NCBI RefSeq assembly: GCF_023721415.1
Contig: NZ_JAMQVC010000001.1
Coordinates: forward strand, 744,001 to 808,000
Length of the DNA: 64,000 nt
Reading direction: 5' to 3'
DNA from: Galbibacter mesophilus
GTDB lineage: Bacteria; Bacteroidota; Bacteroidia; Flavobacteriales; Flavobacteriaceae
The notes beneath the pieces are model-generated. The model saw only the letters and a list, made by a program, of their open reading frames with translations, made no database searches and had not been told where the DNA came from. Position numbers and translations under genes: made by a program. Numbering within the stretch: the stretch's first letter is position 1; each line of letters begins with the position of its first letter. Of the stretch, positions 1 through 64,000 are shown in pieces.

Positions 1-954
1 GGGACGGTAAGCCATTTTATTACCGCAAATAGTTTGGGCAACAGCCTCGCCCATCATGCGCCCAGTATACCAAACTGCCTCCACGGGCTTTCGAAACCCG
101 GTTGGCTCCAGTTGCTCGGCGCAATCACCAATGGCATAAACATTTGGAATATTGGTTTCTAAGTATTTATTTACTTTCACCCCTTTTCCAAGTTCAATAC
201 CGCTATCATTTAGAAAATCAATTGATGGACGCACTCCCGCAGTAAGACCTACCAAATTACATTCTATTTTTTCACCTTCGGAAGTAATAATGGCACTCGC
301 TCTTCCATTTTCATCGGAAACAATTTCCTTCAATTGGGTGTTTAGTTTTAGCTCAATATGATGGTCTTTGATGTGATTCCCTATTAGTTTTGCTTCACCT
401 TCCGGAAGCACACTTCCCCAAAAATAACGGTCGCGCACCAGCATGGTCACGGGAATATTTCGAGTTCTCAACATCTCTGCCAATTCAATTCCTATCAATC
501 CACCACCCACAATTACAGCCCGCTTACAAACCTCGTTATTTGGAGCATTTTCTTCCAAAAGCTCCAAATCTTGTTTTGAATATAAGCCTTGGACTCCTTT
601 TAAATTCTCCCCGGGCCACCCAAATTTATTGGGTTTGGACCCGCTGGCAATAATAAGGTCGTCGTAAGTTAAATCACTCCCATCTTCAAAAAGAAGTCTT
701 TTGTTTTCTGTGTTGACCTCTTTTACAAACCCATGCTTCAGTTGGATGTTGTTTTTCTCCCAAAACCAATTTTCATAAGGTTGCGTGTGCTCAAACTTCA
801 TATGCCCCATATACACATACATAAGCGCTGTACGAGAAAAAAAGTATTCAGACTCAGCCGAAATAACCGTGATTTTATAGTCGCTAAGCTTTCGTATATG
901 CCTAGCAGCGGTAATTCCCGCGATTCCATTTCCAATAATGGCGATGTGTTTCAT
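1..954 (-). CDS. NAD(P)/FAD-dependent oxidoreductase, C-terminus cut by window edge
   Basis: The minus-strand frame is open from an ATG at 954 to base 1, giving the first 318 residues. An N-terminal FAD dinucleotide-binding motif GNGIAG lies at residues 8-13. A second, NAD(P)-binding motif VGGGLIGIELA lies at about 149-159. A YAIGD motif that contacts FAD sits near 285. This is the class-I pyridine nucleotide-disulfide oxidoreductase layout without a redox CxxxxC, as in NirB N-termini, rubredoxin reductases and ferredoxin reductases. The substrate cannot be named because the C-terminus is missing. No neighbour in the window settles whether it belongs to nitrite reduction or another electron-transfer role. 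Confidence 0.85.
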   Translation of the reverse strand, partial: MKHIAIIGNGIAGITAARHIRKLSDYKITVISAESEYFFSRTALMYVYMGHMKFEHTQPYENWFWEKNNIQLKHGFVKEVNTENKRLLFEDGSDLTYDDLIIASGSKPNKFGWPGENLKGVQGLYSKQDLELLEENAPNNEVCKRAVIVGGGLIGIELAEMLRTRNIPVTMLVRDRYFWGSVLPEGEAKLIGNHIKDHHIELKLNTQLKEIVSDENGRASAIITSEGEKIECNLVGLTAGVRPSIDFLNDSGIELGKGVKVNKYLETNIPNVYAIGDCAEQLEPTGFRKPVEAVWYTGRMMGEAVAQTICGNKMAYRP

Positions 955-1027
955 ACGTTTAAATTTTTCCAACTATCTGAAACAATATTTTCAAAAATTG
1001 AGAACGTATGTAATCGCTACGCTCTCG

Positions 1028-1083
1028 CATTAAAAATTTTAAATATTAACTTTATGCAAAGCGATTTTTAAAATTTCTTAATG
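1028..1083. repeat. AT-rich inverted repeat in the 955-1289 spacer
   Basis: Arms at 1028-1043 and 1067-1083 (CATTAAAAATTTTAAA and its complement with a one-base indel) can pair across a 23-nt loop. The 335-bp spacer otherwise holds only AT-rich sequence and the sulfatase terminator. No credible gene is visible in it. Confidence 0.4.
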
Positions 1084-1236
1084 CTCGTTTCATCTGTTGA
1101 ATTTTGTATTGTTTACTTTGGGCTTGCAAAATAGGTCGTACTGCAAGATAAAAACTTAACAGCAGTTATTGGTTTAGAAAGATTTTAAATTTAAATTGCG
1201 GGATTTTTCTTATTTCTGAGAGATTTTTAAAATGAA

Positions 1237-1262
1237 AAGGCCGCTTAAAAAAAGCAGCCTTG
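1237..1262 (-). terminator. Intrinsic terminator of the sulfatase gene
   Basis: On the minus strand AAGGCTGC pairs with GCGGCCTT (one mismatch) across a T-rich loop, and the stem is followed by TTTT. It lies 28 bp after the sulfatase stop. Confidence 0.6.
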
Positions 1263-1289
1263 TTCAGTAGTTTCAGTCTCATTGGAAAA

Positions 1290-2918
1290 TTATTTCCTAT
1301 TCATACCTTCCAAATAGGTCTTAATATACTTTTGGTCTAATTCAGTTGAATCTTTGTATTTTTTACGTAATTCTTTAAGATCCTCAGTAAGTTTCTTTAC
1401 CACATCGGCATATTCTGGATCATCGTAAACATTGTTCATTTCTTTGGGATCTTTCAATCTATCGTAAAGTTCCCACTCATCCACATCGTAATAAAAATGA
1501 ATTAATTTATACTCTTTGGTCACAATACCGTAATGCCTTTTCACCATATGAACTGATGGGTATTCGTAATAATGATAATAAGCAGCTTCGCGATCCCAAT
1601 CCTTGTTGTTACCTTCAAACAACGGCATCATACTTTCCCCCTGCATATCGCTTGGGATGGAAATTCCCGCCGCATCCAAAAATGTTGGTGCAAAATCTAA
1701 ATTCTGAACCATATCATCGTTTACTGTACCGCCTTTTATAACAGCTGGCCAACTCACCATCAGCGGCGTTCTAAAGGATTCTTCATAAATAAAGCGTTTA
1801 TCAAACCAACCGTGTTCGCCAAGGTAAAAACCTTGATCGGAGGTATAAATAATAATGGTGTTCTCCATTAAATCATTTTCCTCCAAATAATCTAAAACCC
1901 TGCCTACATTATCGTCTACCGAAGAAATACTTCCCAAATAATCTTGCATGTAACGCTGATACTTCCACCTCATTTTTTCCTCATCCGTCATTTTAGGCCA
2001 ATTCTTCTTAAAGTCTTCATTTATGGAATCTAAAATTGGATCGTACAATGCTTTTTGCGCTTCATTAGCTCTTCCGTACGGACCGTAAAATCCGTTTTTA
2101 AACGATTCTACTTTCGGAGAGACATCGCCCATTTCCGCAAGGGTTTCGGGCCTAATTTTACTATCGTGCTCATATTGCATGTGATAAAGCAGATTCATTT
2201 CTGCTGTTTTGGCTGCCGTACCTCTGTTCTTGTAATCATCAAATAACGTTTCGGGCTCTGGAAATGTCTTTTCCGAATATTCTTTAAACTTTTCCGGACT
2301 AGGCCACCATGGTCTGTGTGGTGCCTTGTGCAGATACATCATCATAAAAGGCTTGTCTTTCTCCCTTTTATTCTCCAGCCAATTCAGTGTAAAGTCGGTA
2401 ATTATATCGGTAGCATAGCCCGTAACGGTAGTGTCACCCTTTTTGGTAATGAAATCCGGATTGATATAGTGTCCTTGTCCTGGAAGAATGGCAAATTCAT
2501 CAACGCCTTTTGGGTTATTTCCAAAGTGAAGCTTCCCGAACATGGCCGTTTGGTAGCCTGCGTTTTGGAATAACTGCGGAAAGGTTACATTGGTAGTATC
2601 AAACGGAAAATGGTTATCTACCTTTCCATTAATGTGACTGTGTTTTCCGGTAAGAATCACAGCCCGCGAAGGAGCACAAATGGAATTGGTAACGGAAGCA
2701 TTGGTAAAAAGCATTCCCTTTTTGGCAATCCTATCAATGTTAGGTGTTTCAATTAGCTTGTTGGAATAAGCGCTAATGGCTTGGTATCCGTGGTCGTCCG
2801 ACATGATAAAAACAATGTTGGGACGTTTTTTTTCTTCGGATGTTTGTTCATTTTCTTTCTTTTCTGAACAACTAAAGATGCTGGCCAGACAAAAAAGTAA
2901 AAAGCATTTTTTCAACAT
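1290..2918 (-). CDS. Sulfatase (family S1), lipoprotein
   Basis: 542 residues. The N-terminus is a lipoprotein signal ending at Cys17 (IFSC), so the enzyme is probably anchored at the cell envelope. The metal-binding start of the alkaline-phosphatase-like fold is MSDDHG near residues 39-44. CAPSR at 81-85 is the sulfatase signature, whose Cys81 would be converted to formylglycine by a maturase not found in this window. GKLH near 128 and SDQGFYLGEHG further on are also typical. The closest functional class is arylsulfatase or polysaccharide sulfatase acting on sulfated glycans, common in marine Flavobacteriia. No SusC/D pair or glycoside hydrolase lies nearby, so the substrate is unknown. A terminator follows the gene. 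Confidence 0.92.
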   Translation of the reverse strand: MLKKCFLLFCLASIFSCSEKKENEQTSEEKKRPNIVFIMSDDHGYQAISAYSNKLIETPNIDRIAKKGMLFTNASVTNSICAPSRAVILTGKHSHINGKVDNHFPFDTTNVTFPQLFQNAGYQTAMFGKLHFGNNPKGVDEFAILPGQGHYINPDFITKKGDTTVTGYATDIITDFTLNWLENKREKDKPFMMMYLHKAPHRPWWPSPEKFKEYSEKTFPEPETLFDDYKNRGTAAKTAEMNLLYHMQYEHDSKIRPETLAEMGDVSPKVESFKNGFYGPYGRANEAQKALYDPILDSINEDFKKNWPKMTDEEKMRWKYQRYMQDYLGSISSVDDNVGRVLDYLEENDLMENTIIIYTSDQGFYLGEHGWFDKRFIYEESFRTPLMVSWPAVIKGGTVNDDMVQNLDFAPTFLDAAGISIPSDMQGESMMPLFEGNNKDWDREAAYYHYYEYPSVHMVKRHYGIVTKEYKLIHFYYDVDEWELYDRLKDPKEMNNVYDDPEYADVVKKLTEDLKELRKKYKDSTELDQKYIKTYLEGMNRK

Positions 2919-2998
2919 AGTGAAGTGTATTTTAGGTTGGTTTAAATTTAAAAAACTAAAGATATAAAAAATAGATGATTGATGAATTTACATAAAAA

Positions 2999-3022
2999 AG
3001 CCAACCCCAAAGGAGTTGGCTT
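2999..3022 (-). terminator. Intrinsic terminator of clpP
   Basis: Read on the minus strand, AAGCCAAC and GTTGGCTT form a perfect 8-bp stem with an 8-nt loop, followed by TTTTTT. It lies 22 bp after the clpP stop. Confidence 0.85.
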
Positions 3023-3044
3023 CTATACAATTTTATATTTGATG

Positions 3045-3587
3045 TTATTTTAAAATCCCATCTACGATTCCGTATTCCAAAGATTCTTCGGCGTCCATCC
3101 AATAATCACGGTTGAAATCTTTCATGATTTTCTCGAAATCCTGTCCGCAGTTATCAGCTAATATTTGAGCGCTGATTTCTTTGGTTTTCAAAATTTCCCG
3201 TGCTTGAATTTCTATGTTGGAAGCTTGTCCTCTAGCTCCTCCACTCGGCTGATGAATCATCACTCTTGCATACGGATACACAAAACGTCTTCCTTTTTCT
3301 CCTGCAGAAAGTAAGATAGAACCCATAGACGCCGCAAAACCGGTACAAATGGTAGAAACCGGACTTTTTAACGACTTCATGGTATCGTGAATGGCAAAAC
3401 CAGAAGTAACGTAACCACCCGGACTGTTTATAATTAATTTAATTTCTTCATCACTCAAAGAATCTAAATATAAAAGTCGGTCGATAACGTGTTTTGCCGA
3501 TTTATCATCTACTTGCCCCCAAAGAAAAACTTTACGTTCTTCCAATAAGGCACTGTCTATTTTATCTTGAATTTTATTACTAGCCAT
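3045..3587 (-). CDS. clpP: ClpP-type serine protease subunit
   Basis: 180 residues with the ClpP/crotonase fold. The catalytic triad is visible as Ser87 in GFAASMGS, His112 in VMIHQP and Asp157 in MKDFNRD. INSPGGYV near 54-61 is the strand that binds the substrate backbone. The protein has almost no propeptide and is shorter than most ClpPs. Canonical ClpP has GQAASMGA and MIHQPLGG where this one has GFAASMGS and MIHQPSGG. No clpX or tig gene adjoins it, so it may be a second ClpP paralogue that mixes with, or works apart from, the housekeeping one. It is a single-gene unit with its own promoter and terminator. Confidence 0.93.
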   Translation of the reverse strand: MASNKIQDKIDSALLEERKVFLWGQVDDKSAKHVIDRLLYLDSLSDEEIKLIINSPGGYVTSGFAIHDTMKSLKSPVSTICTGFAASMGSILLSAGEKGRRFVYPYARVMIHQPSGGARGQASNIEIQAREILKTKEISAQILADNCGQDFEKIMKDFNRDYWMDAEESLEYGIVDGILK

Positions 3588-3606
3588 AATTTTTTTAATT
3601 ATTATT

Positions 3607-3636
3607 CAAATATACTTAATTCGATTTATACACCAA
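3607..3636 (-). promoter_or_regulatory. Bacteroidota-type promoter of clpP
   Basis: On the minus strand TTG (3636-3634) is followed after 19 nt by TATATTTG (3614-3607). This is a full match to the TTG / TAnnTTTG consensus of the Bacteroidota primary sigma factor. The ATG of clpP is 20 nt further on, leaving a short leader. Confidence 0.75.
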
Positions 3637-3675
3637 GTTAGATTTGGAATGCTCCAACGGTTTCGTGTATTTTTT

Positions 3676-4566
3676 TTAGTTTTCTGAGTCGGCTTTAGAG
3701 TTCCAAGGATATAATTCCTGATTCACAAACTTCTTCGGAAATTTCTCATCCTCATCAAATCCTAATTCGATGTCCCTTCCGTCATGCGGAATGTAATTCG
3801 TTTTAAAAATATAATCCCACACGCTCAATGTAATTCCGAAATTGACTCCGTATTTGTTCGGCATTTTTTTGCTATGATGCCAAATATGCATTTTCGGATT
3901 ATTGAAGATATATTTTAATGGACCATAATCCCAGCCAATGTTGGCATGGTTTAAGTGCCCAATAGTAATGTTGAAAAAATGAACAATCGCCACTGATTCA
4001 ATTGTAAAACCACCTATGATGGCAATAGGAATGTACAATATCGATTTATACACGATGGGTTCCATCCAATGGTAACGAAAATGGGCGGCAAAAGCCATTT
4101 CCTTTACGGAATGATGTGTTTTATGAAAATTCCACAAAAAAGGAACTCTGTGCAACAAAATATGCGTACCCCATTGTATAAAATCAGCCACAAAAAAGAA
4201 TATTAACAATCCCCAATACCAAGGAAGTTTCGAGGCATTAAAAAGTTGAAAATCAGCTACCGACAAATTAAAAATGCCTAAAAAATCATTGAAAATTGCT
4301 TCCGCCGTATTGGAAAGTGCAATAAGCGCAATGAGATTCAGCAGAAAAAAATTAAAGAACAAATAGAACGTATCGAGCCAAAAATCCTTTCTGAAAATCT
4401 TTTGATTTTTCCGCCAAGGAAAAAGGATTTCCAATCCCCAAACCGTAAACGAAATAATAAGCAACCCATAAAAATAATTCTCCCAATAAAATCGGGTAAT
4501 CTCGTCCAGCAGGTAATTAAAATACCCCGAATACGATTCTTTTATGATGTTGAAATATTTGTTCAT
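3676..4566 (-). CDS. Sterol desaturase / fatty acid hydroxylase family membrane protein
   Basis: About 296 residues from the ATG at 4566; an in-frame ATG at 4587 would add seven. Several hydrophobic segments precede the histidine-box motifs of the di-iron membrane hydroxylase superfamily: HILLHRVPFLWNFHKTHH in the middle and HIWHHS near the C-terminal third. The family inserts oxygen or double bonds into sterols, fatty acids, carotenoids or other lipids. It lies downstream of arsM on the same strand, but a 176-bp gap with an inverted repeat separates them, so cotranscription is uncertain. The substrate is not predictable from sequence alone. Confidence 0.85.
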   Translation of the reverse strand: MNKYFNIIKESYSGYFNYLLDEITRFYWENYFYGLLIISFTVWGLEILFPWRKNQKIFRKDFWLDTFYLFFNFFLLNLIALIALSNTAEAIFNDFLGIFNLSVADFQLFNASKLPWYWGLLIFFFVADFIQWGTHILLHRVPFLWNFHKTHHSVKEMAFAAHFRYHWMEPIVYKSILYIPIAIIGGFTIESVAIVHFFNITIGHLNHANIGWDYGPLKYIFNNPKMHIWHHSKKMPNKYGVNFGITLSVWDYIFKTNYIPHDGRDIELGFDEDEKFPKKFVNQELYPWNSKADSEN

Positions 4567-4630
4567 ACACTTTGGTAAACAATTCAAATTAACCGATATA
4601 TTTTGCCAAAAATAAAACGGTTGTCGTGCA

Positions 4631-4678
4631 GAGCCTGTCGAAGCATTTTTGTGAACGTAAATACCCTTCGACAGGCTC
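4631..4678. repeat. Inverted repeat between arsM and the hydroxylase
   Basis: GAGCCTGTCGAAG (4631-4643) and CTTCGACAGGCTC (4666-4678) are perfect 13-bp inverted arms around a 22-nt loop. It lies 3' of arsM but has no T-tract on the minus strand, so it looks like a dispersed intergenic palindrome rather than a standard terminator. It may still end or stabilise the arsenosugar transcript. Confidence 0.65.
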
Positions 4679-4742
4679 AGGGTGACATTAAGGTTTTAAA
4701 GCCCAGTTCAGCATTGGAATCCTCAGGAGTGACAGTAATTTT

Positions 4743-5711
4743 TTAACAGCACCCGTCACCGTCGTAATGCCAAGTGGATTCCGAAATAAAAATATCTTCT
4801 CTATTTAAATTTTTGAGTGCGTTGGCTGTCTTGTCGCAAACTGCTAAAGGTTGGTTCTGCAATAAAACGTGCCCTTTTTTATCGTCAAAATAATCTTCAG
4901 TTCCATAATAAATGGCAGTTTTCCCGGTAAAAACACAAGGTCCGTCTTCGGGCATCGGATCTTTAATGGCCGCTACTTCAATAGATTCTATATAAATTAA
5001 CTCATCGGTATTATAATGGGTTGGACTTAGAATGCGGTATGGTTTTCGGGCTCTTATTTCAATAGTGCCAAATCCCGCATCGGTAAGCATTTTTACGTAC
5101 TCTTTTATGGGCAAACTTCCACTTAGGCACAACGCACGAAGCTGTTCATCATTTCGCAATTCATCATTCATGTGCTGCTCGCAAGTAGGGTCGCTCATTA
5201 CCAACCTACCGTGAGGTTTTAGTACGCGGTACATTTCAGCAATCGCTTTTTTAAGTTCTTCCGTTTTAAAAATATTGAACAGGCAATTTTGGGCGGCCAC
5301 GTCTATGCTTTCATCTTCCACAGGCAAGTGCAACGCATCCCCCTTTTTTAAGTTTACGAACTCACTTTTAAACCACGGATTTTGAAGTTCGGCCTCCTGA
5401 AAATTTTTACGGGAAGCCTCCAACATTTCATCTACCACATCTACGCCAATAACACCATCTTTTTGTCTGGAAAAGTAAGCGAACTGCAATAATTCCATTC
5501 CTCCGCCAACGCCTACGTACAATATTTTAGGATTGTTTGCTAAATCCCTTGGGTGTACCGTGCTCCCGCAGCCGTAGTTCATTTCTTGCATGATTTTAGG
5601 AATTTTCAATTCCGGCAATTCCCAAATAGGATTGGTGGTACAGCACAAGCCCACATCGGGTGTTAAGGCAGCTTCTTTGTAAACGTCTTTTGTGGTTTCT
5701 AAATAACTCAT
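4743..5711 (-). CDS. arsM: Arsenite S-adenosylmethionine methyltransferase (arsenosugar type)
   Basis: 322 residues. A class-I methyltransferase core contains the SAM loop VGVGGGME (about 66-73), the acidic VDVVDEM and the DALHLPVED strand. Cys143 in QNCLFN and Cys195 in ALCLSG sit where ArsM enzymes bind As(III). Further cysteines are Cys23, Cys24, Cys48 and Cys177, plus a terminal CC pair. ArsM enzymes methylate arsenite to mono- and dimethylated species. The start codon overlaps the stop of the upstream phosphorylase (ATGA, 5708-5711), showing translational coupling. As the last gene of an operon containing arsS, its product (dimethylarsenic) is probably the feedstock for ArsS rather than a volatile end product. 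Confidence 0.88.
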   Translation of the reverse strand: MSYLETTKDVYKEAALTPDVGLCCTTNPIWELPELKIPKIMQEMNYGCGSTVHPRDLANNPKILYVGVGGGMELLQFAYFSRQKDGVIGVDVVDEMLEASRKNFQEAELQNPWFKSEFVNLKKGDALHLPVEDESIDVAAQNCLFNIFKTEELKKAIAEMYRVLKPHGRLVMSDPTCEQHMNDELRNDEQLRALCLSGSLPIKEYVKMLTDAGFGTIEIRARKPYRILSPTHYNTDELIYIESIEVAAIKDPMPEDGPCVFTGKTAIYYGTEDYFDDKKGHVLLQNQPLAVCDKTANALKNLNREDIFISESTWHYDGDGCC

Positions 5712-6523
5712 AATTGTTTAATCAATTTCTTGAAAAGCGTAATCATTTTTGGTTCTGCTTCCCCCGCAATTTTAATGATTTCCTGAATATCAATCGGCTG
5801 AAGATTGTCTGGATCGCCCTCGTCGGTAATTACCGAAATTGCGGCAATCGGCAAACGTAAATGATTGGCAACAATAACTTCCGGCACAGTACTCATCCCA
5901 ACGGCGTCGGCTCCAATAATTTTTAGGTAGCGATATTCAGCCTTCGTCTCTAATTGAGGTCCGACTACGGAAGCGTAAACCCCTTTTTGAAGGGTAATGT
6001 TTTCTTCATCGGCAATTTTAGCTAAAGCCTTGCACATTTCAAGATCGTACGGCTCACTCATGTCCACAAACCGGTCGCCAAACTCACTTACTCCTTTAAA
6101 AGCCAAAGGCGAGCCTCCCTGTAAATTTATGTGATCTTCAATCATCATTAGATCGCCTTTCTTGAAATCCAAATTGACCGAACCCGCGGCATTGGATATC
6201 AATAATTTTTTAATTCCTAATTCATGCATGGCACGAATAGGATATGTAATATCGATAAAATCGTAGCCTTCATATAAGTGAAAGCGCCCTTGCATCACCA
6301 CCACTTTTTTGCCTTCAATTTCGCCGTAAATCAATTTCCCAGTGTGAAATTCTACGGTTGCCAAAGGGAAAAATGGAATATGGTTGTAATGTGCTACGAT
6401 TGGATTTTCAATTTCGTCCACTAATTTCCCCAGTCCGGTACCTAAAACAATCCCTACTTCTGGACTTTCAAAGCCTTTGCTTTTTAAATATGCGGCTGTT
6501 TCGTGTAATTGTTGTTTCGTCAT
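5708..6523 (-). CDS. Purine nucleoside phosphorylase of the arsenosugar operon
   Basis: 271 residues from the ATG at 6523; an in-frame ATG at 6553 exists but yields an atypical extension. The phosphate-binding motif VLGTGLGKL, FHTGKL, QGRFHLYEGY and SNAAGSVN are those of the trimeric PNP/MTAP (PNP class II) family. GVYASVVGPQLET and GMSTVPE are the purine-site motifs. The family splits purine nucleosides with phosphate to the base plus pentose-1-phosphate. Set between arsS-type genes and coupled to arsM, it is inferred to act on the arsenic-bearing adenosine made by ArsS, releasing adenine. A general purine salvage role remains possible. Confidence 0.88.
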   Translation of the reverse strand: MTKQQLHETAAYLKSKGFESPEVGIVLGTGLGKLVDEIENPIVAHYNHIPFFPLATVEFHTGKLIYGEIEGKKVVVMQGRFHLYEGYDFIDITYPIRAMHELGIKKLLISNAAGSVNLDFKKGDLMMIEDHINLQGGSPLAFKGVSEFGDRFVDMSEPYDLEMCKALAKIADEENITLQKGVYASVVGPQLETKAEYRYLKIIGADAVGMSTVPEVIVANHLRLPIAAISVITDEGDPDNLQPIDIQEIIKIAGEAEPKMITLFKKLIKQL

Positions 6524-6565
6524 AATTCTTACTTTTTTATCATTTTTAAACAACTGATCTTGGTA

Positions 6566-7177
6566 TTACTTGCTTAAAAATTTTTGAAATGCTGGATGCT
6601 CTTTTATATCGTCGTACACATCCACATCATTACGTTCTTCCAACAAAGCTACATCAAGCGGATGTAAAGATTGTAAAGTATCTCTTAAAACCGTATTTGT
6701 GCCCCATTTTTTTTGCTGAAAAACGGTTGGATGCAATTGTTTTAGCCCCAAAAGATAGTATCCGCCATCTTGCGCAGGGCCAACAACGGCATCGTTTATT
6801 TCCAACTTTTGAAAAGCATCATCAATATGTTGTGTTGTCAAATCGTATAAATCGCTGCCAATTATCACCGCCTTTTTATAACCCAAACGGAAGATTTCTT
6901 CAAAAGCATTTTTCATGCGTTCTCCAAGATTATTACCCTTCTGGATTTTTTTGCTGAATTTTCCATCGTTCCAAATATCATCTTCAGCAATTTCTTCAGA
7001 ATAAAAAACAAAGACATCTCCATTTATTTTCTTGGCTATTTGCTGGGTGTGTTTCAGTAAAAAAAGATAAATTCCCAATGCTTTTTCATTCCCCACCGTT
7101 TTTGCCAAACGGGTTTTTACCTTTCCCAACTCTGGATTACGGGTAAAAATCAACAATGCATTATTCTTTTCAACCAT
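6566..7177 (-). CDS. TIGR04282 family (DUF2064) arsenosugar-associated glycosyltransferase
   Basis: 203 residues with a compact GT-A/nucleotidyltransferase-like fold. The N-terminal LLIFTRNPELGKVKTRLAK is the nucleotide-binding loop. IIGSDLYDL provides the metal-binding Asp pair. VVGPAQDGGYYLLGL is a signature of DUF2064. The family is repeatedly found next to ArsS, hence its annotation as an arsenosugar biosynthesis glycosyltransferase, but the reaction is inferred from context. It lies 36 bp after arsS and 42 bp before the phosphorylase ATG, inside the operon. Confidence 0.85.
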   Translation of the reverse strand: MVEKNNALLIFTRNPELGKVKTRLAKTVGNEKALGIYLFLLKHTQQIAKKINGDVFVFYSEEIAEDDIWNDGKFSKKIQKGNNLGERMKNAFEEIFRLGYKKAVIIGSDLYDLTTQHIDDAFQKLEINDAVVGPAQDGGYYLLGLKQLHPTVFQQKKWGTNTVLRDTLQSLHPLDVALLEERNDVDVYDDIKEHPAFQKFLSK

Positions 7178-7213
7178 ATAAAGCTTTCGTGAATTTAAAA
7201 ATTGATTTGCACT

Positions 7214-8269
7214 CTAGGCAACCGTTCCCTGGCAACTACTTCCCGCTCCCGCCGTACAACCGTAGCAATGTTGAGAAATAACGATATCACGATTGTTTAA
7301 TATATCCTCGTTGTATTCGCTTATGTGTTTTACTTTACTTGCCACTTTTAGTTCCAGCATTTGGTTGAAATCACAATCATAGAGCCAACCATCCCAACTT
7401 ACTGAAATTGTATTGGTGCACATTACATTGCTCACTGCGGAAGGATTAAACGCTTCCACCAAATTATACATATAATCTTCGTAATTATCTGAAGCAATGA
7501 GATATTCCAAAAACCGTGAAATTGGCAGGTTGGTGATGGCGAAAAGATTGTGGAATTGAATACCAAAATCCTCCAACAATGCTTTTTTAAAGTCTTTTTC
7601 CATCGAAGCTTGATTGGTAGGCAAAAAAGCGCCCGCCGGATTGTACACCAAATCCAATTTTAAATCACTGTCCGGCATTCCGTACCCGACAGCGTTTAAT
7701 TTTTTTAAGGCTTCAATGGATTTATTAAAAACACCTTCGCCACGCTGTTTGTCGGTTTTCCCTCTTGTCCAATGCGGCATGGAAGAAACCACATGAACGT
7801 TGTGCTTTTTGAAAAACTCTGGCAAATCGTGATACTTTTTATTTGCCTCGATAATGGTTAAATTGCTACGTACAATAAAATCCTTAATCCCAACTTTGGA
7901 TGCTTCTTCCACAAACCATCTAAAATTGGGATTCATTTCCGGCGCGCCTCCCGTTAAATCCAACGTATGCGCACCCGTGGTTTTTATAACATCCAAACAC
8001 TGCTGCATGGTCTCTCTGGTCATGATTTCCTTACGGTCTGGCCCCGCATCCACATGGCAATGCGAGCATACCTGATTGCACATATAACCAACATTTATTT
8101 GCAGAATCTCTAACTTTTTTGGTTGTAAAGGAAACTGATTCGTTTCTGCTAATTTCTCCTTAAAAGTTGGCAATTCTCCATTCTGAAAAATCCCATTTGA
8201 AAGGATTTTTAGTTGGGTTTCAGTTTTAGAAAGTTCGTTTTCACGTTTATGCAGCGACTGTGTCGACAT
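7214..8269 (-). CDS. arsS: Radical SAM protein ArsS (arsenosugar biosynthesis)
   Basis: 351 residues. Cys64, Cys68 and Cys71 in VGYMCNQVCSHCH form the CxxxCxxC site for the SAM-binding 4Fe-4S cluster. DLTGGAPEMNP is the GGE-like SAM-binding motif. The C-terminal DUF3641-type part ends with a cysteine cluster, CYGCTAGAGSSCQG. Some ArsS members carry selenocysteine in this tail; here the residues are Cys and the stop is TAG. The family is proposed to transfer the 5'-deoxyadenosyl radical to dimethylarsenite, giving 5'-deoxy-5'-dimethylarsinoyl-adenosine. The gene follows the AhpD-like gene after 83 bp. Confidence 0.9.
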   Translation of the reverse strand: MSTQSLHKRENELSKTETQLKILSNGIFQNGELPTFKEKLAETNQFPLQPKKLEILQINVGYMCNQVCSHCHVDAGPDRKEIMTRETMQQCLDVIKTTGAHTLDLTGGAPEMNPNFRWFVEEASKVGIKDFIVRSNLTIIEANKKYHDLPEFFKKHNVHVVSSMPHWTRGKTDKQRGEGVFNKSIEALKKLNAVGYGMPDSDLKLDLVYNPAGAFLPTNQASMEKDFKKALLEDFGIQFHNLFAITNLPISRFLEYLIASDNYEDYMYNLVEAFNPSAVSNVMCTNTISVSWDGWLYDCDFNQMLELKVASKVKHISEYNEDILNNRDIVISQHCYGCTAGAGSSCQGTVA

Positions 8270-8352
8270 CTATTTTGTTCTTGAAATTAAATTTTTTGCA
8301 AAGTTTTTTCTGACTTTACAGGCATGAATTTGGATTACTTTTTTGGCAGACT

Positions 8353-8688
8353 TTACATCGATAATTTATCGTACTTCTTCATCATTTGAACGCCATGTAC
8401 CAATGTTGCCCCACTTTCTATCGCGGCTCCGGCATGTACGGCTTCCATCATTTCTTCTTTGGTAATCCCTCTTTGCAATCCGTCTTGGGTGTAGGCATCA
8501 ATACAATATGGGCATTTCACAACATGCGCAACTGCAAGCGCGATTAGCGATTTCTCCCTAGCAGATAATGCCCCTTCTTCGAAAACTTTTCCGTAGTAAT
8601 CAAAAAATTTAGCGCCCAGTTCTTCGCTCCATTCAGAAATTTTAGGGAATTTTTTTAAGTCTTTTGGGTCGTAATATGTGTTTTCCAT
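8353..8688 (-). CDS. Arsenosugar-associated AhpD-like (carboxymuconolactone decarboxylase fold) protein
   Basis: 111 residues, all-helical, with the redox motif CPYC at 59-62 followed by IDAYTQ, as in AhpD alkylhydroperoxidases. An acidic residue and downstream His in the usual proton relay (EGALSAREKSLIALAVAH) support a peroxidase-like or thiol-reductant role. This protein type recurs beside arsS and is named arsenosugar biosynthesis-associated peroxidase-like protein. It is the first gene of the operon, upstream of arsS. It may keep arsenic species or ArsM/ArsS thiols reduced; that is inference. Confidence 0.85.
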   Translation of the reverse strand: MENTYYDPKDLKKFPKISEWSEELGAKFFDYYGKVFEEGALSAREKSLIALAVAHVVKCPYCIDAYTQDGLQRGITKEEMMEAVHAGAAIESGATLVHGVQMMKKYDKLSM

Positions 8689-8907
8689 AGTTTTTCTAAG
8701 GTATAATAATGATTTAATAAATCGGAGTATTCCTTTGTACGTTTTTAATTCTCTTTCTTACACAAAAAAATTATAAATCGTAATTTAGTTTTTTAAGGTG
8801 AAGGTAAGAAACAAATAATTACCGAATCATCGATTTCTACTCATTGAAGCCAATGATTAAACGGTTTTCTAAAGTGGATAAATGTAACTGAAAAAAATTT
8901 CATTGAA

Positions 8908-9687
8908 ATGAAAAAAGGATTTTTAATAGATATGGACGGTGTAATTTATGGCAATGACACCCTAATTCCAGGCGCCGATACTTTTATAAAAAAATTACAA
9001 AAAGAGAACATCCCATTTTTGTTTATGACCAATAACAGTCAGCGTACTCCATTGGATGCAGTAAACAAAGTAGCGAGAATGGGCATTAAAATAAAAGAAG
9101 AAAATGTTTACACCAGCGCCATGGCTACGGCCTATTTCTTGTCTTTTATGAACCCCAACGGAACGGCATACGTTCTTGGCGAAGGTGGCTTGATAACCAG
9201 TTTGCACCAACATGGTTACACCATGGTAAATCAAAACCCAGACTTTGTTGTGGTTGGCGAAGGACGAAATTTCACTTTGGAAATGGTAAACAATGCGGTG
9301 GACATGATTCTTTCCGGAGCAAAATTAATAGCTACCAATTTGGACCCATCCCCGATGAAAAAAGGTTGGTCTAATTTAGGAATCAAAGCTATTGTTGCCA
9401 TGATTGAAGAAGCCACTGGTAAAAAGGCTTTCTCAGTAGGTAAACCGAGTCCGGTAATGATGCGCTCTGCAAGAAAATACCTAGGACTGGAGGCCCGCGA
9501 AACCATTATTATTGGCGACACCATGGACACCGATATTTTGGGTGGCGTGCAATTGGGATATACCACTATTTTAACCCTTTCTGGGGTTTCAAAGGAAGAA
9601 GAGTTGAACAACTACGCCTTTAAACCAGATATGATAATAAACTCATTAGCTGAACTTGACTTAAAAAAGGCTTTGGAACTTCAATAG
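8908..9687 (+). CDS. HAD-IIA family phosphatase (NagD-like)
   Basis: 259 residues. Motif I DMDGV has nucleophile Asp8 and acid/base Asp10. TNNSQRT supplies motif II, KPSPVMM the motif III lysine and IGDTMDTDILGG motif IV. The large C2-type cap between motifs II and III defines subfamily IIA, which includes NagD (nucleotide monophosphatase), pNPPase and phosphoglycolate phosphatases. It diverges from the arsenosugar operon across a 219-bp spacer and is followed after 133 bp by a sugar porter. A role removing phosphate from an arsenosugar intermediate is an attractive but untested inference. Confidence 0.85.
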   Translation: MKKGFLIDMDGVIYGNDTLIPGADTFIKKLQKENIPFLFMTNNSQRTPLDAVNKVARMGIKIKEENVYTSAMATAYFLSFMNPNGTAYVLGEGGLITSLHQHGYTMVNQNPDFVVVGEGRNFTLEMVNNAVDMILSGAKLIATNLDPSPMKKGWSNLGIKAIVAMIEEATGKKAFSVGKPSPVMMRSARKYLGLEARETIIIGDTMDTDILGGVQLGYTTILTLSGVSKEEELNNYAFKPDMIINSLAELDLKKALELQ

Positions 9688-9701
9688 AATTCTTATCTTT
9701 C
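9673..9701 (+). promoter_or_regulatory. Candidate promoter for the sugar porter
   Basis: TTG (9673-9675), an 18-nt spacer and TATCTTTC (9694-9701, one mismatch to TAnnTTTG) lie around the HAD stop codon. They would start an approximately 110-nt leader before the porter ATG at 9821. Confidence 0.4.
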
Positions 9702-9820
9702 GCAGCAATTTTAAAAAAATGATACTACAATGTGTTTTTATGCGTTGTAATTATCATAAAAAATTAAGGAAAATTTAATTTTAAAATTTTTAAGCTAAAC
9801 TAGACTAACCAAACCCAATT

Positions 9821-11152
9821 ATGAGTAAAGTTTTACAATGGGCCATCATTATTTCCCTCGGTGGCTTTCTTTTCGGTTTCGACACCGCAGTAATTTCAGG
9901 AGCAGAACAATCTATTCAACAAATTTGGCAATTAAGCGACTTAATGCATGGTTTCGCCATTGCAATTGCCCTTTACGGAACCCTTGTCGGTGCCATTTTT
10001 GGCGGTTTCCCTTCGGATAAATTTGGAAGGCGAACCACTTTATATTGGATTGCCATTTTATTTTTAGCCTCTGCCGTAGGTTCTGCATTAGCGCCAGAAG
10101 TTTATTCTTTTGCCATTTTTAGATTTATTGGTGGTGTGGCTGTTGGTGCATCTTCTGTTACTGCCCCAATTTATATTTCTGAAATTTCCCAAGCCCAAAA
10201 TAGAGGAAAATTGGTAGCATCCTTTCAATTAAATCTTGTATTGGGTATTTTAATGGCATACGTTTCCAACTACATAATAAGCACGCTAAATTTAGAAAGT
10301 GCTTGGCGTTGGATGCTCGGTGTGGAAGCATTACCAGCGTTGGCATTTGCCCTATTGGTGAAGAGATTGCCTCGCAGTCCGCGTTGGGTGCTGGACAAGC
10401 ATGGAGAAGAAGAAGAGGCTTTGGAAACTTTGAAGTTGATAAACGACTCCAATTACAAAGAAGAATTTGAATCCATAAAAATATCGCTTAACGAAGATGC
10501 TAAAAAAACAACTTTGAAAGAACGATTCTTCTCAAAAAAATACAGCTTTTTAATCCTTTTGGCCTTCCTATTTGCATTTTTCAATCAGCTTTCGGGGATA
10601 AATTCGGTAATTTATTACGCCCCGAGAATTTTTAAGGCCGCCGGATTGGGAAGTGAATCGTCGCTATTTTCCACGGTTGGAATTGGAATTGTGAACTTAA
10701 TTTTCACGTTAATCGGAATGTACCTTATTGACAGAAGTGGTCGTAAAAAACTAATGTACATTGGTTCCATTGGTTACATCGTATCGCTGTTTTTCATCGG
10801 TAGGGCATTCGATTTAGGAAATACTAGCGGAAGCATTGTACCAATTTTATCATTTTTATTTATTGCCTCACATGCCATTGGTCAAGGCGCCGTAATTTGG
10901 GTGTTTATTTCTGAAATCTTCCCGAATAAAGTCCGTGCCTATGGGATGTCCCTTGGAAGTTCTACCCACTGGGTTTGCGCTGCGTTGATAACCAATTTCT
11001 TTCCTTATTTCACGGAAACGGTTGGTCCTGCATACATATTTTACTTTTTTGCTGGGATGATGGTTTTACAACTACTGTTTGTAATATTCTTAATGCCGGA
11101 AACCAAAGGAAAATCATTGGAAGAACTTTCAAAATCCCTATTGAAAAAGTAA
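9821..11152 (+). CDS. Sugar porter family MFS transporter
   Basis: 443 residues with 12 predicted membrane spans. Sugar porter signatures are present: GGFLFGFDTAVISG in span 1, PSDKFGRR after span 2, RFIGGVAVGASS, PRSPRWVLD before the central loop, QLSGINSVIYYAPRIF in span 7, and PETKGKSLEEL at the C-terminus. The family moves hexoses, pentoses or polyols, usually by proton symport. It follows a HAD phosphatase and sits opposite the arsenosugar operon. Import of a sugar is the default reading; transport of an arsenosugar is a speculative alternative. Confidence 0.92.
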   Translation: MSKVLQWAIIISLGGFLFGFDTAVISGAEQSIQQIWQLSDLMHGFAIAIALYGTLVGAIFGGFPSDKFGRRTTLYWIAILFLASAVGSALAPEVYSFAIFRFIGGVAVGASSVTAPIYISEISQAQNRGKLVASFQLNLVLGILMAYVSNYIISTLNLESAWRWMLGVEALPALAFALLVKRLPRSPRWVLDKHGEEEEALETLKLINDSNYKEEFESIKISLNEDAKKTTLKERFFSKKYSFLILLAFLFAFFNQLSGINSVIYYAPRIFKAAGLGSESSLFSTVGIGIVNLIFTLIGMYLIDRSGRKKLMYIGSIGYIVSLFFIGRAFDLGNTSGSIVPILSFLFIASHAIGQGAVIWVFISEIFPNKVRAYGMSLGSSTHWVCAALITNFFPYFTETVGPAYIFYFFAGMMVLQLLFVIFLMPETKGKSLEELSKSLLKK

Positions 11153-11324
11153 ATATATTTCCATAAAAGCCGACAAAATTGTTAAATACGGAAGTGATTT
11201 TTCGTAATTAGCATAACTTTGAGTACTTTAAAGGTTCCTAATAAATAGACACTGAAGAGTCGAAATTCAATTTTTCGAATCCGATACTGTTATTTATTAT
11301 TATTTGAATGAAAACTAAGGGGTT

Positions 11325-11564
11325 ATGAATGTTTTATTGTTCGGGATTACAAAGGAAATTATAGGTTCCGATACGCTTTACATAAGTGTAAAAGACAATG
11401 TTAAAGACGTAAAGTCCTTAAAATCTTTTCTGAATGATAAATATCCAGAACTAAAAAAGCTCTCTTCTATAGCCGTGGCGGTAAACAACAAATACGCCAA
11501 AGAAGAAGACCGCATCACCATTGATGATGAAATTGCTTTAATCCCACCCGTTAGTGGTGGATAG
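11325..11564 (+). CDS. moaD: Molybdopterin synthase sulfur carrier subunit MoaD
   Basis: 79 residues of ubiquitin-like ThiS/MoaD fold ending in PPVSGG. The C-terminal Gly-Gly is adenylated by a MoeB-type enzyme and then carries the thiocarboxylate that sulfurates precursor Z. A purine-rich AAGGGG lies a few bases upstream of the ATG at 11325. It opens the molybdenum cofactor region. Its obligate partner, the catalytic subunit MoaE, is not encoded next to it or elsewhere in the window. Confidence 0.88.
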   Translation: MNVLLFGITKEIIGSDTLYISVKDNVKDVKSLKSFLNDKYPELKKLSSIAVAVNNKYAKEEDRITIDDEIALIPPVSGG

Positions 11565-11568
11565 GCAA

Positions 11569-11685
11569 AAGTTAGAATTACGATTTTAGAGGTACGATGT
11601 TTTACAGCGTAACTTCGAGCGCAGCTAGGAGTTGGATTCTTCTAGAGTAGGAAGATTGAAAAAATTGAAAGATTAAAGGATTTTT
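11569..11685. repeat. Intergenic repeat, copy 1 (after moaD)
   Basis: Bases 11569-11595 match 12977-13003 at 26 of 27 positions (core ACGATTTTAGAGGTAC). A degenerate AACTTCGAGCGCAGCTAGGAGTT palindrome follows, then a GATTGAAA-type low-complexity run at 11651-11685. The 424-bp gap 11565-11988 contains only this repeat and the larger element at 11781-11960; no moaE remnant is recognisable. Confidence 0.6.
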
Positions 11686-11780
11686 GTATGTTCTTAATCA
11701 ATAGCACTCAAAATCTTTTTTGATGAATTGTCTCTTTTATACAAAGAATAGCTTTTTTAGGTTTTAAATTGTTGAAGATT

Positions 11781-11960
11781 TTTGGCCTACCTAGAAAAAT
11801 GTTGAAAATCAAGGAAGCAGTGTGGGACTAAAGATAAAAAGCTGTTTGAGCGTAGCGAGTTCTTTTTATCTGTGGAAGAGGTTTCCGTAGTATTTTCTTA
11901 TATTTTTATAGCAAGCCTAGATTTTTTTGGTTCGTTTTTTTATCGATGAAAAAAATGAAC
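11781..11960 (+). repeat. Interspersed element (about 180 bp), copy 1, upstream of moaA
   Basis: This stretch aligns over its whole length with 19032-19220 upstream of the mocA-like gene. It contains a hairpin with arms 11833-11841 (GATAAAAAG) and 11862-11870 (CTTTTTATC). The conserved end GCCTAGATTTTTTTGGTTCG runs into a near-palindrome, TTTTTTTATCGATGAAAAAA, ending GAAC at 11960. It ends 29 bp before the moaA ATG. It has no ORF. Confidence 0.75.
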
Positions 11961-11988
11961 AAATTTTTTAAGGAAAAGCAAAAAGCGT

Positions 11989-12972
11989 ATGCTAATAGAC
12001 AACCACAATAGAGTCATAAATTACTTGCGGTTGGCGGTAACAGACCGTTGCAACTTACGATGCAATTATTGCATGCCTGCGGAAGGGATTGATTTTGCAA
12101 AGCGGGACAATCTGTTTACCATGGAAGAGCTTTGCAGGCTTTCAACAATTATGGTGGCGCAGGGCATAGATAAAATACGGCTAACAGGTGGTGAGCCTTT
12201 TGTGCGCAAAGATTTAATGGTTCTATTTAGGCATTTGGCTTCATTAAAAGGATTAAAGGATATTTCGGTTACCACCAACGCTACTTTAATAGGGCCTTAT
12301 ATCGATGAGCTAAAATCACTCGGAATAAAAAATATAAATGTAAGTTTAGATGCTATCAATCGGGAGGCTTTTGAGCGGATTACCCGAAGGAACCAGTACG
12401 AAACGGTTTACGAAAACGTAATCAAGCTAATTTCTGAAGGATTTAACGTGCGTATAAATTGCATTGCCCTAGAAGGCCAAAATATCGAAGAAATCATTCC
12501 GCTGGTAGAACTCACTAAATACTATCCACTTTCTGTGCGGTTTTTGGAAGAAATGCCCTTTAACGGTGGTTCTAAAACATTCAATAAAATAAAATGGGAC
12601 TATAAAGCGATTTTCAATCATATTGAAACGCATTTTAATGATATCGAGAAGCTGACTTCAGAAAAAACCTCAACCTCCATCAATTATAAAATTAAAGGCC
12701 ATAAAGGTACATTCGGACTTATTCCTTCTTTTTCTAGAACTTTTTGCGGGACTTGCAACCGACTACGGATTTCTGCAACCGGCGATGTAATAACTTGTTT
12801 GTATGGAAAACCAAGAATGAATATCCGTGAAATCCTAAGAAGTGAAAATTCCGAAGAAAAAGTACAAGAGCACATTCTGGCCGCCATTGGCAATAGATCT
12901 AAAACCGGTTTTGAAGAGCAACAAAAATACGATGGGGTTTTTAATAATTCCATGACTTCCATTGGGGGATAA
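11989..12972 (+). CDS. moaA: GTP 3',8-cyclase MoaA
   Basis: 327 residues, a radical SAM enzyme that starts molybdopterin synthesis by rearranging GTP to 3',8-cyclo-GTP. The N-terminal cluster is Cys21-Cys25-Cys28 (CNLRCNYC). The C-terminal substrate-binding cluster is Cys253, Cys256 and Cys270 (CGTC followed by C after 13 residues). TGGEPFVRKDL is the SAM motif, and the protein ends in the family's Gly-Gly (SIGG). All residues needed for activity are visible. The gene is preceded by a dispersed repeat rather than by moaE. Confidence 0.96.
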   Translation: MLIDNHNRVINYLRLAVTDRCNLRCNYCMPAEGIDFAKRDNLFTMEELCRLSTIMVAQGIDKIRLTGGEPFVRKDLMVLFRHLASLKGLKDISVTTNATLIGPYIDELKSLGIKNINVSLDAINREAFERITRRNQYETVYENVIKLISEGFNVRINCIALEGQNIEEIIPLVELTKYYPLSVRFLEEMPFNGGSKTFNKIKWDYKAIFNHIETHFNDIEKLTSEKTSTSINYKIKGHKGTFGLIPSFSRTFCGTCNRLRISATGDVITCLYGKPRMNIREILRSENSEEKVQEHILAAIGNRSKTGFEEQQKYDGVFNNSMTSIGG

Positions 12973-12976
12973 GCCG

Positions 12977-13120
12977 AAGTTAGAAGTACGATTTTAGAGG
13001 TACCTAGTTTTAGGAGGTCACTTCGAGCACGGCGAGAAGTCGCATTACTCTGGGAAGGGAAGATTGAAAGATTCAATGGTTGAAAAATTGATGGATTTGG
13101 AGATTTGAAGATTAATAAGA
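12977..13120. repeat. Intergenic repeat, copy 2 (after moaA)
   Basis: Bases 12977-13003 repeat 11569-11595 with one substitution. A palindrome-like TCACTTCGAGCACGGCGAGA follows at about 13018-13037. A GATTGAAA-type low-complexity run then extends to about 13120. The copy sits directly behind the moaA stop, mirroring copy 1 behind moaD. Confidence 0.6.
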
Positions 13121-13129
13121 TTTATATAA

Positions 13130-13516
13130 TTGGAATTTAAAAGGATAGATTATAAGCAGTTAAACGCACGGCAAAAAGAAACTTATAATTTTCAAAAAGT
13201 TTCGTCGATTTTTGCTGAATATGGCTTTGCAACAATTAAATTAAACGATGATTGGAATGGTGCAGACTTTATTGCTCAACACATAGATGGAGATGTTTAT
13301 TTAAAAGTACAGCTTAAAGGAAGATTGACATTTGACAGAAAATACATAGGAAAAGACCTTTATATAGCTTTTCGGCACAATGAGAGTTGGTTCCTCTATC
13401 CACACGATTTATTATTAGATAAATTTCTTGAAGAGTTTTCTACCCAAATGGCAACCACCACATCTTGGGTTGAAAAAGGAAATTATACTTGGAGTTCTTT
13501 AAGTCCAAAGATATAA
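13130..13516 (+). CDS. Uncharacterised small protein, possible PD-(D/E)XK-like fold
   Basis: 128 residues. The frame opens with TTG directly after an in-frame TAA at 13127-13129, and there is no internal Met before residue 107, so either TTG is the start or the 5' end is lost. WNGADFIAQHIDG followed by the strand VYLKVQLKGR resembles the D-x(n)-(E/Q)xK core of restriction-endonuclease-like folds, with Gln in place of Glu. A later FRHNESWFLYPHD strand-loop fits that fold. I do not recognise a named family. It interrupts moaA and moaC and is bracketed by repeat sequence, suggesting an insertion. Confidence 0.6.
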   Translation: MEFKRIDYKQLNARQKETYNFQKVSSIFAEYGFATIKLNDDWNGADFIAQHIDGDVYLKVQLKGRLTFDRKYIGKDLYIAFRHNESWFLYPHDLLLDKFLEEFSTQMATTTSWVEKGNYTWSSLSPKI

Positions 13517-13607
13517 AGGATATTAGTGGAATATAAATTCAATTAGCCTTTAAAAAATCATCAAAATCTAACCACTCTGTACTAATTACTCAATACTAAG
13601 AAAACAA

Positions 13608-14078
13608 ATGAACAAACTATCACATATAAACGAGCACGGGGAAGCCACCATGGTAGACGTTTCTGATAAAAAGGTAAAGGCACGAACGGCAACGGCTTCA
13701 GGGGAAGTTATTTTTCCTGAAGATGTATTTGCTGAATTGTCGCAGAATCAATTTTCCAACAAAAAAGGAAGCATTATTCAAACGGCAGTTATTGCAGGCA
13801 TTCAAGCGGTAAAAAAAACAGCTGATCTCATTCCGCTTTGTCACCAATTAGCCCTTTCCAAAGTACATATCGATATTCAACCAAAAGGGAATTCGCTAAT
13901 TATAAAATCTACTGTAAAATGCACGGAAAGAACTGGCGTGGAAATGGAAGCACTAACTGGAGTTTCCGTGGCGGCACTCACCATTTACGATATGTGTAAA
14001 GCGCTTTCCCATGATATAAAAATCACCAATATTCAATTAGACCAAAAATCTGGAGGGAAAAGTGACTTCAACAGATAA
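13608..14078 (+). CDS. moaC: Cyclic pyranopterin monophosphate synthase MoaC
   Basis: 156 residues. MVDVSDK, TAVIAGIQAVKKTADLIPLCHQL, KCTERTGVEMEAL and DQKSGGKSDF are the conserved MoaC blocks, including the catalytic Lys and the LCH histidine. MoaC converts 3',8-cyclo-GTP from MoaA into cyclic pyranopterin monophosphate. The 3' end overlaps the next gene, mobA, by 17 nt, so the two are translationally linked. Confidence 0.95.
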   Translation: MNKLSHINEHGEATMVDVSDKKVKARTATASGEVIFPEDVFAELSQNQFSNKKGSIIQTAVIAGIQAVKKTADLIPLCHQLALSKVHIDIQPKGNSLIIKSTVKCTERTGVEMEALTGVSVAALTIYDMCKALSHDIKITNIQLDQKSGGKSDFNR

Positions 14079-14658
14079 ACTTTACGGCCTGATAATGGCT
14101 GGGGGGTATAGCAAGCGAATGCAACAGGACAAAGGCCTCATAAATTATCACGGAAAACCTCAACGTACGTACGTTTATGAATTATTGGAAGAAATTTGCG
14201 ATGATGTTTTTATGAGTATTCGTAAGAATCAACAAAGTCAGTTTGCCCCACACATTAAAACCATTGTGGATGAAAACAAATATGAAGGTCCGTTTAACGG
14301 TTTGCTAAGCGCTCACAATTTCGATAGTGAAGCAGCTTGGTTGGTATTGGCTTGTGATTTACCATTAATGGATGCTGTAAATCTTAAACGTCTGAAAGAG
14401 GCACGTGACAAGAGTAAAGTCGCAACCGTGTTTGCTGCTGAAAAAACCAATCTTCCTGAGCCGCTTTGTGCCATTTGGGAACCAAACGGACTTAGAGCGG
14501 CAATGCGTTTTATTGCCGAAGAAAATTCATTCTCCCCTGTTAAATTTTTGTTGAATAATGATGCTAAAATTGTGAATCCTACGCAAGATGCCGTACTTTT
14601 AAATGCCAATACGGAAGACGACCGTAAGAAGGCAATTGAAAAGCTTCGGAAAAAGTGA
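14062..14658 (+). CDS. mobA: Molybdenum cofactor guanylyltransferase MobA
   Basis: 198 residues. LIMAGGYSKRMQQDKGLINY is the GTP-binding signature of MobA, and ACDLPLMD supplies the metal-binding Asp. MobA attaches GMP to the molybdenum cofactor, giving the guanine dinucleotide form used by DMSO-reductase family enzymes. The start is GTG at 14062 within the moaC coding region, with GGAGGG at 14052-14057 as an unusually clear ribosome binding site for this phylum. Its stop overlaps the start of the next gene. Confidence 0.9.
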   Translation: MTSTDKLYGLIMAGGYSKRMQQDKGLINYHGKPQRTYVYELLEEICDDVFMSIRKNQQSQFAPHIKTIVDENKYEGPFNGLLSAHNFDSEAAWLVLACDLPLMDAVNLKRLKEARDKSKVATVFAAEKTNLPEPLCAIWEPNGLRAAMRFIAEENSFSPVKFLLNNDAKIVNPTQDAVLLNANTEDDRKKAIEKLRKK

Positions 14659-15728
14659 ACGACAAAAGATACATACGGCAAACCATTTTAAAAAGTTTTG
14701 GAAGAACGGCCCAAGAAAAATTGAAACATGCCAAGGTTTTGGTGGTTGGTGCTGGCGGACTCGGAGTTCCTGTTTTGCAATATTTAAATGCGATGGGCGT
14801 GGGAACATTGGGTATCGTGGAGAACGACACCGTAGATATTTCCAATTTACAACGCCAAGTAATGTATGCTGAAGGCGATGTGGGAAAATCCAAGTTGGAT
14901 GTGATTTCTGAAAAATTACAAGCTCAAAATTCGGAAACAGAATTACATAGACATCCTACTTTCTTGCATTCAGAAAATGCACTTGAAATCATAAAAAACT
15001 ATGATGTTGTGGTAGATGCTACCGATAATTTTCCTGCACGATATTTAATAAACGATGCTTGTGTTTTGCTTAAAAAGCCCTTTGTTTATGGTGCTTTGCA
15101 TGAATTCGAGGGCCAAGTGAGTGTTTTTAATTACAAAAATGGACCTACCTACAGGTGCCTATTTCCCAATATGCCCAATGCCGATGAAATGCCAAATTGT
15201 AACGAAAATGGGGTTTTGGGGGTTGTGCCCGGAATAATCGGAAACTTACAGGCTTTGGAAGCTGTAAAAATGATTACGGGCATCGGAAAACCATTAGCTG
15301 GAAAGCTTTTGATTTTTGACGGACTACAACAGCAATATCAACAAATTTCATTTGATTTACAGTCGGAAAATTTAGCCATTTCTGAACTACAATCAACCTA
15401 TGAAAATGTTTCCTGCGCTACCGATTTTACTATTTCCGTAGACGAATTTTCAACATACTTAAATAAAAAATCGCCCTTACAGATAATCGACGTTCGGACT
15501 CCTCAGGAATATGAAACTTTTCATTTTGAAAATTCAATAAACATTCCGTTGCAGGAACTTTCAGAAAGAATCAACGAAATAGATGCTGCCCAAAATGTTT
15601 ATTTGGTTTGTCAATCGGGTGTCCGCAGTAAAAAAGCCGTGGACATTCTTAAAGAAAAGATAAACTCTTCCATTTTTGAATTGGAGGGAGGAATTAACAA
15701 TTACAACCGCTATGCAATTAACCATTGA
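14655..15728 (+). CDS. moeB: MoeB-type adenylyltransferase with C-terminal rhodanese domain
   Basis: 357 residues. Residues 1 to about 240 form the ThiF/MoeB/E1-like domain, with the ATP loop GAGGLGVPVL, the RQ-type motif NLQRQVMY, Asp in VVDATDNF and the CLFP...CNENGVLG cysteine region. A rhodanese domain follows (about 258-357), with active Cys319 in CQSGVRS. The first domain adenylates the MoaD C-terminus and the second supplies sulfur, as in MoeZ or UBA4/MOCS3. The start is GTG in a 4-base GTGA overlap with mobA. It may also serve ThiS. Confidence 0.92.
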   Translation: MNDKRYIRQTILKSFGRTAQEKLKHAKVLVVGAGGLGVPVLQYLNAMGVGTLGIVENDTVDISNLQRQVMYAEGDVGKSKLDVISEKLQAQNSETELHRHPTFLHSENALEIIKNYDVVVDATDNFPARYLINDACVLLKKPFVYGALHEFEGQVSVFNYKNGPTYRCLFPNMPNADEMPNCNENGVLGVVPGIIGNLQALEAVKMITGIGKPLAGKLLIFDGLQQQYQQISFDLQSENLAISELQSTYENVSCATDFTISVDEFSTYLNKKSPLQIIDVRTPQEYETFHFENSINIPLQELSERINEIDAAQNVYLVCQSGVRSKKAVDILKEKINSSIFELEGGINNYNRYAINH

Positions 15729-16500
15729 GTCACTTATCGCTTTATCGCTGTGCTTTTTCGTTATTGCCGTGCTATATTCTTCGGTAGGTTTTGGCGGAGG
15801 AAGCAGTTATTTGGCCTTGCTGACACTGTTTTTTGCTAGTTTTTTTGTGATTCGCTCAGTTGCCCTCGTATGCAATCTAGTGGTAGTTTCAGGTAGTACA
15901 TATCTGTATTATAAAAAAGGGCATTTTGATGCCAAAAAATTTATTCCCTTTGTAGCAACCAGTATCCCATTAGCATTTCTAGGAGCTTCATTTAGGTTGA
16001 AAGAATATGTGTTTTTTATCATTCTAGGGTTGGCTTTAATGACGTCAGCACTTTTGTTGGGAACGCAGAGTATTAGAGAGAAAAACCAGAAAACGCGTTT
16101 AACAGCAAAGAAATACCCTATTTGGGTTACGTATTTTTTAGGCGCTGCAATAGGATTTCTATCGGGATTAGTAGGCATTGGAGGTGGTATTTTTTTGGCG
16201 CCCATCCTAAATCATATGCGATGGGATTTTTCCATTAAAATTGCCGCATTGGCCAGTTTTTTTATTCTGGTAAATTCCGTTTCGGGAATTGCAGGGCTCG
16301 TTTCCAACCAAATGTTTGTTTTTCCTTGGAAAGAAGGGTTGATATTGCTAGCTGTTGTTTTTATTGGTGGACAAATTGGAATTCGGCTTAGCCTGAACAA
16401 ACTTAGCGGAAGGGGTATTAAACTTTTAACTGCCATTCTGGTTTTTGTGGTAGGTTTACGGGTACTGCTAAACAACGGATTGCAGGTAATTGATTTTTAA
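15712..16500 (+). CDS. TauE/SafE family sulfite/anion exporter
   Basis: About 262 residues from the ATG at 15712, overlapping the moeB stop by 17 nt; a TTG at 15676 is possible but less likely. Eight or so hydrophobic spans are predicted. The paired repeats SSVGFGGGSSYLAL and GLVGIGGGIFLAP are the TSUP family signature. Members export sulfite, sulfoacetate or other small sulfur anions. Coupling to a Moco sulfurtransferase suggests export of a sulfur by-product, or support for a molybdenum sulfite-oxidising enzyme; both are inferences. Confidence 0.85.
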   Translation: MQLTIESLIALSLCFFVIAVLYSSVGFGGGSSYLALLTLFFASFFVIRSVALVCNLVVVSGSTYLYYKKGHFDAKKFIPFVATSIPLAFLGASFRLKEYVFFIILGLALMTSALLLGTQSIREKNQKTRLTAKKYPIWVTYFLGAAIGFLSGLVGIGGGIFLAPILNHMRWDFSIKIAALASFFILVNSVSGIAGLVSNQMFVFPWKEGLILLAVVFIGGQIGIRLSLNKLSGRGIKLLTAILVFVVGLRVLLNNGLQVIDF

Positions 16501-16590
16501 AGGAATAGCTCTTCATTGTTGACTATTCAGAAAAAAATATAAAATTTAAACTAAATATCTGTAATAACTCATAAATCGGGTTTAAATGTC

Positions 16591-16707
16591 AGGTCGAGCC
16601 TGCCTTAGTCGGCAGACAGGCGCAGTCGAGACCTTATTTTAAATGTTTGAGAAATAGATAACCTCTCGACTGCCTGCGCGAAATACCTTGGTAGGCGGGC
16701 GCTCGAG
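16591..16707. repeat. Pair of TCGAG-cored palindromic repeats upstream of moeA
   Basis: Two hairpin-prone elements sit at 16591-16633 (AGGTC...GACCT flanking CCTGCC/GGCAGACAGG) and 16665-16707 (CTCGA...TCGAG flanking GCCTGC/GTAGGCGGGC). They are GC-rich against an AT-rich background and resemble the palindromes at 4631, 11612 and 13018. They fill the 241-bp gap between the exporter and moeA. Confidence 0.55.
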
Positions 16708-16741
16708 GCGACAGTAAGCGGATATTCAAAAAATTAAAAAA

Positions 16742-17932
16742 ATGATTTCATTCGAAGAGGCATATACAATGGTAATGACAAATACATTTTCTTTTAAGGA
16801 AGAAAGTGTTTTCTTAACCAACAGCTTAGGGAGGGTTTTGGCAGAAGATATTTATGCCGATCGGGATTTCCCTCCTTTCCATCGTGTCACCAAAGATGGA
16901 ATTGCGATTCATTCCAGTGCCTTGAAAAATGGTCAAAAAACGTTTCCTATTGAAGGTATTGTAGCGGCAGGAACGGAACAGATTGCTTTAAAAAGCGCTG
17001 AAAATTGCTTAGAAATTATGACTGGCGCTGTGTTGCCAGATAACGCAGACACCGTTATTATGTATGAAGAAGTTTCTATTGAAAATGGCAAAGCAACATT
17101 ACTTTCGGAAGTTGAAAAAGGGCAGAATATCCATAAGCAAGGGAGTGACATTGAAAAAGGCCATATCGTAATTAAACAAAACACAAAGATTACAGCCGCA
17201 GAGATTGGCGTATTGGCTGCTGTAGGAAAAGTACAGGTAAAAGTAAAAAAGCTTCCAGAAATTACGCTTATTTCAACGGGAAATGAGTTGGTAGCTGTTC
17301 ACGAGAAGCCTGCACCTCATCAAATACGAAACTCTAACATGCTCTCGCTGCATGCCCTCCTTCAGAAAGAAAACATTCAGGCGCATCACTTGCATCTTGA
17401 TGATGAAAAGAACGAAATTAAAAATACGCTACAAGAACTTTTTACCGAGAACGATGTTTTGATGCTGAGCGGAGGAGTGTCTAAAGGGAAATACGACTTT
17501 ATTCCGGAAGCAATGGAAGAACTTGGTGTAGAAAAAGTATTTCACCGAGTGCAGCAACGCCCTGGGAAACCGTTTTGGTTTGGTATTCATCGAGCAACAA
17601 ACACCTATATTTTTTCGTTTCCGGGGAATCCGGTTTCCACGTTTGCTAATTATCATATTTATTTTAAAGATTGGCTGAACAAATCGTTACAGCTTAACTA
17701 TTCAAAAGGGTTCATTGTGCTGGGAGAAGAAATGAGTAATACAACTCCCCTTACTTTATTCCTAAAGGTAAAAGTGAATGAAGAAAACGAAATAAGAAAA
17801 GCTTTTCTAATAAAGGAAAACGGTTCTGGAGATTTAACCAGTCTTGTGCACACCGATGGATTTATTCAATTAGCACCTAAAAAATCGGGGTACCAAAAAG
17901 GCGATGTGGTGCCCTTCGTTTCCACGAGATAG
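16742..17932 (+). CDS. moeA: Molybdopterin molybdotransferase MoeA
   Basis: 396 residues. HRVTKDGIAI is the domain with the conserved Asp, GAVLPDNADTVIMYEE and ISTGNEL follow, and SGGVSKGKYDF is the MogA-like nucleotide-binding loop. RPGKPFWFG and SFPGNPVSTF complete the active site. MoeA inserts molybdate into adenylylated molybdopterin to form active Moco. No separate mogA/moaB is seen nearby. xdhC follows after 6 bp, so the two are cotranscribed. Confidence 0.94.
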   Translation: MISFEEAYTMVMTNTFSFKEESVFLTNSLGRVLAEDIYADRDFPPFHRVTKDGIAIHSSALKNGQKTFPIEGIVAAGTEQIALKSAENCLEIMTGAVLPDNADTVIMYEEVSIENGKATLLSEVEKGQNIHKQGSDIEKGHIVIKQNTKITAAEIGVLAAVGKVQVKVKKLPEITLISTGNELVAVHEKPAPHQIRNSNMLSLHALLQKENIQAHHLHLDDEKNEIKNTLQELFTENDVLMLSGGVSKGKYDFIPEAMEELGVEKVFHRVQQRPGKPFWFGIHRATNTYIFSFPGNPVSTFANYHIYFKDWLNKSLQLNYSKGFIVLGEEMSNTTPLTLFLKVKVNEENEIRKAFLIKENGSGDLTSLVHTDGFIQLAPKKSGYQKGDVVPFVSTR

Positions 17933-17938
17933 CATTGT

Positions 17939-18961
17939 ATGACGCACGAATTTCAAAAAATAGTTGAAAGCCACCTAAAAGCGCGGAAAAACAAGCTAAA
18001 AACCGTCTTGGTAACCGTTGTCGCTTTAGAAGGTTCTTCTTATCGAAGACCAGGAGTGCGCATGCTTATTCGTGAAGATGGTAAAATGACGGGAGCCGTA
18101 AGTGGTGGTTGTGTTGAAAAAGAAATATTGAGGCAAAGCGCTACGGTTTTCAAAAGTGGAATCGCAAAAGTAATGATGTACGACGGCCGCTACCGATTGG
18201 GTTGCGAAGGGATTTTATATATCCTAATTGAACCCTTTCTGCTGAATGAAACTTTTTTAACCGAATTTAATCGGACCATTAAAGAGCGTACAGCATTTTC
18301 AATTATCTCCTATTTTCAAAAAGAGGAAAGTTCGGATGCTTCATTTGGTTCCGTAATTTTTTTTGAAAACGGAACACACTTTCCCCTTTCAGAAGGATTT
18401 GAGAAAACTTCCGAAGAAAATAAAATAGAAACTTTTACCCAGCGATTAAAGCCTTCCTTAAAATTAATAATTATTGGCGCCGAACATGATAGTGTACAAT
18501 TGTGCGCACTGGCAGCGTTAAATGGTTGGGAAGTAATTATTGTAGCCCCCGAAGATGATGCCAGAACTTTGGAAAATTTCCCTGGTGCACTAGATGTAAT
18601 TAATAGTAGAGCTCAGAATTTTGATTACAAAAATATCGATGAAGAGACCGCGGTAATCTTAATGACACATAGTTTTACGAAAGATTTGCAGTTTTTAAAG
18701 GAGCTGCTGGAACGTGAAATAAAATATATTGGAATTTTAGGTCCCGTAAAACGAAGGGAGCAACTTTTTCAAAAAATAATCGAAGACTCACCGGATGTAA
18801 ATCCACTCTCTTTTGAAAAAATACATGCTCCAGCTGGCATAAATATTGGAGCAGAAACCCCGCAGGAAATTGCCGTTTCAATTATTTCAGAAATATTAGC
18901 CGTTTTCAGGGGGCAAACCGTCTTTCAATTAAAAGAACGCAACGGAAGGATACATTCGTAA
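17939..18961 (+). CDS. xdhC: XdhC family Moco maturation protein
   Basis: 340 residues. The N-terminal XdhC/CoxI domain shows EGSSYRRPGVRMLI and TGAVSGGCVEKEI. The C-terminal domain (about 180-340) is Rossmann-like, with LIIIGAEHDSVQL, ILMTHSFTKDLQFL, GILGPVKRRE and APAGINIGAETPQEIA. XdhC proteins bind Moco, help add the terminal sulfur and load it into xanthine dehydrogenase family hydroxylases. None of those target enzymes is in the window, so they must lie elsewhere. It is likely cotranscribed with moeA. Confidence 0.9.
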   Translation: MTHEFQKIVESHLKARKNKLKTVLVTVVALEGSSYRRPGVRMLIREDGKMTGAVSGGCVEKEILRQSATVFKSGIAKVMMYDGRYRLGCEGILYILIEPFLLNETFLTEFNRTIKERTAFSIISYFQKEESSDASFGSVIFFENGTHFPLSEGFEKTSEENKIETFTQRLKPSLKLIIIGAEHDSVQLCALAALNGWEVIIVAPEDDARTLENFPGALDVINSRAQNFDYKNIDEETAVILMTHSFTKDLQFLKELLEREIKYIGILGPVKRREQLFQKIIEDSPDVNPLSFEKIHAPAGINIGAETPQEIAVSIISEILAVFRGQTVFQLKERNGRIHS

Positions 18962-19031
18962 ACCCTTGTTTTTAGAATCCAAAAAGCGTATCTTAATACT
19001 TAAAAAGTTATCAGAATCCTAATTTATTGTT

Positions 19032-19220
19032 TTGGCCTGTCTATAAAAATATTGAAAATCGAGGAAGCAGTTTGGACAAATGATAAAAATCTGTTTGAGG
19101 CCGATCGTAGGAGGGCGAGTTATTTTTATCAGTGGCAGAGGGTTCCGTAGCATTTTCTTATGTTTTTATAGCTAGCCTAGATTTTTTTGGTTCGTTTTTT
19201 TATCGATGAAAAAAATGAAC
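19032..19220 (+). repeat. Interspersed element (about 189 bp), copy 2, upstream of the mocA-like gene
   Basis: Aligns along its length with 11781-11960. The central hairpin has arms 19082-19090 (GATAAAAAT) and 19122-19130 (ATTTTTATC). Relative to copy 1, the last pair changed from G-C to T-A on both sides, so pairing is preserved. The loop is longer here (31 vs 20 nt). The 324-bp gap 18962-19285 holds this element and no gene. Confidence 0.75.
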
Positions 19221-19285
19221 ATCTAATATTCTGGAACACGATTATGCTGAAAATGTTAGAATTTTTCTAAGAACTACATTATAAA

Positions 19286-19888
19286 ATGAAAAAAATTGCC
19301 ATTATAATTCTTGCGGCAGGAGCTTCCAAAAGAATGAAACAGCCCAAACAATTATTGCCTTGGAGCAATTCAACCCTTTTGGAATACATTATTGCAAACG
19401 CAAACAATATAAAACGTGGAGATGTTTTTACGGTTTTAGGAGCCAATGCAGAGTTAATAACCAACACCATTAACATTGAATCAACCGTGCTTCTTCATCG
19501 AAAATGGGAACAAGGAATGGGGAGTTCTATTGCTTTTGGCGTATCGGAAATTGAGAAATCACAATACGATGGAGTCCTTATAATACTTGCCGATCAACCA
19601 TTCGTAAACACGGCTTATTTAAATCAGTTGTTGGATACTTTTAACCAAGACAAGGTGAATATCGTGGCTTCCAGATTTCACGGAAATGTGGGGGTGCCGG
19701 CTATTTTTTCTTCGGAATATTTTAATGATTTAAAAGCACTTAATCGTGATTACGGTGCAAAAGACATCATAAAAAACCATTTTCAGGACGTAAAAACCAT
19801 CCAAGCCGACGATTTGGTCATAGATATTGATACCATTGAAACCTACCGCGAAATTTATGATCAGGAATTTGGCATCGATGGGAAATAA
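19286..19888 (+). CDS. MocA-like nucleotidyltransferase (molybdenum cofactor cytidylyltransferase type)
   Basis: 200 residues. ILAAGASKRMKQPKQLLPW is the nucleotide-binding signature of the MocA/MobA-like NTP transferases, with the KQ...L pattern typical of MocA rather than MobA. GMGSSIAFGV and LADQPFVN (metal-binding Asp) follow. MocA attaches CMP to Moco, giving the cytosine dinucleotide form used by bacterial xanthine/aldehyde oxidase family enzymes. Its place after xdhC supports that role. Confidence 0.85.
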   Translation: MKKIAIIILAAGASKRMKQPKQLLPWSNSTLLEYIIANANNIKRGDVFTVLGANAELITNTINIESTVLLHRKWEQGMGSSIAFGVSEIEKSQYDGVLIILADQPFVNTAYLNQLLDTFNQDKVNIVASRFHGNVGVPAIFSSEYFNDLKALNRDYGAKDIIKNHFQDVKTIQADDLVIDIDTIETYREIYDQEFGIDGK

Positions 19889-19902
19889 TACAACAATTCC
19901 CT

Positions 19903-19910
19903 TATCTTTG
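19903..19910 (+). promoter_or_regulatory. Promoter -7 element TATCTTTG upstream of a lipoprotein gene
   Basis: A full match to TAnnTTTG lies 17 bp before the ATG at 19927. No TTG is seen at the right distance, so only the -7 half is supported. Confidence 0.4.
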
Positions 19911-19926
19911 GATGCACTAAAATGGC

Positions 19927-20481
19927 ATGACGTTGAAAACTAATATTTCCATACTTTTTATTATGCTTTGCGGTTTTTTAACCGCTTGCGGAGATTCAGA
20001 AAAGAAGCAAGAAAAAGACGATGCTGAAGAAACCGTAGCGCAAGGATATTCTCAATTGCCCGAAATAACATCTATCAATAAAGATAAATTAGCGGAAATA
20101 AATAAATGGAAAAAATTCAACGAGCTTTCTGTATTAATGGAGCGTTTTCAAGAACAGGAAAGTGGGGATCTTACTTATTTTGCTGAAGAATTTAAAAGAT
20201 TGCAAGGTGAGATTGAAAAAGACTCTTTATTTCCTCCAAAATTCAACATTCCTGCCGTTAAAAGCAGATTGGTTGTGTTTGAAACTTTTACCAATCAATT
20301 ACAGACAAGATTGGAAGAGAGTGCTCCTTTAGACTCCGTAAATATTTCTCGAAAAAAAGTTCTTGAAGCCTATAATGCCATGCGACAACAGCTGGCAGAA
20401 ACATTGAAAAGTAAAATCTACGAAGACTTTATCAATAAAAAAGACTCCAATAAAACTTCCAAGATGTTGCAAAAATCTTAA
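19927..20481 (+). CDS. Uncharacterised lipoprotein
   Basis: 184 residues. A signal peptide ends in LTAC with Cys21 as the lipidation site, followed by an acidic, lysine-rich linker. The rest is strongly helical and charged, with heptad-like spacing in LMERFQEQESGDLTYFAEEF and VFETFTNQLQTRL. I recognise no named family. It is followed after 85 bp by a second lipoprotein gene, an M13 metallopeptidase, on the same strand, so the two may share envelope functions. An inverted repeat lies between them. Confidence 0.8.
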   Translation: MTLKTNISILFIMLCGFLTACGDSEKKQEKDDAEETVAQGYSQLPEITSINKDKLAEINKWKKFNELSVLMERFQEQESGDLTYFAEEFKRLQGEIEKDSLFPPKFNIPAVKSRLVVFETFTNQLQTRLEESAPLDSVNISRKKVLEAYNAMRQQLAETLKSKIYEDFINKKDSNKTSKMLQKS

Positions 20482-20500
20482 CGAATTGTTAATTAATTAA

Positions 20501-20540
20501 CTGCAATTTATGCATATTAACAATTTGTTTTAAATTGCAG
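20501..20540. repeat. Inverted repeat in the leader of the M13 peptidase gene
   Basis: CTGCAATTT (20501-20509) and AAATTGCAG (20532-20540) are perfect 9-bp arms around 22 nt. No T-tract follows. It could be a leader hairpin or a protein-binding site. Confidence 0.45.
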
Positions 20541-20566
20541 TAATTCATAACAAAAACTATTCGAAC

Positions 20567-22642
20567 ATGAAATTTACTTTAAACCAGCCTGTTATATACG
20601 GGCTTGCTTCGGTTTTATTCATTACATCTTGTAAGACCGAAGAAAAGAAGGAAGTTGCTGAGGTTAAGGAAACACCTGGCATCAACCTTCAATATATGGA
20701 CACTACCGTGAGTCCGAAAGACGATTTTTTTAGATATGTAAACGGTAAATGGCTAGATGAAACCGAAATTCCAGCAGACAAAACTACTTGGGGTAGTTTT
20801 AACGAATTACGGGAAAACACAGATGATGATGCCTTGGCCATCTTGAATGCAGCCAAAGACGACCCGAATTTGGATGCAAAATCTGACCAAGCAAAAGCGG
20901 TACGTTTGTACGAATCTATTGTGGACACGGCTTCTAGAAATGAGCAAGGTGTTGCACCATTAAAACCGTATTTGGATAAAATAAACGCTATTGAAAATCT
21001 TGAGGATTTACAAGCTTACATTACCGAAATGACACCTTACACAGGAGCCACTTTCTTTAGGTTTGGAGTAGGTGCAGATTCTAAAGACAGTAACAAGAAT
21101 GTAGCTAGTCTAGGTGCTGGAAAGTTAGGCCTGCCAGATCGTGATTATTATCTTGAAGAAGGGGATGAAGCCCAAGAAATTCGTGATAAGTATGTAGCTC
21201 ATATCACCAAGATGCTTCAATTTGTAGGCTACAGCGAAGAAGAGGCTTCTGCTCAAGCAAAGGGTATTTTGGCATTGGAAACTACTTTAGCCGAAAAAAT
21301 GCTGGATAAAGTGGAAAGACGTGACCCAAAAACTACCTACAACCCTACCGCCATCACTGATTTACAAAAGATGGTTCCTTCCATCGATTGGAAAAAATAC
21401 CTAAGTGATATTGGTGCAGAAAGCGTGGACACTATCGATATCGGTCAAGTGGCTTATACAAAATCTTTGGAAAAGGTTTTTAGTTCTAGCAACATAGAAG
21501 ATTGGAAGGCGTATTTGCGTTGGACTTTGGTAAATGATGCTGCAAGCAATTTGTCAATGGCGATGGACAAAGCTAATTGGGAATTTTACAGCAAAGAACT
21601 TCGCGGAGCCAAAGAGCAGGAACCATTGGAGAAAAGAGCATTGCAAACAATCAACTGGTCTATGGGGGAAGCTTTAGGAAAGTTATATGTGGATCAAAAA
21701 TTCCCACCAGAAGCGAAAGAAACTGCTAAGGAAATGATTGCGAATGTGATCAAAGCTTACGAAATTCGTATCAAAGCTTTGCCTTGGATGGATGAAGACA
21801 CTAAGAAAAAAGCGATTGAAAAATTAAATAAAACAACTATAAAAGTTGGTTATCCAGATGAGTGGAAGGATTATTCTTCCGTAGAAATTAAAACGGCTGA
21901 AGAAGGTGGTTCTTATTTCCAGAATTCCATGAATGTTTCAAAATGGGATTTTGCTGAAACCATTGATAAACTTGGTAAGCCAGTTGATAAATCAGAGTGG
22001 TTTATGGCTCCACAGATTGTAAACGCGTATTACAATCCTTCTTATAATGAAATCGTTTTTCCAGCTGCAATTTTACAACCGCCATTCTTTAATTTCAAAG
22101 CTGATGCTGCTGTGAATTATGGTGGTATGGGAGCTGTAATCGGGCATGAGATTTCTCATGGTTTTGACGATAGCGGCGCAGATTTCGATGCAGATGGTAA
22201 TTTAGTGAATTGGTGGACAGATAAAGACCTAACACAGTTTAATGCTTTAGGGGATTCTTTAGCAAGCCAATATAGCCGAATTGAAGTACTTCCTGAAGTA
22301 TTTATTAATGGTAAATTTACTTTGGGTGAAAATATTGGAGACCTTGGTGGTGTTAACGCCGCTTACGACGGACTTCAAATTCATTTAAAAGAGCATGGTA
22401 ATCCTGGCAAGATAGACGGATTTACACCGGAGCAACGTTTCTTTATGTCTTGGGCAACTGTTTGGAGAACAAAGATGCGTGATGAGGCACTTAAAAACAG
22501 AATCAAAACAGATCCGCATTCTCCTGGCATGTACAGAGCAACACAGCCACTACTTAACATAGACGCTTTCTACCAAGCATTTGATATTAAAGAGGGTGAT
22601 TCTATGTATTTAGAACCAGAAGAGCGTATTAAAATTTGGTAA
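20567..22642 (+). CDS. M13 family zinc metallopeptidase, lipoprotein
   Basis: 691 residues. The lipoprotein signal ends at Cys22 (ITSC). The zinc site is H527-E528-I-S-H531 in GHEISHGFD, with the third ligand Glu588 in GENIGDLGG, the neprilysin/PepO arrangement. NAYYNPSYNEIVFPAAILQP is the conserved substrate-binding block upstream of the zinc helix. These oligopeptidases cleave short peptides on the amino side of hydrophobic residues; here the enzyme would be tethered in the periplasm or outer membrane. Its length is normal for the family and all active-site residues are present. Confidence 0.95.
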   Translation: MKFTLNQPVIYGLASVLFITSCKTEEKKEVAEVKETPGINLQYMDTTVSPKDDFFRYVNGKWLDETEIPADKTTWGSFNELRENTDDDALAILNAAKDDPNLDAKSDQAKAVRLYESIVDTASRNEQGVAPLKPYLDKINAIENLEDLQAYITEMTPYTGATFFRFGVGADSKDSNKNVASLGAGKLGLPDRDYYLEEGDEAQEIRDKYVAHITKMLQFVGYSEEEASAQAKGILALETTLAEKMLDKVERRDPKTTYNPTAITDLQKMVPSIDWKKYLSDIGAESVDTIDIGQVAYTKSLEKVFSSSNIEDWKAYLRWTLVNDAASNLSMAMDKANWEFYSKELRGAKEQEPLEKRALQTINWSMGEALGKLYVDQKFPPEAKETAKEMIANVIKAYEIRIKALPWMDEDTKKKAIEKLNKTTIKVGYPDEWKDYSSVEIKTAEEGGSYFQNSMNVSKWDFAETIDKLGKPVDKSEWFMAPQIVNAYYNPSYNEIVFPAAILQPPFFNFKADAAVNYGGMGAVIGHEISHGFDDSGADFDADGNLVNWWTDKDLTQFNALGDSLASQYSRIEVLPEVFINGKFTLGENIGDLGGVNAAYDGLQIHLKEHGNPGKIDGFTPEQRFFMSWATVWRTKMRDEALKNRIKTDPHSPGMYRATQPLLNIDAFYQAFDIKEGDSMYLEPEERIKIW

Positions 22643-22662
22643 GTTTATTGTTATCAGACAAT

Positions 22663-22698
22663 AAAAAACCCCGAAGCAAAACGCTATCGGGGTTTTTT
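22663..22698. terminator. Bidirectional intrinsic terminator
   Basis: AAAAAACCCCGA (22663-22674) pairs with TCGGGGTTTTTT (22687-22698). T-tracts occur on both strands, and the hairpin lies between convergent genes ending at 22642 and 22771. Confidence 0.85.
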
Positions 22699-22727
22699 AT
22701 GCTTTATAAACAATAGGATGAAAACTT

Positions 22728-22767
22728 AAATCTTTTAATTTTTAAATCCTTTAATCTTTCAATCTCT
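22728..22767. repeat. GATTGAAA-type low-complexity run
   Basis: Read on the minus strand, the run is a series of GATTGAAA / GATTAAAG / GATTTAAA units. Similar runs occur at 11651-11685 and 13060-13120. Confidence 0.45.
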
Positions 22768-22770
22768 GAA

Positions 22771-23499
22771 TTACTGTTTATCTTGAGAAGTGGAAGCCTT
22801 TGTTTTCTCCTGAAGGTTAAGTTCTTTTTGGTTAAGAAGAAGCTCACGTATTTGTTTCGCCAATTTAAAGTTTGGCGCCATCACAATAGCTTCGTCGATA
22901 AGGTTGATAGCTTGATCTACGTTGGCTTTGTTTTCGTTATACTTCAATAAACCTTCTTGGTATTTAAAGGCTGCTTTTAACGGAACTTGGTAAGGAGGAT
23001 TAGCCTCATAGAAAGGCAACATATCTTTTTCTTGTGCATTTTCCAGTCCGTAATTTATATACGTTTGCGCTTCTACAATCTTCCCTATTTGCAAATTCAA
23101 ATCAACCAAATCATACGCCACGTAAATATCGGGTTGCCTGCTGAACATGATATCAAACTGCTGTACCGCCAGTTGAGGTTGATTCAACGCTTTCAAGGCT
23201 CTAGCCTTTACTTCTACCGCCAAATTGGAGGCTTTCGTGTCTTTTTCCGTTCCCAATAAATTAACCGCCTGAACATGTTGTCCAGAATTACTGTAGAAAT
23301 AAGCGAGCGTGTCTGTTCGTTTTTGGTTAGGCTCCAAGACGTTTAAATGGGTTAAAGCATTGATTACTCCCCGAACGTCGCCTTGTATTTTCATTTGCTC
23401 ATAAAAGGCTTGGTAGTGTTCCGTAAGTTCCTTTTTACTTTGACTGAATACAGTTGAAGCACACAATAACAGGAAAACGAATGTAGTTTTTTTCATCAT
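22771..23499 (-). CDS. Secreted TPR-like repeat protein
   Basis: About 242 residues from the ATG at 23499; the open frame extends upstream to 23556, but the signal peptide MMKKTTFVFLLLCASTVFSQ fixes the start. After signal-peptidase cleavage (FSQ), the protein is helical with paired-helix repeats such as DTLAYFYSNSGQHVQAVNLL and LAVQQFDIMFSRQPDIYVA, typical of tetratricopeptide repeats. It is probably periplasmic and involved in protein contacts. No enzyme motif is visible. A polar, Gln/Lys-rich tail ends the protein. Confidence 0.75.
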   Translation of the reverse strand: MMKKTTFVFLLLCASTVFSQSKKELTEHYQAFYEQMKIQGDVRGVINALTHLNVLEPNQKRTDTLAYFYSNSGQHVQAVNLLGTEKDTKASNLAVEVKARALKALNQPQLAVQQFDIMFSRQPDIYVAYDLVDLNLQIGKIVEAQTYINYGLENAQEKDMLPFYEANPPYQVPLKAAFKYQEGLLKYNENKANVDQAINLIDEAIVMAPNFKLAKQIRELLLNQKELNLQEKTKASTSQDKQ

Positions 23500-23615
23500 T
23501 ATAATTTTTAAATGAATAGCGTCTGTTTTTGATAAATAGATTTCATAATTCACCAAATCTATTAAAATATTTCAATAAAAGCGTAATATAAGATAAAGCA
23601 ATAAAAAGCACAAAA

Positions 23616-23647
23616 AAAGGGAATTGTCCGTTGAACAATCCCCTTTA
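23616..23647 (-). terminator. Intrinsic terminator ending the candidate sRNA
   Basis: On the minus strand AAAGGGGATTGT pairs with ACAATTCCCTTT (one mismatch) across an 8-nt loop and is followed by seven Ts. Confidence 0.75.
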
Positions 23648-23740
23648 ATAAACTAATCTAAACTAACTTAAAAACCTAACCTAACTTTATCTTGAAAGTC
23701 TTCTTTAAAAGAAAACTTGTTGTTTTTGTTTTACATTGTA
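23616..23740 (-). ncRNA. Candidate small RNA
   Basis: A promoter-like site (23747-23779) and a strong intrinsic terminator (23616-23647) face the same way on the minus strand and bracket about 90 nt with no ORF. The body contains the tandem TTAGGTTAGG and the related TTAGTTTAGATTAG. It lies in the 399-bp gap between the SDR stop and the TPR gene start. Identity with a known RNA family could not be checked. Confidence 0.35.
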
Positions 23741-23746
23741 AAAGTA

Positions 23747-23779
23747 CAAATTAACGGGTTTTTAAATATAAGATTTCAA
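23747..23779 (-). promoter_or_regulatory. Candidate promoter for the sRNA
   Basis: TTG (23779-23777), a 22-nt spacer and TTAATTTG (23754-23747), one mismatch to TAnnTTTG. Confidence 0.4.
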
Positions 23780-23898
23780 GGTGTTTAACCTAGATTTAAC
23801 TATGAAATCTCACTTCTGTTAAGGAATTTAACGCACTAAATCAAACGATAAACTTTTAGGAAAATAATTCTAAATACAGCTCTTTATTTCAGTAAACT

Positions 23899-24711
23899 TT
23901 AATAATCCAGCTCGGGATGAATAAACGTATAAGAAAGATACGCATCCAAGTTTTTAGATGTAATGGTTTTTCCTTTTTCTGAATTATTTTCATCGTATTC
24001 AGGAGGCTCAATACCAAGCTTTTCAGCTAGATTGGTGTAATAGGATTGCTTACTAGGGTGACTTGGAGCTGCGGCGTTAAACGTTTTTCCCCATGCTTCC
24101 TTTTCAATAATGGTATTGATTATGGATACACAATCCTCTAAATGAATCAGATTAACTGGTGAATTTGGATTGGAGAGATTCTTTTTACCCGAAAGAGAAT
24201 TTACTGGATGTCTATTATTGCCATACAATCCACCAAATCTTATAATGGTGGTTTCAAAGCTATTATTGGCTTTTAAAACCTCTTCGGAAGCTAAGACCTG
24301 CTTACCACTTTCAGTTTCAGGGTTTGGCTCGGTATTTTCATCAACAATTTCAGGAATATTGGAATACACAGAGGAACTACTAGCAAAAATGACCTTCTTG
24401 ATATCGCTTTCAGCAATTTTTTTTGACAAAGTCTCTATTTTTCCGAGATAGTTGGTATTCGAATTGCTTCTAATTCGCGGAGGTATGTTAATAACCAATA
24501 CGTCTACATCTTGTAAAAAATAACTGATGTTACCTTCTATATGGTTTTGATGTACAGCAATTAAAAACGGATTAATATTGTGTTGGGCGATAGATAGTAT
24601 TTTATCCACAGAGGTGGTGGCACCATTCACTTGATATCCTTTTTTTACAAAAGATTTAGCTAAAGGTAGCCCTAACCAACCACACCCAAGAACTGCAATT
24701 TTTTTTGGCAT
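23899..24711 (-). CDS. NAD-dependent epimerase/dehydratase-like SDR protein
   Basis: 270 residues. AVLGCGWLGLPLAKSF is the Rossmann dinucleotide motif (GxGxxG). VIFASSSSVYSN matches the catalytic Ser region of extended SDRs, but the usual YxxxK tyrosine-lysine pair is not obvious (SGKQVLASE at that place), as in the YeeZ-type subgroup. FGGLYG and NLIHLEDCV are typical C-terminal motifs. The start overlaps the upstream peptidase stop by one base (TAATG), so the two are coupled. Substrate unknown; enzymatic activity is uncertain given the altered site. Confidence 0.8.
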   Translation of the reverse strand: MPKKIAVLGCGWLGLPLAKSFVKKGYQVNGATTSVDKILSIAQHNINPFLIAVHQNHIEGNISYFLQDVDVLVINIPPRIRSNSNTNYLGKIETLSKKIAESDIKKVIFASSSSVYSNIPEIVDENTEPNPETESGKQVLASEEVLKANNSFETTIIRFGGLYGNNRHPVNSLSGKKNLSNPNSPVNLIHLEDCVSIINTIIEKEAWGKTFNAAAPSHPSKQSYYTNLAEKLGIEPPEYDENNSEKGKTITSKNLDAYLSYTFIHPELDY

Positions 24712-27014
24712 TATAATTTCAAAGTTTTTTTAATCATTACGGCATCGTTTAGCACAAATGGCATCGGGATGGCATTCTTTGGTCTCGAGGGTACACTAAA
24801 TTGAGGGTTGTTCAGTAAGTCATTGGAGGCTTCGTAAAATGTAAGCACTGGCTTTTCATTTTCATCGAATACTAAAGTTAATTCAGAATAATGATTATTA
24901 CTAATGTAATATGTTAAAAGTCGGTCATCTCGCCTTTTTAAGAAGTTTTCAGAAAAAGAAACACCATTTAAGGAGCATTCTTCGATGGTTGTATTATCGG
25001 TAAATATTTCAAGACGGTTTACATTTCTTTGTGGAGTAACGCAAACAGTTACATGCCTTTTTCCATTCCAAACGCTATCTCTTTCTATCGTAATTTCAGG
25101 AGCAGGAATATTTTTAACAGGAGCAGAAGCCACATGTGTGAATTTGGTACCATACTTACTACTGAATTTAATTTTTTCTTCGGAAGTATTTTCTTTTAAA
25201 TCAATAAACTGAGCAGTCCAAAAGTCCAACACCTTATTGTAAGTGGCCCATTGCGCTTGTTGATTATCTACATCTAAAACGTACAACAAACTGGTAGGAT
25301 GAGGTCTTTTTTCGGACACTGAAGATTGAAAATGTGCGGAAATAAAGAACAACACGGCGATAAGTAATCCCAAATGTGCATAATTTTTTTTGTTATTATA
25401 AAAGCTGAAAACTGGTAACAAAAGTCCGAACAGTAAAACGCTCAACAAACATGAAGCAATCAAAATCTTTAAGCCCAAACCAACGGGAAACATTTGTATA
25501 AGCGGAGCTAAAATCCAAAGTGCAGGAACACATAAGAAAAGTAAAAATAACAGCGGAGTTCTTTTTTTGCCTTTTTGGTTGATTAGTAGAAAAAGGGAAG
25601 CTAAAGCTCCAAAAACTGGAATTATAAAAAAACTAGCTCCCTCTAAATATGTGGCAATAGCAGTACAAATTAAAAGCCAAAAGAATAGCGGTGCTATTAA
25701 TAGGCTCGCTGCTTTTTCAGAAGTGAATCTCGAATACACATAAAAACAAATGGCAAAGCTTAAAGCAGAAAAAGAAGCTATATAAAAATGTCCGTTATAC
25801 GTAAAACCATGTAAAATATCTTGATAATGCGGATATATCTTCAACAAAGCTTGCCAGCTGAAAAACCCAAGTGCTCCAGCGAGCAAAAGGCACACTATAA
25901 ATGCTAGAAAACCTCTGGCAATGCCGGAAAAGAGAAGCGTTTTATTTTTTATACCAACTACTAGCAAGACAATAAACAAAACAAAGGCAATAATTAACAT
26001 TGGAAAAATCCAAGCAAAAGGATAATACACAAAATTAAATACAGGGATGTCGAAATAGATATAATCGGTATCTGATTTTAACGTGGTTAAATCGTAGTCC
26101 TTATAAAAGTCAAGTAAGGGCAACACATAAGAAATTTGATGTTGGAGTGTATTGCTATCTACATTTTCATAGCTGTCGTTAACCGTATGATAATCAAAAT
26201 GGTCGTCTATAAAAGCAAAATTGAACCCATCGATGTTCGCATGTTCCCTAAACACCGTTAAATCGGTATCGTTGGGCAGCATTTTATAAATACTGTATGC
26301 CAGCGAATTGGCAACTGGAAATTGTGGATGTGCTTCCGCAAAAGAGGTTATCAAGTTTTTGTTTCCACCGTTGGTTTCAATCAGCATATAACTGGGACCA
26401 CCACTTCCTCTCGCCTCCAAATTCAGTATCAGTCCTATTTCTTTTGCCAGCGGATGTTTGTCAACAAACAATTGTGCTCCGTTTAAACCAAGCTCTTCCC
26501 CGTCGGTAAATAAAATTATAATATCATTTTTCGGATTTTCCTGCGTTTTCACAAGATTGCGAACGGCTTCAAGAATTACCGCTACTCCTACGCCATCGTC
26601 ACTTGCTCCCAAGGAAGAATGCGGATTACTATCGAAGTGCGCCATCAAAACCAAGGCTTTTCCACTTCCAGAACCTTCAATTTTTGCAATAATATTTTGC
26701 GCGTAGCTAACATTCCCCCAATCGCCACTTGTAAACCCTTTTTGTATTTCGGGATTAAGGCCAATTTCTTCTAGTTGGGTTAGTATGTATTGTTTAACTT
26801 CTTCATGTGCTTCCGAACCTACAAAATGAGGTTTTTCGGCAATATTTTTAATATGCTGAAGCGTTTTTTCAGTTGAAAAATTCTCAGGAGCATATTCCGT
26901 TTGGGGAACTAGGTCATAGAACCTAAAGGCAACCAAAAGTAAAAGAACAAGAAAAGAGAGAATGGATGTATACTTTTTCACAGTGCTGGTTTCATTAGTT
27001 ACATAAATGTACAT
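24711..27014 (-). CDS. Membrane-anchored M28 family zinc peptidase
   Basis: 767 residues. One N-terminal membrane span is followed by an M28 aminopeptidase domain (about 50-320). Di-zinc ligands are in MAHFDSNP, GASDDGVG, FTDGEELG (catalytic Glu) and DDHFDYHTVNDSYENVD. Eight or nine membrane spans follow, then a C-terminal beta-rich soluble domain with DSVWNGKRHVTVCV. This layout matches the Fxna/ERMP1-like branch of M28, whose bacterial function is not well defined. The start may be the GTG at about 26981, just before KKYTSILSF, rather than the ATG at 27014. The SDR gene is translated directly after it. Confidence 0.88.
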   Translation of the reverse strand: MYIYVTNETSTVKKYTSILSFLVLLLLVAFRFYDLVPQTEYAPENFSTEKTLQHIKNIAEKPHFVGSEAHEEVKQYILTQLEEIGLNPEIQKGFTSGDWGNVSYAQNIIAKIEGSGSGKALVLMAHFDSNPHSSLGASDDGVGVAVILEAVRNLVKTQENPKNDIIILFTDGEELGLNGAQLFVDKHPLAKEIGLILNLEARGSGGPSYMLIETNGGNKNLITSFAEAHPQFPVANSLAYSIYKMLPNDTDLTVFREHANIDGFNFAFIDDHFDYHTVNDSYENVDSNTLQHQISYVLPLLDFYKDYDLTTLKSDTDYIYFDIPVFNFVYYPFAWIFPMLIIAFVLFIVLLVVGIKNKTLLFSGIARGFLAFIVCLLLAGALGFFSWQALLKIYPHYQDILHGFTYNGHFYIASFSALSFAICFYVYSRFTSEKAASLLIAPLFFWLLICTAIATYLEGASFFIIPVFGALASLFLLINQKGKKRTPLLFLLFLCVPALWILAPLIQMFPVGLGLKILIASCLLSVLLFGLLLPVFSFYNNKKNYAHLGLLIAVLFFISAHFQSSVSEKRPHPTSLLYVLDVDNQQAQWATYNKVLDFWTAQFIDLKENTSEEKIKFSSKYGTKFTHVASAPVKNIPAPEITIERDSVWNGKRHVTVCVTPQRNVNRLEIFTDNTTIEECSLNGVSFSENFLKRRDDRLLTYYISNNHYSELTLVFDENEKPVLTFYEASNDLLNNPQFSVPSRPKNAIPMPFVLNDAVMIKKTLKL

Positions 27015-27160
27015 ATAAAAAATAAAGATTCTCTTTTTTCATCAATCCCTAGGCGTTTGAAGAATATTTAAAATATAACTATAACATTACGAATAACTTA
27101 TTTTATTTCATAATAATTGGCTATATTTATAATTCACACCAACTTTAAAAATTTGAACGT

Positions 27161-27622
27161 ATGGGAATTAAAAGTTTTCAAGGAGCGAGGGAAGAGCAAA
27201 AGAAGGAGTACCATGCTCCCATTTTGGTTGAAGATTATATGACAAAGAACTTAGTACTTTTTAGTCCGAAACAATCAATTTTAGAAGTAATGGAGCTTTT
27301 AATTAAGCACCGTATTTCCGGAGGTCCAGTTTGTGATGGCGACGGACATTTGGTTGGGATGATTTCTGAGGCAGATTGTATGAAGCAAATCTCTGAAAGT
27401 AGGTATTTTAATATGCCTATTTTAGAAAAAAATGTAGAGAATTTTATGACACGCGAGGTGGAAACCATACCGCACGACATGAGTATTTTTGATGCCGCTT
27501 CGAGATTTTACAAAGGACATCGTAGACGTTTACCGGTCATGGAAGACGGTAAACTGGTAGGGCAAATTAGTAGAAAAGACGTGGTGGTAGCTGCTTTAAA
27601 ATTGGCAAGCCAGAATTATTAG
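27161..27622 (+). CDS. CBS domain protein
   Basis: 153 residues containing two consecutive CBS modules. The first covers DYMTKNLVLFSPKQSILEV to GMISEADCM and the second FMTREVETIPHDMSIFDAA to GQISRKDVV. A short N-terminal helix rich in Gln and Glu precedes them. Tandem CBS pairs bind adenine nucleotides and act as energy or ionic sensors; no catalytic domain is attached. It is a single-gene unit with its own terminator. Partner protein unknown. Confidence 0.9.
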   Translation: MGIKSFQGAREEQKKEYHAPILVEDYMTKNLVLFSPKQSILEVMELLIKHRISGGPVCDGDGHLVGMISEADCMKQISESRYFNMPILEKNVENFMTREVETIPHDMSIFDAASRFYKGHRRRLPVMEDGKLVGQISRKDVVVAALKLASQNY

Positions 27623-27675
27623 CGAGGCTGTAATTTCAAAAGCTTTAGGCGCATTGAAATTGCATAGCCGAGCTA

Positions 27676-27708
27676 ATCCCGACACTTTCGGTCGGGATAT
27701 TTTTTTTT
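27676..27708 (+). terminator. Intrinsic terminator after the CBS gene
   Basis: ATCCCGAC (27676-27683) and GTCGGGAT (27691-27698) form a perfect 8-bp stem followed by a run of Ts. Confidence 0.85.
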
Positions 27709-27773
27709 CTTAAACTGAATAAGCTAAAGGCTTAATCTTTGACTATTGCGTGAAATATACAATTAGATTAAAA

Positions 27774-28124
27774 TTACCTTTCTCTTCTCACCAACATATA
27801 AAAATCATTGTCCAAAGGGAGGTAGCCTAAGTCGTATAAAAAGTAATACGTGGTTCCCTTTTTTGTGGTATAAGTATTGGTGATATATTCAAAATCGAAT
27901 CCCAAATCCATTAAGCGCGTTTTGGTGGTTTTCGTTTTGTCGTTAGGATTTAACTTCTCTAAAATACGATAGTTCTTACGTAAGCGATTGTTAATGTTTC
28001 TAATCAGATTTTTACTGTCTTTGTTCAACTTATTATTGTATGCATTCCGGCAGTAATCACTACAGAACTTCTTATCGGCCCTGCCTACAATTTTTTCACC
28101 GCATTCCAAACAGCTCTTATTCAT
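27774..28124 (-). CDS. Zinc-ribbon protein (DUF2116-like)
   Basis: 116 residues. Cys5-Cys8 and Cys21-Cys25 (CLEC and CSDYC) form an N-terminal zinc ribbon of the type found in DUF2116 proteins. A basic helical region with NRLRKNYRILEKLNPNDK and a beta-rich tail with TTYYFLYDLGYLPLDND follow. It may bind nucleic acid or ribosomes, but no function is established. It ends near the CBS terminator and follows the GNAT-nitrilase gene by 34 bp on the same strand. Confidence 0.75.
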   Translation of the reverse strand: MNKSCLECGEKIVGRADKKFCSDYCRNAYNNKLNKDSKNLIRNINNRLRKNYRILEKLNPNDKTKTTKTRLMDLGFDFEYITNTYTTKKGTTYYFLYDLGYLPLDNDFYMLVRRER

Positions 28125-28158
28125 TAATAATTTAAAGAAATTAATTTCTCTAAATATA

Positions 28159-29679
28159 CTATTTTTTTCTCACTTCGTAGAGGTCGGTTCTTCGGTCTTT
28201 TAAAATACGAACACTACCATGCTCATGTAATTCTTTAAGCAACTCTAAATTGACATCTACCAAAAGTGTCATTTCGGTATTTGGCGTAGCCTCTGCTTTA
28301 ATACCGTTGTTTGGGAAGGCAAAATCCGATGGCGTCAATACCGCTGCTTGTGCATATTGAATATCCATATTGTTTACTCGCGGCAAATTCCCAACGCAGC
28401 CTGCAATCGCAACATAGCACTCATTTTCAATAGCGCGGGCTTGAGAGCAGCTTTTCACACGTGTGTAACCATTCTGAGTATCGGTTAAAAATGGCACAAA
28501 TAATATTTGCATTCCTTCGTCTGCCATGAGTCGGCTTAATTCTGGAAATTCCACATCGTAGCAAATAATAATACCAATCTTCCCACAATCGGTGTCAAAA
28601 GTTTTTATAACATCGCCACCTTTCATTCCCCAATGCGAAATTTCATTCGGAGTTATGTGTATTTTGGTGTACATTTCTGAAGAACCATCCCGCTTGCATA
28701 GAAATCCGCAGTTATATAAATTCCCATCAATAATATTCGGCATACTTCCCGTAATAATATTGATGTTGTAAGAGATAGCAAATTCCTTAAACTTTTGATG
28801 GATAGCTTCCGTGTATTTAGCCAGCTCTCGGATGGCATCCGCTTCATTTAAGTGGTTGTAATCTGCCATTAGGGGAGCTATAAAAAGCTCAGGGAAAAGG
28901 GCAAAATCACTCTCGTAACCGGAAACGGCATCAATGAAGAATTCAGCTTGCTCAAACAAAGCGTCCAAATTTTTAAGCGGTCGCATTTGCCATTGAATAA
29001 GTCCTAAGCGAACAACAGATTTGTCTACATTGATTAGTTTCGGACTCTTATCGTAATAGATATTGTTCCATTCCATCAAAACGGCATAATCCAACGAATG
29101 CGTATCTCCTTCCAAATAATTTTTCATGATTTTCTTTACGTGAAAATCGTTGCTTAATTGAAAGGCTAGCACAGGATCGAAAAGCTCTTTCATTCGAACT
29201 TTTTCAATGTACTGCTTCGGGCTAATTTCATCGGCATATTTCTTATAGTTCGGAATTCTCCCGGCAAAAACAATGGCTTTTAGATTCAGCTGTTCCGTAA
29301 GTTCTTTTCGCTTGTCGTAAAGGCGTCTACCCAAACGTAAGCCACGATATTTTGGATGGATAAACACATCTATCCCGTACAAAATGTTGCCTTGCGAATT
29401 GTGTGTAGAAAAGGTATAATTACCTGTAATTTCTTCATAAGTGTGGTTCTCATCAATATCATCTTCATCCAAAACTAATGACAGTGCACAACCCACAACT
29501 TTTTCGTCTACCAAAACCACCAATTGTCCCTGCGGAAAAATAGCGAGCAGTTTTTCAATTTCATGCTCCCGCCAAGGATCATCGTCCAAATCACTGTACG
29601 CCTCAATCATAGACGACCTTAACTCTAAATAATCTTCAATTCGAAGATTTCTCAACTCTATTTTGCTGATGGTTTCCAT
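28159..29679 (-). CDS. Fused GNAT N-acetyltransferase / carbon-nitrogen hydrolase
   Basis: 506 residues. Residues 1 to about 215 form a GNAT domain, with the acetyl-CoA loop HPKYRGLRLGRRLYDKRKE. Residues from about 225 form a nitrilase-superfamily domain with the catalytic triad Glu (ALFPELFI), Lys (YTKIHITPNE) and Cys373 (ICYDVEFPE). Such fusions occur widely in Bacteroidota and other bacteria; the substrates are not firmly known, though amide hydrolysis coupled to acylation is implied. Length and all active-site residues are intact. The zinc-ribbon gene follows. Confidence 0.92.
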   Translation of the reverse strand: METISKIELRNLRIEDYLELRSSMIEAYSDLDDDPWREHEIEKLLAIFPQGQLVVLVDEKVVGCALSLVLDEDDIDENHTYEEITGNYTFSTHNSQGNILYGIDVFIHPKYRGLRLGRRLYDKRKELTEQLNLKAIVFAGRIPNYKKYADEISPKQYIEKVRMKELFDPVLAFQLSNDFHVKKIMKNYLEGDTHSLDYAVLMEWNNIYYDKSPKLINVDKSVVRLGLIQWQMRPLKNLDALFEQAEFFIDAVSGYESDFALFPELFIAPLMADYNHLNEADAIRELAKYTEAIHQKFKEFAISYNINIITGSMPNIIDGNLYNCGFLCKRDGSSEMYTKIHITPNEISHWGMKGGDVIKTFDTDCGKIGIIICYDVEFPELSRLMADEGMQILFVPFLTDTQNGYTRVKSCSQARAIENECYVAIAGCVGNLPRVNNMDIQYAQAAVLTPSDFAFPNNGIKAEATPNTEMTLLVDVNLELLKELHEHGSVRILKDRRTDLYEVRKK

Positions 29680-29930
29680 AGGGTAAATTTCCTTTTATAA
29701 CAATTCTTATTTCTAAGCATCTTCTTTATCTCACAATCATGTTTGCTAAAAGCAAGCACTTTTACGATAATCAATTACAAACGTTTACAAATGATTACAA
29801 CCGAATTTAAACGAAAGTAACCAAGTAAAAACCGAGTAAACAACCGGCGCTGAACAATCTTTGTACTGTTGATTTCAACTAATCGAATGTACGATTAAAA
29901 AATAAGTATAACCTTTTAAATTTTAGTATT

Positions 29931-30269
29931 ATGAACAGTTTAAGAAACAGTGTAAAGCTTATCGGTAATTTAGGAAATGATCCGGAAATTATCAATTTGG
30001 AAAGCGGAAAAAAATTAGCCAGATTTTCCATAGCCACTAATGAAAGCTACCGTAACCAGAGCGGAGATATTATTAAAGATACGCAGTGGCACAACGTTGT
30101 GGCTTGGGGTAAAACAGCTGAAATTATTGAAAAATACTTGGTAAAAGGCAATGAAGTGGCGATTGAAGGAAAGCTAACTTCCCGAAGTTATCAGGACAAA
30201 AAGGGAGAAAAACGATATATAACCGAAGTAAACTGTAATGAGTTATTAATGCTTGGCAAGTCCAACTAG
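29931..30269 (+). CDS. ssb: Single-stranded DNA-binding protein, short form
   Basis: 112 residues, made only of the OB-fold: VKLIGNLGNDPEI, SIATNESYRN, TQWHNVVAWGKTAEI and EGKLTSRSYQDKKGEKRY. It lacks the disordered linker and acidic C-terminal tip that recruit repair partners in full-length SSB. It is therefore likely an auxiliary SSB rather than the essential copy. An AATCTTTG element at 29856-29863 (one mismatch to TAnnTTTG) lies upstream, and nothing else is visible in the 251-bp spacer before it. Confidence 0.9.
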   Translation: MNSLRNSVKLIGNLGNDPEIINLESGKKLARFSIATNESYRNQSGDIIKDTQWHNVVAWGKTAEIIEKYLVKGNEVAIEGKLTSRSYQDKKGEKRYITEVNCNELLMLGKSN

Positions 30270-30276
30270 AAACCAA

Positions 30277-30312
30277 TAAAAAAAGCGGATTTTCTCAAAT
30301 CCGCTTTTTTTA
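30277..30312. terminator. Bidirectional terminator between ssb and a small minus-strand gene
   Basis: AAAAAAAGCGGATTT and AAATCCGCTTTTTTT form a long stem around a short loop. T-tracts on both strands serve the convergent genes ending at 30269 and 30324. Confidence 0.85.
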
Positions 30313-30323
30313 TAAAACTGCCA

Positions 30324-30488
30324 TTAAGCAGCCTTTTCTTTTACTAAATCGAAACAAGGACAACGGCCACAACGTTTCGATTCGCTTTTCTTATATTTAT
30401 TGCAACATTTCGATTTTAAGCCTTTTACTTTTAGCTCTTTAATCTTTTTGTTTTTCTTTTTTTCTTTATCTTTTTTCTTTTTACCCAA
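30324..30488 (-). CDS. Small lysine- and cysteine-rich protein (54 aa)
   Basis: The frame starts at TTG (30488-30486) and ends with TAA at 30324. The first half is a lysine-rich stretch (KKKKDKEKKKNKKIK). The second half carries KSKCCNKYKKSESKRCGRC, PCFDL, with five cysteines in a CC-x(10)-CxxCxC pattern that could bind a metal. No ATG is available; an in-frame stop lies only 14 codons upstream. A perfect TATATTTG element at 30515-30522 and a shared terminator support a real gene. Small proteins with this CC...CxxCxC ending are familiar from Flavobacteriaceae but have no assigned function. Confidence 0.6.
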   Translation of the reverse strand: MGKKKKDKEKKKNKKIKELKVKGLKSKCCNKYKKSESKRCGRCPCFDLVKEKAA

Positions 30489-30514
30489 CGGAAAAATAAA
30501 TTGATTACCGTGGA

Positions 30515-30522
30515 CAAATATA
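30515..30522 (-). promoter_or_regulatory. Promoter -7 element TATATTTG of the small Cys-rich gene
   Basis: Exact TAnnTTTG match on the minus strand, 26 bp before the TTG start. No TTG -33 element is found at the expected distance. Confidence 0.45.
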
Positions 30523-30573
30523 TTTATTTAAACTTAATCTAAATAAAATTTTAACATCTTAATATGTTAAAAT

Positions 30574-31092
30574 TTAATCGGTTGGAGTGGAAGCCGAGCT
30601 GGCAACGGTAAGTTGCTGGATATCACGATCAAACAAATATAAACCGCCTTTATCATCACCAATTAGATTAATTTTATCTAGAATGGTTCTCGCCATTGCT
30701 TCTTCTTCAATTTGCTCAGCTACGTACCATTGCAAAAAGTTGTGTGTAGAATAATCTTTTTGTTCCAATGTAATGTGCACCAAATCGTTAATGCTTTCAG
30801 AAACAAAAACTTCATGCTCAAAAAGCTTTTCAAACATTTCCTTAAAGCTTTTAAAAGTAACATTTGGCTCTTTTAAAGCTGAAATCCTTGCGTGTCCGCC
30901 TCTTTCATTGATAAACTTTACCAATTTAAGCATGTGCTCTCGCTCTTCATCCGATTGGTCGTACATGAATTGTGCAACACCTTCTAGGCCTTTTACTTCT
31001 GCCCAACAGGCCATGGCTAGATATATTTGAGAAGATTCGGCCTCAACACGAACCTGTTTATTTAGGGCTTCTTCAATTTTTTTACTTAACAT
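30574..31092 (-). CDS. Ferritin
   Basis: 172 residues, a four-helix-bundle non-haem ferritin. Di-iron ligands are in EAESSQIYLAMACWAE, DQSDEEREHMLKL (E-x-x-H) and WYVAEQIEEEA. It oxidises Fe(II) and stores it as mineral in a 24-subunit shell in the cytoplasm. A perfect 9-1-9 palindrome lies 74 bp upstream of the ATG and may be a metalloregulator site. The gene is monocistronic between tex and the small Cys-rich gene. Confidence 0.94.
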   Translation of the reverse strand: MLSKKIEEALNKQVRVEAESSQIYLAMACWAEVKGLEGVAQFMYDQSDEEREHMLKLVKFINERGGHARISALKEPNVTFKSFKEMFEKLFEHEVFVSESINDLVHITLEQKDYSTHNFLQWYVAEQIEEEAMARTILDKINLIGDDKGGLYLFDRDIQQLTVASSASTPTD

Positions 31093-31165
31093 AATACGTC
31101 ATTTTTTATAAAATTACAGAATTATCTGCTAGGCTAGCGTTTTTTCGGCGTTTGGAGGACTAATT

Positions 31166-31184
31166 TATAAATAGTCTATTTATA
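31166..31184. promoter_or_regulatory. Palindromic operator candidate upstream of ferritin
   Basis: TATAAATAG, T, CTATTTATA is a perfect inverted repeat with a one-base centre. The 1-nt spacing is that of Fur/PerR-family boxes, although the base sequence differs from the E. coli Fur box. A one-base loop makes an RNA hairpin unlikely. Confidence 0.45.
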
Positions 31185-31194
31185 CACTTACTTC

Positions 31195-33321
31195 CTAGAA
31201 GTTCATCGACAACTGAATACGTTTTCTGCCCAAGTCCACTTCCATCACTTTAACCTTTACGTGTTGCTGAAGCGTAACCACTTCATTTACATCGGTAACG
31301 AAACCATCGGTAAGTTGGGAAATATGTACGAGTCCGCTTTCCTTAATCCCAATATCCACAAAACACCCAAAATTGGTAATATTGTTTACAATTCCAGGAA
31401 GTATTTGTCCTTCTTTCAAATCGTTTATGGTTTTCACATTTGGATCGAATTCAAACATTTTAGCTTTTTCACGCGGATCGATACCAGGTTTTTCTAATTC
31501 TTTTACAATATCTTTAAGTGTAGGCAAACCTATTTTTTCCGTGGTATATTTTTCCAGAGAAATACTCTTAATTAGGGTTGCATTGCCAATTAAATCTTGA
31601 ATATCCACTTTTAAATCCGTTGCCATTTTTTTCACTACGGAATAACTCTCAGGGTGAACGGCTGAATCATCAAGCGGATTTTCAGCATTCTTAATCCTCA
31701 AGAAAGCAGCACTTTGTTCAAAAGCTTTATTACCCAATCTCGGCACATTTTTAATAGCTTCCCGAGAAGGAAAACTACCATTTTCTTCGCGGTAGTTTAC
31801 AATGTTTTCAGCGAGCTTCTCACCAATGCCGGAGACATAACTCAACAACGATTTACTAGCCGTGTTTATGTTTACTCCAACTTTATTTACACAACTTTCC
31901 ACCACCCTATCCAATGCAGCTTTCAGTTTCGATTGATCGACGTCATGCTGATATTGACCAACACCAATTGATTTAGCTTCTATTTTAACCAATTCCGCCA
32001 GCGGATCGGAAAGTCTACGACCAATGGAGACAGCTCCCCTAACCGTTACATCATAATTTGGAAATTCATCCCGCGCAATTTTGGATGCGGAATAAATCGA
32101 TGCTCCAGCTTCACTTACCACAAATACCTTCACATCCCGGTCGAACCGAATTCTTTTTACCAACGTTTCAGTCTCTCTCGAAGCGGTACCATTGCCAATA
32201 GCAATGGCTTCTATTTTGTAGGCGTTTACGAGTGTACTTATCTTTTTAATCGCCTGAGTAGATTCATTTTTAGGTGCATGTGGATAAATCGTTTCGTTAT
32301 GAACCAAACCTCCTTGTTTGTCCAAACAGACAATCTTACAACCCGTTCTAAAACCAGGGTCTATAGCCAAAATGGTTTTCTCGCCCAAGGGCGGACTCAA
32401 AAGCAATTGCTGAAGATTTTTGGCGAATACAGTAATGGCCGTATCGTCTGCCTTTTCCTTGGCATTGGACAAAGTTTCATTTGCAATGGCAGGTGCCAAT
32501 AATCTTTTAAAAGCGTCTTTTATGGCTATTTCTATTTGAGAAGCACATTCGTTATCGGATTTTAAAATTTTATTTTCCATAAAATCCAATGCTCGGTCTT
32601 CATTAACCGAAATTTTCACCTTGATGAAGCCTTCTTTTTCGGCTCTTAAAATTGCCAAAAGCCTATGCGATGGACAACGTTTAAGCGGTTCGTTCCAATC
32701 AAAATAATCGCGGAATTTCTGCGCGTCCTCATCTTCCTGCTTAGCTTTTACAACCTTCGTAGTAATTTCCGCATGACGACTGTATTGATTTCGCAAAGCA
32801 TTTCTTATATCTATACGTTCGTTTATCCATTCAGCAATAATATGTCGCGCACCTTCCAACGCTTCTTCAGCTGATGCAACATTTTTACTGGTATATTTCT
32901 CAGCAATAAAATCCAAATCGTTGGCATTTTGTGCCATGATGATTTTCGCCAACGGCTCGAGTCCGTTTTCCCGAGCAGTATCTGCTTTCGTTTTTCGCGT
33001 TTTTTTATACGGAAGATAAAGGTCTTCTAATTCCACAAGGTTGTCGCTGGCATCAATCTTACTTTTTAATTCGGCCGTTAAAACTTCCTGCTCCTCCAAC
33101 GATTTTAATATTCTTTCTTTTCTTTTTTGAAGTGCTTCAAATTCCTTTTTAAGATTTACGATATCACCAACCTCAACTTCATCTAAATTTCCCGTGGCTT
33201 CCTTTCGGTAACGTGAGATAAATGGAATGGTGCAGTCTTGGTTGATAAGTTCAACCGTGTTTTCAATACTCTTTTTGGTAATTTGAGTTCTTCCGGAGAT
33301 ATAATTGATGAGTGCTTTCAT
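31195..33321 (-). CDS. tex: Tex-like RNA-binding transcription accessory protein
   Basis: 708 residues. Domain order fits Tex: N-terminal helical region with IPFISRYRKEATGNLDE, a YqgF/RNase H-like domain with LAIDPGFRTGCKI, helix-hairpin-helix repeats (YVSGIGEKLAENIVNYREE and VPRLGNKAFEQSAAFLRI), and a C-terminal S1 domain (GIVNNITNFGCFVDIGIKES). Tex binds nucleic acid and influences transcription. It follows the HDAC-like gene by 55 bp across a palindromic element. Confidence 0.94.
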   Translation of the reverse strand: MKALINYISGRTQITKKSIENTVELINQDCTIPFISRYRKEATGNLDEVEVGDIVNLKKEFEALQKRKERILKSLEEQEVLTAELKSKIDASDNLVELEDLYLPYKKTRKTKADTARENGLEPLAKIIMAQNANDLDFIAEKYTSKNVASAEEALEGARHIIAEWINERIDIRNALRNQYSRHAEITTKVVKAKQEDEDAQKFRDYFDWNEPLKRCPSHRLLAILRAEKEGFIKVKISVNEDRALDFMENKILKSDNECASQIEIAIKDAFKRLLAPAIANETLSNAKEKADDTAITVFAKNLQQLLLSPPLGEKTILAIDPGFRTGCKIVCLDKQGGLVHNETIYPHAPKNESTQAIKKISTLVNAYKIEAIAIGNGTASRETETLVKRIRFDRDVKVFVVSEAGASIYSASKIARDEFPNYDVTVRGAVSIGRRLSDPLAELVKIEAKSIGVGQYQHDVDQSKLKAALDRVVESCVNKVGVNINTASKSLLSYVSGIGEKLAENIVNYREENGSFPSREAIKNVPRLGNKAFEQSAAFLRIKNAENPLDDSAVHPESYSVVKKMATDLKVDIQDLIGNATLIKSISLEKYTTEKIGLPTLKDIVKELEKPGIDPREKAKMFEFDPNVKTINDLKEGQILPGIVNNITNFGCFVDIGIKESGLVHISQLTDGFVTDVNEVVTLQQHVKVKVMEVDLGRKRIQLSMNF

Positions 33322-33335
33322 GATAATCAGTTAGC

Positions 33336-33361
33336 CCCCAAAGGTTTCAAAAGCTTTGGGG
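33336..33361. repeat. CCCCAAAG palindrome between the deacetylase gene and tex
   Basis: CCCCAAAG (33336-33343) and CTTTGGGG (33354-33361) pair around a partly complementary centre. It nearly duplicates 34302-34327. No T-tract follows on the minus strand, so it is not a standard terminator. Confidence 0.6.
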
Positions 33362-33376
33362 TTTAGATGAAATTAA

Positions 33377-34279
33377 TTAAAAATAAAGTTTTTGCGCCAC
33401 CTTAAAAGTATTGGTGTGAGCTGCCACAATTGTTTTGATGTCTGGGGAATAGCCTCCACCCATGCTACATTGCACGGGAATGCCTTGCTCCTTGCATAAT
33501 TCCAATACTATTTCGTCCCGTTTTTTACACCCTTCCATGGACAGACCGAGTCGTCCTAATTTATCGCCTTTAATTACATCGACTCCGCAGAGATAGAAGA
33601 TAAAATCTGGTTTTTGATTGGCAATTAGTTTTGGCAATTCCTTTTCTAGAATGGACAAGTAAGTTTCGTCACCACAATCGTCATCAAGAGCAATGTCCAA
33701 GTCGCTTTTTTCCTTTTTGAAAGGATAATTATTCTTTCCATGCATGGAAAACGTAAAAACCGATTCATCGTTTTCGAAAATGGCGGCAGTTCCATTGCCT
33801 TGATGCACATCGAGATCCACCACCAAAATTTTGTCTGCCAGTTTCTGGTGTTGAAGATATCTCGCAGCAATTGCTTGGTCGTTTAGCAAGCAGAAAGCTT
33901 CTCCATGACCCGAATACGCATGATGCGTACCGCCGGCAATATTCATGGAAACTCCATTTTCCAAAGCAAACTCACAACATTTCATGCTGCCATCCGCAAT
34001 AATGACTTCTCGATTGACCAATGCCTCGGAAAGAGGAAAACCGATTTTTCTAGCCGATCGGGCATCCAGCGTTTGGTTTTTTAAATCGTTAAGATATGCT
34101 GGCGTGTGTACGCGAAGGATGTCTTCATCATTCGGTATAGAAGGTTTGAAAAAGTTTTCTTCGGTTACAATTCCTTCGTGCAAAAGTTGCTTCGGAAGTA
34201 AATCGTATTTAACCATAGGAAATCGATGTCCTTCCGGAAGAGGATGTTGATAAATGGGATGATATGCTATTTTGAGCAT
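33377..34279 (-). CDS. Histone deacetylase family protein (class II-like)
   Basis: 300 residues. GGTHHAYSGHGEAFCLLND holds the catalytic His pair, VVDLDVHQGNGTA the zinc-binding Asp and His, and GVDVIKGDKLGRLGLS the third metal ligand. Bacterial members deacetylate acetylpolyamines, acetoin-related compounds or acetyl-lysine. It lies between metG and tex, flanked on both sides by matching palindromes. The natural substrate is unknown. Confidence 0.93.
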   Translation of the reverse strand: MLKIAYHPIYQHPLPEGHRFPMVKYDLLPKQLLHEGIVTEENFFKPSIPNDEDILRVHTPAYLNDLKNQTLDARSARKIGFPLSEALVNREVIIADGSMKCCEFALENGVSMNIAGGTHHAYSGHGEAFCLLNDQAIAARYLQHQKLADKILVVDLDVHQGNGTAAIFENDESVFTFSMHGKNNYPFKKEKSDLDIALDDDCGDETYLSILEKELPKLIANQKPDFIFYLCGVDVIKGDKLGRLGLSMEGCKKRDEIVLELCKEQGIPVQCSMGGGYSPDIKTIVAAHTNTFKVAQKLYF

Positions 34280-34301
34280 TTTGATTTCAAGATTCTTAAG
34301 A

Positions 34302-34327
34302 CCCCAAAGGTTTCAAAACCTTTGGGG
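34302..34327. repeat. CCCCAAAGGTTT palindrome between metG and the deacetylase gene
   Basis: CCCCAAAGGTTT, three bases, then AACCTTTGGGG: an almost perfect inverted repeat. It is the twin of 33336-33361. Confidence 0.6.
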
Positions 34328-34342
34328 TTTAGAGCTTCTTAC

Positions 34343-36439
34343 TTAATTTATCGTTTTGCCGTTTGGCACTTCAGATTCATCAGGATTAATAAAAACAATT
34401 TTATCATCACTGTTTTCTGTCATTAAAATCATCCCTTCGCTGGTAACGCCACGTAGTTTTCTAGGTGCCAAGTTTACTAGAACAGTTACTTTTTTACCTA
34501 TAATTTCTTCAGGTTTAAAATGTTCTGCAATACCAGAAACTATCGTTCTCTTATCAATACCAGTATCTACTTTTAAAACCAAAAGTTTGTCGGCTTTAGG
34601 CATTTTTTCAGCTTCCAGAATAGTCCCCACCCGAATGTCAAGTTTTGTAAAATCATCGAAAGTGATGGTGTCTTTTTGAGGCACCACCTCAGCAGTTTCC
34701 CCTTTCTGTGCTGCGTTATTTTCTTTTTTGGTCGCTTCCAATTTTTCTAGTTGTTTTTGTATTTCTTCATCTTCCACTTTGGTAAACAGCAAGGATGCTT
34801 TCTCAAGTGTATGTCCGGATGGAAGTAGAATTTCCTTTTCTGCAACATCGTTCCATTGTAAATCGCTTTCCAACTTACTGAAAGCGAGCATTTGCTTTAA
34901 TTTTTCTGAAGTAAATGGAAGGAAAGGTTCACTTACTACGGCTAAACCTGCCGCTATTTGAAGCGCTACGTTCATAATGGTTTTAACGCGCTCTTCGTCT
35001 TGTTTAATTACTTTCCAAGGCTCTTCATCGGCTAGATACTTGTTTCCAAGTCTTGCTAAGTTCATAAGCTCTTGAGAAGCTTCTCTAAAACGGTATTTTT
35101 CAATAGAACTAGAAATAATTTCAGGATACTTTTTTAGTTCCTGAAGCGTTTGTTTATCTACTTCGGAAAAAGTTCCTGCTTGAGGAATTACCCCATTGTA
35201 ATACTTCTGACTCAAAACAACTACCCGGTTGATAAAGTTACCAAAAATAGCTACCAATTCGTTATTGTTCCTAGATTGGAAATCTTTCCAAGTAAAGTCG
35301 TTATCTTTTGTTTCTGGGGCGTTTGCCGTTAATGTATAGCGAAGTACATCTTGTTTTTCAGGAAAATCTTCAAGGTACTCATGCAACCAAACAGCCCAAT
35401 TTTTGGAAGTAGAAAGCTTATTTCCTTCTAAATTCAAAAATTCATTTGCGGGAACGTTTTCTGGCAAAATGTAGTCGCCATGCGCTTGAAGCATCGCTGG
35501 GAAAATAATACAGTGAAAAACAATATTGTCTTTCCCTATGAAATGGATAAGTCTGGAATCTTCCCAAAATGGTTTCCAATCTTTTCCTTCGCGTGCAGCC
35601 CACTCTTTAGTAGAAGAAATATAACCAATTGGCGCATCGAACCAAACATAGAGCACTTTACCATCCGCGCCTTCTACCGGCACCGGAATCCCCCAATCGA
35701 GGTCGCGAGTTACGGCACGCGGTTTTAGCCCCTCATCGACCCAACTTTTTACTTGTCCGTAAACATTGGGCTTCCAATCTTTTTTATGGCCTTTTATAAC
35801 CCATTCCCTCAAAAAAGAATCGTATTGGTCTAAAGGCAAAAACCAGTGTTTTGTTTCCTTTAAAACAGGAATGGATCCAGTGATGGTTGATTTTGGATTG
35901 ATAAGATCCGTAGCATTGAGCGAGCTTCCGCAGTTTTCACATTGGTCGCCATACGCCCCATCGTGGCCACATTTTGGACAAGTTCCCACCACAAATCTAT
36001 CTGCCAGAAACTGTTGGGCTTCTTCATCATATAACTGCTCTGTAACCTCTTCAATAAACTTTCCATCTTCATACATTTTCTTAAAAAACTCCGAAGCTGT
36101 TTGATGATGAATCTCCGCTGAAGTGCGTGAATAATTATCAAAAGAAATACCAAATTCAGCAAAAGACTTCTTGATAATTCCGTGATATTTATCGATGATT
36201 TCTTGCGGAGTTGTGCCCTCTTTTTTAGCTTTCATAGAAATGGCAACACCGTGTTCATCGCTTCCGCAGATAAAAGCCACTTCTTTCCCCTTTAAACGTA
36301 AATAGCGTGCATAAATATCTGCTGGCACATAAACCCCCGCCAAGTGACCAATATGAATTGGACCATTGGTGTATGGCAAGGCAGCAGTAATGGTGAATCT
36401 ATCTCTGTTTTGGGCTGTATCGTTATATTTCTGTGACAT
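34343..36439 (-). CDS. metG: Methionyl-tRNA synthetase
   Basis: About 698 residues from the ATG at 36439; a TTG two codons upstream keeps the frame open. The HIGH motif is in [12 protein letters not shown] and the KMSKS equivalent is [11 protein letters not shown]. The zinc knuckle [18 protein letters not shown] marks the four-cysteine MetG type. A C-terminal tRNA-binding OB domain (about 595-698) starts at [20 protein letters not shown]. It charges tRNA-Met for initiation and elongation. A TATTTTTG element lies just upstream. Confidence 0.97.
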
Positions 36440-36544
36440 TCTCAAAATTTATGAAGTCACAAAAATAAGGATTTTCAACAGAGTTTAACACATAAAGAGC
36501 GTCAATTCCGTAAGGTTAAAATTCCACCCCATTTTTAAGCAATT

Positions 36545-38233
36545 TTAACTTAAAACAATGGATTTACTATAGCTTTTACCGTTGTAGGAGATGCTGTAAA
36601 TGTAATGCCCGCGGTTGAATGTTTTCTTGGCGGCTTCGGTGATATTCACCTTATGCTGACCTTCAAAAGACATTTCGTTTACAATAGTCCCTAAATCTTG
36701 ACCGAGAATGTTGTACAGTTTTATTACCAAATGGGCCGCTGTAGGAACCGTATAGTTTACGTATACATTTTTATCCTCCCCATACGATGGAAAATGCTCA
36801 AAAGTAGTCGCATTTTCAAATTCTGGCATATCCGGCTCAATAATGTCTGGCATTGGATCGCTGCCGTCTACTATGGGACCTTGACCTTCTATAACCGTAT
36901 TATCTACGGAAGAACATGTTAATCCGAGTCCGAGTAAAGAGGCTGTTTGCCCGTTTAGTGCAGCGCTTACCAAATTATTATCAATACAAAGCCATTCGGA
37001 CATAACGGAAGCATACACATCCCTAAAGTCAACTGAATTTTTAAGGTTTCCTCCACGAATTAAATCATTTAAATCAGGATGTTCACCAATAAATCCTTGG
37101 CCTTCAATTCCAGGACCAAAAAGCAGCATTGGTGCTGACGTTCCGTGGTCGGTACCAAAAGAACCATTTTCGTAAACTCTTCTTCCAAATTCAGAAAAAG
37201 TCATACTTAATACTCTTTTATGATGGCCGCCAGCTTCAAGATCTTGATAAAATGCATCTACCGCATCAGCAACTTCTGTCATCAAGCGTTGATGCCTTTC
37301 TGGCTGAGCGGAATGCGTATCAAAACCTCCAAGACTTACCATATAAATTTTCGTTCCCAAACCACCTTTTATCAATCTAGAAACGGTAGCTAATTGTCTT
37401 CCTAAAGAACCATTTGGGAATTCTACGCTATTGGAAGCAGCTTTAAATTTTTCAGAAATAACCCCTGCATATTCGTATGTGGTATTGGCAGCTCCTCTTA
37501 AAAAGTACAATTGTTCCTCATAGGTACAATCAGGCATTAAGTCCAACAAGCTGTGTACCACACCTTCTTCAGCAATACGTTCCAATTCGGTTACATTGTT
37601 AATGGTAAACGCATAATTTACATCGTCTCCTTGAAAAATAAGGTTTCCAATATTCCCAACCTGAATTGCAGCCGGATCAGAAGGCGGATTCAGTAAATAA
37701 TTTGAAAAATCTCCGTGGTTATCAAAATAACGCCCCATCCAGCCAGTTCGGGTTTGATTATTCACATCCGTAGAAGCAAAAATATCCGAAGAACTAAAGT
37801 GGGATAAGTTATGATTTTCATAGCCCACACCATGAACCACTTTCATACCACCGTCGCCCCATAACTTTTCTAGGTTTTCCATATATTTCGGCATATAGAA
37901 AGCATCGTTCAATCGGGTTAGGTTGTTGAAAGGAATATGTATTTTAGGCCTGAAATTGGCATACGTATCAAAATCGTAGGCTGGAATAATGGTGTTAAGT
38001 CCATCGTTACCGCCAGTAAGCCTAATAAGAATTAAAATGTTGTCGTTTTCTGAAGCATTCAATGCCGATGTTAACGGAGACGGCGCGGAAGCCGATAGAA
38101 TATTCCCGCCCAAGAGCATGGAGCCAGAACCTGCAAGTCCCAAGGCTTGAAGAAAAGAGCGGCGTGACCATTTTTCGTGTTCCTCGTCGTGTTTCTCTTT
38201 ATTGTTGAAGGGTGTATAGTTATGATTGCACAT
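36545..38233 (-). CDS. DUF1501 protein with Tat signal and type IX sorting domain
   Basis: 562 residues. SRRSFLQALG at 23-32 followed by a hydrophobic stretch is a twin-arginine signal. The middle (about 60-440) is the DUF1501 domain, related to the alkaline phosphatase/sulfatase superfamily, with RLTGGNDGLNT, GGFDTHSAQ and FSEFGRRVYENGS. The last 80 or so residues (VYVNYTVPTAAHLVIKLYNI onward, ending SISYNGKSYSKSIVLS) match the type A C-terminal domain of the type IX secretion system. The protein is thus predicted to fold in the cytoplasm, cross the inner membrane by Tat and the outer by T9SS. It follows the DUF1800 gene by 12 bp. Confidence 0.88.
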   Translation of the reverse strand: MCNHNYTPFNNKEKHDEEHEKWSRRSFLQALGLAGSGSMLLGGNILSASAPSPLTSALNASENDNILILIRLTGGNDGLNTIIPAYDFDTYANFRPKIHIPFNNLTRLNDAFYMPKYMENLEKLWGDGGMKVVHGVGYENHNLSHFSSSDIFASTDVNNQTRTGWMGRYFDNHGDFSNYLLNPPSDPAAIQVGNIGNLIFQGDDVNYAFTINNVTELERIAEEGVVHSLLDLMPDCTYEEQLYFLRGAANTTYEYAGVISEKFKAASNSVEFPNGSLGRQLATVSRLIKGGLGTKIYMVSLGGFDTHSAQPERHQRLMTEVADAVDAFYQDLEAGGHHKRVLSMTFSEFGRRVYENGSFGTDHGTSAPMLLFGPGIEGQGFIGEHPDLNDLIRGGNLKNSVDFRDVYASVMSEWLCIDNNLVSAALNGQTASLLGLGLTCSSVDNTVIEGQGPIVDGSDPMPDIIEPDMPEFENATTFEHFPSYGEDKNVYVNYTVPTAAHLVIKLYNILGQDLGTIVNEMSFEGQHKVNITEAAKKTFNRGHYIYSISYNGKSYSKSIVLS

Positions 38234-38245
38234 GGTTCTCGTAGG

Positions 38246-39700
38246 TTATTTAAGTTGAAATTCAGGTTGTTTGATGAGGTGTTGCAAAAGGTCAAAAACT
38301 TGTCCCGGCACGGATGGGGAAAGTAAATTCCATGACCCATCGTCGAAATAATTTTGCGGAACCCTGTTTTTAAAAATATCGATAGCAATGTTGTAGTCAT
38401 CTGGAGTATGAAAACCAAATGGTAAAAACCAATCTACAATTTTTCTGGTAATATCTTCTGGATCTATATTTGCAGGTCCGCCCGCTATATCCAAGGCTAG
38501 GTTTGCGAATTGATCTTCATCCATACCAAAAGTTTCATCAATGTAAAACTCCAACATTTTCCACCTTCCAATTAAGGTGCTAGGTCCAATCCAATCCCTA
38601 TCGCGCTGCCAACCCGCAACGTCCACTGGGTTAAACATTTCCTGACCAATCATCCTACAAATGTTTTCTCCATCCATCACCATGTCGGTAGTGGTTTGGA
38701 AACCGGTTTCATTGCAGAAATTAAAAAACACATCAAAATGGCTTTTAATAATTACACCTCGCGCCTCATCATCATAAAAATGTTCACTAGAAAATAGTTG
38801 TGCGAGCACCGGCGCCAATTCAAAATCATTAGCGATAAAAGTATCGGCCAATTGCTGGGTTATAGCAGGAATTTGCATAGGATTTACAAAAAACTCGTAA
38901 AGCTTTCCGCAGACAAAATTGGCGATTTCCTGAGGCCGTTGTTCAAATAATATTGCAATTACATCATCGTAGCCCCAAGCACCCGTCAGACCAAAAATTG
39001 TTTTTGTTTTTGTATCGAAAGCATTCGGATTAAAAAGTATGGGACCACAACCTTCATCACGCTTTACATATCCTGTTAGCGCTCTTGCAGTTTCCTTAAT
39101 ATCTTCTTCTGTATATCCAATTCCTTCACCCAAAGTGAAAAGCTCATAAAGCTCCCGGGCGTAATTTTCATTAGGATTTCCCTTACCACTTTTGTCACCA
39201 TTTAGATATTTCAACATCGCATTATTAATACCAATATCGTATACAAATGTTCTAAAGTTTCCTACGGAATGTGTTTGTAAAAGGGTAATATATTCGTGTA
39301 AATAAGAAGGGCAATCGTATTCCCTAAGTTCTGTAACAAAATGGTTGTGCCAAAAGAAACTCAAACGATCTCTAAGGTTGTTTACACGTAAATCGTTTAC
39401 GTAAGCTTCCTTCCATTCATTAATTTGGGTTCTTTTTATTGCTCGGCTTTCATCTCCATCAGCAGGATAAAAGGTATTATCCCAGGCCGCCCATTCGGGT
39501 TCTGCCGTTAGCGGCATATTAATGGCTTCATCAATAATTTCCGTCGCCAATTGCTCAGCAGTCTTACCTACATGCGATTGGATGGTATCAAATGAAGTTC
39601 CAAAACCGGCTCTTCTGAATAAATGTAAAATGTGCTTGTCCTCTAAGGGTTGACCAAGAGGAGCTAACGAAGCTACGTTACAGTTGGTTTTTGCTAGCAT
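38246..39700 (-). CDS. DUF1800 family protein
   Basis: About 484 residues from the ATG at 39700; the open frame runs further upstream to 39757 but without a convincing start. HLFRRAGFG near the N-terminus is the DUF1800 signature. NHFVTELREY, NENYARELYELFTLG and ARALTGYVKRDEGCG are conserved blocks. DUF1800 and DUF1501 genes are a constant pair in Bacteroidota and Planctomycetota, probably making a secreted complex of unknown activity. No clear signal peptide is visible at the chosen start, which is unusual beside a Tat-exported partner. Confidence 0.85.
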   Translation of the reverse strand: MLAKTNCNVASLAPLGQPLEDKHILHLFRRAGFGTSFDTIQSHVGKTAEQLATEIIDEAINMPLTAEPEWAAWDNTFYPADGDESRAIKRTQINEWKEAYVNDLRVNNLRDRLSFFWHNHFVTELREYDCPSYLHEYITLLQTHSVGNFRTFVYDIGINNAMLKYLNGDKSGKGNPNENYARELYELFTLGEGIGYTEEDIKETARALTGYVKRDEGCGPILFNPNAFDTKTKTIFGLTGAWGYDDVIAILFEQRPQEIANFVCGKLYEFFVNPMQIPAITQQLADTFIANDFELAPVLAQLFSSEHFYDDEARGVIIKSHFDVFFNFCNETGFQTTTDMVMDGENICRMIGQEMFNPVDVAGWQRDRDWIGPSTLIGRWKMLEFYIDETFGMDEDQFANLALDIAGGPANIDPEDITRKIVDWFLPFGFHTPDDYNIAIDIFKNRVPQNYFDDGSWNLLSPSVPGQVFDLLQHLIKQPEFQLK

Positions 39701-39904
39701 TCTTTTGTTAGGTTTTAATAGAACATGGGTCAGCTTTAAAAGATATACGGTGGGCAATCTAAAAAAGATGACGTTCTAAGTAATAATTTAGGGCATCTAA
39801 AAGTAAACATTTTTTCTTAAGAAATAAATACTTTGTTGTTAACTAATTATTTATAGCTGAAAAAGCACTATATTCAAGAATAATTTTCTATAAATTGTTG
39901 AGAT

Positions 39905-40264
39905 TTGGCTACACATAATGAGTTTGGCAAAAAAGCAGAAAAATTGGCTCTTGAACTTTTAGTGAGCAAAGGTTATGAGATATTAGAAACCAACTTTACT
40001 TACCAAAAAGCCGAAGTTGATATTATTGCTCGATTTAATCAAACTATAATCGCAGTAGAAGTAAAAGCGAGAAGTTCCCTTTTCTATGGAGATCCGCAAA
40101 GCTTTGTGAACAAGAAGAAAATCAAACTTATGGTGAAGGCTATGGATTTTTACTTGGTAGACCGTGCTATTGATGAAGAAACACGATTTGATATTGTAGC
40201 AGTTTTTAAGGATAAGGAACAATATGACATAAAACATATAGAAGATGCCTTTTATTTCTTCTGA
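39905..40264 (+). CDS. yraN: YraN family (UPF0102) nuclease-like protein
   Basis: 119 residues. GKKAEKLALELLVSKGYEIL, followed by QKAEVDIIARF and IIAVEVKARS, shows the Holliday-junction-resolvase-like core with the metal-binding D and ExK. The frame begins at TTG (39905) because an in-frame TGA lies two codons upstream, so TTG is the only plausible start. The family is universal and thought to act on DNA, yet is poorly characterised. A hairpin with a T-tract follows. Confidence 0.9.
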   Translation: MATHNEFGKKAEKLALELLVSKGYEILETNFTYQKAEVDIIARFNQTIIAVEVKARSSLFYGDPQSFVNKKKIKLMVKAMDFYLVDRAIDEETRFDIVAVFKDKEQYDIKHIEDAFYFF

Positions 40265-40353
40265 TTTTTCACCCATCTCATTTTACGAAAGCGATTGCGT
40301 TTATTTACGTTAAAAACTATATTTAATTAATTTTCAGCGCTTTAAAATGTTAT

Positions 40354-40379
40354 AAATAAAACATTTCGTTTTATTTTTT
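40354..40379 (+). terminator. AT-rich intrinsic terminator candidate after yraN
   Basis: AAATAAAAC (40354-40362) pairs with GTTTTATTT (40368-40376) across five bases, then TTT. The stem is weak because it is almost all A-T, and it overlaps the next gene's promoter. Confidence 0.35.
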
Positions 40380-40408
40380 GTTTTTAAAGAAAAGTTGACT
40401 TAATTTTA
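40378..40408 (+). promoter_or_regulatory. Candidate promoter of the ACT-domain gene
   Basis: TTG (40378-40380), 20 nt, then TAATTTTA (40401-40408), one mismatch to TAnnTTTG. The ATG follows 25 bp later. Confidence 0.5.
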
Positions 40409-40433
40409 CCACTCCTTAAACCAAACCAAATAA

Positions 40434-41093
40434 ATGAAAACAATATCATCAATCGTAGAGAATTACATTAAGTCTAAGCCATTTTTGCAAAGCGCCTTGG
40501 CTCAAGGAATCATCAACCTTACTTCTTTATCAAGAAACATCAAACCAGAAATTGAAGAACAATTAGGGAAAGAGGTTAGAAATGGGGCAATAGTTATGGC
40601 CTTAAAACGCCTTTCTTCTGAACTTGAATTTAGGGCGACGCATCGAATTTTAAAAGTCCTAAAAAACATCGGGGAAATTACCGTGCGCTCGTCTTTAAGC
40701 GATTATACCTTTTTAATTTCAGATACTATTTTAAATAAACAAGCACGTTTATTACAGGAAATTAATGACAACAAAGATGTGTTTTATACTTCTTCACGTG
40801 GCGTAAACGAAACCAATATCGTGGTGAGTGATTCCATGAACGAAGTGGTAGAGTCGCTTTTTAAAGATGAAAAACTAACCCAAAAAATTGATAAGCTTTC
40901 TTCTATTAGTGTAAAACTGCCAGAGGAAAACGTAATTATTCCCGGTATCTACTATTTCATTTTTCAACGTTTGGCTTGGGAAGGCATCATTTTACACGAA
41001 GTGATTTCCACCACCAATGAATTCACCATTATTGTAAATGAAGACCAGATTGACATCGCTTTTAAAGTGATAAAAGATTTGAAAGGACTTTAA
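40434..41093 (+). CDS. ACT domain-like regulatory protein
   Basis: 219 residues. The N-terminal 70 residues are helical (NYIKSKPFLQSALAQGIIN), a possible DNA- or protein-binding part. The C-terminal part holds two beta-alpha-beta units, with LSSISVKLPEENVIIPGIYYF and EGIILHEVISTTNEFTIIVN, the pattern of ACT domains of aspartate kinases, which bind amino acids. No kinase catalytic region is present, so it looks like a stand-alone sensor. It is conserved in Bacteroidota but has no assigned role that I know. Confidence 0.75.
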   Translation: MKTISSIVENYIKSKPFLQSALAQGIINLTSLSRNIKPEIEEQLGKEVRNGAIVMALKRLSSELEFRATHRILKVLKNIGEITVRSSLSDYTFLISDTILNKQARLLQEINDNKDVFYTSSRGVNETNIVVSDSMNEVVESLFKDEKLTQKIDKLSSISVKLPEENVIIPGIYYFIFQRLAWEGIILHEVISTTNEFTIIVNEDQIDIAFKVIKDLKGL

Positions 41094-41157
41094 AGTTGTG
41101 CGTTTTGAGTTACAAATTATGAGTTGACGATTGTTTTTTCATACTTCATCGTAAAAA

Positions 41158-42459
41158 TTACAACTTCTCAATTTCGTTTTTCAATGCTTCTAACGTTTCT
41201 GGTTTGGCAATGATTTTTTTGTCGCCATTCAGTAAAAAGTAGGTGGGTGTCGCAACAATACTATACTCAACGGCGGTTTGATTGTCCCATTTTCCAGAAC
41301 CGAAAACATGTATAAATTCCGGGTATTCCTTTATGTTATCTTTCCAAGGATTGGCATCGTCTTCTAAACCAAAAGCGACCACTTGAAGTTTCGAAGCATC
41401 CATATTTTGCTTTTCCAAAAAGAGTTTTACCTCTGGAATTTCCTTTAAACAATGCGAACAGGTGCTACTCCAAAAAATCAGTAGATAATGATTGGCGTCT
41501 GATAATTCGTGGAGAGATTTGCCATTCCCTAAATTAAAATTGGGTGCTTTAGCCCCCATACCCGTTTTCTGAAAAGAATTTATCTTAGCTATCAACTTTT
41601 GGTCGCCGTAAGCTTCCGCCAGTTTCAGCAAATAGCTATCTGCAATGTAATTGGCCACTTCGGTGTTTTCTTCCGAAGAAAAATCTTCCCATAAAGATTC
41701 AAAAATAGTTTTCTTTAGAACTGCATTCTCTCCAATTTCAGTAGCAATAAAATCTATGTTTTGTTTGTAAGCATTATTGTCATTTTTATCAGCAAATCGA
41801 TATACATAAATTGTTGCAGCATTAATTAAATAATCAGAATGTTGCAACACCGAATTGCTAAAGTCAATATGATTAAAAAAATTATGCTTCTCCAATGCTA
41901 AATATTCCTTTGCGGAAAGTTGTTTTTCCGGCATGGGAATACGTCCCGTTTTTATAAATTGATGAGCAATTAAACCTTCACTTTGCTTCTCATAGGTGTC
42001 CTGAACCGCTTCAATGGCTTTAAAAACCGTAAAGAAAGTTTCTTTGGAAACATCAGGCTTAAATACTTCCTGAAGCATAGCTTTCGCCTCATCGGCGCGT
42101 TGATTATACTCCTGAAGCATAATATTTTCTTCGGAAGTTAGAAAAGTCACTCCCTCCCCCATTTTGTACTCAAAAGTAATATCTTCACTCCCGTTGTAAA
42201 TGAAATCGAAATAATATTCGTCTTGCGGAATACCAAACACCAATCGATACATTCCTGATGAAAGGTTTTCTTCTAATGGGATTTCAACTCTACCTTCATC
42301 GCTCACATTCTTGTAGGAAATGTAAGCAGGATATTTCGGAGTAACCTGATATAAAAATGCTTGCTTAAACTTTCCTTTTGGCGATAGGGTTCCAGAAATA
42401 TGGTTTTGCGCTAAAGCGAAAAAAGGAAAGACTATAACAAGTAAGAGTATTTTTTTCAT
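41158..42459 (-). CDS. TlpA-like thioredoxin family lipid/envelope oxidoreductase
   Basis: About 433 residues from the ATG at 42459; the frame is open further upstream but would run into mfd. The signal peptide MKKILLLVIVFPFFALAQ directs export. The middle is a long helical DUF4369-like region. The C-terminal 140 residues are a thioredoxin fold with the redox site WSSTCSHCLKEIP and the cis-Pro loop VATPTYFLLNG. It probably reduces or exchanges disulfides in periplasmic proteins, like the TlpA/ResA group. It follows mfd after 22 bp. Confidence 0.88.
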   Translation of the reverse strand: MKKILLLVIVFPFFALAQNHISGTLSPKGKFKQAFLYQVTPKYPAYISYKNVSDEGRVEIPLEENLSSGMYRLVFGIPQDEYYFDFIYNGSEDITFEYKMGEGVTFLTSEENIMLQEYNQRADEAKAMLQEVFKPDVSKETFFTVFKAIEAVQDTYEKQSEGLIAHQFIKTGRIPMPEKQLSAKEYLALEKHNFFNHIDFSNSVLQHSDYLINAATIYVYRFADKNDNNAYKQNIDFIATEIGENAVLKKTIFESLWEDFSSEENTEVANYIADSYLLKLAEAYGDQKLIAKINSFQKTGMGAKAPNFNLGNGKSLHELSDANHYLLIFWSSTCSHCLKEIPEVKLFLEKQNMDASKLQVVAFGLEDDANPWKDNIKEYPEFIHVFGSGKWDNQTAVEYSIVATPTYFLLNGDKKIIAKPETLEALKNEIEKL

Positions 42460-42481
42460 TCTGTGGGCATTATTTTGACAT

Positions 42482-45400
42482 TTATTCCGCATAAACGGTC
42501 GTAGCAAAAGGCTGCAAAGTTTTTAAAGCTTTCTCAACGGACTTGATATTTTCGAAGGTAATGAGTAACCGGAGTCCATTACGGGTTTGTTTTTCTTTTA
42601 TTTTTCCGATTTTAGGGTGGGTTTGAATGTATTGCAGAACGTTTCTAAACCGTTCGCTTTGGTAAAAGGAGCTTTGCTGGTCTGATATAAAGTAACCCAC
42701 CATTTTTCCTTGTTTTAAGATTATACGTTCCAGTCCCATTTGTGTGGCCAACCATTTTATACGAACACTGTTCAACAAATCGGTAGCCTCTTCGGGAAGT
42801 TCTCCAAAACGGTCAACAAGTCGTTGTTCGTAGGCTAGTAATTCTTCTTCCGTTTTTACGTTGCTTAATTCATTATAAAGGTTTAAACGTTCGGTAATGG
42901 CATTTATATAATCATCCGGGAAAAGCAATTGAAAATCGGTGTCCAGCTGGGTGTCTTTTACATACACCTTATCCTCTTCTTTTGGAGCATCATATAAATC
43001 AGCAAATTCATTTTCTTTAAGCTCCTCAATAGCTTCCTGCAGTATTTTTTGGTAGGTATCAAACCCAATTTCATTCATGAATCCGCTTTGCTCACCTCCT
43101 AAAATATCTCCAGCACCTCGTATTTCAAGGTCTTTCATGGCAATATTGAAACCGCTTCCCAATTCGGTAAACTGTTCGAGCGCTTGAATTCGCTTACGGG
43201 CATCTTCCGTCATAACAGAATAAGGTGGCGTAATAAAATAACAAAAGGCTTTCTTGTTGCTTCGTCCCACACGTCCGCGCATTTGGTGCAAATCCGACAG
43301 TCCGAAATTATTAGCGTTGTTAATGAAAATAGTATTCGCATTAGGAACATCCAAACCACTTTCTATAATAGAGGTTGCCACCAACACATCAAAATCGCCA
43401 CGCATAAAACTCAACATAAGTTGTTCAAGTTTCTTTCCATCCATTTGTCCATGACCAATTCCAATCTTGGCATCCGGCACCAATCGTTGAACCATTCCAG
43501 CAACTTCTTTAATATTTTCTATTCTATTGTGAATAAAAAACACCTGTCCGCCACGCTGAATTTCATAGGATACTGCATCACGAATCACTTCTTCATTCAG
43601 TTGAATAACATTGCTTTCAATAGGATACCTGTTAGGAGGAGGCGTGGTAATAACCGACAAATCCCTAGCCGCCATTAAACTAAACTGCAATGTCCTTGGA
43701 ATAGGCGTTGCCGTAAGCGTAAGCACGTCTACATTCTCTTTAATCGTTTTCAGCTTATCTTTTACAGCCACCCCAAACTTTTGTTCTTCATCAACAATTA
43801 AAAGTCCGAGATCTTTAAATTTTACATTTTTGTTCACCAATTGATGCGTCCCAATGATGATATCTACTTTTCCGTCCGCAAGACGTTCCAGAGTTTCTCG
43901 TTTTTCTTTGGCAGTTCTAAATCGGTTAAGGTACTCTATGGTGACTGGCATATCGGCAAGACGTTCCGTAAACGTTTTATGGTGCTGAAACGCTAAAATA
44001 GTAGTTGGCACCAACACAGCAACCTGTTTCCCGTTGTCTACTGCTTTAAAAGCCGCCCGAATGGCCACTTCGGTTTTTCCGAAGCCGACATCCCCGCACA
44101 CAAGCCTATCCATGGGCTGTTCGCTCTCCATGTCGTTTTTAACATCTTCGGTCGCTTTACTTTGATCTGGTGTGTCTTCGTACAAAAAAGAAGCCTCCAA
44201 CTCATTTTGCAAGTAGCTATCGGGACCGTATTGAAATCCTTTTTCCGTTTTTCGCTTGGCATACAGCTTTATCAAGTTAAAAGCTATTTCCTTTACTTTC
44301 GTCTTGGTTTTCTTCTTAAGATTCTTCCAAGCGTTGGAGCCTAGCTTATATATTTTAGGAGTTTTGCCGTCTTTCCCGTTGTATTTGGTAATTTTATGAA
44401 GGGAGTGAATGCTTACATATAAAATATCACGTTCTCCGTAAATCAATTTTATAGCCTCCTGTAATTTGCCTTCTACTTGAATTTTCTGTAAGCCCCCAAA
44501 CGTTCCAATCCCGTGGTCAATATGAGTTACATAATCGCCAATTTCCAGATTGGTGAGTTCCTTAAGTGTAATGGCTTGTTTTTTTGAGTAGCCATTCTTC
44601 AGTTGAAATTTATGGTAACGCTCAAAAATTTGATGGTCAGTATAACAAACCAACTTATTTTCTTGGTCCACAAACCCTTGATGGAACGAAAACACCACCG
44701 TTTGGTAATGCACATCTTTATCCACATCTTCGAAAATATCGTGAAAACGTTTCGCCTGTTGTTCACTTACACAGAAGATGTAGTTTTTAAATCCTTTGGA
44801 ATGATTCGTATTTAGGTCTTCAATTAATAAATCGAATTGTTTATTGAAAGAAGGTTGAGGCGATGTATTAAATTCAATAGTTTCGTAATTGCCATCCGTT
44901 TGCTTCGGATGATTCAGCGTTAAAGAAGTATAGCTTTCCAGTTGATTTTTTAGAAGATTGCCCGTGCAAAATAGTTCTGCTGGCGGGGCGTGTTTGATGT
45001 CTTCGGAAAGATTTTTAAATGCTTCTTCCGCCTTAGTGAATAACCCGTCTAATCTGGAAAACAACAGTTCAGTATTCTTCAAAAACACAACTGTTTTTGA
45101 TGAGATGTATTTCAGAAAACTTTCACGATCCTCTTCCAGCAATTTATTTTCAACATTGGGGATAATATTGATTTTTTTAAGCTTTTCCGTAGAAAGTTGT
45201 GTTTCAACATCAAAAGTTCGGATGCTATCGACTTCATCCCCGAAAAACTCTATTCGGTAAGGTTCATCGTTGGAAAAAGAAAAAACATCTACAATACCAC
45301 CTCTTACAGAAAACTCCCCCGGCTCTGTAACAAAATCTACTCGTTTAAACTTGTATTCAAATAGCGTTTCATTGATGAAATCGATAGAAAGTTTATCGTT

Positions 45401-45865
45401 TAGATTTATTTTAAGGGTGCTACGTTCGAGCTCCTTTTTTGTAACCACTTTTTCAAATAGTGCTTCAGGATACGTAACGATTATTGCGGGTCGTTTTCGG
45501 GAATTAATCCTATTAAGCACTTCTGCGCGCAAAAGCACATTGGCATTATCGGTTTCCTCGATTTGATAAGGCCTTCGGTAGCTTCCCGGGTAGAAAAGAA
45601 CATCTTTTTCGCCCACTAATTGCTCCAAGTCGTTTAGATGGTAAGCAGCTTCCTCTTTATCATTCAGAATAAATAAAAAAGGTTTTTCCGCTTCCTCAAA
45701 TGCATTGGCAATTACGATGGATAAAGACGAACCAACGAGACCTTTTAAATGTGTTTTACTTTGGGATTTGGCAATAGAACTCCCTAATTCCTGCTGCTGA
45801 AGGGATTCTTTATAGGCAGTTATAACCTGATGTAAGCCGCCAGACGACGCTATCTTGTTACTCAC
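42482..45865 (-). CDS. mfd: Transcription-repair coupling factor
   Basis: 1127 residues from a GTG start at 45865. UvrB-homology region, then the RNA polymerase-interacting domain (NLEIGDYVTHIDHGIGTFGG). The helicase follows: Walker A GDVGFGKTEVAIRAAF, IVDEEQKFG, TLTATPIPRTL, and RVGRSNKKAFCYFI in motif VI. A TRCF C-terminal domain with LNLYNELSNVKTEEEL ends it. Mfd removes stalled RNA polymerase at lesions and recruits UvrA. Length is normal for Bacteroidota. Confidence 0.97.
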   Translation of the reverse strand: MSNKIASSGGLHQVITAYKESLQQQELGSSIAKSQSKTHLKGLVGSSLSIVIANAFEEAEKPFLFILNDKEEAAYHLNDLEQLVGEKDVLFYPGSYRRPYQIEETDNANVLLRAEVLNRINSRKRPAIIVTYPEALFEKVVTKKELERSTLKINLNDKLSIDFINETLFEYKFKRVDFVTEPGEFSVRGGIVDVFSFSNDEPYRIEFFGDEVDSIRTFDVETQLSTEKLKKINIIPNVENKLLEEDRESFLKYISSKTVVFLKNTELLFSRLDGLFTKAEEAFKNLSEDIKHAPPAELFCTGNLLKNQLESYTSLTLNHPKQTDGNYETIEFNTSPQPSFNKQFDLLIEDLNTNHSKGFKNYIFCVSEQQAKRFHDIFEDVDKDVHYQTVVFSFHQGFVDQENKLVCYTDHQIFERYHKFQLKNGYSKKQAITLKELTNLEIGDYVTHIDHGIGTFGGLQKIQVEGKLQEAIKLIYGERDILYVSIHSLHKITKYNGKDGKTPKIYKLGSNAWKNLKKKTKTKVKEIAFNLIKLYAKRKTEKGFQYGPDSYLQNELEASFLYEDTPDQSKATEDVKNDMESEQPMDRLVCGDVGFGKTEVAIRAAFKAVDNGKQVAVLVPTTILAFQHHKTFTERLADMPVTIEYLNRFRTAKEKRETLERLADGKVDIIIGTHQLVNKNVKFKDLGLLIVDEEQKFGVAVKDKLKTIKENVDVLTLTATPIPRTLQFSLMAARDLSVITTPPPNRYPIESNVIQLNEEVIRDAVSYEIQRGGQVFFIHNRIENIKEVAGMVQRLVPDAKIGIGHGQMDGKKLEQLMLSFMRGDFDVLVATSIIESGLDVPNANTIFINNANNFGLSDLHQMRGRVGRSNKKAFCYFITPPYSVMTEDARKRIQALEQFTELGSGFNIAMKDLEIRGAGDILGGEQSGFMNEIGFDTYQKILQEAIEELKENEFADLYDAPKEEDKVYVKDTQLDTDFQLLFPDDYINAITERLNLYNELSNVKTEEELLAYEQRLVDRFGELPEEATDLLNSVRIKWLATQMGLERIILKQGKMVGYFISDQQSSFYQSERFRNVLQYIQTHPKIGKIKEKQTRNGLRLLITFENIKSVEKALKTLQPFATTVYAE

Positions 45866-45962
45866 TTAAACGTATTTTCGGCAAAGATAACAGATTGAAG
45901 GGGTATTATAAAAGCTAAATTAAACTTAAAACAGGTCAGAAGCTTTTATATCTGGTTTTGAA

Positions 45963-46021
45963 TGAATAATTTAACAAGTGTTGAAAGTAGTTCAGTTGCT
46001 TTTTGACGTCTAAATTATTCA
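45963..46021. repeat. Inverted repeat upstream of the SDR gene
   Basis: TGAATAATTTA (45963-45973) and TAAATTATTCA (46011-46021) are perfect 11-bp arms, 37 nt apart, in the 191-bp divergent spacer between mfd and the SDR gene. It may be a leader stem or regulator site. Confidence 0.4.
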
Positions 46022-46056
46022 AGAAAAGATAGCATTCAAATAAAAAAATAAAAGTT

Positions 46057-46839
46057 ATGGATTTACAATTGAAAGGAAAGAAAGCATTTATATCGGGATC
46101 AACCAAAGGGATTGGCTTTGCCATTGCGAAGACTCTTGCTGATGAAGGGGCGGAAGTTGTAATAAATGGCCGAAGTCAAGAATCCATCGATAAAGCATTG
46201 AAAAAAATTAAAGATGAAGTGAAAGGCGCAAAAATTACTGGGATTCCTTGCGATTTTTCAAGCCCTGAAGAGATAAAATCCCTCATTAATAGCATTGGAA
46301 GTGTAGATATTTTAATCAATAACGTCGGAATTTTTGAACCCAAGCCTTTTGAGGAAATTTCAGATGCAGATTGGCAACGATTTTACAATATAAATGTAAT
46401 GAGTGGTGTTCGTTTATCGCGCGCCTTTCTACCAGCCATGAAAAGACAAGATTGGGGCAGAATTATATTTATTTCTAGTGAAAGCGGAATTAACATCCCT
46501 GAGGAAATGGTGCATTACGGAATGACGAAAACTGCTCAATTAGCTATTTCCAGAGGAATTTCAGAAACCACCAAAGGCACCAATGTTACTGTGAATTCTG
46601 TTTTACCCGGACCGACACTTTCTGAAGGGGTTAGAGAATTTGCCAATGTAAAAGAAGGCGAAAGGGAAAGTGTGGAAAAAGAATTTTTTAATGAGGCAAG
46701 ACCCACTTCGTTGTTGCAACGTTTTGCGGAGCCACAAGAAGTTGCCAATATGGTAGCCTATGTGGCAAGTCCGCTTTCTTCTGCAACCAACGGAGCAGCC
46801 TTGAAAGTTGATGGCGGGATAGTGAAAACAGCTTTTTGA
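46057..46839 (+). CDS. Short-chain dehydrogenase/reductase
   Basis: 260 residues, a classical SDR. SGSTKGIGFAIA is the cofactor loop, ILINNVGIF the NNxG motif, and ISSESGINIPEEMVHYGMTK carries the catalytic Ser, Tyr and Lys. VLPGPTLSEGV and the C-terminal VDGGIVKTAF are typical. It resembles 3-oxoacyl-ACP reductase-like members, but the substrate is unknown. One base separates it from the disulfide reductase gene, so they form a two-gene operon. Confidence 0.92.
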   Translation: MDLQLKGKKAFISGSTKGIGFAIAKTLADEGAEVVINGRSQESIDKALKKIKDEVKGAKITGIPCDFSSPEEIKSLINSIGSVDILINNVGIFEPKPFEEISDADWQRFYNINVMSGVRLSRAFLPAMKRQDWGRIIFISSESGINIPEEMVHYGMTKTAQLAISRGISETTKGTNVTVNSVLPGPTLSEGVREFANVKEGERESVEKEFFNEARPTSLLQRFAEPQEVANMVAYVASPLSSATNGAALKVDGGIVKTAF

Positions 46840-46840
46840 T

Positions 46841-48190
46841 ATGAAGATAGATACATTTGACGTTTTTGTAGTAGGAAGTGGCGTTGCAGGCCAAAGAGTG
46901 GCATATGCCTGTGCAAAAGAAGGGTTAAAGGTGGCTGTTGCCGATAATCGTGAATTTGGCGGGACCTGTGCAAATAGAGGCTGTGATCCAAAAAAGGTGA
47001 TTTTAGCGGCTACGGAAATTGTTCAAAAGGCGACCGACTTGGAAGGGAAGGGAATTAGCGAACTTCCAAAAACCGATTGGAAGCAAGTGATGGAATTTAA
47101 AAAGAAATTCACGGCCAAAGTCCCAAGGAGAACAGAAGAAAATTTGGAAGAGGCAGGTATAAAAATGTACCATCAATCGCCAGAGTTTTTAGATAAAAAT
47201 ACCCTACTGGTTGAAGGTAAGAAAGTAGAAGCTAAAAAAATTGTAATCGCTACCGGTCAACATCCTCGAAAATTGGAAATTACTGGAGCGAGTAATTTAC
47301 TCACAAGCGATAACTTTCTGTCTTTGGAATCGCTTCCAAAATCCATGATTTTTGTTGGTGCAGGTTATGTTGGAATGGAGCTTGCGCACATGGCAGCTCG
47401 TTTTGGGGTGGACGTAACCGTTGTGGACCGTTTGGAAGCTCCGCTGTCCAAATTTGATAAAGACATGGTGGAAATATTGGTAAAAGCTTCAGAAGCAATC
47501 GGAATTAAATTCATTTTTGATGCTGAAGTTACTTCCGTAGAAAAACTGCAAAAGAATTTTCGACTCAGCTACACGAAAGATAAGAAGGAAAAAGAGGTGA
47601 AGGCAGAAATGGTTTTCAATACCTCTGGCAGGGTTCCATCCATTGAAGATTTGAATTTGGAGAAAGGTGAAGTTTCATTCAATGAAAAAGGAATTGAAGT
47701 AGATGCATTTCTTCAGAATACTACAAACCAAAATGTTTATGCATGTGGCGATGTCTCCGCTCATGCATTACCCCTAACACCTTTTTCTACTAAGGAAGCA
47801 AAGGTGGTTGCCGAAAATATTATTAAAGGGAATACTACAAAAGCAACCTTGGAGGTTACTCCTTCGGTGGTGTTTACCCTGCCTAATGTGGCTTCCGTAG
47901 GAATTACAGAAGAAGAGAGTAAAAAACTAAAAAAAGAGGTTGAGATAAAGACAGCCACTGTACCCTATTGGTTCAATGCTAAACGAATTCATACCGAATT
48001 TTACGCCTATAAAACCATCGTAGAAAAAAATACCGGAAAAATCTTAGGCGCTCATCTAGTTGGCCCACAAGCTGCAGAAGTCATTAATTTATTCGCAATG
48101 GCAATTTACAACGGAATGACAGCAACTGATTTGAAGGGCATGGTTTTAACCTATCCAAGTTGGGGGAGTGACATTCAAAGCATGGTTTAG
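46841..48190 (+). CDS. FAD-dependent pyridine nucleotide-disulfide oxidoreductase
   Basis: 449 residues. VVGSGVAGQRVAYACA binds FAD, GGTCANRGCDPKK holds the redox Cys43-Cys48, and VGAGYVGMELAHMAARFG binds NAD(P)H. The C-terminal dimerisation domain ends with ILGAHLVGPQAAEVINLFAM, but lacks the usual HxxPT histidine near the end (VLTYPSWGSDI instead), so classical lipoamide or glutathione catalysis is doubtful. It groups with glutathione-reductase/mercuric-reductase-like proteins of uncertain substrate. Its stop overlaps the stop of the convergent TspO gene. Confidence 0.9.
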   Translation: MKIDTFDVFVVGSGVAGQRVAYACAKEGLKVAVADNREFGGTCANRGCDPKKVILAATEIVQKATDLEGKGISELPKTDWKQVMEFKKKFTAKVPRRTEENLEEAGIKMYHQSPEFLDKNTLLVEGKKVEAKKIVIATGQHPRKLEITGASNLLTSDNFLSLESLPKSMIFVGAGYVGMELAHMAARFGVDVTVVDRLEAPLSKFDKDMVEILVKASEAIGIKFIFDAEVTSVEKLQKNFRLSYTKDKKEKEVKAEMVFNTSGRVPSIEDLNLEKGEVSFNEKGIEVDAFLQNTTNQNVYACGDVSAHALPLTPFSTKEAKVVAENIIKGNTTKATLEVTPSVVFTLPNVASVGITEEESKKLKKEVEIKTATVPYWFNAKRIHTEFYAYKTIVEKNTGKILGAHLVGPQAAEVINLFAMAIYNGMTATDLKGMVLTYPSWGSDIQSMV

Positions 48191-48993
48191 GAACGTAATC
48201 GCTGTTTCAATTTAACAAACGGACTAGTAGCTCTGTTTCTAAATCCGTGTAACATAACGTATATAGCAATCACTGCAGCACCACCCAGAGCTACAAAAGC
48301 AATGTTTTCTTGCGTTTCTTGATGTCTAACATAAATGGCAACCAATGCCCAAACACCAACGAGGGCAAATTCTCTCATATTCCTTTTGAAAATCATCAGA
48401 ATATTTAAAATTGTAGCAATGACTATCATTAAAAATGTCCAAGAAACTTCTGATAGTCCGCCGCCATCAAAACCGATTTTCGTAAGAAATGCAGCAATGT
48501 TGGCAATAGTAGCAACGGCAATCCAACCAGAGTAAATACAAATTGGCCACCACACAAAAGCAATAATTTCTATAGGAGCATCCCACTTTTCCATATTATT
48601 GGAAAGTACTATTTTCAATAAAGAATAAAGAATTATGAGCATCAAAAATACGGAAGTAAGGATAAAGTCGTAATGAAAGGCAATCACCCAAAGCGCATTG
48701 GCAATATTGGCAATAGCAAAATTATAACCCATCTTTTGAATGAATTCCGAAGCTTTTTTACTGAAAAATGCTCTTCTTATTTGAAAAGCCACAAAGGCAA
48801 TTAGTCCTAAATAAACTATTCCCCAAATTGAAAACGCATAACCCGCAGGTGTAAATAAGTTTTCATATTGACTGCTTACTTCTCCGATTGTAGTTCCATT
48901 AAGGCGAAATGCCTGAGAAATGTAATTAACTAGAATGACCGCAATTACACTGGATGTATTTAAAATGGCTAAGCGTTTTATTAAAGTGGCCAT
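48187..48993 (-). CDS. TspO/MBR-related tryptophan-rich membrane protein
   Basis: 268 residues with about eight predicted membrane spans, longer than the five-span TspO core. FTPAGYAFSIWGIVYLGL near residues 48-65 and IEIIAFVWWPICIYSGWIAV are family-type motifs. TspO proteins bind porphyrins or cholesterol and are linked to stress responses. The gene follows the amidohydrolase with a 2-bp gap, and converges with the disulfide reductase gene over four bases. Confidence 0.82.
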   Translation of the reverse strand: MATLIKRLAILNTSSVIAVILVNYISQAFRLNGTTIGEVSSQYENLFTPAGYAFSIWGIVYLGLIAFVAFQIRRAFFSKKASEFIQKMGYNFAIANIANALWVIAFHYDFILTSVFLMLIILYSLLKIVLSNNMEKWDAPIEIIAFVWWPICIYSGWIAVATIANIAAFLTKIGFDGGGLSEVSWTFLMIVIATILNILMIFKRNMREFALVGVWALVAIYVRHQETQENIAFVALGGAAVIAIYVMLHGFRNRATSPFVKLKQRLRS

Positions 48994-48995
48994 AA

Positions 48996-50279
48996 TTATT
49001 GCTTATAAATTTTACCGTCTTTCATAACAAAAACAACATTCTCTAATGTTTTAATATTGTCTATCGGATTTTGTTCCACAGCAATAATATCTGCTAAAAA
49101 ACCAGGAGCAATTTGCCCTAATTCATTCTCTTTTTTAACAATTTTTGCATTGGTAATCGTCGCCGATTGAATGGCTTCCATTGCTGGCATTCCAGCTTCT
49201 ACCATATAGCCAAATTCTTTAGCATTATCTCCGTGGATAAAAACTCCTGCATCAGTTCCAAATGCTATAGGAACCCCTTTTTTATAGGCTCTACCAAAAG
49301 TATTTTGAATTTTCGGACCAATATTTAACGCTTTCGGCACAATAACATCTGGGTAATATCCATCTATTTTTGCTTTTTCAGAAACCGATTTACCTGCCGT
49401 AATGGTAGGAACCAAATACACATCATGTTCCTTCATAAGTTCCATTGTCTCATCGCTCATTAAAGTACCATGCTCAATGGTTTTAACACCACCCTTTATG
49501 GCACGCTGCATACCTTCGTCTCCATGCGCATGTGCAGCCACATGGAAATCGTAATCAGCAGCAGTTTCGCAAATCGCTTTAATTTCTTCTAAAGTAAATT
49601 GAGGATTTTGCCCGTTTTTGGCGACGCTCAGCACACCTCCCGTGGCTGTTATTTTAATAAGGTCGGCTCCATTCTTATAACGTTGCCGCACCGCTTTTTT
49701 CGCTTCATCGACTCCATTAACCACGCCTTCCTTGGGTCCTGGGTCTCCTTGCAGATCTTTTCGGTAACCATTGGTTGGGTCTGCATGCCCACCAGTAGTT
49801 GCTAAGGATTTCCCAGCAGTAAAAACACGTGGACCATAAACTTTCCCTTGGTTAATAGCATTTCTTAAGGCTATGTTTACGCCACTACCCCCTAAATCTC
49901 TTACCGTTGTAAACCCTGCCATCAAGGTTTTTAATGCAATTTCTTGTGAGGTAAATGCTACATCTGCATCATTCAAGGTAAACTCCTGTAAGTAAGCGTT
50001 GGGATTGGTTTCAGATTCCATATGCACATGAAAATCCATTAACCCAGGCAAAACTGTTTTATCCTTTAGATCGATAATTTGATCATCTGTGTTGCTTGGT
50101 TGAAGATAACCATCTTTTAAATCCGTTATTTTATTCCCTGAGACCACGATGGTTTTTTCCTTTAAAAGTTTACCGTTTTTGGTATCGATAACTTTGCCAC
50201 AATGGAGATATGTATTTTGGGCATTGCTGCCAATACTGAGGAATAAAAAACAGAGAACTAGGAACGATGTTAACTTCAT
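48996..50279 (-). CDS. Secreted amidohydrolase family protein
   Basis: About 427 residues from the ATG at 50279; the frame extends upstream into galE but the signal peptide MKLTSFLVLCFLFLSIGSNAQ fixes the start. Metal ligands are in LMDFHVHMES, KITATGGV (Lys position), AAHAHGDEG, TIEHGTLM and FGTDAGVF. This is the imidazolonepropionase-like / Xaa-Pro dipeptidase-like group of binuclear metallohydrolases. The export signal suggests hydrolysis of peptides or amides in the periplasm. It sits 25 bp after galE. Confidence 0.9.
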   Translation of the reverse strand: MKLTSFLVLCFLFLSIGSNAQNTYLHCGKVIDTKNGKLLKEKTIVVSGNKITDLKDGYLQPSNTDDQIIDLKDKTVLPGLMDFHVHMESETNPNAYLQEFTLNDADVAFTSQEIALKTLMAGFTTVRDLGGSGVNIALRNAINQGKVYGPRVFTAGKSLATTGGHADPTNGYRKDLQGDPGPKEGVVNGVDEAKKAVRQRYKNGADLIKITATGGVLSVAKNGQNPQFTLEEIKAICETAADYDFHVAAHAHGDEGMQRAIKGGVKTIEHGTLMSDETMELMKEHDVYLVPTITAGKSVSEKAKIDGYYPDVIVPKALNIGPKIQNTFGRAYKKGVPIAFGTDAGVFIHGDNAKEFGYMVEAGMPAMEAIQSATITNAKIVKKENELGQIAPGFLADIIAVEQNPIDNIKTLENVVFVMKDGKIYKQ

Positions 50280-50304
50280 AAAGTGATTTTTAATGTTGCG
50301 CACG

Positions 50305-51321
50305 TTAAGATCGCACTTTTTGTTCCCATTTCCAAGCGGATTGCATTGCCTCATCCAATGTAGATTTTGCTTTCCAGCCAAGCTCATTATTTGCTTTGGT
50401 GGTATCTGCATAAGCGGCGATGACATCGCCTTGGCGGCGATCTACTATTTTATAATTCAGTTTTTTATCAGATACTTTTTCGAAGCTCTTGATAACTTCC
50501 AATACAGAACTTCCCGTTCCCGTGCCTACATTAAATACTTCGTAATTTTGTTTGTTCTTATTTTCAATAAGTCGTTCCAAGGCAACGACATGAGCTTTTG
50601 CCAAATCCACAACATGAATATAATCACGGATGCATGTGCCATCTTCCGTTGGATAATCGTCACCAAAAACGGAAAGTTGCTCCCGAAGTCCAACACCGGT
50701 TTGGGTGATAAAAGGTACAAGGTTTTGAGGAACTCCTAACGGTAATTCACCTATTTCCGCACTTTCATGTGCTCCGATAGGATTGAAATATCGTAAAGAA
50801 ATAGCTTTGATATTATTGTGCACTTTACACGTGTCTTGAATAATCTCTTCACCGATTTGCTTAGTGTTTCCGTAAGGAGATTCAGCTTTTTTAACTGGCG
50901 CATCTTCCGTTATTGGCAAGTTATCTGCTTGCCCATACACCGTACACGAAGAGCTAAAAATAAAAGAAGTATCGTCTTTTACCGATAGTTCTTTCAGCAA
51001 ATAAATAAGCGTGCTCAAATTGTTTTCGTAATAAAGCAACGGCTTTTCCACACTTTCCCCAACTGCCTTGGAAGCAGCAAAATGGATAACACCTTTAAGG
51101 TCGGAATGTTTTTTAAAGAATTGGGATACCGCATCTTTTTCGCGCAAATCCAGTTTTTCGAACAACGGTTTTTTGCCAGTGATAGCGGCAATACCCTCAA
51201 GAACATCCGTAGAAGAGTTGGAGAGGTTGTCTATTATCACGACTTCAAAGCCTTTGTTTTGAAGTTCTACCACCGTGTGCGAGCCTATAAAACCGAGTCC
51301 TCCGGTTACAAGTATTTTCAT
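50305..51321 (-). CDS. galE: UDP-glucose 4-epimerase
   Basis: 338 residues. VTGGLGFIGSHTV is the NAD loop, FSSSCTVYGQ and SPYGNTKQIGEEI carry the catalytic Ser, Tyr and Lys, and SLRYFNPIGAHESAEIGE is the GalE signature. It interconverts UDP-glucose and UDP-galactose for galactose use and surface glycan synthesis. It lies 14 bp after the DegT aminotransferase gene, which also belongs to sugar-nucleotide metabolism. Confidence 0.95.
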   Translation of the reverse strand: MKILVTGGLGFIGSHTVVELQNKGFEVVIIDNLSNSSTDVLEGIAAITGKKPLFEKLDLREKDAVSQFFKKHSDLKGVIHFAASKAVGESVEKPLLYYENNLSTLIYLLKELSVKDDTSFIFSSSCTVYGQADNLPITEDAPVKKAESPYGNTKQIGEEIIQDTCKVHNNIKAISLRYFNPIGAHESAEIGELPLGVPQNLVPFITQTGVGLREQLSVFGDDYPTEDGTCIRDYIHVVDLAKAHVVALERLIENKNKQNYEVFNVGTGTGSSVLEVIKSFEKVSDKKLNYKIVDRRQGDVIAAYADTTKANNELGWKAKSTLDEAMQSAWKWEQKVRS

Positions 51322-51335
51322 GAAAGTCTGTTTGG

Positions 51336-52493
51336 TTAGTTTATGAATTCTTTGATTTTATTAGTAATAAAAATTATTTGTTCATCGTCAAGTTCGGTAT
51401 GCATTGGTAAGGAAATCACTTCCTTCACCAGCCGATTGGTAACTTCGAAATCAGCTTCATTGTAGCGTTCGTCTTGATAAGCTTTTTGTTTATGCAGTGG
51501 AATCGGGTAATAAACTCCACATGGAATACCATTTTCATTTAAAAACTTCACCAACTCATCCCTTTTCCCGTTGGTAATACGTAAAGTATATTGATGAAAA
51601 ACATGGCAGTTACAAGTGTCGCAAATCCCATCTTTTCCGCAAGGAGCATTCAAATAAGGAGTAATAATATGATTGGTATCTTTTAAAGCTGCAGTATACT
51701 TAATAGCCGCTTCCCTTCTTTTTTGGTTGTAACTATCTAAAAGTGGTAATTTGGCACGTAAAACAGCGGCTTGAATAGAATCCAAACGCGAATTTACACC
51801 AACAACATCGTGGTGGTAGCGTTCGTACATTCCGTGGTTTACTATACCACGAAGGGTATGAGCCAATTTATCATCATTTGTAAAAATAGCACCTCCATCT
51901 CCATAACAACCTAAATTTTTAGATGGAAAAAAAGAAGTCGCCCCAACATGACCGATGGTTCCGGATTTTTGCTTTTTACCGTTTTTAAAGGTGTAATCGG
52001 CTCCAATTCCTTGAGCATTATCTTCAATAACATATAAATTATGCTCATCTGCAATCTCCATAATGGCTTCCATATTTGGACACTGACCAAAAAGGTGTAC
52101 CGGCACTATGGCTTTAGTTTTAGGAGTAATCGCTTTTTTTAGCGCATCTATATCAATATTAAAAGTATCTGGTTCCACATCTACCAAAACCGGTGTAAGT
52201 TGCAATAGGGCTATTACTTCTACGGTAGCTGCAAATGTAAAATCTACTGTAATTACTTCATCGCCCGGCTTAAGGTCTAGTCCCATCATGGCAATTTGCA
52301 AAGCGTCGGTGCCGTTGGCGCAGGGGATTACGTGTTTAACATCTAAATATGCTTCCAATTCCTTTTGAAAATTCTGTACTTCCGGTCCGTTTATAAATGC
52401 GGCCGACTCTAAAACTTCAGTAATGGAATTGTTAACTTTCTCTTTTATGAATTCATATTGACCCTGCAGGTCAACCATTTGTATTTTTCTCAT
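51336..52493 (-). CDS. DegT/DnrJ/EryC1/StrS family sugar aminotransferase
   Basis: 385 residues. IPCANGTDALQIAMMGL binds PLP phosphate, VIEDNAQGIGA supplies the ring-stacking Asp, and SFFPSKNLGCYGDGGA holds the PLP lysine. The family transaminates keto-sugar nucleotides. A cysteine cluster CGKDGICDTCNCHVFHQY occurs before the C-terminal substrate region; it may bind metal. Tandem TAATTTTG elements lie upstream. It heads a probable four-gene operon with galE, the amidohydrolase and tspO. Confidence 0.93.
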   Translation of the reverse strand: MRKIQMVDLQGQYEFIKEKVNNSITEVLESAAFINGPEVQNFQKELEAYLDVKHVIPCANGTDALQIAMMGLDLKPGDEVITVDFTFAATVEVIALLQLTPVLVDVEPDTFNIDIDALKKAITPKTKAIVPVHLFGQCPNMEAIMEIADEHNLYVIEDNAQGIGADYTFKNGKKQKSGTIGHVGATSFFPSKNLGCYGDGGAIFTNDDKLAHTLRGIVNHGMYERYHHDVVGVNSRLDSIQAAVLRAKLPLLDSYNQKRREAAIKYTAALKDTNHIITPYLNAPCGKDGICDTCNCHVFHQYTLRITNGKRDELVKFLNENGIPCGVYYPIPLHKQKAYQDERYNEADFEVTNRLVKEVISLPMHTELDDEQIIFITNKIKEFIN

Positions 52494-52516
52494 GGAAATA
52501 CTGTCTTAAGTAACAA

Positions 52517-52532
52517 CAAAATTACAAAATTA
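52517..52532 (-). promoter_or_regulatory. Tandem TAATTTTG elements upstream of the aminotransferase operon
   Basis: Two adjacent exact matches to TAnnTTTG on the minus strand (52532-52525 and 52524-52517), 24 bp before the ATG. The -33 TTG is not evident for either. Confidence 0.45.
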
Positions 52533-52592
52533 AGTTTCCATGCCTAATCTATTAACAGAAAGTAACGTATTTTTAGCCGCAAAAGAGGTAAG

Positions 52593-53837
52593 GTGTTTTT
52601 TTTATACAATATTCTGGTTTATATAACGTCATTTTTTGTGAAAATAACTTCTATTTTCAATGATAAATTGAAGCTATTTGTAAACGGACGGAAAGATGTT
52701 TTTGAGAAATTAAATAGGCAGATTAGCAAAGAAGACAAAGTAATTTGGTTTCACACAGCTTCTTTGGGCGAATTTGAGCAAGGGCTACCTGTAATTGAGG
52801 AAGTGAAAAAAGATTTTTCGGATCATAAAATTTTGGTCACTTTTTTTTCGCCCTCCGGTTACGAAGTGAAAAAAAACACTACCGTTGCTGATATTGTTTG
52901 CTATCTTCCCCTGGACACTAAACGAAATGCAAAACGCTTTTTAAAATTTGTATCGCCCGAGCTTGCTATTTTCGTAAAATATGAGTTTTGGCCAAATTAT
53001 CTTTTTCAGCTGAAAAAACAGAACGTGCCAACCTTGCTTATTTCCGGAATTTTCAGGGAGCGACAATCATTTTTCCATTGGTATGGTGGATTTATGAGGA
53101 ATTCATTGCAGACCTTCAATCATTTTTTCGTTCAGGATGAAGCATCTAAATTACTGCTGAAGAATATTAATTTTACGAATGTCACTGTTAGTGGGGATAC
53201 ACGATTTGATAGGGTTTCCGAAATTTTGGAGCGTGATAATGCTTTGAAGTTTGTTGAAGAATTTAAACAAGATAAATTATGCTTTGTGGCTGGTAGCACA
53301 TGGCCAGAAGATGAAAAAATTCTAATTGACTATATAAACGAAGATGCTTCAGGAAAAGTAAAATACATTATTGCCCCACACAACATTAAGCCCGCATTAA
53401 TTGAAAAGTTAAAAACGGAAATCACCAAAAAAACAATTCTTTTTTCACAAAAAGAAGGTAAAGCAACAAGTGATTACGAAGTACTTATTTTAGACACCAT
53501 TGGTTTGTTGACCAAAGTGTATAGTTATGCGGATATTGCGTATGTTGGAGGCGGAATGGGAAACACTGGTCTTCACAATACTTTGGAACCAGCCGTTTTT
53601 GGAATTCCGGTACTCATTGGCAAAAACTATGAGGGCTTTATTGAAGCAGAAAAACTGGTGAAATTAGGCGGAATTATTTCTATAAAAAATAAAAATGATT
53701 TTTTCGAAAGAGCAAGTCATATTATTGATAATCAAGACCATTTAAATAAAATTGGTGCAATCAATAGTACTTATATAAATAAAAATAAGGGTGCTAAGAT
53801 CCAAATAGGTAGTTATATTCGTAAATTACTTAAATGA
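52593..53837 (+). CDS. waaA: 3-deoxy-D-manno-octulosonic acid (Kdo) transferase
   Basis: 414 residues from GTG at 52593, preceded by GAGGTAAG. An N-terminal membrane anchor (LYNILVYITSFFVKI) is followed by two GT-B Rossmann domains. ASLGEFEQGLPVIEEVKK is the acceptor-side motif with the catalytic Glu. YAFWPN-like KYEFWPNYLFQL and GGGMGNTGLHNTLEPAVFG are conserved WaaA blocks. It transfers Kdo from CMP-Kdo to lipid A precursor at the inner membrane. Confidence 0.94.
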   Translation: MFFLYNILVYITSFFVKITSIFNDKLKLFVNGRKDVFEKLNRQISKEDKVIWFHTASLGEFEQGLPVIEEVKKDFSDHKILVTFFSPSGYEVKKNTTVADIVCYLPLDTKRNAKRFLKFVSPELAIFVKYEFWPNYLFQLKKQNVPTLLISGIFRERQSFFHWYGGFMRNSLQTFNHFFVQDEASKLLLKNINFTNVTVSGDTRFDRVSEILERDNALKFVEEFKQDKLCFVAGSTWPEDEKILIDYINEDASGKVKYIIAPHNIKPALIEKLKTEITKKTILFSQKEGKATSDYEVLILDTIGLLTKVYSYADIAYVGGGMGNTGLHNTLEPAVFGIPVLIGKNYEGFIEAEKLVKLGGIISIKNKNDFFERASHIIDNQDHLNKIGAINSTYINKNKGAKIQIGSYIRKLLK

Positions 53838-53880
53838 TTTTTGCGGCATCTATAAAATTATCAAGAATGTGCGAAAATTA

Positions 53881-53913
53881 TTTGCTAACGAATGAAATAT
53901 ATTACTACATTCG
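53881..53913 (+). promoter_or_regulatory. Promoter of the acidic repeat lipoprotein
   Basis: TTG (53882-53884), 21 nt, then TACATTCG (53906-53913), one mismatch to TAnnTTTG. The ATG is at 53953. Confidence 0.5.
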
Positions 53914-53952
53914 TGTTGCAAAATTTAAGTAAATAATTAAACAAAGAAAACC

Positions 53953-54228
53953 ATGAAAAAAGTAATTTTAAGTTTAGCTCTTGTATTAGCAATGGGATTA
54001 ACAGTTGTTTCTTGTAAAGAAACTACAAAAGAAAAAACAGAAGATGCAGTAGAAAGCGCTGCTGAAGATGTAGAAGAAGCTGCTGAAGATACTGGAGCTG
54101 CAATGGAAGAAGCTGCTGAAGACACTGGTGATGCTATCGAAGAAGCTGCTGAAGACACTAAAGAAGGTGTTGAAGAGGCTGCTGAAGAAGTAGAAGAGGA
54201 AGTTGACGCTGCTGCTGATAAAGCTTAA
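53953..54228 (+). CDS. Small lipoprotein with 11-residue acidic repeats
   Basis: 91 residues. The signal MKKVILSLALVLAMGLTVVSC ends at lipidated Cys21. Residues 41-84 are four 11-residue units of the type EEAAEDTGxAx, strongly acidic and helix-forming, resembling LEA-like 11-mer repeats. No catalytic motif exists. Its own promoter and strong terminator suggest it is independently and perhaps highly expressed. A role in envelope stress or as a charged spacer is conceivable but unproven. Confidence 0.85.
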   Translation: MKKVILSLALVLAMGLTVVSCKETTKEKTEDAVESAAEDVEEAAEDTGAAMEEAAEDTGDAIEEAAEDTKEGVEEAAEEVEEEVDAAADKA

Positions 54229-54259
54229 TACCTAAAGGATTTTTTCTTTATAGGAATAA

Positions 54260-54286
54260 AACCCGATGCCAGGCATCGGGTTTTTT
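54260..54286 (+). terminator. Intrinsic terminator of the repeat lipoprotein
   Basis: AACCCGATGCC and GGCATCGGGTT form a perfect 11-bp stem, followed by a T-run. Confidence 0.9.
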
Positions 54287-54351
54287 GTTTTTAGTGGTTT
54301 CCTACTATTTTTTGAAGAAAATTTAATCATTCTACAAAATTTCAGTATATT

Positions 54352-54374
54352 TATATAGTCATTATGACTATATA
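54352..54374. promoter_or_regulatory. Palindromic operator candidate upstream of the PhyH gene
   Basis: TATATAGTCA, TTA, TGACTATATA is a perfect 10-bp inverted repeat with a 3-bp centre, ending 28 bp before the ATG. The position fits a repressor site over or next to the promoter. Confidence 0.5.
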
Positions 54375-54402
54375 TAATTAATTTCCTCTAAACCGAAATT
54401 TT

Positions 54403-55176
54403 ATGAATGCTGAAGCTATTAAGAATGAGTTTGATAAGAAAGGTTATTATCTAGCAAAAAATGTTTTTTCCAAAGATGAAATAGCGACATTAGAAACTTC
54501 CTTTGACAAAATTGTGCATCAATTAGAGCGCTCATCAGATGCAATCGACGCCACTTGGGAAGGAGAGGCTATAAAAACCATTAAAAGCAGTAAAGATCGC
54601 ATTGTACACACTCACAACGTGCATAAATATTCCTCCGAATGGATGAGAGCGATGTTCCATCCTAAGTTCCTCGAGTATGCGAAAGCGATATTAGGTGAGA
54701 ATGTTGTATTGCATCATAACAAATTATTTCAAAAACCTGCTTCAAACGGTGCGCCCTTCCCTATGCATCAGGACTGGTCGTATTTCCCTACAGAAAAAGA
54801 TACTATGATTGCTGGTATTGTCCATGTTTCTGACGCCACAGATGAAATGGGATGCCTACGTGTGTACGAAGGCAGCCACAAACTTGGAAGATTGAAGGGC
54901 ACCAACGGTCAAGAAAAAGATATTCATGGAATCTTGGAAAAATACCCGATTGAAAAGGCTAAAATTTTAGAGGCCAAAGCAGGTGATGTTTTATTTTTTC
55001 ATTACTTCACCTTGCATGGCTCGATGCCAAACCGATCCAAAAATACCAGAAAAACAGTTTTAATGCAGCTCCTGGAAGGTGCAGACCGAATAGAAGAGGG
55101 TGTAGATCATCCAAATGAAGCATTGGTCCTTAGCGGATGGAACTACGCTAGCACTAGAAGTAGTGCCGGTAAATAA
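54403..55176 (+). CDS. Phytanoyl-CoA dioxygenase (PhyH) family protein
   Basis: 257 residues of the Fe(II)/2-oxoglutarate oxygenase fold. Iron ligands are His122 and Asp124 in MHQDWSYF and His205 in TLHGSMPNRS; a following Arg (NTRKT) would bind 2-oxoglutarate. YEGSHKLG is the usual substrate-loop motif. Family members hydroxylate diverse small molecules, not only phytanoyl-CoA. It stands alone between terminators with a palindrome in its promoter region, suggesting separate control. Substrate unknown. Confidence 0.9.
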   Translation: MNAEAIKNEFDKKGYYLAKNVFSKDEIATLETSFDKIVHQLERSSDAIDATWEGEAIKTIKSSKDRIVHTHNVHKYSSEWMRAMFHPKFLEYAKAILGENVVLHHNKLFQKPASNGAPFPMHQDWSYFPTEKDTMIAGIVHVSDATDEMGCLRVYEGSHKLGRLKGTNGQEKDIHGILEKYPIEKAKILEAKAGDVLFFHYFTLHGSMPNRSKNTRKTVLMQLLEGADRIEEGVDHPNEALVLSGWNYASTRSSAGK

Positions 55177-55248
55177 TCTGGAATAGTCGAATGTTCTTAA
55201 GATAATGCTTTAGCATTAGCTTTTACCGAAGAAAGAATTGTAATAAAG

Positions 55249-55276
55249 AAACCCAGCCTTTCAGACTGGGTTTTTT
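55249..55276. terminator. Terminator between convergent PhyH and MscS genes
   Basis: AACCCAG and CTGGGTT form the stem around nine bases, with TTTTTT on the plus strand and AAAG-rich sequence on the other side. Confidence 0.7.
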
Positions 55277-55302
55277 AATTTAGACAACTTACTATTTAGC
55301 TT

Positions 55303-56115
55303 TTAGGCTTCATTTCTACGGATTTCAACTTGATGAGGATAAGGAATTTCAATTCCTGCTTTATCGAGCGCTAACTTGCAACCTTCAATGGTTTCAAAGT
55401 ACACATCCCAGTAATCCTCTGGCTTACTGTACGGTCTTACGGCGAAATTTACGGAGCTGTCCGCCAATTCTGAAACATTCACAGAAGGAGCCGGAGCTTT
55501 TAAAACTTTCGGATTAGAAGTTAGGACCTCTAAAAGTACTTCTTTGGCAGTCTTTATATCTTCGCCATAACCTACTCCAATGGTAGTATCTACCCTTATT
55601 TTTCCTTCCACTGTGTAATTTACAATGTTTCCATTAGCCATAGACCCATTTGGGATTATAGCAAGTTTATTTTGTGGCGTAATAAGTTTAGTATTGAAAA
55701 TATCAATTTCTTTTACCACTCCTAGTTCTCCTTGCGCCTCAACCAAATGGCCAATCTCATAAGGTTTAAAAATGATAATTAAAACACCGCCAGCAAAGTT
55801 CCCTAATGAACCCTGCAAAGCCATACCTACCGCAAGACCAGCAGCGGCAATAATCGCTGCAAAGCTAGTTGTTTCTACACCTAAGGTTGAAATAACCGTA
55901 ACAATCAAAAAGACTTGCAGAAGCATGGAAACCAGCCTTACCAAGAATTTTTGCAATGACTCATCATACTTCTTTTTGCTCATTAAATTCTTAAGAGTCT
56001 TGGTGATTTTCTTGATAACCCAAGAACCAATTACAAAGATTAAAATTGCTTTTAGAATTGGAATTCCGTAAGTAGTTACGTATGAAATAATTTTTTCTGG
56101 TTCAATATTTTCCAT
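55303..56115 (-). CDS. MscS family mechanosensitive channel
   Basis: About 270 residues from the ATG at 56115; the upstream frame to 56178 lacks a better start. Three membrane spans precede the pore helix AAAGLAVGMALQGSLGNFAGG, the TM3 signature of MscS. The cytoplasmic beta domain has FKPYEIGHLVEAQGELGVV and IIPNGSMANGNIVNYT. It opens under membrane tension to release solutes in hypo-osmotic shock. Size is close to the compact E. coli MscS. Confidence 0.93.
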   Translation of the reverse strand: MENIEPEKIISYVTTYGIPILKAILIFVIGSWVIKKITKTLKNLMSKKKYDESLQKFLVRLVSMLLQVFLIVTVISTLGVETTSFAAIIAAAGLAVGMALQGSLGNFAGGVLIIIFKPYEIGHLVEAQGELGVVKEIDIFNTKLITPQNKLAIIPNGSMANGNIVNYTVEGKIRVDTTIGVGYGEDIKTAKEVLLEVLTSNPKVLKAPAPSVNVSELADSSVNFAVRPYSKPEDYWDVYFETIEGCKLALDKAGIEIPYPHQVEIRRNEA

Positions 56116-56326
56116 AATGTAATGTGTATTTAAACCGTAAAAATAACAATTTATGAGAAAATAAACTGTATTAATCATGAATAATTACGACATTCGAAAT
56201 AGCTTCAAAATCAACCAGCCTCGTAATCCATCGGTATGTAGAAGAAATAAAAAGCAAAGGCTTATGATGAACTGCAGAAAAACTTCATAAACAGAATGAT
56301 ATTATATAAGTACCACGGTTTACTCT

Positions 56327-56362
56327 ATAAAAAAAGCCATTTGATTCTTATCAAATGGCTTT
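56327..56362 (-). terminator. Intrinsic terminator of the respiratory operon
   Basis: AAAGCCATTTGAT and ATCAAATGGCTTT form a perfect 13-bp stem with a 4-base loop, followed on the minus strand by a T-run. The rest of the 270-bp spacer 56116-56385 shows no supportable gene. Confidence 0.9.
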
Positions 56363-56385
56363 CTAATATTTTTGAAAGTAAAATC

Positions 56386-58209
56386 TTAGTGATTCAACTC
56401 TTCTTCATTTTCTTGTAAAGGAACGGTTTGCGGAACAAAATCCTGTCCCGGAATCACATATTCACCATCCTCGTTGGTTTTACTGTAATCGTAAGCCCAT
56501 CTGTGAACTTCAGGAATAGCTCCAGGCCAGTTTCCATGAATGTGCTCCACAGGAGTTGTCCATTCGATAGTATTCGAATTCCATGGGTTTTGAGGTGCTT
56601 TCTTTCCGTAGAAAATACTGTGAACAAAGTTCCAAGCAAATATCAACTGAGCAGCACCAGCGATTAATGCGAATACTGTCATCACCACTTGAACGTTTGT
56701 TAAATCATCAAACATCGGGAAGTTAGTGTTCGTATAATAACGTCTTGGAACACCTGCCATTCCCACAAAGTGCATCGGGAAGAAAACCCCGTAAGCACAT
56801 ATAGCTGTAATCCAGAAATGGATATAACCAAGGTTTTTGTTCATCATTGTTCCAAACATTTTAGGATACCAGTGATAAATACCGGCAAACATACCATACA
56901 GTGCAGAAATACCCATTACCAAGTGGAAGTGAGCTACCACGAAGTACGTATCGTGTACATTAATATCCAATGCACTGTCCCCTAAAATAATTCCTGTTAA
57001 ACCCCCTGTAATGAAAGTAGAAACCAAACCAATAGAAAACAACATGGCTGGATTCAACTGCAGGTTTCCTTTCCAAAGTGTGGTTATATAGTTAAATGCT
57101 TTTACTGCGGAAGGAATTGCAATCAACAAGGTTGTAAATGTAAATACAGATCCCAAGAAAGGGTTCATACCAGATACAAACATGTGGTGACCCCACACAA
57201 TCGTTGATAAAAATGCAATCGCTAATATAGAAGCAACCATCGCTCTATATCCAAAAATTGGCTTTCTAGAGTTGGTAGCAATAATTTCTGAAGTAATCCC
57301 CAATGCCGGTAACAATACAATGTAAACCTCTGGGTGGCCTAAGAACCAGAAAAGGTGCTCAAACAATACTGGCGACCCACCTTGATAATGTAATACCTCC
57401 CCTTGAATAAATATATCTGATAAGAAGAATGAAGTACCAAAACTTCTATCCATAATCAACAACAAAGCTGCAGATAAAAGTACAGGGAAAGAAACAATAC
57501 CAATAATAGCCGTTACAAAGAAAGCCCAAATAGTAAGTGGCAATCTAGTCATAGACATTCCCTTAGTTCTAAGGTTGATTACAGTAACAACGTAATTTAA
57601 AGACCCCAATAAAGAGGAAGCAATAAATATAGCCATAGAAACCAACCAAAGTGTCATTCCTAGTCCAGAACCTCCTTGTGCTTGAGGCAATGCACTTAAC
57701 GGCGGATAAATAGTCCATCCGGCAGCTGCAGGACCAGCTTCAACAAATAAAGATATAACCATGATGATACTGGAAACAAAAAATAACCAGTAAGAAACCA
57801 TGTTCATAAATCCAGAAGCCATATCACGAGCACCAATTTGCAACGGAATTAAAAGGTTACTAAATGTACCACTCAAACCTTGCGTAAGAACAAAGAACAC
57901 CATTATTGTACCGTGAATGGTAACCAAAGCCAAATAAATGTTTGGATCCATAACACCGTCTGGTGCCCATTTCCCTAATAAAACCTCAAAGGTTTTAAAA
58001 GATTCACCAGGCCAAGCTATCTGCATTCTGAAAAGTAATGACATAGCAATACCGATAACACCCATTATCAAACCGGTGATAAGGTATTGTTTTGAGATCA
58101 TTTTATGATCCTGGCTGAAGATATATTTAGTTATAAATGTTTCTTTATGATGATGTCCATGATCATGTGCGTGATCTTCTAGGTGCGTATCTGATGCGTG
58201 TGCTGACAT
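56386..58209 (-). CDS. ctaD: Cytochrome c oxidase subunit I
   Basis: 607 residues with 12 or more membrane spans. FWFLGHPEVYIVLLPALG carries the CuB His and the cross-linked Tyr; HHMFVSGMNP holds the other CuB histidines; HFHLVMG provides the haem ligands; HDTYFVVAHFH is the usual conserved block. The N-terminus is histidine-rich (eight His among residues 4-21). It reduces oxygen and pumps protons in an aa3-type oxidase. It is the last gene of the Act-Cox operon, 47 bp after subunit II. Confidence 0.97.
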   Translation of the reverse strand: MSAHASDTHLEDHAHDHGHHHKETFITKYIFSQDHKMISKQYLITGLIMGVIGIAMSLLFRMQIAWPGESFKTFEVLLGKWAPDGVMDPNIYLALVTIHGTIMVFFVLTQGLSGTFSNLLIPLQIGARDMASGFMNMVSYWLFFVSSIIMVISLFVEAGPAAAGWTIYPPLSALPQAQGGSGLGMTLWLVSMAIFIASSLLGSLNYVVTVINLRTKGMSMTRLPLTIWAFFVTAIIGIVSFPVLLSAALLLIMDRSFGTSFFLSDIFIQGEVLHYQGGSPVLFEHLFWFLGHPEVYIVLLPALGITSEIIATNSRKPIFGYRAMVASILAIAFLSTIVWGHHMFVSGMNPFLGSVFTFTTLLIAIPSAVKAFNYITTLWKGNLQLNPAMLFSIGLVSTFITGGLTGIILGDSALDINVHDTYFVVAHFHLVMGISALYGMFAGIYHWYPKMFGTMMNKNLGYIHFWITAICAYGVFFPMHFVGMAGVPRRYYTNTNFPMFDDLTNVQVVMTVFALIAGAAQLIFAWNFVHSIFYGKKAPQNPWNSNTIEWTTPVEHIHGNWPGAIPEVHRWAYDYSKTNEDGEYVIPGQDFVPQTVPLQENEEELNH

Positions 58210-58256
58210 AATCTTTTCTTACTTTAATGTTTTAATATAATTTGATAAATTATTTA

Positions 58257-59321
58257 TTACTCTGCGGATGCTATGGTTTCTTTAAAAGTTTGTTGACCAT
58301 CCAACCAAGCATCGAACTCCTCTTGAGATTCTACTACAATCTTCATCTGCATATTATAGTGTGAAGAACCACAAATCTTGTTACATAGCAATACATAATC
58401 AAACTCCCATGCATCTGCATTATCGTCTCCGTTTGCTCTTCTTTCAGCTCTAATTTTATTTATCTTCTGAACTTTTTCCGATATATCCGGATCCAATCTC
58501 ATTTCTTCCGTAGTAATTGTTGGTGTAAAAGAGAATTGCGTAATCATACCGGGAACACAGTTCATTTGCGCTCTAAAATGCGGCATGTAAGCAGAGTGAA
58601 GCACATCTTGCGAACGCATTTTAAAGATTACCTTTCTTCCGACAGGTAAGTGTAATTCAGTTTGAGAAACGATATCATCTTCTCCATAAGAATCCGCTTC
58701 ATCAATACCAATTACATTGTTTTTATTAATGTCTATCAATCGAACATTAGCTTGCCCAAGAACATTGTCATCACCAGCATAACGAGCCTTCCAGTTAAAT
58801 TGCTGTGCATAAAGTTCGATAATTATAGGATCTCCTTCTTCTTCATCGATGTCCATTAAGGTAGTCCAAGTGAACAATCCGTAAAGAATAAGACCTGCCA
58901 AAACAACTACAGGAATAATCGTCCAGATAAATTCCAATTTGTCATTATCTGCATAGAATAACGCTTTTTTACCCACTTGTCCTCTGTACTTGTAAGCAAA
59001 GAAGTACAATAACGCTTGGGTTACAATCTGTACAAAGAAGATTAGCGCCATAGAAATACCCATAAGGTTATCATACTGTGGCCCGTGCTCAGAAGCAGGT
59101 GTTCCAAGAATCACATCTCCCCATGCGTAGAAAGAATAAATAGTTAAGAGGTAGATGAAGATTAAAAATCCAAACATCAAATACCCATTTATTTTGTTGT
59201 CTTTGTCATTTGCGATCTGAGAATCGTCTGATCCACTTTGGGACAATTCAAAAATCTTAGTCATTTGCCAAATGGCAATCGCAACAAGTAGAAGAACAAT
59301 TATAGTTAATAAAGCAGTCAT
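58257..59321 (-). CDS. ctaC: Cytochrome c oxidase subunit II
   Basis: 354 residues. Three hydrophobic segments appear near the N-terminus (first at 1-17, then two around 45-115 and 135-160), followed by the periplasmic cupredoxin domain. The CuA ligands are visible: VLHSAYMPHF gives the first His, and LLCNKICGSSHYNMQM gives both Cys, His and Met. No fused cytochrome c domain is present, so a separate carrier or the ActE haem must deliver electrons. Located between actF and ctaD. Confidence 0.95.
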   Translation of the reverse strand: MTALLTIIVLLLVAIAIWQMTKIFELSQSGSDDSQIANDKDNKINGYLMFGFLIFIYLLTIYSFYAWGDVILGTPASEHGPQYDNLMGISMALIFFVQIVTQALLYFFAYKYRGQVGKKALFYADNDKLEFIWTIIPVVVLAGLILYGLFTWTTLMDIDEEEGDPIIIELYAQQFNWKARYAGDDNVLGQANVRLIDINKNNVIGIDEADSYGEDDIVSQTELHLPVGRKVIFKMRSQDVLHSAYMPHFRAQMNCVPGMITQFSFTPTITTEEMRLDPDISEKVQKINKIRAERRANGDDNADAWEFDYVLLCNKICGSSHYNMQMKIVVESQEEFDAWLDGQQTFKETIASAE

Positions 59322-59353
59322 CGTATATATCCTGTTTACTTTTTAAAATTTAA

Positions 59354-60739
59354 TTAATAATGAAAGTGTTTACTTTCTTCCAAGAATGGATTTCTTTTCG
59401 CCACGAATGACGGTGTTTTAGCAAGTGCACTGAACACTACAAAGATAAACAAGCCTAAGAAGAAAAGTATGCTTCCAATTTCCGGTACTCCAAAACTCCA
59501 CAATTCACCCACCGTAGAAGGCATTACTATTTGGAAAATATCCATGTAATGTCCTATCAAAATACTAATACCAGCCATCATTACAAACCAATTTACACGT
59601 TTGAAATCACTGTTCATTAACACTAAGAATGGGAATACAAAGTTAAACAATAACATTCCGAAGAACACTAAATTATAATGTTCTATTCTGGTAAGGAAGT
59701 AACCAGCCTCTTCTGGGATGTTCGCATACCAAATAAGCATAAACTGTCCGAACCAAAGATACGTCCAGAAAACACTTAGACCGAACATAAATTTAGCTAA
59801 ATCATGTAAGTGGCTATCGTTAACATACTCCAATAATCCTTTTGATTTTAGGTACATAGTAACCATCGCAATAACAGTTACTGCCGAAACAAACATACTT
59901 GCAAAAACATACCATGCAAATAAAGTACTGTACCAGTGTGGCTCTAATCCCATAAACCAGTCCCAAGCCATGATAGACTCTGTTACGAAGAAGAACAATA
60001 AAAAGAATACTGAAATTTTAAAGTTCTTTCTGTAGTAAGTATTGTCATTTGCTTCATCTTGTGCATATGAATTTTTAACTGCAAAGTGTCTATACAAAAC
60101 CCAACCAGCTAAAAAGATTGCCGATCTAATTAAGAAGAACGGTATGTTTAAATATCCTTTTTTAAGTTGAAGTATTCCATCGTGTGCCATTACTTCAGGA
60201 TCCATCCAAATGTAAAGATGGTTCATGTGAAATGCAGAAGTAAGTACAAAGAAAACGTACAAAATCACCGCACCAGGAAAAAGGTAAGCGCTAATCGCTT
60301 CCATAACCCTAAATAACAATGGCGACCAACCCACTTGCGCAACATGCTGAATAGCATAAAATACAAGTGCTCCCAAAGCAATCATAAAAAAGAAAAACGC
60401 AGCTATAAGTACTGCCGCCCAAGGACGGTTCTGCAATTTACTCAACGTGTGCTCATCATGGGAACTGTGCGTGGCCGCATCCTGTCCGTGAGCCACTTCA
60501 CCATGATGACCTTCCTCGGCCTCTGCATGATGTGTAACTTTAGGTTCGTGGTGCGTACCAACTTCCTCATGATGCCCTTCTCCATGACCACCACCATGAC
60601 CGTGCGCATCTGCAGCAACCATAGCTTTTGCCTCTTCCACAGTAGATGGAGAACTAATAAAACCGTATCCTATCCCAAGAATCCCAACTATCATTAAAAC
60701 GATAGAGGCTATCTTTAATCTATTTGAAAACGTGTACAT
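59354..60739 (-). CDS. actF: Alternative complex III membrane subunit ActF
   Basis: 461 residues with about ten membrane spans, matching the quinol:cytochrome c oxidoreductase ActF group (HMNHLYIWMDPEVM, ESIMAWDWFMGLEPHWYST, FGQFMLIWYANIPEE). After the first span, residues 46-97 form a hydrophilic insert with 15 histidines. ActF is a NrfD-related core subunit of ACIII. It lies 34 bp after actE and 32 bp before ctaC. Confidence 0.9.
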   Translation of the reverse strand: MYTFSNRLKIASIVLMIVGILGIGYGFISSPSTVEEAKAMVAADAHGHGGGHGEGHHEEVGTHHEPKVTHHAEAEEGHHGEVAHGQDAATHSSHDEHTLSKLQNRPWAAVLIAAFFFFMIALGALVFYAIQHVAQVGWSPLLFRVMEAISAYLFPGAVILYVFFVLTSAFHMNHLYIWMDPEVMAHDGILQLKKGYLNIPFFLIRSAIFLAGWVLYRHFAVKNSYAQDEANDNTYYRKNFKISVFFLLFFFVTESIMAWDWFMGLEPHWYSTLFAWYVFASMFVSAVTVIAMVTMYLKSKGLLEYVNDSHLHDLAKFMFGLSVFWTYLWFGQFMLIWYANIPEEAGYFLTRIEHYNLVFFGMLLFNFVFPFLVLMNSDFKRVNWFVMMAGISILIGHYMDIFQIVMPSTVGELWSFGVPEIGSILFFLGLFIFVVFSALAKTPSFVAKRNPFLEESKHFHY

Positions 60740-60773
60740 ATCTTGATCTCTTCTTTTTGATACTTGATTTTTA

Positions 60774-61364
60774 TTATTTATTCTCTAAATCTGCTTTCAG
60801 GGTCATAACATATTCTGTTACTTGCCAACGCTCCTCTTCATTAAGTTGATTGGCATATGATCCCATGGCGTTTAATCCGTATCGGATTACATGGTAAACA
60901 CTCCCCTCAGTGATTGCTCTACCTGCATCGTCGTAACTAGGAACCCCTAATATTTTTTCACGATCAACTAAGATACCTTTACCATCTCCCTTTTCACCGT
61001 GACAAACAGCACAATAAATATTGAACAGGTCTTCTCCTTTTCTTAGGTAATCTTCTGTTAGCGTAGAGTCTGCATTTCTATACGTTTCAAAAGGCATTGG
61101 GTTCGTAAGGTTTGCCTTAGCATCTGAATACCCTTGTAAAGTATTTGGATACTCGTAAGGCATGTGTCCTCTCGCTACCGTACCTTCAACAGGCAACTGT
61201 GCTTCTTTACCATTCCTAAATGCATCTGTTTTCTGGTAGGTTTCGTACCCTACAGATTCGTACATGTTAGGCATGTATTGATAATTTGGTGTCGATTTAT
61301 CTTGACATGAAGTTACCAAAGCAACCATGCCCAAAACAATCCCTATGTTTACAAAAACTCTCAT
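60774..61364 (-). CDS. actE: Alternative complex III monohaem cytochrome c ActE
   Basis: 196 residues. Lipoprotein signal with Cys20 (VTSC). The haem site is Cys118-Cys121-His122 (CAVCHGEKGDGKG) and the likely axial Met is Met167 in GLNAMGSY. ActE accepts electrons inside ACIII and passes them to a carrier or directly to the oxidase. The stop is 34 bp before actF. Confidence 0.92.
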   Translation of the reverse strand: MRVFVNIGIVLGMVALVTSCQDKSTPNYQYMPNMYESVGYETYQKTDAFRNGKEAQLPVEGTVARGHMPYEYPNTLQGYSDAKANLTNPMPFETYRNADSTLTEDYLRKGEDLFNIYCAVCHGEKGDGKGILVDREKILGVPSYDDAGRAITEGSVYHVIRYGLNAMGSYANQLNEEERWQVTEYVMTLKADLENK

Positions 61365-61373
61365 TTCGTATAA

Positions 61374-61898
61374 TTAATGCTTTTCTGAAACTTTAACTTC
61401 CACTGCACCTGTGTCAACTAAAAGTCGTGTTAATTCGTCTTCGTTGTTATTCAAAGTAACTTCCATTAAAAAATGGTCGTCTGTAGTTCTTACATCTGGG
61501 TTCTCAGCTTTTTTAAATGGCCATAATTTACTTCTCATATAAAAAGTAATTACCATTAAGTGAGCTGCAAAGAAAACCGTCATTTCGAACATAATTGGTA
61601 CAAAGGCCGGCATGTTTTCAATAAAACTAAAACTTGGTTTACCACCAATGTTTTGAGGCCAATCTTCAATCATGATGAAATTCATCATCAATACAGCTAC
61701 CGTAATACCAACACATCCATACATAAAAGATGTTATGGCTATTCTTGTTGGCGCCAAGCCCATTGCTTTATCTAGACCGTGTACAGGAAAAGGTGTATAA
61801 ATCTCCTCAATATGATGATGCGCCTCTTTAACACGCTTTACTGCCGACATTAAAATGTCGTCATCATTGTATATCGCTTGTATAACTTTTGAAGCCAT
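61374..61898 (-). CDS. actD: Alternative complex III subunit ActD (DUF3341)
   Basis: 174 residues. The N-terminal cytoplasmic part has YTPFPVHGLDKAMGLAPTRI, the DUF3341 signature. Two membrane spans follow (GCVGITVAVLMMNFIMI and the AFVPIMFEMTVFFAAHLMV region). It is a structural ACIII subunit. It starts 3 bp after actC and ends 9 bp before actE, so the genes are tightly coupled. Confidence 0.92.
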   Translation of the reverse strand: MASKVIQAIYNDDDILMSAVKRVKEAHHHIEEIYTPFPVHGLDKAMGLAPTRIAITSFMYGCVGITVAVLMMNFIMIEDWPQNIGGKPSFSFIENMPAFVPIMFEMTVFFAAHLMVITFYMRSKLWPFKKAENPDVRTTDDHFLMEVTLNNNEDELTRLLVDTGAVEVKVSEKH

Positions 61899-61901
61899 AA
61901 A

Positions 61902-63638
61902 TTACTTTATTAAATTTTTTGCTTGACCTGCCCAATCATCTCTTTGTGCTCTTCCTGGGAATTTTCCAGTTATCGCATCCAAAAGATTATATTCTTTTTC
62001 AGACATTCTACTTACTTGTTCGTAGGTATAGATTCCTATTTGGTTAAGTGTCTTTTCCATCACAGGTCCAATCCCATCAATTTTCTTCAAGTCGTCTGCC
62101 TTATCTTCTTTTTCGTTAAATGTTCCAAGAGCCGCAATTAGCTTTGCTTGCTTTTCAGCATCAATAGCAATACTTTCTGAAGAAGTTTCCTTAGTTACTT
62201 CAGCAATATCAGAAGTTCTGTTATCTGCTGCTGTACCTACCAAACTATTTCCAGAATCGCGTAATCTTTTATAACGCTCACCAGAAGATTTCAAAATTGT
62301 TTTTACCTCTGCCTGTGCAATTACAGGGAATGTTCTAGCGTAAAGAAGGAACAGCACAAAAAAGAATCCAATAGTTCCTAAAAAAATACCTACATCTACA
62401 AAAGTTGGAGAGAACATAGACCATGAAGATGGTAAGTGACCTTTACTTAGGTTAATCACGATAATATCAAAACGCTCAAACCACATCCCGATGTTAATAA
62501 TGATAGAACAAATAAAAGACCACATATAGTTTCTTCTCAACTTTTTAATCCAAAGCGTTTGTGGAACTACGAAGTTACAAATAATAAGCGCCCAGAAAGC
62601 CCACCAATAAGGACCTGTAGCCGCACCTATAGAAAGGTAGGTATAATCTTCGTAATTACTTCCAGAGTACCATGCAATAAAAAACTCTGTGATATACGCC
62701 ACACTCACAATACCTCCCGTTAAAAGGATTACTTTGTTCATGTACTCAATATGCACTCTAGTAATATACGCTTCCAGATTGGAAACTTTACGCATAATGA
62801 TAAGAAGCGTAAGTACCATTGCAAATCCAGAGAAAATCGCCCCTGCTACGAAGTAAGGAGGATAAATTGTACTGTGCCAACCAGGAATAACCGAAGTAGC
62901 AAAGTCAAAAGATACAATGGTGTGTACAGAAAGTACTAAAGGAGTTGCTAAACCGGCCAATACCAAAGATACTTCTTCGAATCGTTGCCAATCTTTCGCT
63001 CTACCACTCCATCCAAAACTTAATAAACTATATATTTTTTTCTGAAAAGGTTTTACAGCTCTATCACGTAACATCGCGAAATCGGGCAATAAACCTGTCC
63101 ACCAGAATACCAATGATACCGAAAGATATGTAGAGATCGCAAATACGTCCCAAAGTAATGGTGAGTTAAAGTTAACCCAAAGAGAACCGAACTGGTTTGG
63201 AATAGGCAATACCCAATAAGCTAACCAAGGTCTCCCCATGTGGATGATTGGAAACAATCCCGCCTGAACAACCGAGAATATGGTCATTGCCTCTGCAGAT
63301 CTGTTTACCGCCATTCTCCATTTTTGACGGAAAAGTAACAATACAGCAGAAATCAAGGTTCCTGCGTGACCGATACCTACCCACCATACAAAGTTGGTGA
63401 TATCCCAAGCCCATCCAATGGTTTTGTTTAATCCCCATACTCCAATACCAGTAGATATGGTATAGATAATACAGCCCAATCCCCATAGGAAGGCCACTAA
63501 AGCTATTGAAAAGACAATCCACCATTGTTTGTTTGCCCTACCTTCTACAGGAGCAGCAACGTCTACAGTAACATCGTGGTAAGATTTTTCTCCCGTTACT
63601 AAAGGTTCACGTATAGGTGCTTCGTAATGCGACGCCAT
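61902..63638 (-). CDS. actC: Alternative complex III subunit ActC with HhH-like C-terminal tail
   Basis: 578 residues. About ten membrane spans of the NrfD/PsrC fold make up residues 30-455, with WWVGIGHAGTLISAVLLLFR and FPIIHMGRPWLAYWV, the quinol-site region. After a linker, residues about 515-578 form an extra domain, KIDGIGPVMEKTLNQIGIYT with FPGRAQRDDWAGQA, resembling the helix-hairpin-helix-type module found at the ends of some Bacteroidota proteins. This tail is not part of the basic ActC fold. It starts 36 bp after actB. Confidence 0.92.
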   Translation of the reverse strand: MASHYEAPIREPLVTGEKSYHDVTVDVAAPVEGRANKQWWIVFSIALVAFLWGLGCIIYTISTGIGVWGLNKTIGWAWDITNFVWWVGIGHAGTLISAVLLLFRQKWRMAVNRSAEAMTIFSVVQAGLFPIIHMGRPWLAYWVLPIPNQFGSLWVNFNSPLLWDVFAISTYLSVSLVFWWTGLLPDFAMLRDRAVKPFQKKIYSLLSFGWSGRAKDWQRFEEVSLVLAGLATPLVLSVHTIVSFDFATSVIPGWHSTIYPPYFVAGAIFSGFAMVLTLLIIMRKVSNLEAYITRVHIEYMNKVILLTGGIVSVAYITEFFIAWYSGSNYEDYTYLSIGAATGPYWWAFWALIICNFVVPQTLWIKKLRRNYMWSFICSIIINIGMWFERFDIIVINLSKGHLPSSWSMFSPTFVDVGIFLGTIGFFFVLFLLYARTFPVIAQAEVKTILKSSGERYKRLRDSGNSLVGTAADNRTSDIAEVTKETSSESIAIDAEKQAKLIAALGTFNEKEDKADDLKKIDGIGPVMEKTLNQIGIYTYEQVSRMSEKEYNLLDAITGKFPGRAQRDDWAGQAKNLIK

Positions 63639-63674
63639 AATACTTTATATAATTATTCTTATTAATTTCTTTTT

Positions 63675-64000
63675 TTATGCTTCTTCTGTATTTCTAACTT
63701 TCGTGTGGTAGAATACATTCGGTTGCGTTCCTTTAAATCCAAGTAAGTGATACATACGGTTGTTTTCTTTCAACTCTACTATTTCACTTTCCTTGTCATT
63801 CACATCCCCAAACTTAATAGCTCCCGTGCTACAAGCCGCAGAACATGCTGTTTTGAACTCACCATCTTTAATAACTCTACCTTCTCTTTTGGCGTCCAGA
63901 ATTGTTTTTTGTGTCATTTGAATACACATAGAACATTTCTCCATAACCCCTCTAGACCTAACAGTTACATCTGGATTCAACACCATTCTTCCTAAGTCAT
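63675..64000 (-). CDS. actB: Alternative complex III iron-sulfur subunit ActB, N-terminal part beyond window
   Basis: Only the last 108 residues are visible; the frame is open to the window's right edge. RSRGVMEKCSMCIQMTQ and CSAACSTGAIKFGDV carry cysteines of the last ferredoxin-type 4Fe-4S sites. The tail NRMYHLLGFKGTQPNVFYH is typical of ActB. Full ActB joins a molybdopterin oxidoreductase-like domain (without cofactor) to an iron-sulfur domain. It precedes actC on the minus strand; actA would lie further upstream. Confidence 0.9.
   Translation of the reverse strand, partial: DLGRMVLNPDVTVRSRGVMEKCSMCIQMTQKTILDAKREGRVIKDGEFKTACSAACSTGAIKFGDVNDKESEIVELKENNRMYHLLGFKGTQPNVFYHTKVRNTEEA

Follow-up and report, generated by a model that had tools for sequence, protein, structure and literature searches.

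A putative arsenosugar gene cassette of Galbibacter mesophilus and two candidate enzymes for the steps that follow ArsS

In the chemistry known for these families, dimethylarsenic is formed from arsenite by ArsM and receives its 5'-deoxyadenosyl group from ArsS. The locus described here raises the question of which enzymes would carry the adenosyl-arsenic nucleoside on to a finished arsenosugar, and whether the purine nucleoside phosphorylase (PNP) and the TIGR04282 protein encoded between ArsS and ArsM are among them. The window, i.e. the whole stretch of G. mesophilus DNA that was analysed (64,000 nt), contains the following features, with families scored by NCBIfam profiles against curated cut-offs and by Pfam models against gathering scores.

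8353-8688, minus strand: first gene, AhpD/CMD-like protein, TIGR04169 "arsenosugar biosynthesis-associated peroxidase-like protein" (194 bits, cut-off 120), with a CMD domain match
7214-8269, minus strand: ArsS, radical SAM protein, TIGR04167 (446 bits, cut-off 300), with a DUF3641 C-terminal domain and a CxxxCxxC motif (Cys64, Cys68 and Cys71)
6566-7177, minus strand: TIGR04282/DUF2064 protein (213 bits, cut-off 134), named glycosyltransferase, with a predicted CofC-like nucleotidyltransferase fold
5708-6523, minus strand: PNP-I, trimeric-type purine nucleoside phosphorylase, NF006054 (340 bits, cut-off 218); the listed ORF reaches a TTG at 6553
5708-5711, minus strand: ATGA overlap of 4 nt between PNP stop and ArsM start
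4743-5711, minus strand: ArsM, arsenosugar-type arsenite methyltransferase, NF038099 (AsSugarArsM; 579.5 bits, cut-off 400)
4632-4677, no strand: inverted repeat with 12-nt arms AGCCTGTCGAAG and CTTCGACAGGCT, between ArsM and the hydroxylase gene
3676-4587, minus strand: FA_hydroxylase (PF04116), fatty-acid-hydroxylase homologue, sixth cassette gene, with an in-frame ATG at 4566

All five genes of the preliminary description, from the AhpD-like gene to ArsM, were found in the order and at the positions that it gave, but its count overlooked the sixth. The FA_hydroxylase gene belongs to the cassette and recurs with it: it occupies the same site in six of seven Galbibacter genomes (window counted), its cluster is present in 16 of 80 clustered family neighbourhoods (L063-L142, window included) and, of the 80 named arsS loci, 18 have homologues of it. 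The tight spacing described earlier was confirmed, with 83 nt between the AhpD-like gene and ArsS, 36 nt between ArsS and TIGR04282, 42 nt between TIGR04282 and the likely PNP ATG, and the overlap listed above. For the PNP, the ATG at 6523 is a likelier start than the TTG because the resulting 271 aa correspond to the usual length among its relatives. The inverted repeat, which was found by eye and of which a 17-mer including one arm matches only there in the window, may separate the transcripts of ArsM and of the hydroxylase gene. The window and four others of the seven Galbibacter genomes compared share an identical six-gene order at this site; since five genomes of the genus conserve it and no more than 15 kb separates the PNP from arsS in 120 of 148 arsS-positive genomes (see below), this order is not due to chance. 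The designation as an arsenosugar operon also stood, ArsS, ArsM, the AhpD-like protein and the TIGR04282 protein each scoring above their curated cut-off, and four of the five genes already carry an arsenosugar label in NCBIfam. The three cysteines of the ArsS motif are invariant in 12 aligned ArsS sequences. Another radical SAM enzyme, named MoaA by eye, is encoded ca. 3 kb off the cassette (11989-12972).

The PNP has the same fold as three trimeric PNPs, those of Spirosoma linguale (4lna, 51% identity), Bacteroides fragilis (8swt, 49%) and Clostridium perfringens (8swu, 43%), and all 50 matches listed in the fold search were PNP entries, none of them titled MTAP. It falls just short of the model for inosine/guanosine-specific PNP-I (TIGR01700; 292.2 bits, cut-off 293.35) and far short of that for methylthioadenosine (MTA) phosphorylase (TIGR01694; 102.6 bits, cut-off 274.85), of which it is not a member and which it resembles at most in its way of working. 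Alignment to 8swu places Asp244 at the purine site and Ile256 at the 5' site (numbering of the listed 281-aa ORF), positions that we take to be those of Asn243 and His257 in human PNP; the classical Asn/His pair of inosine/guanosine-specific PNP-I, present in 8swu, is thus lacking in the window enzyme, while 4lna has Asp and Leu, and 8swt has Asp but retains the His. In PNPs, a His at the 5' site holds the 5'-OH. In the family clade of the PNP, Asp is found in 94 of 94 rows and the His is replaced by Ile, Val, Leu or Phe in all 94, whereas the His-type PNP of the family keeps it in 12 of 12; because Asp is common to His-type enzymes too, the 5' site alone separates the two types. Judged from these residues, the purine and 5' sites recall MTA phosphorylase and would be compatible with an adenosine that carries a 5' substituent; MTAP itself is described, in the part of PMC5147791 available to us, as accepting 5'-substituted nucleosides by means of a hydrophobic pocket.

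Linkage between the PNP and arsS was surveyed in 199 drawn genomes of the host family (Flavobacteriaceae), 148 with and 51 without arsS. PNP-I is present in all 148 of the former and in 27 of the latter, counts for which Fisher tests ignore shared ancestry. The PNP lies less than 3 kb from arsS in 95 arsS-positive genomes, at 3-15 kb in 25, and farther away or on another contig in 28; in these last, TIGR04282 is beside it in 28 of 28 and ArsM also in 22. PNP adjoins TIGR04282 in 47 of 47 arsS-positive family loci of one count and likewise in 11 further split and two further adjacent genomes. The link between PNP and arsS within the host family is therefore strong. Outside the family, no PNP was found within ca. 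7 kb of arsS in any of 20 loci, one of which (L149) groups ArsS, TIGR04282, ArsM and TIGR04283 without it.

Whether the enzyme is "dedicated" to arsenosugars, as had been claimed, is another matter, and here the claim found no support. Neither arsS nor arsM is present at this locus in two of the seven Galbibacter genomes (G030 and G387), and both have an intact PNP, one of them also retaining a broken first gene. No remnants of FA_hydroxylase, ArsS, TIGR04282 or ArsM were found beside the PNP of G030 (z -0.8 to 1.5), nor any of ArsS or ArsM in the locus gaps of G387 (z -1.3 to 0.2). Since close relatives keep it after loss of the arsenic genes, the PNP has another job too. The phylogeny gave a divided answer: the PNPs of the family form one clade, mostly from arsS-positive genomes, within which 16 rows come from genomes without arsS (among the 199 sampled) that have the no-His PNP of the window type, and of 14 changes on the tree just three are forced by strongly supported branches. 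A dedicated arsenosugar PNP clade was therefore rejected on account of these 16 rows and of the two congeners. The no-His PNP was likewise discarded as an arsS signature, as 8 of 11 sampled PNPs from arsS-negative genomes outside the family also lack the His; this residue type is found across the Bacteroidota and hence is no mark of arsenosugar use. Among hand-picked arsS-negative genomes no smaller than 2.5 Mb and at least 95% complete, 13 of 24 have a no-His PNP; the corresponding Fisher test, with the arsS-positive side unfiltered and all 148 assumed to be no-His although 77 were read, was given no weight. Six arsS-negative genomes retain TIGR04282, PNP and TIGR04283 with no ArsM at the locus, so that this trio may serve another purpose.

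These observations lend themselves to a reading of the PNP as a housekeeping enzyme for inosine, guanosine or adenosine salvage, adenine being removed from the arsenic intermediate, if at all, by another enzyme, and the operon reflecting a common need under some condition. Besides its retention where arsS and arsM are absent, its phylum-wide type and the 20 outside loci, the enzyme scores as a PNP (340 bits) and is the only PNP-I of its genome. We nevertheless regard this reading as rather unlikely: TIGR04282 remains its neighbour (47 of 47 loci and 13 more genomes) even apart from arsS, the 5' site lacks the His, and PNP-I is missing from none of the 148 arsS-positive genomes although a DeoD-like PNP, recognized by size and a weak score in 86 of them, should cover general salvage. 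One DeoD-like PNP was identified, in an arsS-negative genome. Some genomes, G127 for example, lack PNP-I, MTA nucleosidase and DeoD altogether. Adenine removal by the cassette PNP, as first described, thus keeps the support of its co-occurrence with arsS in the family and of sites suited to a hydrophobic 5'-substituted adenine nucleoside, and loses its dedication.

The second job of the PNP would be salvage of MTA and 5'-deoxyadenosine, which it probably performs in its own genome, where the PF01048 matches are the cassette PNP and one uridine-phosphorylase-like protein and a profile search found neither MTA nucleosidase nor DeoD, and which would explain its retention once the arsenic genes go. 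MTA nucleosidase scores above its cut-off in 9 of 11 genomes with a His-type PNP only, whereas it does so in four with the no-His type only (4 of 92 read, or 4 of 163 if the 71 unread arsS-positive genomes are assumed to be no-His); G186, of the former group, has a match of 63 bits, below the cut-off of 73.8. Clearance of 5'-deoxyadenosine and MTA from ArsS and other radical SAM enzymes, relieving product inhibition, might even be the sole role of the PNP in place of arsenosugar processing, given the missing nucleosidase match, its company with the His type, and the nearby MoaA. Radical SAM enzymes are inhibited by 5'-deoxyadenosine and need its disposal, according to excerpts of PMC8102628. 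Productive ArsS, however, puts the adenosyl group on arsenic and releases none, as family knowledge and a portion of PMC12159101 have it, and clearance alone does not account for the constant presence of TIGR04282, which resembles nucleotidyltransferases and would as such require a phosphate ester; a clearance-only role is improbable.

The TIGR04282 protein had been described as a glycosyltransferase moving the sugar; its family membership holds, and its role is revised here. It matches PF01983 (CofC) with 34.5 bits (gathering score 22) and scores 36.9 bits, below the cut-off of 105, against TIGR03552 (CofC guanylyltransferase). In a Foldseek search with its predicted structure (pLDDT 96), its closest relative 3cgx came first, ranks 2-22 were nucleotidyltransferases, some by entry title and the others presumably so, and a glycosyltransferase (mannosylglycerate synthase) appeared from rank 23, the two classes sharing a related fold. 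The predicted fold is the same as that of MM2497 (2i5e), Rv2983 (6bwg), which we take to be FbiD, and 3-phosphoglycerate guanylyltransferase (7p97), with 15-18% identity. On this modelled structure, it looks like a CofC/FbiD-type nucleotidyltransferase rather than a sugar-moving enzyme, and the database name "glycosyltransferase" may describe the wrong reaction. The GT2 protein TIGR04283 is encoded near TIGR04282 in many relatives; in the G. mesophilus genome none exceeds the cut-off (best 46.4 bits against 182).

We therefore give about an even chance to an arsenosugar operon in which a shared MTAP-like PNP strips adenine, TIGR04282 activates the sugar and a GT2 enzyme transfers it, the activities of the PNP and of TIGR04282 being those that we infer. 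ArsM would convert arsenite to dimethylarsenic, to which ArsS would attach the 5'-deoxyadenosyl group; the PNP, which would work on adenosines with a 5' substituent in the manner of MTA phosphorylase, would release adenine by phosphorolysis and yield 5-dimethylarsin(o)yl-5-deoxyribose 1-phosphate; a nucleotide-activated arsenosugar would next be formed by the CofC-like TIGR04282 protein, and transfer of the sugar would fall to a GT2, for instance the TIGR04283 of the relatives. We know of no arsenic-bearing nucleotide sugar, and the full route through such an intermediate, with a repurposed MTA-type phosphorylase, coupling by TIGR04282 and transfer to glycerol or lipid by TIGR04283, is put forward tentatively, as possible but somewhat doubtful. 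The PNP could also aid arsenate reduction: in arsenolysis of nucleosides, ribose 1-arsenate is formed and reduced by thiols to arsenite, which would here supply ArsM. Human PNP reduces arsenate in vitro, whereas its occurrence in vivo is unknown in the sections of PMC12608789 at hand, and as neither a particular 5' site nor a nucleotidyltransferase partner would be required, we consider such a role very unlikely indeed. With the proposed operon, the steps after ArsS gain two named candidate enzymes, PNP and TIGR04282, and together with the natural loss variants found in one genus this makes each step assayable with purified protein; the presence of a PNP next to arsS does not suffice to mark the pathway. 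Our search of the open-licence PMC literature found no description of a PNP in an arsenosugar gene cluster; a review of algal metabolites relays, in the extract seen of PMC10456119, a proposed adenosyl nucleosidase for adenine removal.

Among the closest known systems is the ArsM-ArsS system, with which the window shares these two families by curated models and which reportedly carries out arsenosugar biosynthesis (Cheng et al. 2021). The window adds to it the PNP, the CofC-like nucleotidyltransferase, the AhpD-like protein and the fatty-acid-hydroxylase homologue, with no TIGR04283 over cut-off. In its presumed way of working, the PNP may be likened to FlB of the fluorometabolite pathway, which performs phosphorolysis of 5'-fluoro-5'-deoxyadenosine (PMC8694150, seen in part): both would act on a 5'-heteroatom-5'-deoxyadenosine in a biosynthetic route, but the window-type PNP is also retained where that route is absent.

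The five-gene cassette claimed in the preliminary description was recovered in full as five minus-strand ORFs, each of which scores over its curated NCBIfam cut-off, and the ATGA overlap claimed between the PNP and ArsM genes is likewise present (5708-5711). NCBIfam already gives arsenosugar names to four of the five genes and only a general name to the PNP gene, which probably starts at ATG 6523 rather than at TTG 6553 since its relatives have the same length. The features of this region are:

8688-4743, minus strand, cassette of AhpD-like gene (TIGR04169), ArsS, TIGR04282, PNP (PNP-I) and ArsM
4632-4677, inverted repeat with perfect 12-nt arms, separating ArsM from the hydroxylase gene
3676-4587, minus strand, FA_hydroxylase homologue located 3' of ArsM, behind the inverted repeat

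The inverted repeat may represent a terminator or a repeat element. Of 80 named arsS loci (the 80 best among 593 matches listed, by title nearly all Flavobacteriaceae), 18 have an FA_hydroxylase homologue in their flanks. Within the genus, the gene keeps its position in each of the five genomes with arsS (arsS+), counting the window, and also in one of two genomes without it (arsS-). A MoaA homologue adjoins the cassette site in every one of the seven genomes of this genus; in the window, molybdenum-cofactor-like genes recognized by eye (11989-15728; MoaA, MoaC-, MobA- and MoeB-like) adjoin this site.

Among 199 genomes drawn from the Flavobacteriaceae, ArsS was detected over cut-off in 148 and PNP-I in 175, the latter being present in 148/148 arsS+ and 27/51 arsS- genomes. 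Of the arsS+ genomes, 95 have arsS and PNP starting less than 3 kb apart and 25 have 3-15 kb between the two starts; in the other 28 the distance is greater or the genes lie on different contigs. PNP neighbourhoods were examined for all 28 split cases (17 + 11): TIGR04282 adjoins PNP in every one and ArsM in 22, the exceptions being G010, G050, G075, G080, G152 and G176. Of 47 arsS+ loci counted together, all have TIGR04282 upstream of PNP, and 34 have ArsM no more than 2.5 kb downstream. Rhodanese (NF045521), DUF547 and TIGR04283 genes are common neighbours at family loci. In the best 80 of the 593 named matches, PNP falls in the retrieved flank of 49 (38 of 63 when only loci with almost complete flanks are counted).

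A SusD protein, an SSF-type symporter and a metallophosphoesterase were also seen next to arsS and the TIGR04282-PNP-ArsM block, or in the interval separating the two (loci L135, L137, L139 and L140; 14 of the best 80 of 593 named loci; L147 and L148 in other families), with SusC accompanying SusD in family loci. These genes resemble an uptake module that accompanies arsenosugar genes in more than one family; that it takes up phosphate esters or arsenosugars is a guess.

In a sample of 198 genomes of the phylum, some from the same family, ArsS was found over cut-off in 80 and PNP-I in 190; inspection of the two tables indicated no arsS over cut-off in any of the eight genomes devoid of PNP-I. 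Twenty arsS loci of this sample, all from other families, were examined: TIGR04282-like genes occur in 8 and TIGR04283-like genes in 7, and none has a PNP within ca. 7 kb of arsS, suggesting that linkage to PNP characterizes the Flavobacteriaceae rather than ArsS systems generally.

Within the genus, arsS and arsM were detected over cut-off in five genomes and neither in two (G030 and G387). The five arsS+ genomes share one cassette site, beside a sugar transporter and next to ClpP, with a HAD gene between cassette and transporter in four. At this site, G387 has TIGR04282, PNP and the hydroxylase as open frames while the AhpD-like gene, ArsS and ArsM are all missing. In G030, PNP alone is kept, and upstream of it lies a broken AhpD-like remnant with stops and frame changes (locus L071, 4494-4937; local DNA alignment score of 126, against an average of 45 for shuffled sequences; z 11.6, 0/200 shuffles as high). 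Because of this remnant, the AhpD-like gene is counted as lost in G030; for the remaining missing cassette genes of both genomes, we infer loss. A leader-like stretch is left in G387 (L297, 11722-11957), which together with G030 forms a decay series of the cassette in one genus. The G030 PNP is an open frame under purifying selection (pN 0.177, pS 0.786, dS saturated), with comparable values for the adjacent MoaA (pN 0.159, pS 0.802). Six other arsS- genomes (G001, G018, G037, G104, G129 and G184) keep TIGR04282-PNP and TIGR04283 with no ArsM at the locus, suggesting a possible arsenic-independent use for the cassette's sugar half; the order in these six is rhodanese-TIGR04282-PNP-TIGR04283, and a partial AhpD-like match (41%) occurs at the edge of the G001 locus (L063). 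In ten arsS- genomes, PNP was found without TIGR04282 alongside, including G015, which was examined with short flanks only. Our reading is that arsS and arsM were lost more than once and that PNP was retained.

Residue comparison and a tree were performed on 126 PNPs. The survey of this PNP clade against arsS proposed in the preliminary description held in one direction, all 148 arsS+ genomes drawn from the family having PNP-I, but not in the other: of the 94 family rows that form one clade (SH-aLRT 100), 16 belong to arsS- genomes and the other 78 to 77 arsS+ genomes. On the tree, these 16 rows need 14 changes of label, about as many as shuffled labels do (mean 15.3), but strongly supported branches force only 3 (quick method, many weak forks). 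The purine site is Asp in 125 of the 126, the sole exception being an arsS- PNP from outside the family. At the 5' site, His is replaced by Ile, Val, Leu or Phe in 94/94 family-clade rows (no-His type) and is present in 12/12 rows of a second PNP type of the family (His-type), which adjoins LpxK in 10 of 11 family neighbourhoods drawn; LpxK also lies beside some no-His PNPs outside the family. The no-His type is phylum-wide, as outside the family His is absent from 9/9 arsS+ and 8/11 arsS- PNPs, these rows representing one PNP per genome though many carry two (G245 yielded both, and one of them was used). In the small genome G178 (L062, L057 and L122), arsS and PNP each occur twice, with one arsS and one PNP on either of two contigs, and both PNPs are no-His.

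The methylthioadenosine (MTA) nucleosidase TIGR01704 was detected over cut-off in 14/199 family genomes: 9 of the 11 having His-type PNP only, one having both types (G033), and four having no-His only (G002, G090, G156 and G180), that is 4/92 with an examined PNP or 4/163 if 71 further arsS+ genomes are assumed to be no-His. The comparison of 9/11 with 4/163 gives Fisher p = 1.2e-10, in a test that ignores shared ancestry. For the remaining His-type genomes, G186 has a 63-bit match, under the 73.8 cut-off, and G119 none; none of the 24 family genomes without PNP-I has TIGR01704 over cut-off. Weaker matches, mostly of ca. 235 aa, occur in about 100 genomes, and the one identified is DeoD (L188, G021). 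DeoD-like proteins, so classed by size and weak score only, are found in 86/148 arsS+, 7/16 arsS- no-His, 0/11 His-type and 8/24 PNP-less genomes. The window's genome has neither MTA nucleosidase nor DeoD-like protein, only the cassette PNP and one uridine-phosphorylase-like protein. MTA salvage by the PF01048 superfamily is not needed everywhere, since G127 has a single PF01048 protein, of the uridine-phosphorylase-like size class.

The TIGR04282 protein, a glycosyltransferase by its NCBIfam name, passes the Pfam CofC profile (PF01983; 34.5 bits, gathering 22), and a profile search gave just one convincing relative of solved structure, 3cgx (E 3.4e-47), a putative nucleotide-diphospho-sugar transferase. 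In fold comparisons of its confidently predicted model (pLDDT 96.1), ranks 2-22 after 3cgx are occupied by MM2497, Rv2983, 3-phosphoglycerate guanylyltransferase, IspD, Rv0371c, and sugar-1-phosphate and Kdo cytidylyltransferases, classed as nucleotidyltransferases by PDB title except for Rv2983 and Rv0371c, which we take to belong to the same class; the first glycosyltransferase appears at rank 23. A phosphorylase making a sugar 1-phosphate, a nucleotidyltransferase and, in relatives, a nearby GT2 would make a sensible chain. In the proposed pathway, ArsM and ArsS would act as known for their families (for ArsS, the adenosylation step described in PMC12159101), PNP would yield an arsenosugar 1-phosphate, TIGR04282 a nucleotide sugar and TIGR04283 a glycoside. 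No TIGR04283 was found over cut-off in the window's genome (46.4 versus 182 bits); for the last step there, the presence of a hydroxylase homologue is at most a hint of a lipid. Searches of open-licence PMC papers turned up no description of arsenosugar synthesis with a PNP or nucleotidyltransferase step.

Among solved structures, the Spirosoma linguale PNP 4lna comes closest to the window PNP in both sequence and fold (51% identity). The Clostridium perfringens PNP (8swu) has Asn at the purine site and His at the 5' site, whereas the aligned residues of the window PNP are Asp244 and Ile256. We take these positions to be Asn243 and His257 of human PNP, in which His257 holds the 5'-OH; PDB titles among the structural matches name several H257 mutants as well as an E201Q,N243D form of human PNP with 2-fluoroadenine. 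By profile, the window PNP is not a methylthioadenosine phosphorylase (MTAP), an enzyme whose acceptance of 5'-substituted nucleosides is ascribed in PMC5147791 to a 5' pocket that is hydrophobic and offers no hydrogen-bond partners.
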